From Acidobacteriota bacterium (GTDB taxonomy: Bacteria > Acidobacteriota > Vicinamibacteria > Vicinamibacterales > CAVVIG01): DNA of 40,573 nucleotides. The notes under the pieces were generated by a model that was not told the origin of the DNA, did no database searches, and was given only the letters and a program-made list of their open reading frames with translations. The DNA lies in NCBI GenBank assembly GCA_003222535.1, contig QHWJ01000368.1:1-40573 (forward strand). Reading direction: 5' to 3'. Below, piece by piece: positions 1 through 40,573 of this stretch; positions within the stretch are counted from its first letter, which is position 1, and each line of letters starts with the position of its first letter. A program made the position numbers and the translations under genes.

Positions 1-1817
1 TTTTCCGCCACCGCGGTCACTCGACTGAACAGGATCTGCTCGTAGCGGGTGAAGAGCTGATCCTGGCTGATGTGCTCGTATCCGGTGTCCGGCCCCTTCA
101 TCACCTGCACGGTCATCACGACCAAATCGCGCTTGCCCGTGTGCGTCAGTTCCAGGGCCTTCCGGACGTGATCGAGCGCGTTGTAGTCGCGCACCACGCA
201 CAATACGTTGCCCGCGCGCACTTCAATGGTCTCGCTCGAGATGATCTCCTGGGGCTGCAGGCGGAACTGATCCATCTCGACGTGTGCTTCCGCGCCGCGC
301 TGGCGGTCGTTGATGCGTTCCGACGCCACGAAGATGATGAAGAAGACGAGCGTGAAGAGCACGCCGCTGACCGTCGCCACCTCTTTCGTGATCAGGTTGA
401 CGCCTGCGATTGAGAACATGAGGGGCACTTTCCACTCGCGGTGCGACGTGTCCTTGAACCGCAGCACGAGCATCGCCAGCCCCTTGAAAGCGAACGACCA
501 GATGACGCCAAATGCGTACGCCTCGCCCAGCGTGTACGTGTTGCCGCGGGACCCGATCACCGCGACGAGTTGCAGGATGACAATCAGGTTGATCATCCGA
601 TAGGTCGTTCCGTACCTCCTGTGAGGCGCCCGGAACCAGTCGGTCATCACGCCGTCTTCCGAGACGCGATTCAAGACTCCATTCGAGCCGATAATCGACG
701 TGTTGATCGCGCCCGCCAGCATCAGGAAGCCGACGATGACTATGAATCCCTGGAACAGCAGTCTCAGCGGCAGCGGGCCGATCAGATAGAGAGAGATGCC
801 GCTGATGAGGTTATTGAAATACTGCGGCCGCACGTCGTCTGGAATCAGCGCGTAGGCGAAAAAGGACACGAGCGAGGTGAACAGCAGCGAGTAGATGAAG
901 ATCACCATACCCGCCTTCATGAGGTTCCTGTGCTTCGGGTATTCCAACTCGCGGTTGACTTGCGCCAGCGATTCCTCACCTGACATGGCGAGAAACGAAT
1001 GGCCGAAAGCCATCAGGATGCCGATCAGTCCGAGCAGCGCGCCCGCGTTCGGAACGAAGGCGTAGCGCGGGGGAGGCGCCCCTTCGGCTGGCATTACGCG
1101 CAGCCCGTTCGGGATGAGCCTGGGCATCCATCCGACGGCATCTTCGTTGAAGACCAGGTTGCCCACGAGAGGCGCGGGCGGGAGGCGCCGCGTCTCGGGC
1201 CTCGCCAGGATCGTCGCTCCGCACCACGCAATCAGCAACACGACCATCACTGTCGTGACATACATGATCTTCAGCGCGTCGTCCGAAGACTCGTGGATCC
1301 CCCTCGTGTTGCGCCACCAGAAGTAGATCGTGATGAGCGCGGCGATTCCTGCCGCCCAGAGATTGACGACGTCGGGCGATGGACTCAATGGGTAGCCGAA
1401 ATACGTCGACGTCTCGGCCCCGAGGCCAACGACGTACTGACCCGCGGAGACGCCTGAGATTGGTCCGGTCAGGATGTAGTCGAACATCAACGCGGAGACC
1501 GACAGCTTCGCCAGCGTCCCGCCCATCGCCTCCTTGACGACGCGATAGACGCCGCCTCGCGTGAACATGGCGCACGATTCCACATAGACGGCTCGCACGG
1601 CGTACGAAAACAGCATCACACCGAGGACGAACCATGACGAGGCGCGTCCGACGGCCTGCTCCGCGATGCCGCCGACGTAGTAGGCCGATGAGCCGAGGTC
1701 GTTCAGGACGATGGCCGCCGCGCGCCAGAACGAGATGAACGACAGCATGACCGACGTGGCGACGACGACTTTCGTCGCGCGCCCGCTCACGGCCTGCGGC
1801 GGGACTTCGGTTGGCAT
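1..1817 (-). CDS. KimA-like APC-superfamily permease (3' end beyond window)
   Basis: Translation from ATG 1817 stays open to base 1, giving about 605 residues. Residues ~15-520 are rich in membrane segments typical of the APC fold, with the motif GGVYRVVKEAMGG followed by LMFDYILTGPISG, which resembles the matching stretch of the potassium importer KimA. From ~530 a soluble domain begins (VRAGNVLCVVRDYNALDHV), in the place of KimA's cytosolic universal-stress-like domain. The same arrangement occurs in the N-terminal two thirds of the gene at 2004-5492, so the two are tandem paralogues. The role as a potassium or amino-acid symporter is inferred; neighbours (Kdp-like regulators, MgtE) favour ions. 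No clear ribosome binding site precedes ATG 1817, and the reading frame stays open upstream, so the start is provisional. It lies 186 bp after the fusion gene, separated by a repeat. Confidence 0.8.
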   Translation of the reverse strand, partial: MPTEVPPQAVSGRATKVVVATSVMLSFISFWRAAAIVLNDLGSSAYYVGGIAEQAVGRASSWFVLGVMLFSYAVRAVYVESCAMFTRGGVYRVVKEAMGGTLAKLSVSALMFDYILTGPISGVSAGQYVVGLGAETSTYFGYPLSPSPDVVNLWAAGIAALITIYFWWRNTRGIHESSDDALKIMYVTTVMVVLLIAWCGATILARPETRRLPPAPLVGNLVFNEDAVGWMPRLIPNGLRVMPAEGAPPPRYAFVPNAGALLGLIGILMAFGHSFLAMSGEESLAQVNRELEYPKHRNLMKAGMVIFIYSLLFTSLVSFFAYALIPDDVRPQYFNNLISGISLYLIGPLPLRLLFQGFIVIVGFLMLAGAINTSIIGSNGVLNRVSEDGVMTDWFRAPHRRYGTTYRMINLIVILQLVAVIGSRGNTYTLGEAYAFGVIWSFAFKGLAMLVLRFKDTSHREWKVPLMFSIAGVNLITKEVATVSGVLFTLVFFIIFVASERINDRQRGAEAHVEMDQFRLQPQEIISSETIEVRAGNVLCVVRDYNALDHVRKALELTHTGKRDLVVMTVQVMKGPDTGYEHISQDQLFTRYEQILFSRVTAVAE

Positions 1818-1926
1818 GGTTCGTCTGAAGTGGGATGGCCTCGGGTCCGGCGATGCCTTCAGCGCCTCGGTTTTTGGGGATTCAGCGCCGTCCGGCGGGC
1901 GAATCAATTGTCTCGACAATGCCAGC

Positions 1927-1981
1927 TTAAGAACCACGGCCTAAAGGCGGGCAAAAAAGCGCCTAAAAAAGTCCCTAAAAG
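1927..1981. repeat. Dispersed ~55-bp intergenic repeat, copy 1
   Basis: A CTAAA-rich block whose words (taagaa, cggccta, cctaaaaa, gt-c-ctaaa) recur in the same order at 8232-8284. It lies between two minus-strand genes. Two copies of the same length and word order point to a dispersed repeat and not chance. It could end or modulate transcription, but no T-tract terminator is obvious. Confidence 0.6.
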
Positions 1982-2003
1982 GGCCCGCGCGACGCTCGCG
2001 ACG

Positions 2004-5000
2004 CTACAAAAGCGTGCCGCGCAGGATGACGATGCCGACGCTGAAGTAGATCACCAGACCGGTGACGTCCACCAGCGTCGCCACGAACGGCGCAGACGAG
2101 GCCGCCGGATCGAAGCCGAGCCGCCGGAGCAGAAACGGGAGGAGCGATCCCGTCAGCGTGCCCCAGAGCACGACCCCGACGAGCGAGATCGAGACCGTCA
2201 GCGCCACCAGCAGCCAGTGCTGGCCGTACAGCGTGGAAAAGGCGGACCAGATCGCGATGCGCAGGAATCCGATCGTGCCGAGAATGCCGCCGAGCGCGAG
2301 CCCCGCGCCGATTTCGCGCCGCATCACCTTCCACCAATCGATGAGCTTCACTTCGCCGAGCGCCAGCGCCCGGATGACGAGCGTGGACGCCTGCGACCCG
2401 GAGTTGCCGCCGCTCGAAATGATCAGGGGCACGAAGAGCGCCAGCACGACCGCCTTCTCGATCTCGTGCTCGAACGCGCCCATGGCCGTCGCCGTCAGCA
2501 TTTCGCCGATGAAGAGCGCCGTGAGCCAGCCCGCCCGTTTCTGGATCATCCGGTGAAACGCAATCTTCATGTACGGCTCGTCGAGGGCTTCGGATCCGCC
2601 CACGCGCTGAATGTCTTCGGTCGCCGCCGCCTCTGCGACGTCGAGCACGTCGTCCACGGTGACGATGCCGATGAGCACGCCTGTCGAGTCGGTGACCGGG
2701 AGCGCCGAGCGATCCTCCCGCCGGAACACCGTCACCGCCGTCTCCTGATCGTCGGTCGCCTTGAGCGCGACGAACCGGCGGTCCATCAGGTCGCGGACGG
2801 TGTTGGCCGGCGACGTCAGCAGGAACTCGCGAATCCGGATGTCGTCGATGAGCACGCCGCGGTCGTCGACGACGTAAATGACGTTGAGCGTCTCGCTGTT
2901 CTGCCCGTGCGTCCGGATGTAATCGAGCACGTACTGGATCGTCCAGTCCTCGCGCACCGACGTGTAGTTGGGCGTCATCAGGCGCCCGATGGAGCCCTCC
3001 GGGTAGCCAAGCAGCGTGACCGCGACCGAACGCTCCTCCGGCGTCAGCAACGCGAGTAACTGCCGGGTTGCGCTGGCCGGCAGCTCTTCCAGAAACTTCG
3101 TGCGGTCGTCGGGCGCCATGTCGTTCAGGAGCGCCGCGGCGTCCTCCGACGCCATCGCCTTCAACAGCGACTCCTGCGCCTCGCCGGAGAGATACTCGAA
3201 GGTGGCCGCCGCGATCTTGCGCGGCAGCGTCCGGAAGAACAGCACCTGCTCCTCGAGGGACAGGTCCGTCAGCACGCTGGCGAGATCGCTGGGCGGACGG
3301 TTCCGCACCATGTCGCGCAGCCGCGTGAAATCGCGCTGTCGGATCACCGCGGCGAGCTCGGCGGCGGGACGCACCGTCTCTTTGATGCCGTTGAGCGTGG
3401 CGTCCCTGTTTGGGCCGTTCAGTTGCTCTTCCATATGTGTGAGCGCGGCGTGAACCACATCGCGGTGGTGGACGTGGGGGCCGACCGCGCTGGTGACGTC
3501 CAGCCACAGCCGATGGAGATGGTCGACATCTTCGGGGTCGAGCTCCGGCGCGTGAGGACCGACATGGTAGGCGGCCGTCCGGCCGCTGGGATGGTGGATG
3601 AAGAGCCGAACGCCGGTCGGTTTCCGCCCCGATGCCCGTTCCCAGGCTTCGCCGAGCAGCCGCGCCTGATCCTGGGCGGCCAGCACTTCGGATTCGCCGA
3701 CGTGAATCTCCGATGACTGCAGGCGAAGCGCGGTTTCGACAACCGCGTCGAACACGTTGACGCCGGGCGCGATGAGCAGCCGCACCGCGCGGCCGTGCCG
3801 CTCGGCCACCGCGGTCACCGCGGAGAACAGCCGCCGCTCGTCGTCGGTCACCCGCGCGTCGACGCCCGGATCGTCCGGCACGTCGACTCCGACCAGTCGT
3901 CCGGTCATGACGACGACGTCACGGTCGGCGGCGGTGTCGAGCGCGGCGCTGAGGTGTACCAGCGCGCCCGGTTTTCGGACGGGGACGAGCAGGTTGCCGG
4001 GCCGCACCTCGACGTGACGCAGATCGACCTCGTCGGACGGCAGCAACTGCACATCATCGAGGCCCGCACGGACTGTATCGGGCGGCTCGCCCGTCCGGCG
4101 GGCCCCGACGCTCAACGCCGTCGTCAACGCGACGACCAGCGCGGCGCCGACCATTGACCCGGCGTCGAAGGTCGTCAGCATCAGCACGGCGGGGACGGCG
4201 ATCACCGCGGTGACCAGCGCGAGCGTGATCGGCCAGTCGCGGCCGAACACTCTGAGGCTGCCGGGCACGCGATACGCCCGCGCTTCAGGACGAAGCGCGC
4301 GAAGGCGGATGATGGCCAGGATCTTCAGGACCGCGCTCCACGCGATCCCGACGGCGTAGGCGCGAGCCAGCCACGCCACATGCGCGCCGCTCAGCCCGAC
4401 GATGGCGACCTGAGCCCCAACGGTGACGTCCAGCATGCGCGCGCGGGTGCCGAAGCGCGGATGCAGCGCGCGCAGGGCGACCGGCAGCAGCCCTTCGTCG
4501 ACAAGACGCGTCAGCACCGTTTGCGCGCCGGCCAGCGCGCTCCGGGCGGCGCTCGCCATCACCAGGCCCGCACCGGCCACCACGGCCCCGACCGCGAGAG
4601 CGCGCAGCCACCAGGGTCCGGCCAGCTGCAGCACAAGGCCAACGCCCGGCGCCTCGAAAAACGAACGGCGGAGCGCTTCGGGCACGAGGGCGGCGATGAG
4701 AAAGCCGGCCAGCGCCGTGATGCCGAGCGAGTGGGCCACGACGAGCCTTGCGGTGCGCCGCAGGTTGCGAATGCGCGGCGGCTCGAGCTCAGGGGCGACC
4801 AGTGCCAGCGCGTCGACGCCGCCCATCACGAACAGCACGGCGCCGAAGGCCATCAGCGCACCGGCAGCCGACGTCGGCGCCTCTGGCGAGAACGGCAGCG
4901 GCGGCAGCACGCTGGCGCGGCCGACCAGCGTCAGGGCCGCCCACGCCATCGCCACGACGAGCACCGCAAAGCCGGCGACGACGGCTCGGGATTCCGTCAG

Positions 5001-5492
5001 ACTTGAGACCATCCGGCCGCGCCGCTGGGCAATCCAGACGATCGCCAGCAGCGCGACCGCAACGGCGACGGCGGTGTTCTCCGCGCTTGCGCCCGAGCCA
5101 ACCGCCTCCACACCGGCCGCCCCCAGCGCGACGACGTATCGACCGGCCACCGCCGCGGCGAGGGGCCCGAGCAGCATCCGCTCGGTCAGCAGGGCGGAGG
5201 CCGCGAGCCTCGCCGGCGCTTCGCCGAGCGCCTGCCGAACGAGGCCGTGGAGGCCGCCCCGAACGAACAGACCTCGCGCCTCGACGTCAACGGAGCGTAC
5301 ACACGCGGCCACCAGGACCGCCGCGAGGACGTACCACGGCGCGGCGGAGCCGACGCCGGCCTCGGCCAGGCCGGCGGCGAAGAAGGCGACGCAGCCGAGC
5401 TCCCCGAGCGCGAGCGCCGCGGCGCGCCACGCGGGCGTGAACGTCAGCAGCGTGCGCGTTGCGAGAACGACGCGGATGCGCTCGCCGGTCAT
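2004..5492 (-). CDS. APC permease (KimA-like) fused to MgtE magnesium channel
   Basis: This 1162-residue protein joins two transporters. Residues ~20-455 form an APC-type membrane domain and ~490-690 a soluble universal-stress-like domain (VRPGNLLVPVRKPGALVHL), both paralogous to the gene at 1-1817. Residues ~720-830 match the MgtE N-domain, ~835-950 a CBS pair, and ~980-1162 the five-helix MgtE pore. The pore carries the family signature GGNSGSQ (~1027) and the acidic residue in TLVDVTG (~1141), equivalent to the magnesium-site Asp of MgtE. MgtE alone is about 450 residues, so the MgtE part is full length. ATG 5492 is chosen because it overlaps the regulator's stop as ATGA; an in-frame start at 5537 would overlap it more. 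Coupled potassium/magnesium control is inferred, and the substrate of the APC half is unproven. Confidence 0.85.
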   Translation of the reverse strand: MTGERIRVVLATRTLLTFTPAWRAAALALGELGCVAFFAAGLAEAGVGSAAPWYVLAAVLVAACVRSVDVEARGLFVRGGLHGLVRQALGEAPARLAASALLTERMLLGPLAAAVAGRYVVALGAAGVEAVGSGASAENTAVAVAVALLAIVWIAQRRGRMVSSLTESRAVVAGFAVLVVAMAWAALTLVGRASVLPPLPFSPEAPTSAAGALMAFGAVLFVMGGVDALALVAPELEPPRIRNLRRTARLVVAHSLGITALAGFLIAALVPEALRRSFFEAPGVGLVLQLAGPWWLRALAVGAVVAGAGLVMASAARSALAGAQTVLTRLVDEGLLPVALRALHPRFGTRARMLDVTVGAQVAIVGLSGAHVAWLARAYAVGIAWSAVLKILAIIRLRALRPEARAYRVPGSLRVFGRDWPITLALVTAVIAVPAVLMLTTFDAGSMVGAALVVALTTALSVGARRTGEPPDTVRAGLDDVQLLPSDEVDLRHVEVRPGNLLVPVRKPGALVHLSAALDTAADRDVVVMTGRLVGVDVPDDPGVDARVTDDERRLFSAVTAVAERHGRAVRLLIAPGVNVFDAVVETALRLQSSEIHVGESEVLAAQDQARLLGEAWERASGRKPTGVRLFIHHPSGRTAAYHVGPHAPELDPEDVDHLHRLWLDVTSAVGPHVHHRDVVHAALTHMEEQLNGPNRDATLNGIKETVRPAAELAAVIRQRDFTRLRDMVRNRPPSDLASVLTDLSLEEQVLFFRTLPRKIAAATFEYLSGEAQESLLKAMASEDAAALLNDMAPDDRTKFLEELPASATRQLLALLTPEERSVAVTLLGYPEGSIGRLMTPNYTSVREDWTIQYVLDYIRTHGQNSETLNVIYVVDDRGVLIDDIRIREFLLTSPANTVRDLMDRRFVALKATDDQETAVTVFRREDRSALPVTDSTGVLIGIVTVDDVLDVAEAAATEDIQRVGGSEALDEPYMKIAFHRMIQKRAGWLTALFIGEMLTATAMGAFEHEIEKAVVLALFVPLIISSGGNSGSQASTLVIRALALGEVKLIDWWKVMRREIGAGLALGGILGTIGFLRIAIWSAFSTLYGQHWLLVALTVSISLVGVVLWGTLTGSLLPFLLRRLGFDPAASSAPFVATLVDVTGLVIYFSVGIVILRGTLL

Positions 5493-6199
5493 CTCGCCGC
5501 GCTGCCCGGCTCGGTGGAGAAACGGTAGCCGACCCACGGTTCGCTGATGAGATACCGTGGCACCGAAGGATCGGGTTCGATCTTCTTGCGGAGCTGGGCG
5601 ATCAGCACCCAGAGGTGCTCGGGCTGATTCACCGCGTTCGGTCCCCAGATGGCTTTGAGCATCGTGTGGTGCGTGAGCACACGGTCGGCGTTGCGCGCGA
5701 GGAGCGCCAGCAGCTCGAACTCCTTCGGCGTGAGGTGAATATCCTCGTCGCCGCGCACGACGCGCCGCCGGTTGAAGTCGATGACAAAGTCGGCGACCTG
5801 CACGGCTTCGACCTCCGGTGCCTCCGCTTCGAAGACGCGGCGCAGCGCGACGCGGATCCTCGCCAGCAGCTCTTCGGGTCCGAACGGCTTGGTCACATAG
5901 TCGTCCGCGCCGAGATCGAGCGCCTCGACCTTGTCCGCTTCTTCGCCGCGCGCGGACAGGATGACAATCGGCGCCTTCGACTGCTTCCGGATGCGGCGGC
6001 AGACCTCGGCGCCGTCGAGATCCGGGAGGCCGAGGTCGAGCACGATGAGATCGGGCGAGCGGTCGACGACGGCGATAACGGCCTCGGCGCCCGTCGCGGC
6101 CACCTCGACGTCATATCCTCGCGACCGGAGCAGCGGAGCCACCGCCCTTTGGATCGCGACCTCGTCGTCCACGAGGAGAATGCTGGCCGCGCGATTCAC
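5489..6199 (-). CDS. KdpE-like OmpR-family response regulator
   Basis: A 236-residue two-domain regulator. The receiver domain has acidic residues D11/D12, phospho-acceptor D55 (in VLDLGLPDLDG) and switch lysine K104 (YVTKPF). The C-terminal winged helix (~130-230) carries HLTPKEFELLALLARNADRV and ends with the family's YLISEPWVGYRF. Phosphorylation by the kinase encoded just upstream should control DNA binding. The GTG start at 6199 overlaps the kinase stop as GTGA, and its own stop overlaps the next ATG as ATGA, so the three genes are translationally coupled. KdpE is the closest well-known relative, but no kdpFABC genes are visible, so the target may be the adjacent permease genes. Confidence 0.92.
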   Translation of the reverse strand: MNRAASILLVDDEVAIQRAVAPLLRSRGYDVEVAATGAEAVIAVVDRSPDLIVLDLGLPDLDGAEVCRRIRKQSKAPIVILSARGEEADKVEALDLGADDYVTKPFGPEELLARIRVALRRVFEAEAPEVEAVQVADFVIDFNRRRVVRGDEDIHLTPKEFELLALLARNADRVLTHHTMLKAIWGPNAVNQPEHLWVLIAQLRKKIEPDPSVPRYLISEPWVGYRFSTEPGSAAR

Positions 6200-7683
6200 T
6201 TCACCTCCGCGGGCACAACCATCGTGAACCGGGCGCCGCCGTCGGAGCAGTTTTCCGCCGAGATCCGTCCATGTTCGGCGGCGAGCACGCCCCGGGCAAT
6301 CGCGAGCCCCATTCCCGTGCCCGATCGCCTGCGCTGTGCAACGCCTCCACGATAGAACCGCTCGAACACGTGCGGCAAATCGGACGGTGAGATGCCGGGG
6401 CCGCGATCCCGGACTGCGATCGTCAACCCGTCGTCCTGCACGATGGCCCGCACGTCGATCGTGGATCCTGCCGGCGCATATTGAGCGGCGTTTTCCAGCA
6501 GGTGCGACAACGCCGCCGACGTGAGCCGTGGATCGAGCCGCACCAGCCGCTCCGGCTCGACCGCGAGATCGATCGCGTAGCCTCGCAGTGCATGCTCCAC
6601 GCGGCCGCGCGCCGCCTCGACGATCTCCGACGGAGCCACCCACCTCATGTCCTGTGTGACCGCGCCCGCATCGATTCTTGCCATTTCCAGAATGTTCTGA
6701 AACAGGCGGGTCAGCCGCTCGACCTCGGACAGAATCACGTCGCTCTGTTCGCGACGCTCCTGCTCGCTGGGCCACGTGGCCTGCAGGTTGCCGGCGGCCA
6801 CGCGAATGGCCGTCAGCGGTGTCCGCAGGTCGTGGCCGATCGACGCCAGGAGGGCGGATTTCAACTCCTCGCTTTGCCGGGCCAATTCTGCCGCCTTCCG
6901 CTCGTCCAGGAATTGGGCGCGCTCGATGGCGATCGCGGCCAGTCCGGCCACGGCGTCAAGCGTGCCAGGCTCGACCGCGCGACCCCCGGCTGCAAGAAGG
7001 CCAATCGGCTTGGTGCCGAGCCGCAGGGGAACCAGATGTACCACGTTGGCGCCGACGGTGAGCATGCGATGGACAGCGTCCGATCGGAGGCCGGCAGCCG
7101 GGTTGGCCCCGTCGATGCTCGCAAACCCGGTCGACAGCTCTCGCTGATCGAGCACCAGTTCCTGCGGTCCACTCGCGTGCACGATCCATTCGGACGCGCC
7201 GGGCACGCAGATCGCCGCGTAGTCGAGATCGAAGCGGCGCGAGATGAAGCCGGCGAGCCGCGAGCTCGCCTCTTGACTGTCCGTAATCAGGAGGACGTCA
7301 CGGCTCAGGTCGAACAGGCGGCCGAGCTCGTCGCGGCGCGCGACCGCTTCCTGCGCGCGCGCGCGGGCCACGGCGGACAGATTGCTCGCGACCAGGCTGA
7401 CCGCCAGGAACGCGAACAGCGCGATCCAGTTCTGCGGGTCTGCAATCGTGAAGGTCCCGACGGGCGGGAGGAAGAAGAAGTTGAAGGCGAGCATCGCCGC
7501 AAGCGACGTCGTCACGGCAACCCACAGGCGTGCGGTGGCAGCCACGAGCAGGACGACGATGAGAAAGCTGAGCGCGACGGTCGCCGGACTCGATGCCTGG
7601 GTCCACTGCGTGAACACCAGCGCGAGAACGAGGATGCCCGCGATGCCCAAGACAAGCTTGCGCACGTCGGACGAGCTTCTCAT
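6196..7683 (-). CDS. KdpD-like sensor histidine kinase lacking the N-terminal Kdp/USP domain
   Basis: A 495-residue membrane kinase. Residues ~8-105 hold four hydrophobic segments like the DUF4118 membrane domain of KdpD, with AFNFFFLPPVGTFTI. A GAF domain spans ~125-258. The dimerisation domain has phospho-histidine H284 in SIGHDLRTPLTAI, and the ATPase domain shows the N box (HLLENAAQYAP), VRDRGPGI, FERFYRG and GTGMGLAI. Classical KdpD begins with a KdpD domain plus a universal-stress domain; here these are absent, but a separate universal-stress-like gene lies just upstream, as if split off. Start ATG 7683 follows a TACGAT -10 box by 6 nt. Confidence 0.92.
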   Translation of the reverse strand: MRSSSDVRKLVLGIAGILVLALVFTQWTQASSPATVALSFLIVVLLVAATARLWVAVTTSLAAMLAFNFFFLPPVGTFTIADPQNWIALFAFLAVSLVASNLSAVARARAQEAVARRDELGRLFDLSRDVLLITDSQEASSRLAGFISRRFDLDYAAICVPGASEWIVHASGPQELVLDQRELSTGFASIDGANPAAGLRSDAVHRMLTVGANVVHLVPLRLGTKPIGLLAAGGRAVEPGTLDAVAGLAAIAIERAQFLDERKAAELARQSEELKSALLASIGHDLRTPLTAIRVAAGNLQATWPSEQERREQSDVILSEVERLTRLFQNILEMARIDAGAVTQDMRWVAPSEIVEAARGRVEHALRGYAIDLAVEPERLVRLDPRLTSAALSHLLENAAQYAPAGSTIDVRAIVQDDGLTIAVRDRGPGISPSDLPHVFERFYRGGVAQRRRSGTGMGLAIARGVLAAEHGRISAENCSDGGARFTMVVPAEVK

Positions 7684-7689
7684 CCGGCC

Positions 7690-7695
7690 ATCGTA
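7690..7695 (-). promoter_or_regulatory. -10 box TACGAT for the kinase operon (leaderless pattern)
   Basis: TACGAT on the minus strand sits 6 nt before ATG 7683. The same spacing recurs at several other genes in the window. No clear -35 hexamer is seen. Confidence 0.45.
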
Positions 7696-7800
7696 GCATT
7701 GCGAATCTCGGAATGCGGATTGCGGAATTGCGGGTTAGCCGGAGAGACGATTGGAGCGTGTGAACCCGTAATCAATCCGCAGTCCGCAGTCCGGAGTCCG
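7696..7800. repeat. Inverted heptamer repeat (CCGCAAT family)
   Basis: The left side reads as degenerate copies of ATTGCGG (7711-7729) and the right side as degenerate copies of TCCGCAG (7773-7800), so the block can fold into an imperfect hairpin. The word is the same as in the heptamer array at 21514-21548. It fills the gap between two minus-strand genes. Confidence 0.6.
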
Positions 7801-7805
7801 ACATG

Positions 7806-8222
7806 TCATCCCGGTCGCGGTGTTTGCCCGCCGACGTCCGCGAAGACAACGCGATGGCCTTTTTTCTTCAGGCATCGCGCGATCTGCTGTGCGGGGCTCG
7901 GCCACCACCAGCGGCGACGCCCGCCGACGACAATCACGGACTGCGCGCTGACCATCCACCGGAAGAGGTCGGCGAGCCGCCGGCAGACGCACACCCGCAC
8001 GGTTGCGGCGACGCCGGACTCGGATACCAGATCACGGTATTGTTCAGTGATGAGGGCGTCCTCACTCGGACCGCCGGGCGGTGTCAGATACGAAACCATC
8101 CGCGGTACCAACACGACGATGCGGGCAGGATTGAGATGCGCTGAGAGGTGCCCGGCTTGAGCAAGCGCGGCGCGCGTGCCCTCCTTCGTTGTCGCAATCA
8201 CCTGCAACTGCAGCCGCTCCAC
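7806..8222 (-). CDS. Universal-stress-protein-like small protein
   Basis: 138 residues with alternating strand/helix pattern: a first strand LQLQVIATT, helix, strand ARIVVLVPRMV, later strand VRVCVCRR, helix, and SVIVVGGRRRWWW near the C-terminus. This resembles the universal-stress fold, although the usual nucleotide-binding GxxGxxG motif is not recognisable. It precedes a KdpD-like kinase that lacks its universal-stress domain, so it may act in trans with it (inference). GTG 8222 is preferred over GTG 8225 because TATCGT (8229-8234, minus strand) lies exactly 6 nt upstream, as at other genes here. The opposite strand is also open, but that frame has no recognisable fold. Confidence 0.6.
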   Translation of the reverse strand: MERLQLQVIATTKEGTRAALAQAGHLSAHLNPARIVVLVPRMVSYLTPPGGPSEDALITEQYRDLVSESGVAATVRVCVCRRLADLFRWMVSAQSVIVVGGRRRWWWPSPAQQIARCLKKKGHRVVFADVGGQTPRPG

Positions 8223-8231
8223 CACGCCACG

Positions 8232-8284
8232 ATAAGAATCGCGGCCTAAGACCGGCCCAAAAGGTTCCTAAAAAGTCGCTAAAG
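8232..8284. repeat. Dispersed ~55-bp intergenic repeat, copy 2
   Basis: Aligns with 1927-1981 along nearly its whole length: taagaa, cggccta, a purine-rich centre, cctaaaaa, then gtc-ctaaa. It lies directly downstream of purE, and the first copy likewise lies downstream of a minus-strand gene. Confidence 0.6.
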
Positions 8285-8299
8285 CAATGGTCGTCGCGG

Positions 8300-8788
8300 T
8301 CACAGCGTTTGGCCCCGGACGTCCGCGGCGAGCTTGTCCCGATACGCCTGCAGTCTCGCGCGCAACTCCGGACGCGACGTCGCGAGAATGGCGACGGCGA
8401 GCAGCCCCGCGTTGGCCGCGCCCGATGGGCCAATCGCCACGGTCGCGACGGGAATGCCCTTCGGCATCTGCACGGTCGACAGCAGCGAGTCGAGCCCGTT
8501 GAGCGCCGAGCTCTGCATCGGGACGCCGATCACGGGCAGGATGGTGTGCGCCGCCACCACGCCGGCCAGATGAGCGGCCCCGCCGGCGCCGGCGACAATC
8601 ACTTCAAGGCCGCGGCTGGCAGCGGTCGATGCGTAGTCAGCCGTCAACGCCGGCGTCCGATGCGCGGACAGCACCCGACACTCGTGCGGCACGCCGAACT
8701 GGGTCAGGATCGCATCGGCCTGGCTCATCGTCTCCCAGTCCGACTTGCTGCCCATGATCACACTGACGAGCACTCGATCTTCAGTCAC
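8300..8788 (-). CDS. purE: N5-carboxyaminoimidazole ribonucleotide mutase
   Basis: PurE converts N5-CAIR to CAIR in purine synthesis in the cytoplasm. The 162-residue product has the usual class I length and motifs: [12 protein letters not shown] near the N-terminus, SAHRTP with the catalytic histidine, [14 protein letters not shown], and [17 protein letters not shown]. The partner gene purK is not downstream, where the purE stop is followed by a repeat, so purE may be transcribed alone. GTG 8788 lies 6 nt after a TAAAAT box, suggesting a leaderless message. It diverges from the M16 peptidase genes. Confidence 0.96.
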
Positions 8789-8794
8789 GCGCGT

Positions 8795-8800
8795 ATTTTA
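8795..8800 (-). promoter_or_regulatory. -10 box TAAAAT for purE
   Basis: TAAAAT on the minus strand, 6 nt before GTG 8788. No purine-rich ribosome site separates the two. Confidence 0.5.
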
Positions 8801-8805
8801 TCCGT

Positions 8806-8846
8806 TCCTTTGTGTCCTCTGTCCCCTCTGTGTCCTTTGTGCCCCG
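8806..8846. repeat. Nonamer repeat, TCCTYTGTG words
   Basis: Four consecutive 9-bp units (tcctttgtg, tcctctgtc, ccctctgtg, tcctttgtg) between the divergent -10 boxes of purE and the first peptidase gene. Related nonamers occur at 10246-10310 and 26150-26200. Confidence 0.7.
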
Positions 8847-8852
8847 CAGGGG

Positions 8853-8858
8853 TAGAAT
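8853..8858 (+). promoter_or_regulatory. -10 box TAGAAT for the M16 peptidase pair
   Basis: TAGAAT followed by 6 nt and ATG 8865, the recurring leaderless arrangement. The nonamer repeat occupies the -35 region. Confidence 0.55.
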
Positions 8859-8864
8859 CGCGGG

Positions 8865-10223
8865 ATGAAGCGCGCAGTTGTTTTCTTCCTCGTCGCCCTG
8901 GCGGCGCCGGCCGTCGCGCAGACGCCCGCCGGCTCGCCGTCCCCGCCAAGAATCGACGTGCCTTACACGCGCTTCACGCTGCCGAACGGGCTCGTGGTGA
9001 TCCTCCACGAGGATCACAGCATTCCGATGGTCAGCGTGAACATGTGGTACCACGTCGGCTCGGCGCGCGAGCTCCCGAAGCGCACCGGTTTCGCGCACCT
9101 CTTCGAGCACCTCATGTTCATGGGCTCGGGTCACGTGAAGCCGGGCGAGTTCGACCAGTGGCTCGAGGCGGCCGGGGGCGACAACAACGGGTCGACCGAG
9201 ACCGATCGCACGAACTACTGGATCAACGTGCCGGCGGGCTCGCTCGAGCTCGCGCTGTTCCTCGAGTCCGATCGCATGGGCTATCTGCTCGACTCGATGA
9301 CGCCGAAAACCGTCGACGCCCAGCGTGACGTCGTCAAGAACGAGCGGCGCCAGTCGGTCGAGAATCGGCCGTACGGCATCGCCGAGGTCGTCCTGGGCGA
9401 GCTGCTGTATCGGGACGGCCACCCGTACCACTGGCCGGTCATCGGCTACATGGAGGACCTCACGGCGGCGAGCTACGACGATGTGGTGGCGTTTTTCAAG
9501 AAGTACTACGCGCCGTCCAACGCGAGCCTGGTGGTGGCCGGCGATCTCCAGCCGGCGGAGGCGCGCCGGCTCATCGAGAAGTGGTTCGGCGACGTCAAGC
9601 CGGGCGCGACCCCGGAACCGGCGACGATTCCCGGCGCCGCGCTGACCGGCGTGCAGAAGAAGACGATCACCGATCGCGTGCAGCTGCCGCGGCTGTATCT
9701 CGCCTGGCTGACGCCGCGCCATTTCGAGCCGGGCGACGCCGCGCTGGACATGGTGGCGGACATCCTGGCCGGCGGCAAGAACTCGCGGCTGTACAAACGG
9801 CTCGTCTACGACATGCAGATCGCGCAGGACGTGAGCGCGTTCCAGGCGTCGGCGGCGCTGTCGTCGAGCTTTCAGATCATCGCCACGCCGCGGCCGGGAC
9901 ATACGGTCGCGGAGCTGCAGAAGGTGATCGACGAGGAGATTCAGAAGCTGCAGCGCGAGGCGCCGACGCGCCACGAGCTCGAACGATCGGTGAACCAGAT
10001 CGAAGCGTCGTTCTTCAACCGCATGGAGCGCGTCGGCGGTTTCGGCGGGAAGGCCGATCAGTTGAACGCGTACTTCACCTTTGCCGGCGATCCGGACTGG
10101 TTCAACGAAGATCTGTCGCGGTATCGCGCGCTGTCGGTGTCGGACGTCAACGCCGCGGCCGCGCAGTTTCTGCCGCTGGACAAGCGGGTGGAGCTCGTCG
10201 TCGAGCCGGAGAAGAAACCGTGA
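8865..10223 (+). CDS. Secreted M16 zinc peptidase, catalytic subunit
   Basis: 452 residues starting with a signal peptide (MKRAVVFFLVALAAPAVAQ). The inverted zinc motif HxxEH is at H78-L-F-E81-H82, with the downstream acidic stretch ENRPYGIAEVV providing the third ligand region. Residues ~190-380 contain the second M16 domain. The protein should act in the periplasm on peptides. Its stop overlaps the start of the next M16 gene as GTGA. In bacterial heterodimers of this family one subunit carries the zinc site and the other an R/Y pair, which is what this pair shows. Confidence 0.95.
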   Translation: MKRAVVFFLVALAAPAVAQTPAGSPSPPRIDVPYTRFTLPNGLVVILHEDHSIPMVSVNMWYHVGSARELPKRTGFAHLFEHLMFMGSGHVKPGEFDQWLEAAGGDNNGSTETDRTNYWINVPAGSLELALFLESDRMGYLLDSMTPKTVDAQRDVVKNERRQSVENRPYGIAEVVLGELLYRDGHPYHWPVIGYMEDLTAASYDDVVAFFKKYYAPSNASLVVAGDLQPAEARRLIEKWFGDVKPGATPEPATIPGAALTGVQKKTITDRVQLPRLYLAWLTPRHFEPGDAALDMVADILAGGKNSRLYKRLVYDMQIAQDVSAFQASAALSSSFQIIATPRPGHTVAELQKVIDEEIQKLQREAPTRHELERSVNQIEASFFNRMERVGGFGGKADQLNAYFTFAGDPDWFNEDLSRYRALSVSDVNAAAAQFLPLDKRVELVVEPEKKP

Positions 10224-11728
10224 CCCCATACCACAGCCGTCCGGGAACCGCGGAGCACGCGGAGATCGCAGAGAAACGCTTGCTCTGCGCACTCTGCGTC
10301 CTCTGCGGTTGCTTGTTGCTGATCGCGGCCGCGACACTCTCGGCCCAGCAGGCGCCCGACCGCACGCATCCGCCGCAGCCGGGTCCGCCGGCTCCGCTGG
10401 GGCCGCCGGCGATTCAGAAGCAACGGCTCTCCAACGGCCTGCCGGTGTGGATCGTCGAGATGCACGAAGTGCCGGTCGCGCAGATCAACCTCGTGGTGTT
10501 CAGCGGCACGGCCAACGATCCGCCCGGGAAGTTCGGCGTGGCGAGCCTGACGGCGGCGATGCTCGAGGAAGGCGCCGCGTCGCGCTCGGCGCTGGAGATC
10601 GCCGACGCCGTCGACTACCTCGGCGCCGACCTCGGCGCCACGACCAGCAGCGACGTGTCCTCGGTGCGGCTGCATGTGCCCGTCGCGCGGCTGTCCGACG
10701 CGCTGCCGATCATGGCCGACGTCGCGCTGCGGCCCGCGTTCCCGAGAGACGAGCTCGAGCGCCAGCGGCAGCAGCGCCTCACCAGCCTGCTGCAGGGGCG
10801 GGACGATCCGCCCACGATTTCATCGGCAGCCTTCTCACGGACTCTGTACGGCAAAGGGCATCGCTACGGCACGCCGCAGATGGGAACCGCCGAAACGATC
10901 AAGACGCTCACTCCGGACGACCTGCGCGCCTTCTACGCGTCCGCGTTCCGGCCGGAGAATGCGACGCTGCTCGCAGTCGGCGATTTCACGGCCGACAGGG
11001 TGATGCCGCTGTTCGAAAAGAGCTTCGGCGCGTGGAAAGCGTCGGGCGCCGCGGCGAGGGAAAAGCTGCCCGCCGTGGAACAGCCGTCCGCGCGCCAGAT
11101 CCATCTGATCGACAAACCGGGCGCGCCGCAGTCGCAGATCCGCATCGGGTGGATTGGCGTGCCGCGAAGCACTCCGGACTACTTCCCGCTCACGGTGATG
11201 AACACGATTCTCGGCGGATCGTTTTCGTCGCGCCTGAACACCAACCTGCGCGAGGTGCACGGCTACTCGTACGGCGCGAGCTCGACGTTCGACATGCGCG
11301 CGGATGCCGGTCCGTTCTTCGCGGCCGCCGGCGTGCAGACGGACAAGACGGCCGAGGCGCTGAAAGAATTCTTCAACGAGCTGACCGCGATCCTGAAGCC
11401 GGTGCCCGGCGACGAGCTCGCGCGCGCGAAGAACTACGTCGCCTTGCGCTATCCGAGCACCTTCGAGACCACCGGGGATATCTCGCGGCGCCTCGAGGAC
11501 GCGCTCGTCTATCACCTGCCGGACGATTACTTCGCGAGGTATGTGCGGAACATCCAGGCCGTCACCTCCGCCGATGTCCAGCGCGTCGCCCAGAAATACA
11601 TCCAGCCCGGCCGCTTCGCCGTCGTTGTGGTGGGCGACCGGAAGACGATTGAGTCCGGCATCCGCGCGCTCAATCTGGGTCCGATCAACGTGATGACGGT
11701 CGATGACGTGTTCGGGCCGAAGCCGTAA
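10220..11728 (+). CDS. Secreted M16 peptidase-like, non-catalytic subunit
   Basis: 502 residues from GTG 10220, which overlaps the previous stop. The HxxEH motif is absent: the matching region reads FGVASLTAAMLEEGA. The C-terminal half has REVHGYSYGASSTFD, the R/Y motif of non-catalytic partners. It should pair with the upstream subunit in the periplasm. The N-terminus is odd. Residues ~9-32 (GTAEHAEIAEKR then LLCALCVLCGCLLL) are encoded by a repeat hairpin at 10246-10310, which supplies both the charged and hydrophobic parts of the signal peptide before ATLSA|Q. A start within the repeat (TTG codons) cannot be excluded. Confidence 0.92.
   Translation: MTPYHSRPGTAEHAEIAEKRLLCALCVLCGCLLLIAAATLSAQQAPDRTHPPQPGPPAPLGPPAIQKQRLSNGLPVWIVEMHEVPVAQINLVVFSGTANDPPGKFGVASLTAAMLEEGAASRSALEIADAVDYLGADLGATTSSDVSSVRLHVPVARLSDALPIMADVALRPAFPRDELERQRQQRLTSLLQGRDDPPTISSAAFSRTLYGKGHRYGTPQMGTAETIKTLTPDDLRAFYASAFRPENATLLAVGDFTADRVMPLFEKSFGAWKASGAAAREKLPAVEQPSARQIHLIDKPGAPQSQIRIGWIGVPRSTPDYFPLTVMNTILGGSFSSRLNTNLREVHGYSYGASSTFDMRADAGPFFAAAGVQTDKTAEALKEFFNELTAILKPVPGDELARAKNYVALRYPSTFETTGDISRRLEDALVYHLPDDYFARYVRNIQAVTSADVQRVAQKYIQPGRFAVVVVGDRKTIESGIRALNLGPINVMTVDDVFGPKP
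10246..10310. repeat. Nonamer hairpin repeat inside a signal-peptide coding region
   Basis: The left arm (10246-10273) has GGAG/CAGAG words every nine bases and the right arm (10283-10310) has CTCTGCG repeated every nine bases; the arms are largely complementary. It lies wholly inside the second M16 gene. Confidence 0.75.
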
Positions 11729-11730
11729 AG

Positions 11731-11978
11731 AGGTCGGATAGGTCGCGTGGGTCGCGTGGGTCGGGCAAGTCGGGTCGGGTAGGTCGCGTGGGTCGCGTAG
11801 GTGGGTGGGGCCGGTTCGACACCGGAGCGCGAAGGCTTCAGCCGAGCGCCAGGTCAGGTAGGGCGCGTGGGTCGCGTAGGTGGGGTGGGGCCGGGTTCGA
11901 CACCGGAGCGCGAAGGCTTCAGCCGAGCGCCAGGTCGGGTAGGGCGAGTGGGTCGCGTAGGTGGGGTGGGGCCGGTTC
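11731..11978. repeat. Tandem repeat array, ~80-bp units with GGTCGCGTRGG words
   Basis: Fills most of the 301-bp gap between the M16 pair and the antitoxin gene. The left part is a run of ~10-bp words (ggtcgcgtgg, gtcgggcaag, gtcgggtagg). The word gtcgcgtag recurs at 11792, 11871 and 11952, giving units of 79-81 bp. Each full unit carries an identical 23-bp palindrome-bearing block centred on GAAGGCTTCAGCC (11826-11848 and 11907-11929). The same block occurs at 36344-36366. No gene is supported here. Confidence 0.85.
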
Positions 11979-12007
11979 GAAACAGTTTGGTGTGGGGATC
12001 GCGCGTC

Positions 12008-12029
12008 ATACTCATGTTAGTATGAGTAT
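12008..12029 (+). promoter_or_regulatory. Palindromic operator/promoter of the toxin-antitoxin pair
   Basis: A perfect inverted repeat, ATACTCAT (12008-12015) and ATGAGTAT (12022-12029), ends directly at the antitoxin ATG. A TAGTAT -10 box (12018-12023) overlaps the right arm, 6 nt before ATG. Ribbon-helix-helix antitoxins normally bind such palindromes to repress their own operon. Confidence 0.6.
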
Positions 12030-12254
12030 ATGAGTCATCGCCTGCAGGTCCTCGTGCCCGAGGCACTCGATCGCCGTATCCGCAAGGCCGCGCAGCGGAG
12101 CCGGCTCTCGGCCGGGGCGTGGGTGCGGCAGGCGATCGAACGGGCGCTTCAGGACAATCATCAGAGCGATCCGCTCGACCAGCTCGCCAGACTCGGTGCG
12201 CCGACCGGTGACATCGGGCAGGTCCTCGCCGAGATCGACGCCGGGCGCGGTTGA
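12030..12254 (+). CDS. Ribbon-helix-helix antitoxin
   Basis: 74 residues. The N-terminal strand HRLQVLVPEAL and following helices (RRIRKAAQRSRLSAGAWVRQAIERAL) match the ribbon-helix-helix DNA-binding fold; the C-terminal tail should wrap the toxin. It probably neutralises the PIN ribonuclease encoded next and represses the operon through the palindrome that abuts its start codon. There is no Shine-Dalgarno sequence, so translation may be leaderless. Its stop overlaps the toxin start as TGATG. Confidence 0.88.
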   Translation: MSHRLQVLVPEALDRRIRKAAQRSRLSAGAWVRQAIERALQDNHQSDPLDQLARLGAPTGDIGQVLAEIDAGRG

Positions 12255-12655
12255 TGGTGTTCGTCGACTCGAATGTTCCGATGTACGTCGCCGGGCGTGA
12301 TCATCCGTTGCGCGACCGGGCGCGCCGCTTCCTCGAGCGCGCCCGCAGCGGCGACGTGGACATCTGCACCAGCACTGAAGTCCTGCAGGAGATTCTCTAC
12401 CGCTACGCCGCGCTCAAACGGCTCGACCTGGCGGCCTCCGTGTACGACCTGTTCGTCCACATCTGCCCGACGGTCCTGCCGGTCGCGCTGGCCGACACCG
12501 ACCGCGCCAGAGCGCTTCTTGTCTCCTCGCGCGGCATCACCGTGCGCGATGCCGTTCACGCCGCCGTCATGCTGAATCATGACGTCTCGGAGATCGCGAC
12601 CTTCGACGAAGGCTTTGACGCTCTTGACGGCATCTCTCGCGTCGACTTGCGCTGA
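12254..12655 (+). CDS. vapC: PIN-domain ribonuclease toxin, VapC type
   Basis: 133 residues, a full PIN domain. The four acidic metal-binding positions are visible: D5 (FVDSN), E42 (TEVLQEI), D99 (RDAVHAA) and D118 (TFDEGFD). VapC toxins cleave structured RNAs such as tRNA when freed from antitoxin. ATG 12254 overlaps the antitoxin stop by one base; TTG 12251 is also in frame but less likely. The partner is a ribbon-helix-helix protein, one of the common VapB types. Confidence 0.92.
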   Translation: MVFVDSNVPMYVAGRDHPLRDRARRFLERARSGDVDICTSTEVLQEILYRYAALKRLDLAASVYDLFVHICPTVLPVALADTDRARALLVSSRGITVRDAVHAAVMLNHDVSEIATFDEGFDALDGISRVDLR

Positions 12656-12658
12656 CGA

Positions 12659-12675
12659 CGTTCTTTCCAAGAACG
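12659..12675 (+). terminator. Small hairpin after the toxin gene
   Basis: CGTTCTT and AAGAACG form a perfect 7-bp stem with a 3-nt loop starting 4 bases after the toxin stop. There is no following T-tract, so a role in termination is tentative. Confidence 0.3.
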
Positions 12676-12746
12676 CCACCCGAGCTCCTGACGGCCACAC
12701 ACGCGCGGATCGCTCACCCGGCCGGATGTTTGTGACGACGAACGAC

Positions 12747-12775
12747 TTGAGTTTCGCGTTTCCTCGGCCTAGAAT
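12747..12775 (+). promoter_or_regulatory. Sigma-70-like promoter for the cytochrome/monooxygenase genes
   Basis: TTGAGT (12747-12752), a 17-bp spacer and TAGAAT (12770-12775). Unlike the leaderless genes it leaves an ~80-nt leader before ATG 12864, which has its own Shine-Dalgarno sequence. Confidence 0.5.
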
Positions 12776-12863
12776 CGGATTCCGCGCAGGGGTATTCTGT
12801 GCCGGGTTTCGTGGGAAGTTCGCAGCCGCATTTTGACCTCGCGTGTTTGAGGAGGGCAGGTCG

Positions 12864-14216
12864 ATGAGACATTTCAACAAAGGCCCGGTAACCGCCTTCG
12901 TGCTGGCCGCGGCGGCCTTGCTGACACAGGCGATCTCCGCGCAAGCGCCGGCCAAGACCGGCGCGCGCACGATCACATTTGCCAGGGATGTCGCGCCCAT
13001 CGTGCAGCGATCCTGTCAGAACTGCCATCGGCCGGATTCGATGGCGCCCATGTCGTTCCTCACCTACGAGGATGTCCGCCCGTGGGCGCGCGCGATCAAG
13101 CAGAAGGTCATGGCGCGCGAGATGCCGCCCTGGTACATCGATCGGACTGTGGGCATTTCGAAGTTCAAAGAGGATCCGTCGCTGTCGGATCAGGAGATCG
13201 AAACGATCGCCGCGTGGGCGGACGGCGGAGCGGTGAGGGGCAACCCGGCCGATATGCCGCCGCCGCGCCAATTCGAGAACACCGATATCTGGCACATCGG
13301 AAAGCCGGATCTCGTGATCAAGTCGGCCACGCACACCGTACCCGCGACGGGTTCGGATTGGTGGGGCGACTATGTCGTCAACACCGGATTGGCCGAGGAC
13401 CGGTATCTGAAAGCGGTCGAGACCAAGCCGGCGCCCGGCGCCAAGAAGGTCGTGCATCACGCGGTCACGTTCCTGTTGCAGGACGAAGGCGAATCGGATC
13501 TCATCGGCCGCGGGCCGACCCAGAACCCGGCCGGCGGCGACGCAGGAGGATTCCTCAACGAGTACGCCGTCGGCAAAAACGGCGACATATTCCCCGAGGG
13601 AACCGGCCGCCTGGTGAAAGCCGGTGCGAAGATCCGGTTCAACATGCACTATCACCCGGTCGGTGAAGAGACCGCCGATCAGACCGAGGTCGCGCTCGTC
13701 TTCTACCCCAAGGGCTACAAGCCGACGTACTACATCCAGGCGTCGCACACGGGCGACTTCGACGACCTCGATCTGCCGCCAGGCGTGGACAACATCCGGT
13801 CCGACGGCTACACACGGCTGGCGCGGAACGCGCGCATCACGTCGTTCCAGCCGCACATGCACAATCGAGGCAAGGCGCAGTGCATGGAAGCCATCTACCC
13901 GGACGGAAAGATCGAGCAATTGAACTGCGTGAACAACTACAAGTTCGGATGGCACATCGTCTACAACTACGCTGACGATGTGCAGCCGTTGCTGCCGGCC
14001 GGCACGATGCTGCATGTGATCAGCTGGCACAACAACACCGCGTCGAACCGCTACAACCCGGATCCGCGCAACTGGGTCGGCTTTGGACAGCGATCGATCG
14101 ACGACATGTCGTTCGCGTGGGTGAACTACATCTGGTTGACCGACGAAGACTTCAAGGCGCAAGTCGACGCGCGGAAGGGAAAAGACAGCCGGCCGACCAC
14201 GCAGCAGCAGCGGTGA
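12864..14216 (+). CDS. Secreted cytochrome c fused to copper type II monooxygenase-like module
   Basis: 450 residues with a signal peptide ending near ISAQ. A haem c site C51-Q-N-C54-H55 lies in a short cytochrome domain (~40-115). From ~170 on, the sequence resembles the ascorbate-dependent copper type II monooxygenase (PHM/DBH) fold, with candidate copper ligands in KVVHHAVTF, NMHYHPVGE and QPHMHNRGK. A redox enzyme with its own electron-delivery haem is a reasonable reading; the substrate is unknown. ATG 12864 is chosen over 12843 because GAGGAGGG (12849-12856) sits 7 nt before it. Two small secreted proteins follow at once. Confidence 0.82.
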   Translation: MRHFNKGPVTAFVLAAAALLTQAISAQAPAKTGARTITFARDVAPIVQRSCQNCHRPDSMAPMSFLTYEDVRPWARAIKQKVMAREMPPWYIDRTVGISKFKEDPSLSDQEIETIAAWADGGAVRGNPADMPPPRQFENTDIWHIGKPDLVIKSATHTVPATGSDWWGDYVVNTGLAEDRYLKAVETKPAPGAKKVVHHAVTFLLQDEGESDLIGRGPTQNPAGGDAGGFLNEYAVGKNGDIFPEGTGRLVKAGAKIRFNMHYHPVGEETADQTEVALVFYPKGYKPTYYIQASHTGDFDDLDLPPGVDNIRSDGYTRLARNARITSFQPHMHNRGKAQCMEAIYPDGKIEQLNCVNNYKFGWHIVYNYADDVQPLLPAGTMLHVISWHNNTASNRYNPDPRNWVGFGQRSIDDMSFAWVNYIWLTDEDFKAQVDARKGKDSRPTTQQQR

Positions 14217-14222
14217 AAGGCC

Positions 14223-15140
14223 ATGAGAAGTCATCCACTAGCTACGATGTCGGCCCTCGTCGCCGCGCTGATGATGACAACTTCGACGCGGCCGAGCGCG
14301 CAGCTCGGACAACAGATCGGACAGATCCGGCACAATTCCGGGCAGAATGTGGTGCCGGTGTTCGAAGGCTGGGAGAAGAACGCGGACGGGACATTCAACC
14401 TGGTGTTCGGGTACATGAATCGGAATTACGCCGAAGAACCGGAAATCCCGATCGGGCCGGACAACAACTTCTCGTCGGGGCCCGCCGATCAAGGGCAGGC
14501 GACGCACTTCTATCCGAGACGGCAGCAGTTCATGTTCAAGGTGAAAGTGCCGGCGGATTTCGGCAAGAAGGAGCTCGTCTGGACGCTGACGCGCAATGGG
14601 CAGACCGAGAAGGCGTACGGGACGTTGATGATGGAAGAACAGCTCACCGACGTCGTGATCAGCGAGAATCGCGGCGGACTGGGAAACGACTCGGTGACGG
14701 CCAAGCCGAATCGGCCCCCGACGATCTCGATCGATGAGCTGTCGACGCGCTCGGTCCCGGCCGGCGAAGCCGTGACGCTGACGGCGACGGCGAGCGACGA
14801 CGGCGTTCCCTCGCCGCCGCCGCAGCGTGGCCGTGGCGACAATCCGAACGTCGCGATCGTGGACGGTGTCCGACTCCTCACGGTCCGCGAGCGCCCGATC
14901 ACTCAGGCCATCGTGAAGCCGAGCCGGCAGGGACTCGCGGTGACCTGGACACACTGGCGCGGTCCCGGCAAGGTGACGTTCGATCCGACGACGATGGCCG
15001 TCAAGGACGGTAAAGCCACGACGCGCGTGACTTTCAGCGAGCCGGGGACGTATGTGATTCGGGCATACGCCGACGATGGCATCGTCGCGACGCCGGCCGA
15101 CGTCACGATAAACGTGACAGGGACGGCGAAGACACCTTGA
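14223..15140 (+). CDS. Secreted protein with C-terminal Ig-like domain
   Basis: 305 residues with a signal peptide ending near RPSAQ. Residues ~40-170 form an unidentified domain containing VVPVFEGWEKNADGTFNLVF; ~180-300 looks like an immunoglobulin/PKD-type beta-sandwich (RPPTISIDELSTRSVPAGEA, then FSEPGTYVIRAYADDG). It starts 6 nt after the stop of the cytochrome/monooxygenase gene, with GAAAGG just upstream, so the two are co-transcribed and may form a complex. No catalytic motif is seen. Confidence 0.75.
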   Translation: MRSHPLATMSALVAALMMTTSTRPSAQLGQQIGQIRHNSGQNVVPVFEGWEKNADGTFNLVFGYMNRNYAEEPEIPIGPDNNFSSGPADQGQATHFYPRRQQFMFKVKVPADFGKKELVWTLTRNGQTEKAYGTLMMEEQLTDVVISENRGGLGNDSVTAKPNRPPTISIDELSTRSVPAGEAVTLTATASDDGVPSPPPQRGRGDNPNVAIVDGVRLLTVRERPITQAIVKPSRQGLAVTWTHWRGPGKVTFDPTTMAVKDGKATTRVTFSEPGTYVIRAYADDGIVATPADVTINVTGTAKTP

Positions 15141-15154
15141 AGGTGAGGTGAGCT

Positions 15155-15523
15155 ATGCGCAGGAACGCGGGATGTCTGGTCGCCGTGCTGCTTCTCGCCG
15201 GGGCGCCGTTGCTCGCCGCCGGCGAGGAAGTGACGCTCAAGGGCGAGGTCGTCGAAGTTTCGTGCTACAGCAAGCAAGGTGTGGCCAAAGGCACAGGGAC
15301 TGCTCACGTCCGGTGCGCGATAGATTGCGCAAAGCAAGGCAAACCGCTCGGCGTGCTGACCGATGGCGACGGCTTGTTCAGGTTTGTCGGCGACTATACC
15401 GAAAACAACAACGCCAAACTGATTCCGTTCATCGGGAAGCAGGTCGAAGTAAAGGGAACCCGTGACCGGTACACCGACTACTCCATCGCCATCAGGCCGA
15501 CGAGAATCACAGTCGTCAAGTGA
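15155..15523 (+). CDS. Small secreted protein, possible OB-fold
   Basis: 122 residues. A signal peptide ends near LLAAG. The mature part is strand-rich (EVTLKGEVVEVSCYS, KQVEVKGTRDRYTDYSIAI) and resembles small OB-fold secreted domains. Two cysteines (SCYS, RCAIDCAK region) could bind metal or form a disulfide. It follows the Ig-like protein by 14 bp and closes a likely three-gene operon. The function is not recognised. Confidence 0.65.
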   Translation: MRRNAGCLVAVLLLAGAPLLAAGEEVTLKGEVVEVSCYSKQGVAKGTGTAHVRCAIDCAKQGKPLGVLTDGDGLFRFVGDYTENNNAKLIPFIGKQVEVKGTRDRYTDYSIAIRPTRITVVK

Positions 15524-15619
15524 ACCGGAACCGCCGGTGCGTCGTGGCGGAGTGCGGACATCGAAATTCTGCAGGACCACACCCGGCCGGACCACGGGCA
15601 GCTGTTGCTGAGTGTGTCG

Positions 15620-15656
15620 CCGGCCCCGCTTCAGCGGGCCGGTACCGCTAAAGCGG
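15620..15656. repeat. REP-like double hairpin
   Basis: Two adjacent stem-loops: CCGGCCCCGC-TTCA-GCGGGCCGG (15620-15642, one bulge) and CCGC-TAAA-GCGG (15645-15656). It lies in the 440-bp stretch between the small secreted protein and the Uma2 gene, which otherwise holds only the kinase remnant. Confidence 0.65.
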
Positions 15657-15660
15657 CGCC

Positions 15661-15813
15661 CTACGGCGTCCCTCCCTTTCGGCAGCTCGAAATCATCGCG
15701 ACGTCACGATGAAGCTTCGTGTCGCGCGCGCGATAGACTTCGCCCATGCCTCCGACACCGATGGCACCGATGATCTCGTGCGGATCGAGGCGAGTTCCGT
15801 TTGCAAGCGACAT
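15661..15813 (-). pseudogene. Remnant of a PknB-type serine/threonine kinase N-terminus
   Basis: Only about 50 residues remain: MSLANGTRLDPHEIIGAIG, then VGGMGEVYRARDTKLHRDVA. This is the glycine-rich loop of acidobacterial PknB-like kinases. Translation then diverges (MISSCRKGGTP) exactly where the ATP-binding lysine should appear, and stops beside the REP hairpins. The rest of the kinase is absent. It is read as a decayed fragment; expression is unlikely to yield an active enzyme. Confidence 0.7.
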
Positions 15814-15952
15814 GAACTTGAGGAGCCGTGCAGATTCTGCCACTTGAAGGCCCCGTGGGCCGCGGCAATTTCTGCGGGCGTCTCGCGAGCCACGCACGAA
15901 TTCATTCAGGAAACGCGTTGATCCGAAGCGGCATGCGTCTCGCACGACGATG

Positions 15953-15958
15953 TAAAAT
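15953..15958 (+). promoter_or_regulatory. -10 box TAAAAT for the Uma2 gene
   Basis: TAAAAT lies 7 nt before ATG 15966 and overlaps the alternative ATG 15957, favouring the downstream start. Confidence 0.5.
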
Positions 15959-15965
15959 GCCGTTC

Positions 15966-16517
15966 ATGAAGGCGGTCGATCCGCGAGTGACCTTCGCCGA
16001 ACTGCAGCAATGGCCGGACGATGGGCGCCGGTACGAACTGTATGACGGCGAGGTGATCGTGGTTCCTTCTCCTTTTCCCAGGCACCAGCGCGTCGCATCA
16101 AACATCGAAGAGATCTTGCGTGAATACGAGCGCGCCGCCGGCGGCCTGATGTTCCGCGCGCCGTTGGACATCGTGTTATCGGAACACAACGTCGTACAGC
16201 CGGACGTGGTCTTCTTCCGCAAGGAGCGCCGTCATCTGATCGACATGATGGCTGCGACGCGCGCCGCGCCCGATCTGGTGGTCGAAGTGCTGTCGCGCAG
16301 CACCGAGGCCCGCGACCGCGGTCGCAAGATGCGGCTCCTGGCGCGTTTCGGCGTGCCTGAATACTGGATCGTGGATCCGGTGAAGAACACCTTCGAGATC
16401 TACGTGCTCCGCGGCTCGGCGTACGAGCGTGTCGCCGAGCTCGGCGAACACGACGACGTCACCTCGCCGACGCTGCCCGATCTGACCTTCCCGGCCGGCC
16501 GCGTATTCGCAGAATAG
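15966..16517 (+). CDS. Uma2-family (DUF820) PD-(D/E)xK nuclease-like protein
   Basis: 183 residues. It starts with TFAELQQWPDDGRRYELYDG and has the core acidic strand VQPDVVFF followed by DLVVEVLSRSTEARDRGRKM and the late motif FGVPEYWIVDP, all typical of Uma2 proteins with a restriction-endonuclease-like fold. The cellular role of the family is not well established. Alternative in-frame starts at 15957 and 15828 exist; 15966 fits the -10 spacing. It stands alone. Confidence 0.9.
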   Translation: MKAVDPRVTFAELQQWPDDGRRYELYDGEVIVVPSPFPRHQRVASNIEEILREYERAAGGLMFRAPLDIVLSEHNVVQPDVVFFRKERRHLIDMMAATRAAPDLVVEVLSRSTEARDRGRKMRLLARFGVPEYWIVDPVKNTFEIYVLRGSAYERVAELGEHDDVTSPTLPDLTFPAGRVFAE

Positions 16518-16528
16518 CCTTCCTGCCT

Positions 16529-16553
16529 TACAATCCTCCTGTTTTTAAAGGAG
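16529..16553 (+). promoter_or_regulatory. -10 box and ribosome binding site of the S9 peptidase gene
   Basis: TACAAT (16529-16534) is followed by AAAGGAG (16547-16553), 6 nt before ATG 16560. This gene therefore has a short leader with a proper Shine-Dalgarno site. Confidence 0.55.
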
Positions 16554-16559
16554 CGGCCC

Positions 16560-19043
16560 ATGCTTGCCCGACCTTCACGCGCGATCGCCCTCGCCCTTCT
16601 GATTCTTGCGCCCCTGTTCGTCTTTCGACACGGCGTCTCGGCGCAGGAGGATCAGAAGTACCTGCTGCCGCCGAAAGCGATCGTCGACGTGTTCGACGCC
16701 GAGCCGCTGCCGCAAACCTTGATCAACCCCAACCACCAGGCGGTGGCGCTTATCAAAGCGCACAACTATCCGACCATCGCCGAGCTCGCGCAGCCGATGC
16801 TGCGCCTGGCCGGGTCGCGCGTGAATCCGAAGACCAACGGTCCGCACAGGGCCTCCGGCCTGCCCGGCACCGGCATCTACTCGATCACGATGAAAAAGAT
16901 TGCCGGCGGCGCCGAAACGAACGTGACGATGCCGCCACAGGCACGGGTCTCGCACGTGAAGTTCTCCCCCGACGGCTCGCGGCTCGCGTTCCTGAACACG
17001 AAGAGCGACGCGGTCGAGTTGTGGGTCGCCGACACCTCGACCGGCGGCGCCAGGGCGGTGGTCAGCGGCGCGGATCGGATCAACGCCACAGCCGGCGATC
17101 CGTGCGACTGGCTGAAGGACAACGTGACGATGGTCTGCGCGCTCGTCCCCGGGGGCCGCGGCCAGGCGCCGACCGAGCCGGCCGTGCCGACGGGCCCGAC
17201 CATCCACGAGAGCGACGGGAAGGCCGCGCCCGCGCCGACCTACGAGGACCTCCTGAAAAACGCGCACGACGATGCGCTGTTCGATTACTACTTCACGAGC
17301 CAGCTTGCCGCCATCAACACCGGCACCGGCGCGAAGACCACCATCGGCCGGCCCGGCATCTTCAACAACGTGACGCCGTCGCCCAGCGGCCAGTTCGTGC
17401 TCGTCAACAAGGTGAAGAAGCCGTTCTCGCATCTTGTCCCGATGAACGGCTTCGCGCAGGACGTGGAGATCTGGAGCCGCGCCGGCGAGCTGGCGAAGAA
17501 GATTGGGGACCTGCCGTCGCGGGAAGGCACGACGCTCACCGGCGTCGAGCCGGGACCGCGCGGCTACCACTGGCGCGCGGACCAGCCGTCGACCATCCTC
17601 TGGGTGGAGGCGCTGGACGGCGGCGATCTGAAGAACAAGGTCCCGTTCCGCGACAAGGTCGTGTCGCTGGCACCGCCGTTCTCCGGGCAGCCAGTCGAGG
17701 TGGCGAAGACGGAGTGGCGGTACGGCGGCATCAACTACACCGACACCGGGATCGCGCTCCTGACCGAGAACGATCGCGCCTCACGCCGCACGCGCACCTG
17801 GATCATGGAGCCGGGCGCCGCGCCGCGGAAGGTGTGGGATCGCAAGCAGGACGCGGCGTACGACAACCCGGGCTCGCCGATCGCCCGGCGCGATGCGAGT
17901 GGCGGGCGTGGAGGAGGACGCGGCTCCGGCGGCGCCGTGATCCAGACCGGCGACTACATCTATGTCGCGGGCGACGGCGCATCGGTCGAAGGGGATCGCC
18001 CCTTCCTGGACAAACTGAACATCAAGACGTTGAAGACGGAGCGGATCTTCCGCTCCTCGTCCGAATCGCTCGAATCGTTCGTGGCGCCGCTGAACGACGA
18101 GATGACGAAGTTCCTGACGCGCTACGAGACGCAGAAGGAGGCGCCGAATTATTTCACGCGCGACGCGGGCTCGGACGCGAGGCGCGCCGTGACCCAGTTC
18201 AAGGATCCGCAGCCGCAGGTGCGCGACATCCTCCGGCAGTACGTCACCTACAAGCGCAAGGACGGCGTCACCCTCTCGGGCACGCTGTACCTGCCGCCCG
18301 GTTACAAGCAGGGCACGAGGGTGCCGGTGATCATGTGGGCGTATCCGCGCGAGTTCGGCGACGCCGACTCCGCCAGCCAGGTCTCGGGATCGCCGAACCA
18401 GTTCACCACGCTCCGCGGCGGCTCGCACATGTTCCTCCTGCTGTCGGGTTACGCGATCTTCGACAACCCGACGATGCCGATCATCGGTCCCGGAGAAACC
18501 GCCAACGATACGTACGTCGAACAGTTGATCGCGAGCGCGCAGGCGGCCGTCGACAAGGTGGTCGAGATGGGCGTCGCCGATCGCGATCGCATCGGCGTCG
18601 GCGGTCACAGCTACGGCGGGTTCATGACGGCCAACCTGCTGGCGCACTCACGGCTGTTCCGCGCCGGCTTTGCCGAGAGCGGCGCCTACAACCGCTCGCT
18701 GACGCCGTGGGGCTTCCAGGCCGAGCGCCGATCGTTCTGGGAGGCGCCGGACATCTACACGAAGATGTCGCCGTTCTGGTACGCGCATCAGATCAAGGAT
18801 CCGATCCTGCTGATGCACGGCGAGGTGGACGACAACACCGGCACGTTCCCCATCCAGTCCGAGCGCCTCTTCGCCGCGCTGAAAGGGCACGGCGCGACGG
18901 TCCGCTACGTGACGCTGCCGAATGAGGCGCACGGCTACGCGGCGCGCGAGACGCTGCTGCACGTGATCGCCGAGCGGCTGAACTGGTTCGACAAATACGT
19001 GAAGAACGCCGGTGCGAGGAGCACGACCGACGCGCAGCGATAA
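16560..19043 (+). CDS. Secreted S9D-type peptidase (glutamyl endopeptidase-like)
   Basis: 827 residues with a signal peptide ending near GVSAQ. Residues ~40-560 form a beta-propeller-like region and ~570-820 the alpha/beta-hydrolase domain. The catalytic triad can be read: S684 in GGHSYGGF, D757 or D758 in HGEVDDNTG, H791 in NEAHGY. The stretch SGAYNRSLTPWGFQAERR is typical of the S9D group that includes plastid glutamyl endopeptidase. It should degrade peptides in the periplasm. A low-complexity insert (GGRGGGRGSGG, ~445) probably forms a loop. The stop runs into a repeat and the broken S41 gene. Confidence 0.93.
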   Translation: MLARPSRAIALALLILAPLFVFRHGVSAQEDQKYLLPPKAIVDVFDAEPLPQTLINPNHQAVALIKAHNYPTIAELAQPMLRLAGSRVNPKTNGPHRASGLPGTGIYSITMKKIAGGAETNVTMPPQARVSHVKFSPDGSRLAFLNTKSDAVELWVADTSTGGARAVVSGADRINATAGDPCDWLKDNVTMVCALVPGGRGQAPTEPAVPTGPTIHESDGKAAPAPTYEDLLKNAHDDALFDYYFTSQLAAINTGTGAKTTIGRPGIFNNVTPSPSGQFVLVNKVKKPFSHLVPMNGFAQDVEIWSRAGELAKKIGDLPSREGTTLTGVEPGPRGYHWRADQPSTILWVEALDGGDLKNKVPFRDKVVSLAPPFSGQPVEVAKTEWRYGGINYTDTGIALLTENDRASRRTRTWIMEPGAAPRKVWDRKQDAAYDNPGSPIARRDASGGRGGGRGSGGAVIQTGDYIYVAGDGASVEGDRPFLDKLNIKTLKTERIFRSSSESLESFVAPLNDEMTKFLTRYETQKEAPNYFTRDAGSDARRAVTQFKDPQPQVRDILRQYVTYKRKDGVTLSGTLYLPPGYKQGTRVPVIMWAYPREFGDADSASQVSGSPNQFTTLRGGSHMFLLLSGYAIFDNPTMPIIGPGETANDTYVEQLIASAQAAVDKVVEMGVADRDRIGVGGHSYGGFMTANLLAHSRLFRAGFAESGAYNRSLTPWGFQAERRSFWEAPDIYTKMSPFWYAHQIKDPILLMHGEVDDNTGTFPIQSERLFAALKGHGATVRYVTLPNEAHGYAARETLLHVIAERLNWFDKYVKNAGARSTTDAQR

Positions 19044-19053
19044 TCTGCAGGGA

Positions 19054-19120
19054 CCACGAAGCCACGAAAGCACGAAGAAAACCACTGGGTTTCCTTTCCG
19101 TGTTTTCGTGTTTTCGTGGT
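19054..19120. repeat. CACGAA/TTCGTG hairpin repeat
   Basis: The left side has ccacgaa words and the right side ttttcgtg words, complementary over much of their length around 19085. It continues into the first codons of the S41 remnant. A close relative lies at 20531-20635. Confidence 0.75.
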
Positions 19121-19125
19121 CGCCT

Positions 19126-19946
19126 TTGATCGCGGTGTTTTCGTGGTTGCCTTGGCTGTTCGTCGTCGCGGCCGCGCAGACCGGGCCGACGCTCTCCAGG
19201 AACGACCGCGACATCACGTTCATGATGCTGCGCCAGGTCGAAAAAGACGTCCGGAAGCACTCATCATCGATCTCCACACTCTCCTCATGGAGATCGAGGA
19301 GATGGTCCACCGGGCGCGCGACGTCAGCGAGCCGGTAGGCCGCGATATTCTCGTGTGGAAGATGGCCGTGTTCCGCGACGCCGATCACGTCGACGCGATG
19401 ATCGGCAAGGCGCGGACCTACGAGACGCTCGTCCTCGACCTGCGCGGCAACGGCGGCGGCGCCGTCGACGCGCTGCGCCGGCTCGTGAGCCGCTGCTTCG
19501 ACCGCGAGGTGCACGTCGCGACCGTGCGGCAGCGCGAGAAGCGCGAACGCCGGATCGCGAAGCCCGCACGCGGCGGATTCCGCGGGCGGCTGATCGTTCT
19601 GGTCGACAGCCGGTCGGCGTCGGCGGCGGAGATGTTCGCGCGCATCGTGCAGATTGAAAAGCGTGGCGACGTGATCGGCGACCGCACCGCGGGCGCCGTC
19701 ATGTCGTCGCGGATCATGCCGCACAAGGTCGGCGTCGCCGGTGTCTTCTACGCGACGTCGATCACGATCGGCGACGTCCGCATGGCGGACGGCGCGAGCC
19801 TCGAGAAGACGGGCGTCACGCCCGACGACCTGGTCGTGCCGTCACCCGCCGATCTCGCCGCGGGACGCGACCCGGTGCTCGCCGCAGCCGTCGCGATGGC
19901 CGGCGGCTCCATCACCCCGGAGCAGGCCGGCCGATTGTTCAGGTAG
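19126..19946 (+). pseudogene. Broken S41 (tricorn/C-terminal processing-like) peptidase
   Basis: The 5' part reads LIAVFSWLPWLFVVAAAQTG (a repeat-derived signal peptide) then FMMLRQVEKDVRKH, the usual start of acidobacterial secreted S41 peptidases. Around 19248-19262 the frame changes, and the sequence resumes with the far end of the protein: VGRDILVWKM, LVLDLRGNGGGAVDALRRLV, IVLVDSRSASAAEMFARIV (the catalytic SxSA region) and GDRTAGAVM. The intervening ~200 residues, including the PDZ domain, are missing. Both parts fit one protein, so this is an internal deletion plus frameshift. The C-terminal half is well conserved, suggesting recent loss. The TTG start is a guess. Confidence 0.75.
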
Positions 19947-19949
19947 ACT
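19944..19949 (+). promoter_or_regulatory. -10 box TAGACT for the cytochrome-b-like gene
   Basis: TAGACT overlaps the stop of the S41 remnant and lies 6 nt before GTG 19956. Confidence 0.4.
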
Positions 19950-19955
19950 TCCGCG

Positions 19956-20528
19956 GTGCCCACCGCGATCGACGTCTCCTCGGTCGCCGGATTGATTGCC
20001 GTCGGCATGTTCACGGCGCAGATTCTGCTGGGGCTGCTGCTGTCGGTCGGCTACAACCCGATCCGGCACTGGCCGCGGCAGCGCTGGATCAAGCTGTTCA
20101 CGCTCCACAACTGGCTCGCCTACATCGGCCTCGGGACGGCCTTCATCCATCCGACGATCCTGCTCGCCTCGTCCGACGCCGGGTTCCGCCCGTTCGACAT
20201 CGCCGTGCCGATCTGGTCGCCGACGCAGCCGATCCCGAACACGCTCGGCGCGATCGGTTTCTACCTGATCGCGTTCGTCGTGCTCACGTCGTCGGTTCGA
20301 CGGGTCTTCGGACGCCACCGCTGGAAGCAGCTCCACTACACGGCGTACGGCGCGGCCGCCGTGTTCTTCGTCCACGGCGTGTGGGCCGATCCGCTGCTGA
20401 AGAACCGCACGCCCGACTTCATCGACGCCGAGAAGGTCTACGTCGAGGGGTGCGCTCTGCTCGTGGTCGCGGCGAGTGCCTGGCGAGTGAGACAGCGGAC
20501 GGGACCGAGGGGACGGAGCGCTGAGTAA
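19956..20528 (+). CDS. Ferric-reductase-like transmembrane (cytochrome b type) protein
   Basis: 190 residues with about five hydrophobic segments. Histidines in pairs within helices (LFTLHNWLAYIG, GTAFIHPTILL, KQLHYTAYG, AVFFVHGVWADP) suggest haem b ligands, as in the ferric-reductase-like membrane domain. No flavin or NAD domain is attached, so electrons must come from a partner. The GTG start follows TAGACT by 6 nt. A hairpin repeat ends the gene and separates it from convergent genes. Confidence 0.75.
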   Translation: MPTAIDVSSVAGLIAVGMFTAQILLGLLLSVGYNPIRHWPRQRWIKLFTLHNWLAYIGLGTAFIHPTILLASSDAGFRPFDIAVPIWSPTQPIPNTLGAIGFYLIAFVVLTSSVRRVFGRHRWKQLHYTAYGAAAVFFVHGVWADPLLKNRTPDFIDAEKVYVEGCALLVVAASAWRVRQRTGPRGRSAE

Positions 20529-20530
20529 CT

Positions 20531-20635
20531 AAGGCCACGAAAGCACGAAAACCACGAAATACACGAAAACTGGATCTCCAGTTTCGCGTCTTTTCGTGTG
20601 TTTCGTGTGTTTCGTGTGTTTCGCGGTTGCTTTCC
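20531..20635. terminator. Long CACGAA/TTCGTG hairpin between convergent genes
   Basis: Left side cacgaaa words, right side a run of three 9-bp units cgtgtgttt. The centre is a perfect AAACTGGA-TC-TCCAGTTT stem (20567-20584). Placed between convergent genes, it may act as a bidirectional terminator; otherwise it is a dispersed repeat related to 19054-19120. The rest of the 167-bp gap holds nothing recognisable. Confidence 0.55.
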
Positions 20636-20695
20636 TCCGTTGCTTCGTTTCTTGTGTGATCCCGTTCCCCTCCGTCTCCTCCGCCGGTCTGGCGA

Positions 20696-21556
20696 TCACT
20701 TCAGGCTCACCACGTAGTCTTTGAAGTAGCTGGTCGTGTCGGTCTTCGCCCAGAGGCCGACCTTGCCGGCCACCGGCGGGCGGAGCACGGCGTTGTTGGC
20801 CGGAATGAGGTCGGGATTCGGCGGCGTGTTGTTGCGGCCTGGCCCCGGCTGACTCCCGAGCGTGTACTCGAGCGCCAGCTCTCCATCGAGCCACGCCTTG
20901 AGGTCGGCGCCGTCAATCGTGAGCTTGAGCTCGTGCCACGCCGCGCGATCGAGCATGAACTTTTTTGAGCGATCGCTGAAGCGCATGTTCCGGCGCATGC
21001 CGTTGTGGAACTCCCACAGCGCGACGTTGTTCTCGGTGTCGTTGTAGCGGACGGCCAGCCAGTCTCCGTTCGGCTTCACGTTGAAGAGGATCCCGGAGGC
21101 TCGATCGGCGTCGCCGGCGATCGTCTTGAATTTCACGCTGATCGCGCCGTTCGTGAAACTGTCGAGGCTTCTCAGCACCGCGACCGGGAAATACGCGAAC
21201 TGCTTCGCGTTGTCCATCAGCTCTTCGTTCGACGTGCCGTAGAGCTTGCGCGCGCTCTCGATGAGCAGCTTCGTCGGGTTGTCCTTGCTCGCGACCCACG
21301 GCCGGCCGTCCACCATGATCACGTTGTCGGCGCCGTCCCGCGCGACCAGCCATGTGCCCACCATCGGCTCGAAGGCCGCCGGCGGCCTGCCGACCTGTTC
21401 CCTGCTGAGATCGACCTTGATGTCGGCGGCGAGAGCCTGGACGCTTGGCTGAAAGCCTCGCGCTCCGATGATCGAAACCGCGAGCAGCGCTGCAACCGCG
21501 AGCAGTGCAGCAGCCGCAATCCGCAATCCGCAATCCGTAATCCGCAATGTCTTCAC
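20696..21556 (-). CDS. Secreted glucanase-fold (DUF1080-like) protein
   Basis: 286 residues. The mature part has a concanavalin-like beta-sandwich pattern: SVKFKTIAGDADRASGILF, then NGDWLAVRYNDTENNVALWEF, WHELKLTIDGADLKAWLDG and KVGLWAKTDTTSYFKDYVV. This fits the DUF1080 (3-keto-disaccharide hydrolase-like) or LamG family, which binds or cleaves sugars outside the cytoplasm. The exact substrate is unknown. GTG 21556 is the start: a perfect AGGAGG lies 7 nt upstream. The signal peptide begins VKTLRITDCGLRIAAAALL, and its first part is translated from a 7-bp repeat array at 21514-21548. It lies 68 bp after the ABC permease gene. Confidence 0.8.
   Translation of the reverse strand: MKTLRITDCGLRIAAAALLAVAALLAVSIIGARGFQPSVQALAADIKVDLSREQVGRPPAAFEPMVGTWLVARDGADNVIMVDGRPWVASKDNPTKLLIESARKLYGTSNEELMDNAKQFAYFPVAVLRSLDSFTNGAISVKFKTIAGDADRASGILFNVKPNGDWLAVRYNDTENNVALWEFHNGMRRNMRFSDRSKKFMLDRAAWHELKLTIDGADLKAWLDGELALEYTLGSQPGPGRNNTPPNPDLIPANNAVLRPPVAGKVGLWAKTDTTSYFKDYVVSLK
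21514..21548. repeat. Five tandem CCGCAAT heptamers inside a signal-peptide coding region
   Basis: Five uninterrupted 7-bp units, four identical and one CCGTAAT. They encode LRITDCGLRIA on the minus strand. The same word occurs in degenerate form at 7696-7800. Confidence 0.9.
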
Positions 21557-21624
21557 CCCCCTGCCTCCTGCGAACTCCTGCCCGTGCCGCTCGCCTGAAA
21601 GGCTCGCGCTCCTCCGATCGAGCA

Positions 21625-22953
21625 CTACCTTCCGAGACGGCCAACCAGGACGGCGCCAGCCACGACCAGCGCCGGCCAGATGCCATAGAACACGGCCGCA
21701 GCGCCTTTGGGCGGCACGGCGAGCGGATGCCCTCGGAAAATCGCGTCCTCGCTCTCCAGCGGCGGCTTGACGCCCGCGAGCGCGTAAATTGTTTCGAGGA
21801 CGCCTTCCGCGGTCGTCACCCGGCTCATCTCCCGGCGGCCGCCGAGCTCGTACCAGATTTCACCGTAGTGCGGCGCATTCTGCTCGAACAGACCGATCGA
21901 CGTCGCCGACACGTACTGGACCTGGACCTTCGGCAGGACACGCCGCAGCTTCGCGATCGCGCGGTGTTCGAGATCCGCACGTCGAGGATCCTCCGGGGCC
22001 AGGTGCGCCTCGATGCGCAACGGCGCTCGAATGCGCGCGAGCGCGACTTCGTCGGCCTCCGGGAACGAGTTGATGCGGCTCTCCGATGTGTCCCAGCTCG
22101 GCGTCGCAAACGCGCAGCTGAAGACGACGGCCGCGGTGAGCGCGCCCAGTGCAATCGACTCGTGAACGCGGCGCCGCACCGCGACGCCAAGCCGAAGCCA
22201 CACGGCCGCGAGCGCGAGGCCCGCCAGCACGAGCGTCAGCGCGATGAGCACGACATCGAGCCGGATGAGGCCATGCTGGAACCCGGCGATCATCGCCGGC
22301 GGCGTGTAGCCGGCGACGCGCTCCCAGACGCCGCCCTGCACCGCGGCGATGAAGTTGACGATCCACGTGCCGACGGTGACGCTGAGCGTCAGGATCGCGG
22401 CCGTCGAGGGATGCTCGGTGAGCGCGGCGGCGGCCGCCGCGAGCGCGATGGTGAGGCCCGCGTTGAGCAGATGGCCGAACGCCACGGCCGCGAGCTCCGG
22501 AGGGTAGATGCTGCCGCCATAGCTCTTCCAGAGCAGGACCGCGGCGGCCGGGGCCGTCGACGCCACGATCCAACCGCCCAACAGCACCAGCGCTTTCGCC
22601 CCGACGCGCGTGAAGGCCGACATCGGGTGCTGCAACTCGATCTTCAGCGCCCCGCTTTGTCGATCGCCGGACACGAGACGGATGCCGACAAACGGCAGCA
22701 GAAACACGGCGGCGACCTCGCAGGCGCTGAACGTCGGCGCCCAGACGCCGATGAGCGGAGAAAACGCCTCGCCAACGCCCGCGCTGGTGCCGTTGAGGCC
22801 GCTGGCCTCGGCGTAGGTGCGGACCGCGCTGATGAAGGTGACGCCAACGAGCGGACCCATGGCCAGGAGCATGACCCACCACGCACGCGAGGCGACGAGC
22901 TCGCGATACTCTTTCTTCAGCAACCACACGTAAGGTCTCACGGCGGCGCTCAT
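21625..22953 (-). CDS. ABC-2 type transporter permease
   Basis: 442 residues. It starts with a cytoplasmic helix typical of ABC-2 permeases (WLLKKEYRELVASRAWWVM). About six hydrophobic segments follow, with FVGIRLVSGDRQSGALKIEL between early helices, a pattern of export permeases of the GldF/NatB type. A soluble stretch of ~110 residues (~290-400) precedes a last C-terminal helix. The matching ATPase is encoded upstream on the same strand, 231 bp away, with the gap filled by hairpins. Start ATG 22953 lies within the stem of the first hairpin. The substrate is unknown. Confidence 0.82.
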   Translation of the reverse strand: MSAAVRPYVWLLKKEYRELVASRAWWVMLLAMGPLVGVTFISAVRTYAEASGLNGTSAGVGEAFSPLIGVWAPTFSACEVAAVFLLPFVGIRLVSGDRQSGALKIELQHPMSAFTRVGAKALVLLGGWIVASTAPAAAVLLWKSYGGSIYPPELAAVAFGHLLNAGLTIALAAAAAALTEHPSTAAILTLSVTVGTWIVNFIAAVQGGVWERVAGYTPPAMIAGFQHGLIRLDVVLIALTLVLAGLALAAVWLRLGVAVRRRVHESIALGALTAAVVFSCAFATPSWDTSESRINSFPEADEVALARIRAPLRIEAHLAPEDPRRADLEHRAIAKLRRVLPKVQVQYVSATSIGLFEQNAPHYGEIWYELGGRREMSRVTTAEGVLETIYALAGVKPPLESEDAIFRGHPLAVPPKGAAAVFYGIWPALVVAGAVLVGRLGR

Positions 22954-23106
22954 CCTTCGACGGGCTCAGGATGAGCGGTCATGGTTTGCCTGTCGAACCA
23001 TGGGCAGTGGTCTCACTTCGGCCGGTGGGCAGACAAATCCGCTCGTCCTGAGCTTGTCGAAGGACGAGCCGTGGGATGCTCGTGGTTCGACAGGCTCACC
23101 ACGAGC
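22948..23106. repeat. Four hairpins with conserved loop and variable stems
   Basis: Stems: 22948-22956/22968-22976 (GCTCATCCT), 22980-22986/22996-23002 (CATGGTT), 23041-23049/23061-23069 (GCTCGTCCT), 23078-23086/23098-23106 (GCTCGTGGT). All are fully complementary. Loops are TCGACGGGCTC, TGCCTGTCG, GAGCTTGTCGA and TCGACAGGCTC; they are one motif read on either strand. It fills the gap between permease and ATPase genes. Confidence 0.9.
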
Positions 23107-23184
23107 GTGGGAACCGATATCGGCGCGCAGCAAACTAGACTGCTACCGAACCATGCGTTCTCCGCGTTCTCCGCGGTTCCTGTC

Positions 23185-23901
23185 TTACGTGAGCGCAAGG
23201 AAGACCTCTTCGAGATCGTCACTGGCGACGGCCGAGCCGGCGCGCGCCGCCGCCAGCGCCGCAAGCTCATGGATCCGGCCTTCCCCGCGCGCACGTCCGC
23301 CGCTCAGCAGCACGAACCGATCGCAGACGCGGGCCGCGTCTCTGATTTGATGAATCGACAGGAACATCGTCCGGCCCGCGGAGGCGTACGACCGCAGGGT
23401 CCCGGCGACGTCGCGGCTCTGGCGCAGGTCGAGGCCGTCGAACGGCTCGTCGGCCATCAGCACCGGGTGCGGCATGAGCAGGCCGATGGCAAGCAGCGCA
23501 CGCTTGCGCTGTCCCTTCGAGAGAGCGCCGATGGTCGTGTCGAGCAGCGGCGCGATATCCAGGCGGTCGACGACCTCGCCTCGCAGGGACGTGCGGCCGT
23601 CGAAGAAGCCCAGGGTGAAATCGAGCGCCCAGCGGACCGATTGGGAGGGCCACGGCACGATCGCGTCCGGGAGGTAGAACAGGATGGATGCGCGCTCCCG
23701 GGCGCTGAACGGCCGGCCATCCCGCATGAGCGAGCCGGCGTCGAGCGGCAGCACGCCGCCGAGACACTCGAACAACGTGGTCTTGCCTGAGCCGTTCGGG
23801 CCGATGAGGCCGAGCACTTCGCCCTGGAAAACAGAGAAGGAGACGTCGCCGAGCGCGATCAGCCCTCCGTAGCGCTTGGTGAGACCAATGGCCTGGAGCA
23901 A
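23185..23901 (-). CDS. ABC transporter ATP-binding protein
   Basis: 238 residues with Walker A GPNGSGKT (K40), a slightly unusual signature LSKGQRKR instead of LSGGQ, Walker B VLMADEPFDGLDL and the switch histidine in FLSIHQIRD. It energises the permease encoded next. The start is TTG 23901 by alignment with the family N-terminus (LQAIGLTKRYGGL); no good ribosome site is visible, so the start is uncertain. It ends just before the hairpin cluster. Confidence 0.93.
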   Translation of the reverse strand: MLQAIGLTKRYGGLIALGDVSFSVFQGEVLGLIGPNGSGKTTLFECLGGVLPLDAGSLMRDGRPFSARERASILFYLPDAIVPWPSQSVRWALDFTLGFFDGRTSLRGEVVDRLDIAPLLDTTIGALSKGQRKRALLAIGLLMPHPVLMADEPFDGLDLRQSRDVAGTLRSYASAGRTMFLSIHQIRDAARVCDRFVLLSGGRARGEGRIHELAALAAARAGSAVASDDLEEVFLALT

Positions 23902-23941
23902 GTCCTCATTTCTAGCGAGGCGCCGGGGATACTACCAATCA

Positions 23942-24272
23942 TCGTAGTCCCTGGTCCTTGGTTCTTCGTGCTTGGTCCGTCCCTGGTCCTTGGTCCGTAC
24001 TTGGTCCCAACCAGGTCCCTAGGTCCGTCCTTGTCCTTGGTCCCAGGTTCTTGGTCCGTCCCTGGTCCTTGGTCCGTCCTTGGTCCCAACCAGGTCCTAG
24101 GTCCGTCCTTGTCCTTGGTCCCAGGTTCTTGGTCCGTCCGATTGGACGGCCGGGGACCAAGGACCAAGGACCTCGGACCGGACCAAGGACCAGGAACCAA
24201 GGACCTCGGACCGGACCAAGGACCAGGAACCAAGGACGGACCAGGCACCAAGAACTAAGGACCAAGGACCAA
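23942..24272. repeat. ~330-bp GGTCC/GGACC low-complexity inverted repeat
   Basis: The left ~200 bp is made of TTGGTCC-type heptamers and the right ~120 bp of the complementary GGACCAA words, folding about 24145 into one very long imperfect hairpin. A subunit of about 80 bp is duplicated (starting ~24001 and ~24081), and a 33-bp subunit in the right arm is repeated (24171 and 24204). It occupies the whole gap between two minus-strand genes. No gene is supported. Confidence 0.9.
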
Positions 24273-24275
24273 GTC

Positions 24276-26090
24276 TTACCGCAGCCGTGCGATCATCGTG
24301 CCGCGGCCCTCGGTCGATTCGCTGAAGAACGTCTCCCAGGCAGCGCGTATGCGCTCGAGCTTGTTGAGATCGTCGGTCGTCTCACGGGCTTGCGCCACCA
24401 CGTAGATGAACGCCTGCCGGAACACCTTCTGCGCGCTCGCCGCGTCCGGGCGCCGCGTCCCGCTCGCGGCGACGATGTCCGTGATGCGAACGTCCTTTCG
24501 CGCCCCGCGAATCTCGACCCCGATTCTCGGCGCGTCTCCGGGGTTCTGCCCGGAGCTCACGCGCGTGACGAGGAACATCGGCGGCACGTCCGACTCGGCG
24601 CGCAGTCCCATCGCGTACTGGTCCAGCGCCGAATACCGGGAGACGGCGCCGACGGTCCGGAACACGCCGTTGCCCAGGTCCTCGATGTCGTTGCCCTCCA
24701 TGCTCGAGGCGTCGGAATCGAAGAAGAAGCTCCAGTGCGCATCGTCGCGTCCGAGCAGTTCCTTCGAGTTGATGGTCCCGTCCTTGAACTCGAGGAACGC
24801 GAGCCAGCGGTGGCCGCATTCCTGGCCCATCAGGCTGAGCGTGTTGTTCTCGCCGAGAAACCGCTGCCGCGGGTCGTCCGGGAAACGCGTCAGCACGTCC
24901 ATGTCCACCACGCTGCGCAGCCGGCCGCGGCTGCCGAAGTCCCGGCTCGAGTCGTAGATGTCGACGCCAATCCCGCTGACCTCATTCGCCACCGTGAACT
25001 CGAACGCGAACGTGCCCCGTCTGGTCGTCCTCGTGTTCGTGAAGATCACGAGCTGATCGAAATCGTCGCCGTGCGTTTCATAGAACTTCCGGCTCAGAGC
25101 CACGGAATCGAAATCCTGGCTGCTCGCGAAGCGCTCGCCGACCGCACCGCTGCCGCCGGGAATCGTGCCGGACGACACCGTGCTGACGTCCACCGGGCTG
25201 AAAATACCGGTCTCGCCCGGCGACAGGCCGACGACCGCAGCCGCAGGCGCGACGGTCGTGCCATACACGAAGTCGATGCTGCCGTCCGCCGCGAGACGGA
25301 GCTGAACGTTCACCCGATTCGCCGGAACGTCGAACTCCGGAACGTCGCACCACGTCAGCTGCAGGGCATCGCGGTCGACGAGCCGGAACACTCCGCCGGC
25401 GCGCGACGGATCGAGATCGTCGAACACCGGCGCGATGCGCGGCGGGCCGGTGAGAAAGCGCGCGACGTTCCGATCCGAGCTCGCGTGCTCTTCCTCACCG
25501 AAGGTGACGTTGCCATCGGAGTTGACGAACGCTTCAGAATAGCGGCCCGCGTAGAAGGGGAACGTGAACGGCAGCGCCACCCGCGCGCTGTCGTCGTCGC
25601 CGAGCGAAATCTTCTCGCCGACCGTGCTTTGAAACTGCCGGTCGGAGTGCCGCGCGTCGTACCCGCCGGACCCGTTGCGCGAGAAGGCCACCGCGACGGC
25701 CCGCAGGTCGAAGGGGTTGGGCGGCAGCACGAGATCGCCCTCGTCCCTCACGACGGCCACCTGGCCGATGTCCTCGGCCGACGCGGCCGGCGCGATTGAC
25801 GACAGCGCCGATCGACGTCTGGCCACGGCCGCCTGATGCTTCCACAGCTCTTCGTACGCGCGGCCGCGCCGCGTTCGTCGATCGTCTGTCGATGCCGGTT
25901 TCAGCGGCGCGGAAATCGAGGCCCGCGCCGCGGGTGCGAGCGGAATCGAGCAATTGCTGCTCGTTGCCTGCGGCGGTACGGTCGTCACGGGAGGCTGGGT
26001 GCCACCGGAGTTGCCGCCACACGCGGCCGTCAGCAGTATCGCGATGATCGCGGCGTGCGGCATCCTCCGCTCGCGAGCGGGAACCGACAT
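24276..26090 (-). CDS. Large secreted lipoprotein with nidogen-like region and degenerate HExxH motif
   Basis: 604 residues. A lipoprotein signal ends in LLTAAC with lipid-carrying C24. The region ~160-330 (FPFYAGRYSEAFVNSDGNV, APVFDDLDPSRAGGVF, VNVQLRLAADGSIDFVYG) resembles the extracellular nidogen-type domain. Farther on, Q423-E-C-G-H427-RW aligns with the zinc motif HExxH but lacks the first histidine, so peptidase activity is doubtful. ATG 26090 is chosen: a perfect TATAAT lies 7 nt upstream. An in-frame start at 26285 would encode repeat-derived sequence and lies above the promoter; ATG 26063 is also possible. The function is not recognised. Confidence 0.78.
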   Translation of the reverse strand: MSVPARERRMPHAAIIAILLTAACGGNSGGTQPPVTTVPPQATSSNCSIPLAPAARASISAPLKPASTDDRRTRRGRAYEELWKHQAAVARRRSALSSIAPAASAEDIGQVAVVRDEGDLVLPPNPFDLRAVAVAFSRNGSGGYDARHSDRQFQSTVGEKISLGDDDSARVALPFTFPFYAGRYSEAFVNSDGNVTFGEEEHASSDRNVARFLTGPPRIAPVFDDLDPSRAGGVFRLVDRDALQLTWCDVPEFDVPANRVNVQLRLAADGSIDFVYGTTVAPAAAVVGLSPGETGIFSPVDVSTVSSGTIPGGSGAVGERFASSQDFDSVALSRKFYETHGDDFDQLVIFTNTRTTRRGTFAFEFTVANEVSGIGVDIYDSSRDFGSRGRLRSVVDMDVLTRFPDDPRQRFLGENNTLSLMGQECGHRWLAFLEFKDGTINSKELLGRDDAHWSFFFDSDASSMEGNDIEDLGNGVFRTVGAVSRYSALDQYAMGLRAESDVPPMFLVTRVSSGQNPGDAPRIGVEIRGARKDVRITDIVAASGTRRPDAASAQKVFRQAFIYVVAQARETTDDLNKLERIRAAWETFFSESTEGRGTMIARLR

Positions 26091-26097
26091 CTCGCGG

Positions 26098-26103
26098 ATT
26101 ATA
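26098..26103 (-). promoter_or_regulatory. -10 box TATAAT of the lipoprotein gene
   Basis: Perfect consensus, 7 nt before ATG 26090, with no ribosome site between. It diverges from the putative promoter at 26288. Confidence 0.6.
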
Positions 26104-26149
26104 TGCGGGAGGCTCGTCACGCCGAGCACCTTCCACCGCACAGCACGGT

Positions 26150-26200
26150 ACGGTGCTTTGTGTCCAAAGCACAGCTTTGCGTGTTTTGCGTGCTTTGCGT
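26150..26200. repeat. Nonamer repeat, TTTGCGTG words
   Basis: Units tttgcgtgt, tttgcgtgc, tttgcgttc preceded by the complementary words tgctttgtgtccaaagcaca. It sits upstream of the TATAAT box of the lipoprotein gene. Confidence 0.65.
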
Positions 26201-26272
26201 TCAATCGTCGTCCCGAGGATCGCAAAGGTCCTGCGAGAAGCGTGCGCCGCGACGAGCGCGTCCACCTGAACC

Positions 26273-27712
26273 ATGAAGGTGACACGGTGCGATAATCAGA
26301 ACCTGCGTATCCTTCACGCGATCCACGACTTCTTGCCCCGGCACCAGGCGGGGTCGGAGATTTACGCGTTCGAGCTGTGCCGGACGCTGGCGGCGCGGCA
26401 TCACGTGAGCGTCCTCTGCGCGGAGTACGATCCGTCGCGCCGGCATGGCCACGTCACATGGCGCGCGCATCAGGGGCTCCCCGTCATCGAGGTCGTCAAC
26501 AACTGGGTCTGTGCCTCGTTCGAGCAGACATATCGGCCGCCGCTTGTCAGCGATCGGATCGCGCAGGTGCTGCGAGCGGTACAACCGGACGTCGTCCACG
26601 TCCACAACCTGCTCAATCTCTCGTTCGATCTGCCGGCCGTGGCGCGTGCGTACGGCGTTCCCGTCGTCGCGACGCTGCATGATTACGCGCTGGTGTGTCC
26701 GTCAGGCGGTCAGCGGATCCATCGGGCCGAGCAATATGTGTGCGACGTCATCGACACCGGACGGTGCGTGCGCTGCTTTCACGACTCGGCGTTTTATCGG
26801 CAAATCTCGTTTGGCAGCCTTGCCACCGCCGCGCGGGCGCCACGCCTGATGCGACGCGCGGCCGCCGCCATGTCGCGCCGGTTTCCAGGACTTGCCGGCC
26901 GATTCGTGCGCGCCGCACGTCTCCTGCCGATGACGAAACAGGACATTGACGAGCGACTGGCGGCAGCGAGAACGGTCTTCGAGGAGGTCGATCTCTTCGT
27001 TGCGCCTTCGCCATCGATCGCGGCGGAGTTCCTGCGGCTCGGCATCGACGCCTCGAAGATCCGCGTCTCGGACTACGGCTTCGTCCCTGTGCTCCGCAGC
27101 CCCAAGCGTCGACGTCATGAACCTGGTGGAAACCATGGACCGCGAAGAGCGCTCCGCGTCGGCTACGTCGGCACGCTCGTCTGGCACAAAGGCGTGCACG
27201 TGCTCCTCGCGGCGGTCCGCGGCCTGCCGGCGGCCGGATACGAGCTGAAGATCTTCGGCAGCCCCGACGTCTTCCCCGAATACGCCGCCGAACTCCGTAC
27301 CCACGCCGCCGGCCTGCCGGTCCGGTTCATGGGCGCCTTCGACCACGATCGCGTTGCCGACGTCTACGCGCAGATCGACGTCCTCGTCGTTCCATCACTC
27401 TGGCTCGAAAACTCGCCGCTCGTGATTCACGAAGCGCTCATGGCTGGAATTCCCGTCGTCGGCGCCCGCATCGGCGGCATCTCCGGCCTGGTGGATGACG
27501 GCCGCACGGGACTGCTCTACGATCCCGCCTCGCCCGCCGAGCTGGAGGCGGTGTTGCGCTGCCTGATCGAGAACCCGGAGCGCCTGCACGAGCTTGCCGG
27601 GCCGGCGGGGACGGTTCCACCCGTCAAGTCGATCGCCGAGGACGCCCGGGAGTGGGAAGCGGCGTATGCCGACGTGCTCCGGCGCCGCGCGGCCGTCGGA
27701 CACGCCACGTGA
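26273..27712 (+). CDS. GT4-family glycosyltransferase
   Basis: 479 residues, GT-B fold. The N-terminal domain starts RILHAIHDFLPRHQAGSEIY; the C-terminal donor-binding domain has VGYVGTLVWHKGVHVLL and the GT4 signature PSLWLENSPLVIHEALMAG with the conserved Glu pair. A cysteine group (CVRCF, ~165) is seen in related proteins that carry HDYWLVC-type motifs. It probably adds a sugar to a surface polysaccharide in the cytoplasm. ATG 26273 is the only ATG near the start, but an extended -10 box inside the first codons raises doubt. The stop overlaps the next start as GTGA. Confidence 0.9.
   Translation: MKVTRCDNQNLRILHAIHDFLPRHQAGSEIYAFELCRTLAARHHVSVLCAEYDPSRRHGHVTWRAHQGLPVIEVVNNWVCASFEQTYRPPLVSDRIAQVLRAVQPDVVHVHNLLNLSFDLPAVARAYGVPVVATLHDYALVCPSGGQRIHRAEQYVCDVIDTGRCVRCFHDSAFYRQISFGSLATAARAPRLMRRAAAAMSRRFPGLAGRFVRAARLLPMTKQDIDERLAAARTVFEEVDLFVAPSPSIAAEFLRLGIDASKIRVSDYGFVPVLRSPKRRRHEPGGNHGPRRALRVGYVGTLVWHKGVHVLLAAVRGLPAAGYELKIFGSPDVFPEYAAELRTHAAGLPVRFMGAFDHDRVADVYAQIDVLVVPSLWLENSPLVIHEALMAGIPVVGARIGGISGLVDDGRTGLLYDPASPAELEAVLRCLIENPERLHELAGPAGTVPPVKSIAEDAREWEAAYADVLRRRAAVGHAT
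26288..26296 (+). promoter_or_regulatory. Extended -10 box TGCGATAAT inside the 5' end of the GT4 gene
   Basis: TGnGATAAT is close to the extended -10 consensus. It lies 6 nt before CTG 26303, the codon just ahead of RILHAIHDF where most relatives begin. If active it would start transcription downstream of ATG 26273. Confidence 0.4.
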
Positions 27713-28665
27713 GCGCACCGTTCGTGTCGATCGTGCTGCCAACCCGCAACGGCGCGGCGACGCTTTCTTCTCTGCTCGACTCGATCGCGCGCCAGCGAGT
27801 GGGCTTTTCATTCGAGATCGTCGCCGTCGACTCCTCGTCGAACGATGGCACGGCCGATCTGCTTCGCGGTCGCGTCGACCGGCTGATCAGCATCCCTGCC
27901 GACGCCTTCGATCATGGCCTGACCCGCAACCTCGGCATCGAGCACGCCGGCGGCGAGCTGATTGTCCTGCTGGTTCAGGATGCGCTGCCGGCGTCGGACT
28001 CCTGGCTGGCCAGACTGACTGCGCCTCTCATCGCGGACGACCGAATCGCCGGCGTGTATGCCCGGCAAGTCCCGCGCCCTGACGCCAGCGCCATCACGCG
28101 CCACTACCTCGCCCGTTCGGTGGCTTCCTCCGATGTCGGGCGAACGATCGCCGTCGCCGACGGCGCGGAGCTCGAGGCGCTCGACCCGATGGCGCGGCTC
28201 GAGCGCTGCGCCTTCGACAACGTCTGCTCGTGCATCAGACGATCGACCTGGAGCCGCCACCCGTTCCGCCGGACGCCGATCGCGGAAGACATCGAGTGGG
28301 CAAGGGAGGTGTTGCTGGGGGGCTACCGGATCGCGTACGTCCCCGAGGCGGAGGTCGTCCACTCACACGACCGATCGACGCGCTACGAGCTCGCCCGAAC
28401 ATGCGTTCTGCACCGGCGGTTGCATGAGCTGTTCAAGCTGCGCACCATTCCGACGCTTCCGCTTCTGGCTCGGGCGATCGCTTCCTCGCTGGTGGTGCAT
28501 CTGCGGTGCCAGACACAGGCATCCCGGGTTTTTGATGGCAGCGGGCGGGCGATCGCGCTGGCGTTCGCGTGGCCGCTCGGGCAGTATCTCGGCGCGTTGT
28601 CGGCGGCCAGGGGCTGGACACCCTTTCGTTTCGAGAATGGTCTGGTGAAGGTTCCGGGGCGATGA
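27709..28665 (+). CDS. GT2-family glycosyltransferase
   Basis: 318 residues, GT-A fold. It has VSIVLPTRNGAATLSSLL, the donor-side acidic residue in EIVAVDSSSNDGTAD, a variant DXD region (LLVQDALPAS) and EDIEWAREVLLGGYRIAYVPEA near the acceptor site, as in rhamnosyltransferase-like GT2 enzymes. GTG 27709 overlaps the preceding stop and its own stop overlaps the next ATG, so three glycosyltransferases are translationally coupled. Sugar specificity is unknown. Confidence 0.9.
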   Translation: MSAPFVSIVLPTRNGAATLSSLLDSIARQRVGFSFEIVAVDSSSNDGTADLLRGRVDRLISIPADAFDHGLTRNLGIEHAGGELIVLLVQDALPASDSWLARLTAPLIADDRIAGVYARQVPRPDASAITRHYLARSVASSDVGRTIAVADGAELEALDPMARLERCAFDNVCSCIRRSTWSRHPFRRTPIAEDIEWAREVLLGGYRIAYVPEAEVVHSHDRSTRYELARTCVLHRRLHELFKLRTIPTLPLLARAIASSLVVHLRCQTQASRVFDGSGRAIALAFAWPLGQYLGALSAARGWTPFRFENGLVKVPGR

Positions 28666-30995
28666 AGATCCTGGTGATCGTCCACGGATTTCCACCCTCC
28701 GCTCAGGGCGGCAGCGAGATCTACGCGCATGCGCACGCGCGCGCGCTCGGGCAGCACTTCGGGGACGAGGTCGTCGTCTTCACCAGCGAGCAGGATCCGA
28801 ACCGGGCCGAATACGATGTTCGCACCGAGCAGCGCGACGGCCTGCGCGTCATCCGGGTGAACAACACGTTCCGCAGCACGCGCACGTTCCAGGAGACATA
28901 CCGGAACGAAGAGGTCGGCGCCATCGCCAGCCGCGTCATCGACGACCTCAGGCCGGATGTCGCGCACATTCATCACCTGACCTGTCTTTCGACGACCATC
29001 GTTCGATCGCTCGCCGACCGTCACATTCCCTGCTTCGTCACGCTCCACGATTACTGGCTCATCTGTCATCGAGGTCAACTCCTCGACGTCGACTATCGCG
29101 TGTGCGAAGGCCCTTCGGGAAATGACGGACAGGGACCGCGTGGATGCCACGCCTGTCTGGGTCCAGCCGGCGGCGCGGGAAAGGCCGGTTTCCTCGGGGC
29201 CGCGGCGCTCCGCACGCTCGAACGGCGACTGCCCGTGGCGCCCGCGCGTCACCTGCGCCGCCTGGCGAGCGGACTGGCCACGATCACGTCGAGCGCCATG
29301 GCGGCGGAGCACCAGTCGCAGAGGCGGCTCGAGCACATGCGTCACGTCTGCGCGGACGTCACGCACTTTCTTGCGCCGTCCAGGCACATGCGCGACCGGT
29401 TCGTTCAATTTGGCGTCGCACCCGGGCGGATCACCGTGGCGGGATATGGCGTCGACCACGCCCCGTTCGGTCGAATCGAGCGGGCCACCTCGCCCCGTCT
29501 GCGGCTCGGGTTTCTCGGCAGCCTGATGGTGTCGAAGGCACCCCACGTCCTGCTCGAAGCAGTCGGCCGTCTTCCGCGCGGCGCCGTGTCGGTCGACCTG
29601 TTCGGCCCTTACTCCAACTATCACGCCGACGACCGCTATCGTCACCAGCTCGAGCCCCTTCTGAAACAAGATGGAGTCAACGTGCACGGTGCGATCGCGC
29701 ACGATCATGTCGCGCAGGCACTCTCTTCAATCGACGTCCTGGTCGTGCCGTCGATCTGGCCCGAGAACAGCCCGCTCGTCATCCAGGAAGCGTTCCTCGC
29801 GGGAGTTCCGGTGGTGGCGTCACGAATCGGCGGCATCCCGGAGGCGGTCGACGAAGGCCGGAACGGCCTGTTGTTCCGCGCCGGCGACTCCCAGGATCTC
29901 GCGCGGACGCTCACGCGACTGCTTCGCGAGCCCGGGCTTCGCGACGCGCTGAGGTCCGGCATCCCTCCGGTACGAACGATTGAGGAGGACGCGGGGTTCG
30001 CGCGGAGCTTGTATCAGGCGAATCTCGGGGAAGCGGTTGGGCCGCCGCGCCTTGCCGCGGTCGTGCTGAATTACCGAACGCCGGACGACACGCTGCTCGC
30101 GGTGAAGTCGCTCCTGGCCTCGCGACGCACCGTCCAGGACATCATCGTCGTGGATAACGATGACAACGATGACGACAATTGCAGGGATTCAACCGGCCGC
30201 GACGGAGAAGCCTTGAAGGGCGTCTGGTCCAGGATCAGCTACCTGCAGACGGGCCGGAACCTCGGGTTCTCGGGCGGGATGAACGTGGGGATCCGTCACG
30301 CGCTCGCTCGAGGCGCCGACCGCATCCTGCTCGCCAACAGCGACGTCATCGTCCCGCCGGATTGCGTGACGCATCTCGAGGAGTGCTTCGATCGGATCCC
30401 TCGAGCAGGGATTGCGGGACCGGTGGTTTTGGCTCGATCGGATCCCGGCCGGGTCGCGTCGCTCGGCATGTCGTACACCCCATTCAGCGGTCGCATGAGG
30501 CATCGCGCCGTCGGGGCCCGCCTCGCCGACCTGGAGCTGCCGGCTGGCAGCGCAGTCGACGGCGTGAGCGGCTGCCTCATGCTCGTCAAGCGAGAGGTGT
30601 TCGAGGTCGCAGGACTCTTGCACGAGGACTATTTCTTCAGCTTCGAGGATCTGGACTTCTGCCTCAAGGCCCGCCGCTCCGGGTTCGCGACAGTTCTGGC
30701 CGGCTCGGCAACGGTCTATCACGAGGGCAGCCGGTCAATCGGTGCCGACACGCCGCGGCGGCTGTATTTCGCCGCGCGGAATCATCTGCTCCTGGCGCGG
30801 CGGGTCGAACCGCCGGCCGGCCTTCTGGCGTTCCTCGGTCGCGCGTCGTGGATCGTGCTGCTGAATCTGGCCCACGCCGCGCGTTCGAATGGGGGCTCGC
30901 TGTCCGCTCGCCTGGGCGCCGTCGCACAGGGCGCGCGCGACTACGCCGCCGGTCGGTTCGGGATCGGCCCAGCCGGAGGCCGGGACGCCAGGTAG
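28662..30995 (+). CDS. Two-domain glycosyltransferase, GT4-GT2 fusion
   Basis: 777 residues. Residues ~1-455 are a GT4 enzyme (MKILVIVHGFPPSAQGGSEI; PSIWPENSPLVIQEAFLAG), closely similar to the gene at 26273. Residues ~465-720 are a GT2 enzyme (LAAVVLNYRTPDDTLLAVKS, NLGFSGGMNVGIRHA, LLANSDVIVPPD, FSFEDLDFCLKARRSGF). The linker encodes an acidic run DNDDNDDDN (~500), possibly slippage-prone. One chain could add two sugars in succession. ATG 28662 overlaps the previous stop as ATGA. Confidence 0.92.
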   Translation: MKILVIVHGFPPSAQGGSEIYAHAHARALGQHFGDEVVVFTSEQDPNRAEYDVRTEQRDGLRVIRVNNTFRSTRTFQETYRNEEVGAIASRVIDDLRPDVAHIHHLTCLSTTIVRSLADRHIPCFVTLHDYWLICHRGQLLDVDYRVCEGPSGNDGQGPRGCHACLGPAGGAGKAGFLGAAALRTLERRLPVAPARHLRRLASGLATITSSAMAAEHQSQRRLEHMRHVCADVTHFLAPSRHMRDRFVQFGVAPGRITVAGYGVDHAPFGRIERATSPRLRLGFLGSLMVSKAPHVLLEAVGRLPRGAVSVDLFGPYSNYHADDRYRHQLEPLLKQDGVNVHGAIAHDHVAQALSSIDVLVVPSIWPENSPLVIQEAFLAGVPVVASRIGGIPEAVDEGRNGLLFRAGDSQDLARTLTRLLREPGLRDALRSGIPPVRTIEEDAGFARSLYQANLGEAVGPPRLAAVVLNYRTPDDTLLAVKSLLASRRTVQDIIVVDNDDNDDDNCRDSTGRDGEALKGVWSRISYLQTGRNLGFSGGMNVGIRHALARGADRILLANSDVIVPPDCVTHLEECFDRIPRAGIAGPVVLARSDPGRVASLGMSYTPFSGRMRHRAVGARLADLELPAGSAVDGVSGCLMLVKREVFEVAGLLHEDYFFSFEDLDFCLKARRSGFATVLAGSATVYHEGSRSIGADTPRRLYFAARNHLLLARRVEPPAGLLAFLGRASWIVLLNLAHAARSNGGSLSARLGAVAQGARDYAAGRFGIGPAGGRDAR

Positions 30996-31067
30996 CCGGA
31001 GCGGTATCTCTCAATCGAATGGTACGGCATTTCGTAATTACGCCGACGTATCGATTTGGACAAGCCA

Positions 31068-31100
31068 AGGAGAGACACAAAGACACAGAGAGGAAACACG
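31068..31100. repeat. Short ACACAGAG-type repeat
   Basis: Words gagagacaca, aagacacaga, gaggaaacac in the 246-bp gap after the fusion gene, half of the hairpin type seen at 38859-38912. Nothing else is recognisable in this gap. Confidence 0.4.
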
Positions 31101-31241
31101 TAGCGCCCGACGCGCCGCGCAGCGGCGGGCGAGGCGGGCGCCTCAAAACGCACTTGGATCGGCAGCGCGCGTCGCCTTGCCACGCTAGCGCTAACCTTCG
31201 TGGCCTCGAACGATTCAGGCTACGCGGAAGAGGAATTGGCC

Positions 31242-31297
31242 CTACCGGCGACAGGGTAGTGTCTCACTCAGACGGACTGAGACACTACCGGCGACAG
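31242..31297. repeat. Perfect 12-bp-arm hairpin flanked by 13-bp direct repeats
   Basis: Arms GGTAGTGTCTCA (31255-31266) and TGAGACACTACC (31278-31289) with an 11-nt loop. The word CTACCGGCGACAG stands on both sides (31242-31254 and 31285-31297). The element forms the last codons and stop of the minus-strand gene, encoding GSVSVRLSETLPCRR. Confidence 0.85.
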
Positions 31298-32132
31298 CAT
31301 CAAAGGGGTCGATCGCGAGCGGCTGCGGCCGGATGTCGACCAGCGGGATTCGGCGCGCGCGCGCCCGGGCGCTCAGGAGATGCTCGCAGAAGGTGCAGCG
31401 CAGCTTGTCTTTGAACGTCTCGAAGTTGCCCCCGGTGACCGGTTCCTGCGCGTACCACGCATGTTCGAACTCCCGGTCGATGCGCTCGCCGAAGAAATAC
31501 GTCTTGAGGTACGCGCGATAGTTCTCGCTGAGCGGTGACGGCTCTTGAAATACGCGGCGCCAGTCGTCGCCGAACAGCTCGCCGTCGGCGAACGGGCGCG
31601 CGAGCGGACCGAGCGCCGCGAGCGTGCGATGTTCGGCGAGCACGAGACTGGTGTCGACCCATTGTCGCAGCGGGAGTCCGAACAGCTCCACGGGGCGCGG
31701 ATACTCGTCGACCCACCCCACCAGCGCGCCGCGCGACGCGGCCTCCACGCGATCGGCCGGAATGTCGCGTACGCGGTCGCGTTTGTCCTCCCGCACGACC
31801 GTGTCGTTGGCCAGGACGACGATCGATTCAGGTACGGGCGCATAACGCCGCTCCAGCCAGGCGATGCCGCGATCCCAGCCGGAGAACTCGCGCAGCGTGT
31901 TGTCGCCGCTCAGGCGATCGATGCCGCGGCCGATCTCGATCTCGCATTCTCCGATCAGCGCGTTGTCGACGATGGCGCTGCGCAGGATCGCGCGCGGGAA
32001 CACACGATGCAGCGTCGGGATCAGGAGCTCGAGCGCCGCCTGCTCGTGCTGCTGGCCGAGCTCGAGGAGCACGAGATAGACCTCACGCATCACGCAAGAA
32101 CTCGTGTCGCCCTGGACATCTTCTAAAGCCAT
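31242..32132 (-). CDS. Uncharacterised protein of the polysaccharide cluster, possible glycosyltransferase
   Basis: 296 residues, not confidently recognised. VVLANDTVVRE follows RGIAWLERRYAPVPESI, the order of a glycosyltransferase-like Rossmann domain with the DNT motif at a DXD position. It then has VGWVDEYPRPVELFGLPLRQWV and a C-terminal part with CTFCEHLL. It is the fourth minus-strand gene after a glycosyltransferase operon, 91 bp from DUF2304. ATG 32132 is preferred; TTG 32144 and ATG 32090 are alternatives. The C-terminal ~15 residues come from a hairpin repeat, so the original end of the protein has probably been replaced. Confidence 0.6.
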   Translation of the reverse strand: MALEDVQGDTSSCVMREVYLVLLELGQQHEQAALELLIPTLHRVFPRAILRSAIVDNALIGECEIEIGRGIDRLSGDNTLREFSGWDRGIAWLERRYAPVPESIVVLANDTVVREDKRDRVRDIPADRVEAASRGALVGWVDEYPRPVELFGLPLRQWVDTSLVLAEHRTLAALGPLARPFADGELFGDDWRRVFQEPSPLSENYRAYLKTYFFGERIDREFEHAWYAQEPVTGGNFETFKDKLRCTFCEHLLSARARARRIPLVDIRPQPLAIDPFDAVAGSVSVRLSETLPCRR

Positions 32133-32223
32133 GTTCTGGCGCAATGAAACAAGTTTTTTCGGGTAGATTCGCGGACCGACCGCTCGCCGTCACGCGGCGG
32201 TTTGAGGCGAAGCTTCGTTACTG

Positions 32224-32664
32224 TCACCGGTTCCGGCGCGTGCGGCTGGGCATTATCCCTCCGGGGACGCTCCGTTCCGCCGTCGCGCGCTGCCACTGGT
32301 CCTGGGGCCGCCCCTGCGCGGCCTGTAGGTCCCGCAGCTCGGCCGAAAGAATCGCCGTTTCCTCCATCAGCCGTTCAATCTGCTGCCTCTGGCGAGAGAC
32401 GATGACCGAGAAACACAGCGAGGCCACGAGCACCATGACGATCAGCACCATGACCAGGACAATCGGCGGGTAGTACACGCCGAGCCAACGCGCGACCGCG
32501 TACGGAATCTCGCGCCTCGCCGAGAGGATCAGCAGCACCAGCGCGAAGAGAATCCAGAGAAACGAGTATTCTTCGGTCAGCTTCCGTCGCCTGACGAGCT
32601 CGAACACGACCAGCAGCAGCAGCACGCTGACGGTCAGCGCAACGATCTGGATTCGATCAGTCAC
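32224..32664 (-). CDS. DUF2304 membrane protein
   Basis: 146 residues. Three hydrophobic segments (IVALTVSVLLLLVVFELV, FLWILFALVLLILS, PPIVLVMVLIVMVLVASL) are followed by a coiled-coil-like cytoplasmic helix (RQRQQIERLMEETAIL). EEYSFLWI is typical of DUF2304, a family that usually sits beside polyprenyl-phosphate GT2 enzymes, as here. GTG 32664 overlaps the GT2 gene by 8 bp. The C-terminal tail after ~125 is low complexity. Confidence 0.88.
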   Translation of the reverse strand: MTDRIQIVALTVSVLLLLVVFELVRRRKLTEEYSFLWILFALVLLILSARREIPYAVARWLGVYYPPIVLVMVLIVMVLVASLCFSVIVSRQRQQIERLMEETAILSAELRDLQAAQGRPQDQWQRATAERSVPGGIMPSRTRRNR

Positions 32665-34468
32665 CGGCAGCTCCTTCGACCCGACCGCGGAGCGGCACGA
32701 TGATCATGGCGAGCACGACGCGGGCGACCGCCGCCGTCACGCGGCCGGCCGTAAGCGATGTGCTTCCCGCGAGACGGTACCGCGCGCGAACCGGTACCTC
32801 GACCACGGTCAAGGCATTGCGGCTCAGAAAGAGCCGCAGCTCGGGTTCCGCATACCCGGTCGGATGGTGCTCCGCCAGCACACGAACCGCCCGGGGACCG
32901 ACGACGCAGAACCCCGACGTGGGATCGGTCACCCGCCCGCGGGTCAGCACAGAGAGGCAGGCCGCAAGCAGACGCTTCGTCACGCGCGACACGCCTGTCC
33001 GCTCCCTGATCAATCCTGCGTACCGCGAACCCAGGACGACGTCGGCGCAACCGTGATCGATCGGCACGAGCAGCCGGTCTATCTCGTCGGCCCGGTGCTG
33101 TCCGTCTCCGTCCATGCGAACGACGACGTCGTAACCACGCCGTGCGGCGTACCGAAGACCGGCGCGCATCGCACTTCCGATCCCGAGGCGCTCGGGAAAA
33201 CGCAGCCATCGCACGTCGAGTCGATCGAGCAGCCGACGCGTGTCGTCGGTCGATCCGTCGTCGACCACGAGGATATCGACATCTGGACGGCAGGCCCGCA
33301 CCTCGGCGATGACGGCGGTCATATTCGGCGCCTCGTTGTGCGCCGGAATCAGGCAGAGGACGCGCATCGGCCTCACTGGCCGGGCTCGCCGAGCTTCCGG
33401 GAAGTCCGCCTGGCGCACGCGCCGCGGCGTCGACGTCGCCCTCGCGCGCATGCTGTGGCACGGCATTGAAGTCCGGCCACAGAGCCGGCGGGCCGACCAC
33501 ACCGCGATCGCGGCGACCCAGGCCAGATCGCGGCCGAGGTGCAGGACTGGAAAAACGAGCGGCGTCACATCGCGGAAGCGCCGCGCCGCACGGACGCCGG
33601 CCGCCAGTCGTTCGATCGCAAGGCCCGCGAGCAACGTCGCCGCGCCGAGAGCCAGGGGGCGCCAGGGGCCATCGGCCGCAGCCGCCAGCGCCGCGCTCGC
33701 CAGACCGGCAATCGCGATCCCCATCACGAGCGGGTGCATCATCATCCCGGCCGGCGATACCGAATCACCGGTGACGCGTCCGGGATGTTTGGCCACGAGA
33801 TCGATGCGGCCGTATCCAAAGCCGTACTGCTGGGCGAGGTAGCCGATCAACCCTTCACGCCACCGGTGCACGCTCTGCGCCCGCCGGCAGAACGTCAAAC
33901 GATAGCCGGCCTCCCGCAACCGATAGCTGAGGTCGTTGTCATATCCATACCCGAACGTCTCGTCGAGGAGCCCGACCGTCCGAAGCGCCTCCGCTCGATA
34001 CGCGGAATTGCCGGTGCACGCGTGCTCCGTGTCGTCACTGTCGATAGCGGCATATCGCTGCTCGAGGTCCAGGCTCATCGCGCGGGCGCACAGAGTCGCG
34101 CCGGGATCGGTCGCGTAGTACCCCTGAACCGCGGCCACCTTGGGATCGTCGAGCTCTTCCGCCAGCATGCGCATCCAGCCGGGCCGCAACACGACGTCCT
34201 GATCGACCTGGCAGATGATGGGAAACCGCGCGGCGCGCACACCGGTGTTGATTGCGGCGGCGGCGCCCCGCCCTTCACCGGCGACGATCCGCAGCGGCCA
34301 CTCCCCGGCCAGCTGTCGCAGGATCGCCGACGATCCGTCGCGGCTGCGATCGTCGACGACGATCACCTCCATCGGCCGGCCGTCGGCCTGCGACAGGATC
34401 GCCTCGAGAGTCTCGCGAACCCAGGCGGCGCCGTTGTGGACGGGAACAACGAAGCTGACGCCTTCCAT
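32657..34468 (-). CDS. Two-domain GT2-GT2 fusion, second half polyprenyl-phosphate mannosyltransferase-like
   Basis: 603 residues. Residues ~1-235 are a GT2 domain (VSFVVPVHNGAAWVRETLEA, VDQDVVLRPGWM, FGYGYDNDLSYRLREAGYR) followed by two or three membrane segments (~255-330). A basic linker leads to a second GT2 domain from ~372 (RVLCLIPAHNEAPNM, ILVVDDGSTDDT, VVRMDGDGQH, DVVLGSRYAG), of the dolichol/undecaprenyl-phosphate mannosyltransferase type. The DXD of the second domain is intact. Such enzymes charge a lipid carrier for use outside the membrane, and the DUF2304 partner supports this. ATG 34468 shares a base with the preceding stop (TGATG). Confidence 0.88.
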   Translation of the reverse strand: MEGVSFVVPVHNGAAWVRETLEAILSQADGRPMEVIVVDDRSRDGSSAILRQLAGEWPLRIVAGEGRGAAAAINTGVRAARFPIICQVDQDVVLRPGWMRMLAEELDDPKVAAVQGYYATDPGATLCARAMSLDLEQRYAAIDSDDTEHACTGNSAYRAEALRTVGLLDETFGYGYDNDLSYRLREAGYRLTFCRRAQSVHRWREGLIGYLAQQYGFGYGRIDLVAKHPGRVTGDSVSPAGMMMHPLVMGIAIAGLASAALAAAADGPWRPLALGAATLLAGLAIERLAAGVRAARRFRDVTPLVFPVLHLGRDLAWVAAIAVWSARRLCGRTSMPCHSMRARATSTPRRVRQADFPEARRARPVRPMRVLCLIPAHNEAPNMTAVIAEVRACRPDVDILVVDDGSTDDTRRLLDRLDVRWLRFPERLGIGSAMRAGLRYAARRGYDVVVRMDGDGQHRADEIDRLLVPIDHGCADVVLGSRYAGLIRERTGVSRVTKRLLAACLSVLTRGRVTDPTSGFCVVGPRAVRVLAEHHPTGYAEPELRLFLSRNALTVVEVPVRARYRLAGSTSLTAGRVTAAVARVVLAMIIVPLRGRVEGAAGD

Positions 34469-35691
34469 CACGTTCCCGCTACCAGCTCCCCGTACAGCGC
34501 CTCGATCTGCGAACACACGACGGAGTCTCCATAGGCCGCCCGGACGCGGACGGCGGCGGCGGCCGCGGCCGCGCGCCAGGCAGTGGGATCCTTCAACACG
34601 CTCTCGATGGCACGCGCCAGCGCGTCAGCATCGCCGAGCGGAACGACCTGGCCTCCACCGGTGGCGCGCACGACTTCTCCACAACCTGAATCGTCGGCGA
34701 CGATGACCGGCGTACCGGAGAGGAGCGATTCGAGTGGCACGAGTCCGAAGATTTCGTGCTGCGAAGGATAGACCAGGACGTCCGCGTCCGCCAGCGCCTC
34801 GAGCCGCTGCTCGGCGCGGAGCAGCCCGGTAAAGAACGTGCGCCGCTCGAGACCGAGCGCCCGAACGAGCGACCGCGCCTCGCCGCCCGCGCCCATGTCG
34901 TTGCCAGCGATCACGAGCGATGCGTCGGATCGCCGCACTCGCGCAAACCCCAGCGTGAGGACGTCGAGCCGCTTGCGCGGCGTCAGCTTGCCCAGAAACA
35001 GCACCAGCGGTCCGCATGGGAGCGCGAGCCGCCGGCGGAAGTTGCCCGGCGTCACCGGCGACGCGAGCTCGTCGAGATCCACCGGATTGGGGATCACACG
35101 AATGGCTCCACGGGCGACGCCCAGCTCCGACAACTGCCGCCGCTCGGCCTCCGAGACCGCGAGCACCCGCGCCGCGCCGGCGAGAATCCGCCGGCCCGCC
35201 ACGACATCGAACGCGTGCTTGGCCAGCCGGCGCCGTTCGATCCGCGGTGCCGTTCCATTCGGTGCAAGCACGTACGGTACTCCCGTCCGGCGGAGATGAT
35301 GCGCGGCCAACGCGCCGGGCACGTTGCGGCACGCGTGCAGATGCGCGACGTCGAAGGTTCCCGCGTGGCGCTTCAGGTAATTCCCGAGACCGAGTGGCAG
35401 GAAGAGCTGCAAATGATAAGCCAGGCGGTTCGAGAGATTGGGGAACACCCGCCATTCCACTCCGTCCACCTGCCGCTCTCCCGATGGCACGCGCGCCGAT
35501 TCATCGCAGGCATCCGTCGTGCACACCGTGACCTGATGGCCGCGTCTGGCAAGCCCGCGGGTGAGACTGTGAGCGAGCCGTGGTATGCCCCCGTACGCCC
35601 AGGCATCGGCTGAATATGGCGTGACGTGAAGGATCCGCACGGGTGCCCGTACAATGACAGTCTTGTAGTCGACAAGTGACTGATTCGTCAT
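34468..35691 (-). CDS. GT4-family glycosyltransferase
   Basis: 407 residues, GT-B fold: VRILHVTPYSADAWAYGGIP near the N-terminus, NGTAPRIERRRLAK in the middle, FLGKLTPRKRLDVL and YPSQHEIFGLVPLESLLSG for donor binding. It heads a minus-strand operon of four genes. ATG 35691 is taken, but the first 17 residues are unlike the family; GTG 35640 would start directly at the conserved VRILHV. Neither has a clear ribosome site. It diverges from the TMTC-like gene 25 bp away. Confidence 0.9.
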   Translation of the reverse strand: MTNQSLVDYKTVIVRAPVRILHVTPYSADAWAYGGIPRLAHSLTRGLARRGHQVTVCTTDACDESARVPSGERQVDGVEWRVFPNLSNRLAYHLQLFLPLGLGNYLKRHAGTFDVAHLHACRNVPGALAAHHLRRTGVPYVLAPNGTAPRIERRRLAKHAFDVVAGRRILAGAARVLAVSEAERRQLSELGVARGAIRVIPNPVDLDELASPVTPGNFRRRLALPCGPLVLFLGKLTPRKRLDVLTLGFARVRRSDASLVIAGNDMGAGGEARSLVRALGLERRTFFTGLLRAEQRLEALADADVLVYPSQHEIFGLVPLESLLSGTPVIVADDSGCGEVVRATGGGQVVPLGDADALARAIESVLKDPTAWRAAAAAAAVRVRAAYGDSVVCSQIEALYGELVAGT

Positions 35692-35716
35692 ACATTACAA
35701 CGCCCTGACGCCTGCC

Positions 35717-37264
35717 ATGCCACCAAACACGGCGACGATGCGCGCTGCCAAGGCATCGCGATTCGACCTCCGCGCGGTGGCCGCCTGCAGCGCCGCGACG
35801 CTTCTTGCCGGTGTGGTGTACCTGAACGCGCTTCACAACCCGTTCGTCTACGACGACTACCACACGGTTGTCGCGAACACGTCGCTTCAGCGCGTGGCGA
35901 ACATCCGCGCGATCGTGCTGCACGACGTCACGCGCCCGATCGTCAACCTCTCGTACGCGATCGACCACGCGCTCTGGGGCGCCACGCCTCCGGGCTTCCA
36001 CGTCACCAATGTGCTGCTGCACATGCTCAACGTCGTCCTCCTGTACCGGCTCGCCCGCCGGCTGGCGGAGGATCGACACGCCGACCTGGTGGCCTGTGCC
36101 GCGGCCATGTTGTTCGCCGTGCACCCGATGATGACCGAAGCCGTCGGCTATATCAGTGGACGCTCCGAGGTGTTGTGCGCGACGTGGTTTCTGGCCGGCC
36201 TCCTGTGTGGACGGCGGTGGGTGCGCGGCGACGGCGCCGCGTGGGCGATGCTCACCGTTGGCTTCTGGCTGGCCGCGCTCGCCACGAAAGAGACCGCGGC
36301 GATGTTTCCCTTCGTGCTCTTTGCGTGTGATCGGTTGACCTGTAGCGCGAAGGCTTCAGCCGAGCGATCGCGAGAGAGAGCTGCGGACAATCGCAGACGT
36401 TTCCTCACGATACATCTGCCTTTGATGGCGACGGCCGTGATCGCCGGCGTCGTGCGACTGGCGGTGTTGCGCTTCGAGTACCCGGGCCAGGTCTCTGTTC
36501 ATCCGAGCTATGTCCTCATCGACCTGGACGTCGTACGGCGTTATGTCTGGCTGCTGCTGCACCCCGCTGGCCAGGCGCTCTTTCACGAGGTCGCGGCCGT
36601 CCGCAGCCTGTGGGAGCCGCGCGCGCTTTTCGCAGTCGGATCGACAGGCCTGATGATGGCGACCGCCTGGAGACTGCGCCGGGTGGAACCGGTCGCGAGC
36701 TTCGGGATCGTCTGGTTTCTGCTGCTGCTGGTTCCCGCGGCGGCGCTGAACGTGCTCGACCAGGGCGAGCCGATGGCGGAACATCGGGTCTATCTGGCGA
36801 GCGGCGGCTTCTTCCTCGCGGTCGGCGCGGGGATCGGCCGGCTCGGAGTCTGGCTGGCGCGTGCCCGCACCCGAACGCGGTGGCTCGGCGGCGCCGTGTT
36901 TGCGCTGGGCCTTCTCTCGTTCAGCGTGGAGACCGTCATTCGAAACGCGGTGTGGGCCGATCCGGTGATTCTCTGGCGCGAGTCCGTGGACCTCGCGCCG
37001 AATCACCCTCGGCCGCGCCTGTTGCTCGGCGAGGCGCTGCAGGACGCCGGCCGTCGCGAGGAGGCGGTCGAGCAATACAAGCTCGCGGTCCGCTTGCGAC
37101 CCACCGAGGTGACAGGCTATCTGAAGCTGGGCGCCTGCCTGACCGAGATGGGACGGTTCGACCAGGCGCGGCAGTATCTTCTGCAGGCGATCGCCCTGGA
37201 CCCACACAACGTGTCCGCGCGCCGCACGCTCGGCCTGCTCGAGGCGATCGGGCGCGCGAAATGA
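35717..37264 (+). CDS. TMTC-like membrane protein with C-terminal TPR repeats
   Basis: 515 residues. FVYDDYHTVVAN near the N-terminus carries the DD motif of O-mannosyltransferase-like GT-C proteins. About nine hydrophobic segments span ~20-410, with EHRVYLASGGFF in a late loop. The last ~85 residues are TPR repeats (HPRPRLLLGEALQDAGRREE and following). The layout matches TMTC proteins, which glycosylate proteins from lipid-linked sugars on the outer face of the membrane. A loop at ~209-217 (CSAKASAER) is encoded by a copy of a palindromic repeat. The stop overlaps the Wzm-like gene as ATGA. Confidence 0.85.
   Translation: MPPNTATMRAAKASRFDLRAVAACSAATLLAGVVYLNALHNPFVYDDYHTVVANTSLQRVANIRAIVLHDVTRPIVNLSYAIDHALWGATPPGFHVTNVLLHMLNVVLLYRLARRLAEDRHADLVACAAAMLFAVHPMMTEAVGYISGRSEVLCATWFLAGLLCGRRWVRGDGAAWAMLTVGFWLAALATKETAAMFPFVLFACDRLTCSAKASAERSRERAADNRRRFLTIHLPLMATAVIAGVVRLAVLRFEYPGQVSVHPSYVLIDLDVVRRYVWLLLHPAGQALFHEVAAVRSLWEPRALFAVGSTGLMMATAWRLRRVEPVASFGIVWFLLLLVPAAALNVLDQGEPMAEHRVYLASGGFFLAVGAGIGRLGVWLARARTRTRWLGGAVFALGLLSFSVETVIRNAVWADPVILWRESVDLAPNHPRPRLLLGEALQDAGRREEAVEQYKLAVRLRPTEVTGYLKLGACLTEMGRFDQARQYLLQAIALDPHNVSARRTLGLLEAIGRAK
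36344..36366. repeat. 23-bp palindromic word inside the TMTC-like gene
   Basis: Identical over 23 bp to 11826-11848 and 11907-11929, centred on GAAGGCTTCAGCC with a GGCT/AGCC stem. It is in frame and encodes SAKASAE plus part of the next codon. Confidence 0.85.
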
Positions 37265-38040
37265 CTGATGGCGCGCTCCGCGCGAGGCTCATCCCGGCCG
37301 GCCTCGTGTGGACGCTCGTCCGCACCGATTTCAAGGCACGGTACCACGGCACGATCGGCGGGTTCGTGTGGGCGCTGCTGAAGCCGATGAGCATGTTCGT
37401 CGTGCTGATGGGCGTGTTCTCGTTTCTCTTCGCGTCGAATCCGACCTACAAGCTGAACCTCATCGTCGGGTTGTTCCTGTGGGATTTCTTCGCGGAAGGG
37501 ACCAAGAGCGGCCTGACGTCGCTGCACGCAAGGGGGTATCTCTTGACGAAGGCGCGCGTCCCGCCCTGGGTTCTGGTCGTCACTTCGATTTCGAACGCCG
37601 TGATTACGCTCGCGGTGTTCTCGGTCGTCATCGCGATATTTCTCGTCGGCGCCAGCCATCCGCCGACCCCTGCTGCCCTGGCGGCCTTCGGGGCCTATTG
37701 CGTCGCGATGATGGCCATCGTCATCGGCTTCTCGCTTGGCGCAAGCGTGCTGTTCCTGCGTTATCGCGATCTGAATCAGGTCTGGGAGGTGGTTCTGCAG
37801 GCAGGATTCTTCATCGCGCCCATCATCTATCCACTCGGGATCCTCCCCGAGCGATTTCATTTCTACCTGTATGTGTGGCCGCCGACGCCGGTCATCGAAT
37901 TCTCGCGCGCCGCGCTCGTCGCCGGCGTCATGCCCACGACAAGGGGGCACCTCTATCTGGCGGGTGATGCGGTGTTCTGCCTGCTGGCCGGGATGGTCAT
38001 CTTTCGTCTGCTGAGCCCGCGCGCGGCGGAATACGTGTAA
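37261..38040 (+). CDS. wzm: O-antigen/polysaccharide ABC exporter permease, Wzm-like
   Basis: 259 residues with six hydrophobic segments and the ABC-2 opening WTLVRTDFKARYHGTIGGFV typical of Wzm/TagG permeases; the motif PIIYPLGILPERFHFYLYVW lies between the last helices. With the ATPase encoded 7 bp later it should move a lipid-linked polysaccharide across the inner membrane. ATG 37261 overlaps the previous stop by 4 bp. Confidence 0.92.
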   Translation: MTDGALRARLIPAGLVWTLVRTDFKARYHGTIGGFVWALLKPMSMFVVLMGVFSFLFASNPTYKLNLIVGLFLWDFFAEGTKSGLTSLHARGYLLTKARVPPWVLVVTSISNAVITLAVFSVVIAIFLVGASHPPTPAALAAFGAYCVAMMAIVIGFSLGASVLFLRYRDLNQVWEVVLQAGFFIAPIIYPLGILPERFHFYLYVWPPTPVIEFSRAALVAGVMPTTRGHLYLAGDAVFCLLAGMVIFRLLSPRAAEYV

Positions 38041-38047
38041 GACGGCC

Positions 38048-38815
38048 ATGTCACTCATCGAAGTCGACGCGGTGTCGAAGGCGTTCTGGATTCCAAGCGT
38101 GCATCGCGAAACCGTCCGTGAGCACCTCCTCGGCGTGTTCGAGCCTCGCCGGTTCGAGCGCCTTCAGGTGCTCGACGGCGTCAGCTTCGACGTCCGGCGC
38201 GGCGAGGGGCTCGGGATCATGGGGCGCAACGGGTCGGGCAAGAGCACGCTGCTGAAGATCGTGTCCGGTGTTTATCTGCCGGACCGGGGACGCGTCAGCA
38301 CCCGCGCGGCCATTACGCCGGTCCTGGAGCTCGGCGTCGGCTGGAATCCCGAGCTCGACGCAGTGGACAACGTGCTGCTCATCGGATCGGTCATGGGACT
38401 CACGCTCAAGGAAATCCGCGCCAGCCTGGACGAGATCCTGGTGTTCGCGGAGCTCGAGCGCTTCGCCAACCTGAAGCTGAAGCACTATTCGAGCGGCATG
38501 TCGGAGCGGCTGGGCTACGCGGTGGCCTTCAAGGCGGTCCGCGAGGTGCTGGTCCTCGATGAAATCTTCGCGGTCGGCGATGCGGGCTTCAAGGCGCGCT
38601 GTGAGCGGCGGTACCGGGAACTGCGGTCGCTTGGACACACGGCGATCATCGTCAGCCACGACCCGCGGATTATCGCAACGTTCTGCGAGCGCGCGCTGCT
38701 GCTCGACGGCGGGCGCGTCATGGTCGAGGGCACGGCACGTACGGTTGCCGACCAGTACGTCGCGATGCTGACGCAGGCGAGTCGAGAGGTCTCGGGCGCG
38801 ACCTCGCCGAGCTGA
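38048..38815 (+). CDS. wzt: O-antigen/polysaccharide ABC exporter ATPase, Wzt-like without C-terminal domain
   Basis: 255 residues. Walker A GRNGSGKST (K65), signature YSSGMSERL, Walker B VLVLDEIFAVGD and switch histidine in IIVSHDPR. YVAML near the end and the long N-terminal insertion (VREHLLGVFEPRRFERLQ) are typical of Wzt. Many Wzt proteins carry a further ~150-residue domain that recognises the finished glycan; it is missing here. The protein downstream (38957) opens with an unidentified beta-sandwich domain instead. Confidence 0.93.
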   Translation: MSLIEVDAVSKAFWIPSVHRETVREHLLGVFEPRRFERLQVLDGVSFDVRRGEGLGIMGRNGSGKSTLLKIVSGVYLPDRGRVSTRAAITPVLELGVGWNPELDAVDNVLLIGSVMGLTLKEIRASLDEILVFAELERFANLKLKHYSSGMSERLGYAVAFKAVREVLVLDEIFAVGDAGFKARCERRYRELRSLGHTAIIVSHDPRIIATFCERALLLDGGRVMVEGTARTVADQYVAMLTQASREVSGATSPS

Positions 38816-38858
38816 TGTTCGGTGCCCCCGCGGAGGGTACGGAGAGAACGGTAAACCG

Positions 38859-38912
38859 CAGAGAAACGGAGGAACACTTTCTCTGTTGATCCTTCGTTGC
38901 TCCGTTTCTCTG
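38859..38912 (+). terminator. Hairpin repeat after the Wzt-like gene
   Basis: Perfect 13-bp arms CAGAGAAACGGAG (38859-38871) and CTCCGTTTCTCTG (38900-38912), flanked by further partly complementary words out to ~38940. It fills the 141-bp gap before the next glycosyltransferase. It could terminate transcription, though no T-run follows. Confidence 0.55.
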
Positions 38913-38956
38913 TGTTTTGCCGTTCCCTCTGTCATCTCCGTTATCAAAAGAGTCTT

Positions 38957-40573
38957 ATGGGAACAGCTCGCCCGTCCGGTCCCGGGTCCGATGACCACCT
39001 GATCGCGCCCGGAGTCCGCGGGTGGCTGGAGAGCCCGCGTTCCGACGCCATCGTACGCGACTGCCTCATGGTGAGCGGATGGACGTTCGTCACCGGGGCG
39101 GACATCACCGGCATCTGGGCGACGGGGTTCGGCTCCCGGCGCCCCTTGCGGTTCGGGTTGCGGCGCGACGACGTGGCGCGCGTTTATGCCGATGAGCCAA
39201 CCGCACTGTATTCGGGCTTTGCGGCCTATCTCGAGCTCGACGGTCCATCGAGCGATCTGATGCGCCTGGAAGTATGGGCCGCACTGAACGACGGCCGATC
39301 GATCAGGCTCTTCACGCGTCTGATCACGGTTGCTTCGGCAGGCGGTCCATCGGAAAGCGAAAACCGGCGGTCAGCCGTCTGGCCTCAACTTCGACGCGCA
39401 GCACGGCGGGCAGTGGAGCGCCCGGGAATTCTGCTGTCGGGCCGTTCCTGGCTCAGCGCATGCGCGCTGATCCTGGGCGCGTGGTCGAATCGGCCGAGTT
39501 CCCCCGCAGCCCGGCCGGTCCTCGACGTCACCGCCACCGAGGCGCTCGCCCGGACATCGCGTGCGTTCCTCGCGAGCTTCCTCGCGGCGGGATCGCGGCT
39601 CGGGCTCACGACGCCGGCGGTGCCGGTGGTCTCCGTCGTGGTCGTCGTGTGGAACCGGGCGGATCTGACACTCTCGTGTCTCCGGGCCCTCGCCCGGCAG
39701 ACAGAGACAGCCACCGAAGTAATCGTCGTCGACAACGGGTCAACTGATGAAACGCGCAATCTCCTGGCTCGCATCGATGGAGTGATCGTCATCAGGAATT
39801 CCGGCAATCTCGGCTTCACCGTCTCGGCCAATCTCGGCGCGAAGGCGGCGCGAGGGGATTTCCTGCTTTTTCTCAACAACGACGCGGAGCTCATGCCAGG
39901 CGCCATCCGGCACCTGGTGGACACGGCCCGTCGCGCGAGATCAGTCGGCGCCGTGGGCGGAAAGCTCGTGTTTCCCGACGGCCGTCTTCAGGAGGCCGGG
40001 TCCATCATCTGGTCGGACGGATCGTGCGAGGCCTATGGACGCGGCAGCGATCCGGCGGCTCCCGAATACAATTTCGAGCGGCAGGTCGATTTCTGCTCGG
40101 GTGCCTTTCTCCTGACCAGCCGAGCCGCATTCGAAAGGCTCGGTGGCTTCGACGAACGATACCGGCCGGCGTACTACGAGGACGCCGATTACTGCGCGCG
40201 TCTCTGGGCGGGCGGCTCGCCGGTCGTGTATCAGCCGGAGGCCGTGGCGATTCATCACGAGTTTGGCAGCGCGACGTCGCGCGACGCCAGCATCGAGTTG
40301 CAGCGGGCCCGGCAGCCGATATTTGTCTCCCGCCATGCCCGCTGGCTGTCGTCACAGGCTTCGAAAACCAGTGATACGCTGGCAGCGCGCTCGCACCCGC
40401 ATGGCCAGCCATCCGTGGTGTTCATCGATGATGCGGTGCCGGATCCACGACTGGGGGCGGGGTTTCCTCGCGCCGCCGCGCTCCTCGAGGCGCTAGGAGA
40501 GCTCGGATATCTGATCACGATCTATGTGACCGGCGAAGGCCATCGGACGCCGCCACCGGATGGACGCTTTCGC
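38957..40573 (+). CDS. Multidomain glycosyltransferase with N-terminal beta domain (3' end beyond window)
   Basis: 539 residues are visible with no stop. Residues ~20-150 form a beta-rich domain (MVSGWTFVTGADITGIWATG, FGLRRDDVARVYADEP) of a kind seen at the front of large polysaccharide glycosyltransferases. A GT2 domain follows at ~223-450: VSVVVVVWNRADLTLSCLRA, NLGFTVSANLGAKAARG, LLFLNNDAELMPG, YYEDADYCARLW. At ~484 a further domain begins (SVVFIDDAVPDPRLGAGFP), like the N-terminus of a GT4 enzyme. ATG 38957 is preceded by AAAAGAG, a weak ribosome site. Confidence 0.88.
   Translation, partial: MGTARPSGPGSDDHLIAPGVRGWLESPRSDAIVRDCLMVSGWTFVTGADITGIWATGFGSRRPLRFGLRRDDVARVYADEPTALYSGFAAYLELDGPSSDLMRLEVWAALNDGRSIRLFTRLITVASAGGPSESENRRSAVWPQLRRAARRAVERPGILLSGRSWLSACALILGAWSNRPSSPAARPVLDVTATEALARTSRAFLASFLAAGSRLGLTTPAVPVVSVVVVVWNRADLTLSCLRALARQTETATEVIVVDNGSTDETRNLLARIDGVIVIRNSGNLGFTVSANLGAKAARGDFLLFLNNDAELMPGAIRHLVDTARRARSVGAVGGKLVFPDGRLQEAGSIIWSDGSCEAYGRGSDPAAPEYNFERQVDFCSGAFLLTSRAAFERLGGFDERYRPAYYEDADYCARLWAGGSPVVYQPEAVAIHHEFGSATSRDASIELQRARQPIFVSRHARWLSSQASKTSDTLAARSHPHGQPSVVFIDDAVPDPRLGAGFPRAAALLEALGELGYLITIYVTGEGHRTPPPDGRFR

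Follow-up and report, generated by a model that had tools for sequence, protein, structure and literature searches.

Known palindromic repeats within genes

Rickettsia palindromic elements (RPEs) are palindromes that lie in frame within genes (Ogata et al. 2000, reviewed in PMC2229807 and PMC10969869). As the relevant portions of these articles describe them, they are short palindromic repeats, distributed genome-wide and found in frame within conserved protein genes, and the hairpin described here shares these properties. However, RPEs are 105-150 bp long and, according to PMC3733652, carry CGTC at one end, whereas the element at the present locus is about 65 nt long, is built from tandem nonamers, and has no CGTC at its foot (one CGTC lies 8 nt outside the hairpin and one inside its right arm). 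The portions of PMC2229807 and PMC10969869 devoted to RPEs do not describe them as supplying the signal peptides of conserved exported proteins.

The Yersinia RU-2 (YPAL) MITE forms residues 1-30 of YPO1552 together with part of its predicted signal peptide (Delihas 2007, PMC2759123; PMC2229807). The resemblance lies in a small, apparently mobile repeat that contributes to the predicted signal peptide of a putatively exported protein. However, RU-2 is 168 bp long, and the protein concerned, YPO1552, is small and putatively new, whereas the cases described here concern conserved enzymes with hairpin-free orthologues and involve several genes, genomes, and repeat families. Regarding further MITE features, the inverted repeat is present in the window copy, no target-site duplication is evident in the aligned flanks, and no partner transposase was identified.

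The palindromes with GTAG and CGTC tags that are associated with RAYT transposases (REP and REPtron sequences; PMC3733652) are likewise small and intergenic, and occasionally occur in genes. In contrast to them, the present locus contains no GTAG between 10236 and 10320, and neither GTAG nor CGTC stands at the ends of the hairpin. Mobilization by a RAYT was sought and not supported: the only Y1_Tnp gene found in the genome (L262) has no nonamer hairpins in its flanks. The literature search returned no report of a CGCAGAGnn hairpin repeat in Acidobacteria. As far as the literature searched goes, the novelty lies in conserved proteins repeatedly using hairpins as putative signal peptides, a pattern for which hairpin-free orthologues serve as controls.

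The M16 peptidase gene pair

The window, which is the whole stretch of 40,573 nucleotides that was analyzed, belongs to a genome of 8.06 Mb in 450 contigs (G000), whose closest relatives among the genome contigs searched are MAGs named Acidobacteria, some of them 'gp6'. It contains two adjoining genes for an M16 peptidase (Table 1). According to the motif scan, subunit A carries the HXXEH zinc motif as HLFEH at residue 78, and it begins with an ordinary signal peptide, MKRAVVFFLVALAAPAVAQ. Subunit B lacks HXXEH and retains the R/Y motif REVHGYSY; its best PDB match is 3amj_B, a 'zinc peptidase inactive subunit'. The M16 fold, the missing HXXEH, the C-terminal R/Y motif, and the adjoining catalytic subunit mark B as an inactive subunit. 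The two-subunit peptidase of PDB 3AMJ is likewise encoded by adjacent genes, one with HXXEH and the other without it but with the R/Y motif. Compared with that pair, the leader is the sole notable difference here.

Table 1. Coordinates of the features discussed; positions refer to the window unless a contig is named.
Feature	Position	Strand	Basis or remark
M16 peptidase subunit A, catalytic	8865..10223	+	Pfam PF00675 + PF05193; motif scan
Shine-Dalgarno-like GGAGAAG	10208..10214	+	read directly from the sequence; candidate
M16 peptidase subunit B, inactive	10220..11728	+	Pfam; PDB best match; motifs; synteny of start
Predicted signal peptide MTPYHSRPGTAEHAEIAEKRLLCALCVLCGCLLLIAAATLSA, expected cleavage before QQAPDR	10220..10345	+	orthologue alignment, hydropathy; cleavage inferred
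Hairpin left arm AACCGCGGAGCACGCGGAGATCGCAGAGAAA, encoding GTAEHAEIAEK	10246..10276	+	inverted-repeat search; alignment to canonical element
Hairpin loop CGC, Arg codon	10277..10279	+	sequence; inverted-repeat search
Hairpin right arm TTGCTCTGCGCACTCTGCGTCCTCTGCGGTT, encoding LLCALCVLCG, first half of hydrophobic core	10280..10310	+	inverted-repeat search
Second half of core with cleavage region CLLLIAAATLSA; aligns with orthologues that lack the hairpin	10310..10345	+	orthologue alignment
Leader hairpin of HEAT-repeat protein (L238)	G000 C61:17357-17446	-	orthologues L251-L258

The GTG start of B overlaps the stop codon of A by four bases (GTGA) and lies 8 nt beyond the end of the GGAG of the candidate Shine-Dalgarno sequence. 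A four-base start/stop overlap occurs in 35 of 67 B orthologues (20 with ATGA and 15 with GTGA), and GTG 10220 was taken as the probable start because this overlap is conserved by synteny. The N-terminus then reads MTPYHSRP-GTAEHAEIAEKR-LLCALCVLCG-CLLLIAAATLSAQQ. Any start that gives a signal peptide of normal length retains the right arm in the hydrophobic core.

The hairpin and the predicted signal peptide

According to the first-pass annotation, the N-terminus of B is translated from a nonamer hairpin, one arm of which gives the charged part of an export signal and the other its hydrophobic core. The hairpin was found at exactly the coordinates proposed: it is a 65-nt inverted repeat with 31-nt arms (81% complementary) and a 3-nt loop, and it lies in frame between GTG 10220 and the mature part of the protein. 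The assignment of the arms needs correction. The left arm does supply charged residues, but these are mainly acidic (EHAEIAEK), so that the n-region has a net charge of 0 and is not basic, with KR directly before the core. The right arm does lie in the core, but forms only its first half.

The core comprises 22 uncharged residues, and its mean Kyte-Doolittle hydropathy of 2.71 over 19 residues is the highest of the orthologue set. The cleavage region has L-S-A before QQ at the same position as in the orthologues, with Ala at -1 and Leu at -3 as in several of them. Core length, hydropathy, and the small residue before QQ are those of a Sec type I signal peptide, while a net-neutral n-region is weak for a Sec signal. 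High hydrophobicity can offset a weak n-region in Sec targeting, and for this reason export and cleavage at LSA/QQ would be expected. A lipobox reading of the leader (LCG/C) was set aside because the hydrophobic stretch comes after the cysteine.

An ancestral state obtained by simple excision of the 65 nt was also considered. Excision shifts the frame and does not leave today's frame open, and a clean single insertion into today's open reading frame was therefore rejected.

The nonamer repeat family

The window hairpin is a canonical copy of a hairpin family built from the nonamer CGCAGAGnn. Three tandem nonamers, CGCAGAGnnCGCAGAGnnCGCAGAG, have 57 + 54 = 111 matches with at most two mismatches in the 8.06-Mb genome, compared with 0 for the reversed control. 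Aligned copies share an element of about 65 nt, AACCGC.GAGnnCGC.GAGnnCGCAGAGAAA-loop-TTTCTCTGCGnnCTCTGCGnnCTCTGCGGTT, which in full reads AACCGC.GAG nn CGC.GAG nn CGCAGAGAAA - loop - TTTCTCTGCG nn CTCTGCG nn CTCTGCGGTT. The window copy is such a 65-nt element, with a right arm that is largely the reverse complement of its left arm, and the intergenic copies L141 and L138 are its near twins. No Rfam match was obtained in the window.

The family had been described as otherwise located between genes, and this holds for the most part. In a survey of 69 genome stretches with a simple codon-score gene finder, about 10 of 87 arm clusters overlap predicted coding sequence, and the others are intergenic or upstream of the likely start. 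Among the in-gene copies are some that lie in internal loops or linkers, namely those in a membrane protein (L003), in a DNA polymerase III alpha-like protein (L022), and in a molybdenum hydroxylase fusion (L025). Three of those in the survey sample (window, L157, and L140) lie within putative signal peptides. The chance of at least 3 of 10 in-gene copies doing so is 0.001-0.012, a rough guide that assumes a signal-peptide coding fraction of 2-5%.

Further properties of the repeats were recorded in passing. The in-frame hairpins of L022 and L025, the latter in the linker of the fusion, are comparable to RPE insertions. In L005, L007, L016, L024, L147, and other loci, facing nonamer arms stand 150-270 bases apart, which suggests that, in addition to the simple 65-nt hairpin, there is a longer composite element bounded by nonamers. 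The CGCAGAG unit has no stop in any of the six frames, but 27 of 152 shuffled cores share this property; it is therefore not remarkable, and a special adaptation was rejected. The window itself contains a tandem arm of CACAGAG type, CCTCTGTGTCCTCTGTCC, directly upstream of the subunit A start (8807-8844). The B gene is followed immediately by an 81-bp tandem repeat of 2.6 copies at 94% (11773-11980). Intergenic hairpins of related repeat types occur at 20535-20623 and 38831-38940 (CACGAAA nonamers; 45-nt arms CGGAGGGTACGGAGAG...). Nested inverted repeats of CTCATCCTTCGACGGGCTCAGGATGAG type lie at 22948-23107, and a long inverted array of GGACCAA/TTGGTCC heptamers with periods of 19-79 bp lies between genes at 23947-24280.

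Orthologues with and without the repeat

Up to 70 B orthologues from the order were compared, in a set that consists of MAG data, represents the host genus by one genome, and contains no near-identical empty site. A class-wide search found no further genomes with the M16 B gene. The two genomes closest to the window B, G005 and G006 of the sister genus (82% identical, tree support 0.996), have leaders MKRSIVAQSFSAAMIVAMALGISVIAQQ and MRRSHVTPRVGAAMALVAALATGLVAQQ, which are ordinary signal peptides without the repeat. Most other B orthologues also have ordinary short signal peptides and no repeat. In the alignment, CLLLIAAATLSAQQ, which follows the hairpin in the window, matches the end of the G005 and G006 leaders. 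Since it corresponds to the end of hairpin-free leaders, the repeat appears to have replaced the start and the first half of an existing signal peptide. The hairpin thus seems to form only part of the predicted signal, since the cleavage site and the final ~10 residues of the core are apparently ancestral. This alignment of orthologues with and without the repeat, which the first-pass annotation had proposed as a check, lends support to its claim that the repeat entered the gene start and would now be read as part of an export signal. An orthologue sharing the window N-terminus with the hairpin gone was sought, and none was found among those examined; the N-terminus of G018 is similar, with its hairpin still there.

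Hairpins also occur at the same junction in other B genes. Full in-frame hairpins belonging to two repeat families were found in G018, G095, and G108. The G018 gene has two of them, one of CACGAAA type and one of CGCnnAG type, while the hairpins of G095 and G108 are of CACGAAG type, with PRRPRRSRR encoded by the left arm. Apparent single-arm remnants are present in G023, G091, and G110, and G022, G021, G014, and G001 have repeats in the A-B spacer before ATG (L034, L035, L041, and L047 among the orthologue loci). Neither G019, a congener of G018, nor G096, a congener of G095, has a hairpin in this gene. The hairpins of G000 and G018 are identical at 54 of 69 bases and share the frame and the right junction GGTTGCTT. 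As a single old insertion they would require two losses on the tree; the alternative is two gains. Among orthologues with the overlapping start, the four full-hairpin leaders are the longest (40, 67, 49, and 43 codons), compared with a median of 24 and a maximum of 39 for the others.

Hairpin leaders in other genes

Hairpins in the host genome also encode putative signal peptides of a cytochrome c, a VPS10/BNR protein, and a HEAT-repeat protein, genes which were picked for comparison because the host genome has a hairpin there and some of whose start codons are provisional. The cytochrome c starts MAVPPVHDDQRRTRRTRRARLFSASSAVSALFVVAAVTIEAQ, with 35-nt arms that are 89% complementary. Its orthologues in G018 (83%) and G019 (77%) have hairpins at the same place, and that of G009 has an apparent single arm. 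In the VPS10/BNR protein, EREARRARKVQLFLRALRALRS comes from the hairpin and stands before the core, whereas the closest orthologues have short leaders, e.g., MKRQTLVGPLLAIGLVAPFLAG. The HEAT-repeat protein starts with the hairpin-derived MWNAKPAEPAEPWFFCVLCALCVLLVVFARAQ. Its leaders in G005, G018, G021, and G022 also contain a hairpin, with three repeat types represented, and arm-like sequences are present in G006, G020, and G023. This leader is the clearest case of recurrent signal-peptide turnover. Hairpins are thus also used by orthologues of two of the three other host genes (cytochrome c and HEAT), and the pattern as a whole may be read as recurrent signal-peptide turnover by hairpin insertion.

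A separate observation concerns the cytochrome c hairpins of G000 and G019 (L157/L174 vs. L176). They differ by an apparent paired change, from AACTCGC to AACCCGC on the left and from GAGTT to GGGTT on the right, hinting at a pairing constraint or template switching.

Alternative explanations

The most probable explanation, held with considerable confidence, is the insertion of a hairpin at the start of the M16 B gene, where it would now form part of a predicted Sec signal peptide. The strength of the structure itself raises another possibility. The predicted RNA hairpin of the window copy is stable (-60.1 kcal/mol, z -2.67, 3 of 200 shuffles equally good), and the arms are still 79-89% complementary in several coding copies. 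Together with the mostly intergenic location of the element and the spacer repeats upstream of ATG, this is what would be expected if selection had acted on the hairpin as an RNA (or DNA) structure located between two co-transcribed genes, where it would adjust how much subunit B is made or how stable it is, and if translation of the hairpin were incidental. However, the hairpin is absent from most orthologues, and its distance from the start codon differs among genes and genomes. Where it has been lost or shortened, the coding arm and a signal-peptide-like N-terminus are kept (M16 B in G023, G091, and G110; cytochrome c in G009 and G018). Because the peptide features persist in these cases, the peptide is favored as the thing kept, and selection for the structure is quite unlikely. 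The probability that an inverted nonamer repeat encodes the N-terminus by coincidence is close to nil: signal peptides are of low complexity, but the match to the 65-nt consensus including both ends and the genomic count against the reversed control already refute this reading, and the repeat is absent in the sister genomes.

It is also necessary to consider whether the hairpin is translated and whether its product works. TTG codons at 10280, 10313, and 10316 could serve as downstream starts, leaving the repeat or its left half as an untranslated leader, similar to the orthologues in which a repeat precedes the start. This appears very unlikely, given the well-spaced GGAG and the conserved overlap at GTG 10220 and the absence of ATG and GTG codons from the segment that links the hairpin to the mature part. 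Moreover, TTG 10313 leaves just 11 residues ahead of the cleavage site, and TTG 10280 would still leave the core encoded by the right arm. The main functional alternative is that the 22-residue core, which has a hydropathy at transmembrane level and follows an n-region without net charge, could serve as an uncleaved membrane anchor. The insertion would then be a tolerated or mildly harmful accident, with such an anchor or with reduced export of subunit B in this lineage. It is an unlikely outcome, as the LSA/QQ cleavage region is kept as in the orthologues, the same solution recurs across other genomes and genes, and the remaining 1.4 kb form an open frame that shows coding-like codon use according to the gene finder and is 82% identical to the sister genomes.

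Proposed mechanism and implications

Under the insertion explanation, we infer that a copy of the short genome-wide nonamer hairpin, presumed to be mobile, landed at the start of the inactive-subunit gene of a periplasmic M16 pair. Translation, probably coupled from A, would start at GTG 10220 and run through the hairpin, whose repeat units are free of stops in that frame. The n-region GTAEHAEIAEKR would come from the left arm and the ten residues that open the core, LLCALCVLCG, from the right arm, followed by the ancestral remainder of the core with its cleavage site (CLLLIAAATLSA/QQ). The result would be a Sec signal peptide whose unusually long and hydrophobic core offsets the net-neutral n-region. 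Signal peptides tolerate large changes in length and sequence provided that the start stays charged or polar and that the hydrophobic core and the cleavage site are retained, and they can therefore absorb hairpin insertions. In this family, such events have recurred, involving several types of hairpin and different reading frames.

Signal peptides change rapidly in evolution, and the emergence of a new one is seldom observed. In the present case, comparing orthologues that have the repeat with those that lack it, for four genes and in several genomes, catches small, selfish-looking hairpins becoming seemingly working parts of conserved proteins and makes signal-peptide turnover by repeat insertion directly testable. 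The finding is also a warning for annotation, since in such genomes repeats shape start-codon calls as well as lipoprotein or membrane predictions. The chances are about even that this acidobacterial family regularly draws secretion signals from hairpin repeats. If so, the leaders of conserved exported proteins would have been remade time and again out of any hairpin that happened to land at the gene start, given the tendency of one arm to encode charged residues and of the other to encode hydrophobic ones, and certain of these leaders would then have persisted across genera.

Follow-up and report, generated by a model that had tools for sequence, protein, structure and literature searches.

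Nested REP-like dimers in an Acidobacteriota genome belong to a repeat family found across bacterial phyla

We conclude that four tandem hairpins in an Acidobacteriota genome are two inverted pairs, one nested in the other: an older pair, H1-H2, has been split by a 145-bp MITE that bears a second pair, H3-H4. The repeat from which both pairs are built is found across phyla, and we read it as a REP-like family that is not of the RAYT kind. We think it probable, with moderate confidence, that the nested dimers represent a dispersed family of non-autonomous DNA, served by templated repair and by a putative enzyme, other than a RAYT, that would read the core.

Results

The window, the whole stretch of 40,573 nucleotides analysed here, is contig C106 of an 8.06-Mb draft genome (G000) in 450 contigs. 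An earlier note on this DNA had reported four hairpins at 22948-23106, three with stems of 9 bp and one of 7 bp, and we found them there (Table 1). H1, H3 and H4 have perfect 9-bp arms around an 11-nt loop; H2 pairs over 7 bp only, and its core carries two changes (TTCGACAGGCAAA). The loop proposed in the note, TCGACRGGCTC, is exact in H1 and H4, but H3 has TCGACAAGCTC and H2 is altered, and TCGACRRGCTC is the better consensus. Nor are the stems entirely different, as had been claimed: GCTCATCCT of H1 and GCTCGTCCT of H3 differ at one of nine positions, and the stem of H4 is GCTCGTGGT. Folded as DNA, 22940-23120 reaches -54.1 kcal/mol, compared with -32.6 +/- 3.1 for 200 shuffles (z -6.85). 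Because the longest-frame ATG of the permease gene (21625-22953) falls within H1, the start of that gene is doubtful; the true start may be further in, and the annotated one may be an artefact of the insertion.

Table 1. Positions of the hairpins, the MITE and the flanking genes in the window
Feature	Position	Strand	Remarks
ABC-2-like permease gene, downstream	21625..22953	-	weak Pfam match, below curated cut-off
H1, CC-type hairpin GCTCATCCT-TCGACGGGCTC-AGGATGAGC	22948..22976	+	core 22956-22968
H2, GG-type partner of H1, decayed core TTCGACAGGCAAA	22980..23002	-	core 22985-22997
H2 arms, 7 bp	22980-22986 and 22996-23002		
Left 8-bp target-site duplication GAACCATG	22995..23002	.	
MITE, 145 bp	23003..23147	.	
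Left inverted end of MITE, GGCAGTGGTCTCACTT	23003..23018	+	
H3, CC-type hairpin in MITE	23041..23069	-	core 23049-23061
H4, GG-type hairpin in MITE	23078..23106	+	core 23086-23098
Right inverted end of MITE, GGTAGCAGTCTAGTTT on minus strand	23132..23147	-	
Right 8-bp target-site duplication GAACCATG	23148..23155	.	
ABC transporter ATPase gene, upstream	23185..23901	-	

Two features of the locus were absent from the earlier note: an 8-bp target duplication, whose left copy is the right arm of H2, and a 145-bp element, of which H3-H4 form the middle. Three further copies of this element, on contigs C416, C80 and C439 of the same genome, match it at 96-97% over 144-145 bp. When the four copies were aligned, their ends were identical, their flanks unrelated and their lengths exactly 145 bp. 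They are flanked by the 8-mers GAACCATG/GAACCATG (in the window), AGCCGCTC/AGCCGCTC, CGCTATTC/CGCTGTTC and CACATTCA/CACGTTCA, two of these duplications being perfect and two having one change. Inverted repeats of about 16 bp (GGYAGNNGTCTMGYTT) form the ends, the left one of the window's copy having one change, and a fifth copy, on C48, retains the left part only. Identical inverted ends, unrelated flanks and repeated flanking 8-mers identify 23003-23147 as a MITE, present in several copies and containing no gene. Its insertion site was the right arm of H2, of which 8 bp were duplicated; removal of the MITE and one copy of the repeated 8 bp leaves H1 and H2 adjacent, like other convergent pairs of the genome. 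The alternation of strands, which had been said to fit an element copied by a structure-recognising enzyme or bound as RNA, is therefore that of two nested inverted pairs, and there is no four-unit element.

Like other MITEs of DDE transposons, the 145-bp carrier has inverted ends, an 8-bp target duplication and no gene, whereas the dimers show neither inverted ends nor target duplication. A search of the draft genome for an autonomous parent by the MITE ends gave eight end matches, seven in known copies and one at C342 that these copies do not explain, and did not find a parent transposon. Six other places have dimers that lack the MITE ends and match H3-H4 at 90-94%. Dimer copies in this genome also travel as MITE passengers, as this one MITE demonstrates. 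Relatives of the locus were sought in 27 family genomes using the two-gene stretch as query; seven (G238, G241, G242, G250, G252, G253 and G255) have both genes, at about 74-80% identity, and the region between the same two genes holds no such hairpins, dimer or MITE in any of the seven.

Other surroundings recur in this genome. Seven divergent doublets (L010, L013, L041, L053, L055, L068 and L290) are enclosed by a second common frame, which has ends like TAGTGTGGCGAGYTTGACG and is perhaps a further MITE with a TA target. Positions 23156-23180 of the window, like the surroundings of L026, L047, L050, L063 and L077, resemble CCGCAGAGCGC...GCGGTCTTTGCGTTC, where convergent doublets are often found and which looks like a further intergenic repeat.

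The core 13-mer, TTCGACRRGCTCA, occurs 229 times in the genome, as against 8 occurrences of a control read backward. Neighbouring cores at most 120 bp apart, counted at about 60 fetched sites out of the first 100 places among those listed, are inverted relative to each other in 38 cases and share a strand in 8. By their inner bases the stems are of two kinds, CC or GG, and 33 of the 38 inverted neighbours combine one of each; a same-kind pair occurs once, where 16.2 are expected. Compensatory variation is found mainly at stem pairs 1, 2 and 4 from the core, the remaining pairs being of one main type, with decay. The earlier suggestion of selection for structure and not for stem sequence thus stands as regards structure; its second half is too strong, since the two kinds are paired non-randomly. 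The same note had named loops no more conserved than stems as the outcome that would count against it. A search by stem alone, with the 13-nt middle left free, gave 146 stems in the genome (control, 4), and among the 50 distinct places listed from it the core, judged by eye, was exact in 40, had one or two changes in 9 and was unrelated in 1. Loops therefore stay conserved even when only stems are sought. Short palindromes in many copies, in inverted pairs and between genes make this a REP-like dispersed inverted dimer of the general kind.

We then asked how widely the repeat occurs. When one genome per species was scanned for a pair of cores that point apart across a gap of 8-38, we obtained at least 116 stretches, which come from fewer genomes than that (five, for example, from one Sphingomonas MAG). 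Carriers among the matches listed are Microbacterium, Plantibacter and Planctomonas in the Actinomycetota, Pedobacter and Mucilaginibacter in the Bacteroidota, sphingomonads, Burkholderiales and Moraxella in the Pseudomonadota, and Leptolinea in the Chloroflexota, together with SAR202, Treponema, Fibrobacteres and Neomarinimicrobiota (phyla taken from names). Since several carriers are isolates, the occurrence in so many phyla is not explained by errors of binning. In 39 core-bearing genomes, G000 and G116 among them, the core is present between 18 times (G208) and 604 times (Planctomonas), whereas the backward control occurs 0-8 times; counts of 100-600 per genome are reached in some Actinomycetota, Pseudomonadota, Fibrobacteres and Treponema, and counts of 550-600 in Plantibacter and Planctomonas, both Microbacteriaceae. 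The window's own phylum is mostly poor: 143 of 199 sampled genomes have any core, and only G000 (229), G116 (48) and G167 (26) are clearly rich.

A further 42 stretches came from viral contigs; some are regions of tail genes in which the repeat is present many times. On five phage contigs (L211, L216, L218, L227 and L230), core hairpins lie between most tail genes, far more densely than in host genomes, and their stems vary from one hairpin to the next. Three others (L205, L224 and L235) have near-identical doublets between tail-type genes, in a cluster that by eye resembles a gene transfer agent or prophage. Inspected by eye, the genes between repeated doublets in viral contigs were GTPase-like, tail or unassigned, and no common transposase was recognised among them. 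Dimers are also present in 39 plasmid records, mostly of Moraxella and Sphingobium, and the best place in all 39 has no annotated feature underneath. At the sensitivity used, E. coli genomes gave no match and 50,697 phage records no dimer, only partial matches of 21-26 nt in 17 of them; E. coli and these phages were rejected as carriers. Frames that read through the repeat (L203:4563-5369, L154:677-1066 and L235:4843-5940) yield stock peptides such as VRQAHHER, LSLSKH or LSLSKG, and peptides of this type are probably common false protein ends in databases.

Only the cores had been selected in the 116 doublets, so their flanks provide a fair test of structure. At flank positions 1-3, local pairing is found in 112, 109 and 109 doublets on the left and in 113, 110 and 108 on the right (93-97%, compared with 34-64% when shuffled). 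At positions 4-10 pairing runs across the doublet, in 102, 100, 106, 98, 96, 86 and 75 cases (65-91%, compared with 38-66%), and from position 11 outward it is at background. Three or four Watson-Crick types occur at each paired position, and departures at the local stem pairs are mostly not G-T. The layout of the dimer is outer arm, three-base stem, 13-nt core, three-base stem, linker and the mirror image of these. Eleven of the 13 core positions are constant, but stems and arms are replaced from one phylum to another: the outer arm is CGTTCG in 49 doublets, TTGTCA in 8, CGCTCA in 6 and something else in the others, and by clade it is CCGTTCG, TGTCA, CGGTC or CCGCTCG. The earlier observation of conserved loops with compensating stems was right, and it holds far beyond the locus.

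The two halves of a dimer tend to have opposite stem kinds, as judged by the middle base. Both halves have the same middle stem base in 23 of the 116 doublets, whereas 44.9 are expected, and a value so low was never reached in 10,000 shuffles; in the viral contigs the figure is 7 of 42, with 16.6 expected (P 0.0011). Stem position 1 trends the other way, and position 3 has a weak trend. Identical triplets in both halves of the 116 were not rarer than chance (11, with 14.2 expected; P 0.21). In 140 kb of Plantibacter and Planctomonas, hairpins with stems of at least 8 bp never had the core as their loop. Stretches of this genome, picked by contig number but passing over contigs with known cores, are no unselected sample and were left out of that comparison. 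The result speaks against the 9-bp picture of the earlier note as the general form of the repeat, local stems being short elsewhere; this genome has 9-bp stems because its outer arm also repeats inward.

As single-stranded DNA, all 116 doublets, and 16 of 18 from this genome, have as their computed minimum a single long hairpin in which core pairs with core and which is broken at the point where the two unlike stems face each other. An inverted build of two similar units is enough to explain why the outer arms cross-pair, but it explains neither the local pairing nor the unlike stems. The left arm in Sphingobium TYG74 is now the exact complement of the right arm, where sister strains keep the usual triplet, and this templated change implies that the long hairpins probably form in cells.

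Discussion

The nearest relatives of the repeat are the CGTC-tagged REPs, which the text of Di Nocera, De Gregorio and Rocco (2013; PMC3733652) describes as having stems of 8-9 bp, loops of 4-5 nt and a CCA tail. Going by that text, the two share palindromic units, head-to-head inverted dimers, unlike halves, occurrence in several phyla and the lack of an associated transposase. Copies of the Bacteroidota type even begin with TGTC followed by AT (TGTCAT), a variant of the tag that the same paper states, but neither CGTC nor its variants TGTC and CCTC, followed by AT, are present in the CCGTTCG and CCGCTCG copies. Unlike CGTC REPs as described there, the repeat has an 11-nt loop, a near-fixed 13-nt core, local stems mostly of 3 bp (up to 9 bp in this genome), no linker-side CCA consensus and, in most copies, other outer arms. 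Many GTAG and CGTC dimers also have unlike halves, for which the paper's text suggests evasion of SbcCD; such evasion would fit the unlike halves of our repeat too, and would be the ordinary explanation. GTAG REPs, BIMEs and REPINs with RAYTs resemble the repeat in forming inverted palindrome pairs between genes, with two alternating subtypes, but the repeat has neither the GTAG tag nor a RAYT association. The Rickettsia palindromic elements and Neisseria dRS3, grouped with the CGTC units in the text of PMC3733652, are likewise short dispersed palindromes but differ in core and loop length.

Where sister strains have the repeat, Sphingobium TYG46 has a CGTC-like dimer whose 13-nt core is TGAACTTGGTTCA. 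This core agrees with TGAGCTTGTCGAA at 8 of 13 letters, which may be a hint, no more, of a common origin of the two core types. Before a small hypothetical gene on Sphingobium chromids (L353-L359), a CGTC-type dimer, GTCATCCCAGC...GCTGGCATGACG, is found in four strains and not in three, a possible gain or loss for the CGTC family. In the literature searched the 13-mer TTCGACRRGCTCA was not described on either strand: TCC/TTC variants of the core and degenerate forms matched three unrelated papers only, 11-mers and arm-plus-core strings matched only primers and unrelated text among the matches listed, and peptide strings matched nothing. The repeat thus has no description in the literature searched and is probably set apart from the CGTC units, to go by their description in the text, consensus figures aside.

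How might such a family spread? We propose that the dimers move as non-autonomous DNA. When the strands separate, a dimer could fold into one long hairpin with paired cores or into two small ones that present the cores as loops, and a putative widespread enzyme, not a RAYT, would read the core and copy or move the unit. Two processes would keep the stems paired: recognition of the core in its hairpin, and repair in which one arm of the hairpin is the template for the other. The long hairpin, not the pair of small ones, is the energy minimum, which leaves recognition of the loop a conjecture. We infer a reader of the core because evasion of SbcCD and template switching leave the fixed core unexplained. 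No mobilising enzyme was found among the Y1_Tnp matches, the genes between viral doublets and the MITE ends examined. Nor was a fresh insertion of a bare dimer caught on Moraxella osloensis plasmids or Sphingobium chromids, which gave old, shared or decayed copies; a 133-bp insertion in strain MM15 contains half an element and does not count as a clear example.

A dedicated enzyme might be dispensable if a founder had spread by horizontal transfer and as MITE cargo, with quasipalindrome correction (intrastrand template switching at replication forks) pairing the stems in the absence of selection. The MITE-borne H3-H4, the second repeated frame around other doublets of this genome and the templated arm in TYG74 all speak for such processes, as does the explanation already offered in the text of PMC3733652 for the unlike halves of REP dimers. 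These processes alone, however, account neither for the constancy of 11 of 13 core positions amid stems and arms that change from phylum to phylum nor for the 550-600 cores of Microbacteriaceae genomes, and we regard this explanation as unlikely. Improbable, in our judgement, is an RNA element, whether a transcription terminator, an mRNA stabiliser or a processing site. The mostly intergenic position and the compensatory stems are what such an element would show, but the non-G-T stem departures in the 116 doublets argue against it, and the window has no Rfam match. Genes around 35 scorable intergenic sites are co-directional in 25 cases, convergent in 5 and divergent in 5, which equals the background of 92, 16 and 19; these numbers rest on crude gene calls at 60 sites, of which 21 were called within ORFs and 4 had no neighbour. 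Terminator-like placement was rejected on this comparison, and the earlier idea of an element bound as RNA found no sign of an RNA role.

That the repeats are classical REPs or REPINs of the GTAG type, mobilised by a RAYT, seems to us very improbable. Palindromic units, inverted dimers, 100-600 copies and intergenic location would all suit it, yet no GTAG tag or consensus bounds the dimer in the 116 doublets. Y1_Tnp matches occur in 22 of the 39 core-bearing genomes and are lacking in 17, and 9 of the 14 genomes with at least 100 cores (G000, G199, G200, G201, G206, G214, G219, G220, G221, G226, G227, G228, G230 and G235) have none. Where such genes exist they are rarely near a core: among 30 Y1_Tnp loci fetched from those listed, one had an intact core no further than about 1.5 kb away, and at one there was a near match. 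A RAYT is expected to be flanked by its own repeats. The only Y1_Tnp gene of this genome (L078/L001, at G000:C216:39994-40323) is flanked by a different palindrome, similar to GTCCGGCTTCAGCCGGACC. A RAYT was rejected as the mobiliser for want of association with the cores, and the RAYT/REP link that the earlier note had suggested is not supported. Very improbable too is a binding site for a host protein, or a signal resembling those for DNA uptake, with a common reader protein. The core, almost fixed across phyla, would be consistent with such a site; the very uneven distribution is not, only three of the 199 phylum genomes having at least 26 cores, nor are the absence of matches in E. coli and the merely partial ones in phage records.

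We therefore return to the non-autonomous family with a putative core-reading enzyme. A bolder version of it, which we offer tentatively and think rather doubtful, is that the TTCGACARGCTCA dimers would make up a third superfamily among the tagged palindromic repeats, perhaps one that branched off from the CGTC repeats. They would be actively copied in many phyla by a putative non-RAYT enzyme that would read the core as the loop of folded single-stranded DNA and require a left and a right end formed by two unlike hairpins.

Overall, a near-fixed 13-nt core is common to Actinomycetota, Bacteroidota, Pseudomonadota, Chloroflexota, Spirochaetes and others, while its surroundings vary and go on pairing. 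A core fixed across phyla within surroundings that are free to change demands a common reader or a common process of spreading; for the CGTC repeats, the text of PMC3733652 indicates that neither is known. The pairing map gives the element sharp boundaries, and core-rich strains such as Plantibacter and Planctomonas are the place to hunt for the enzyme. Annotators are warned that open frames crossing these repeats give false peptides.
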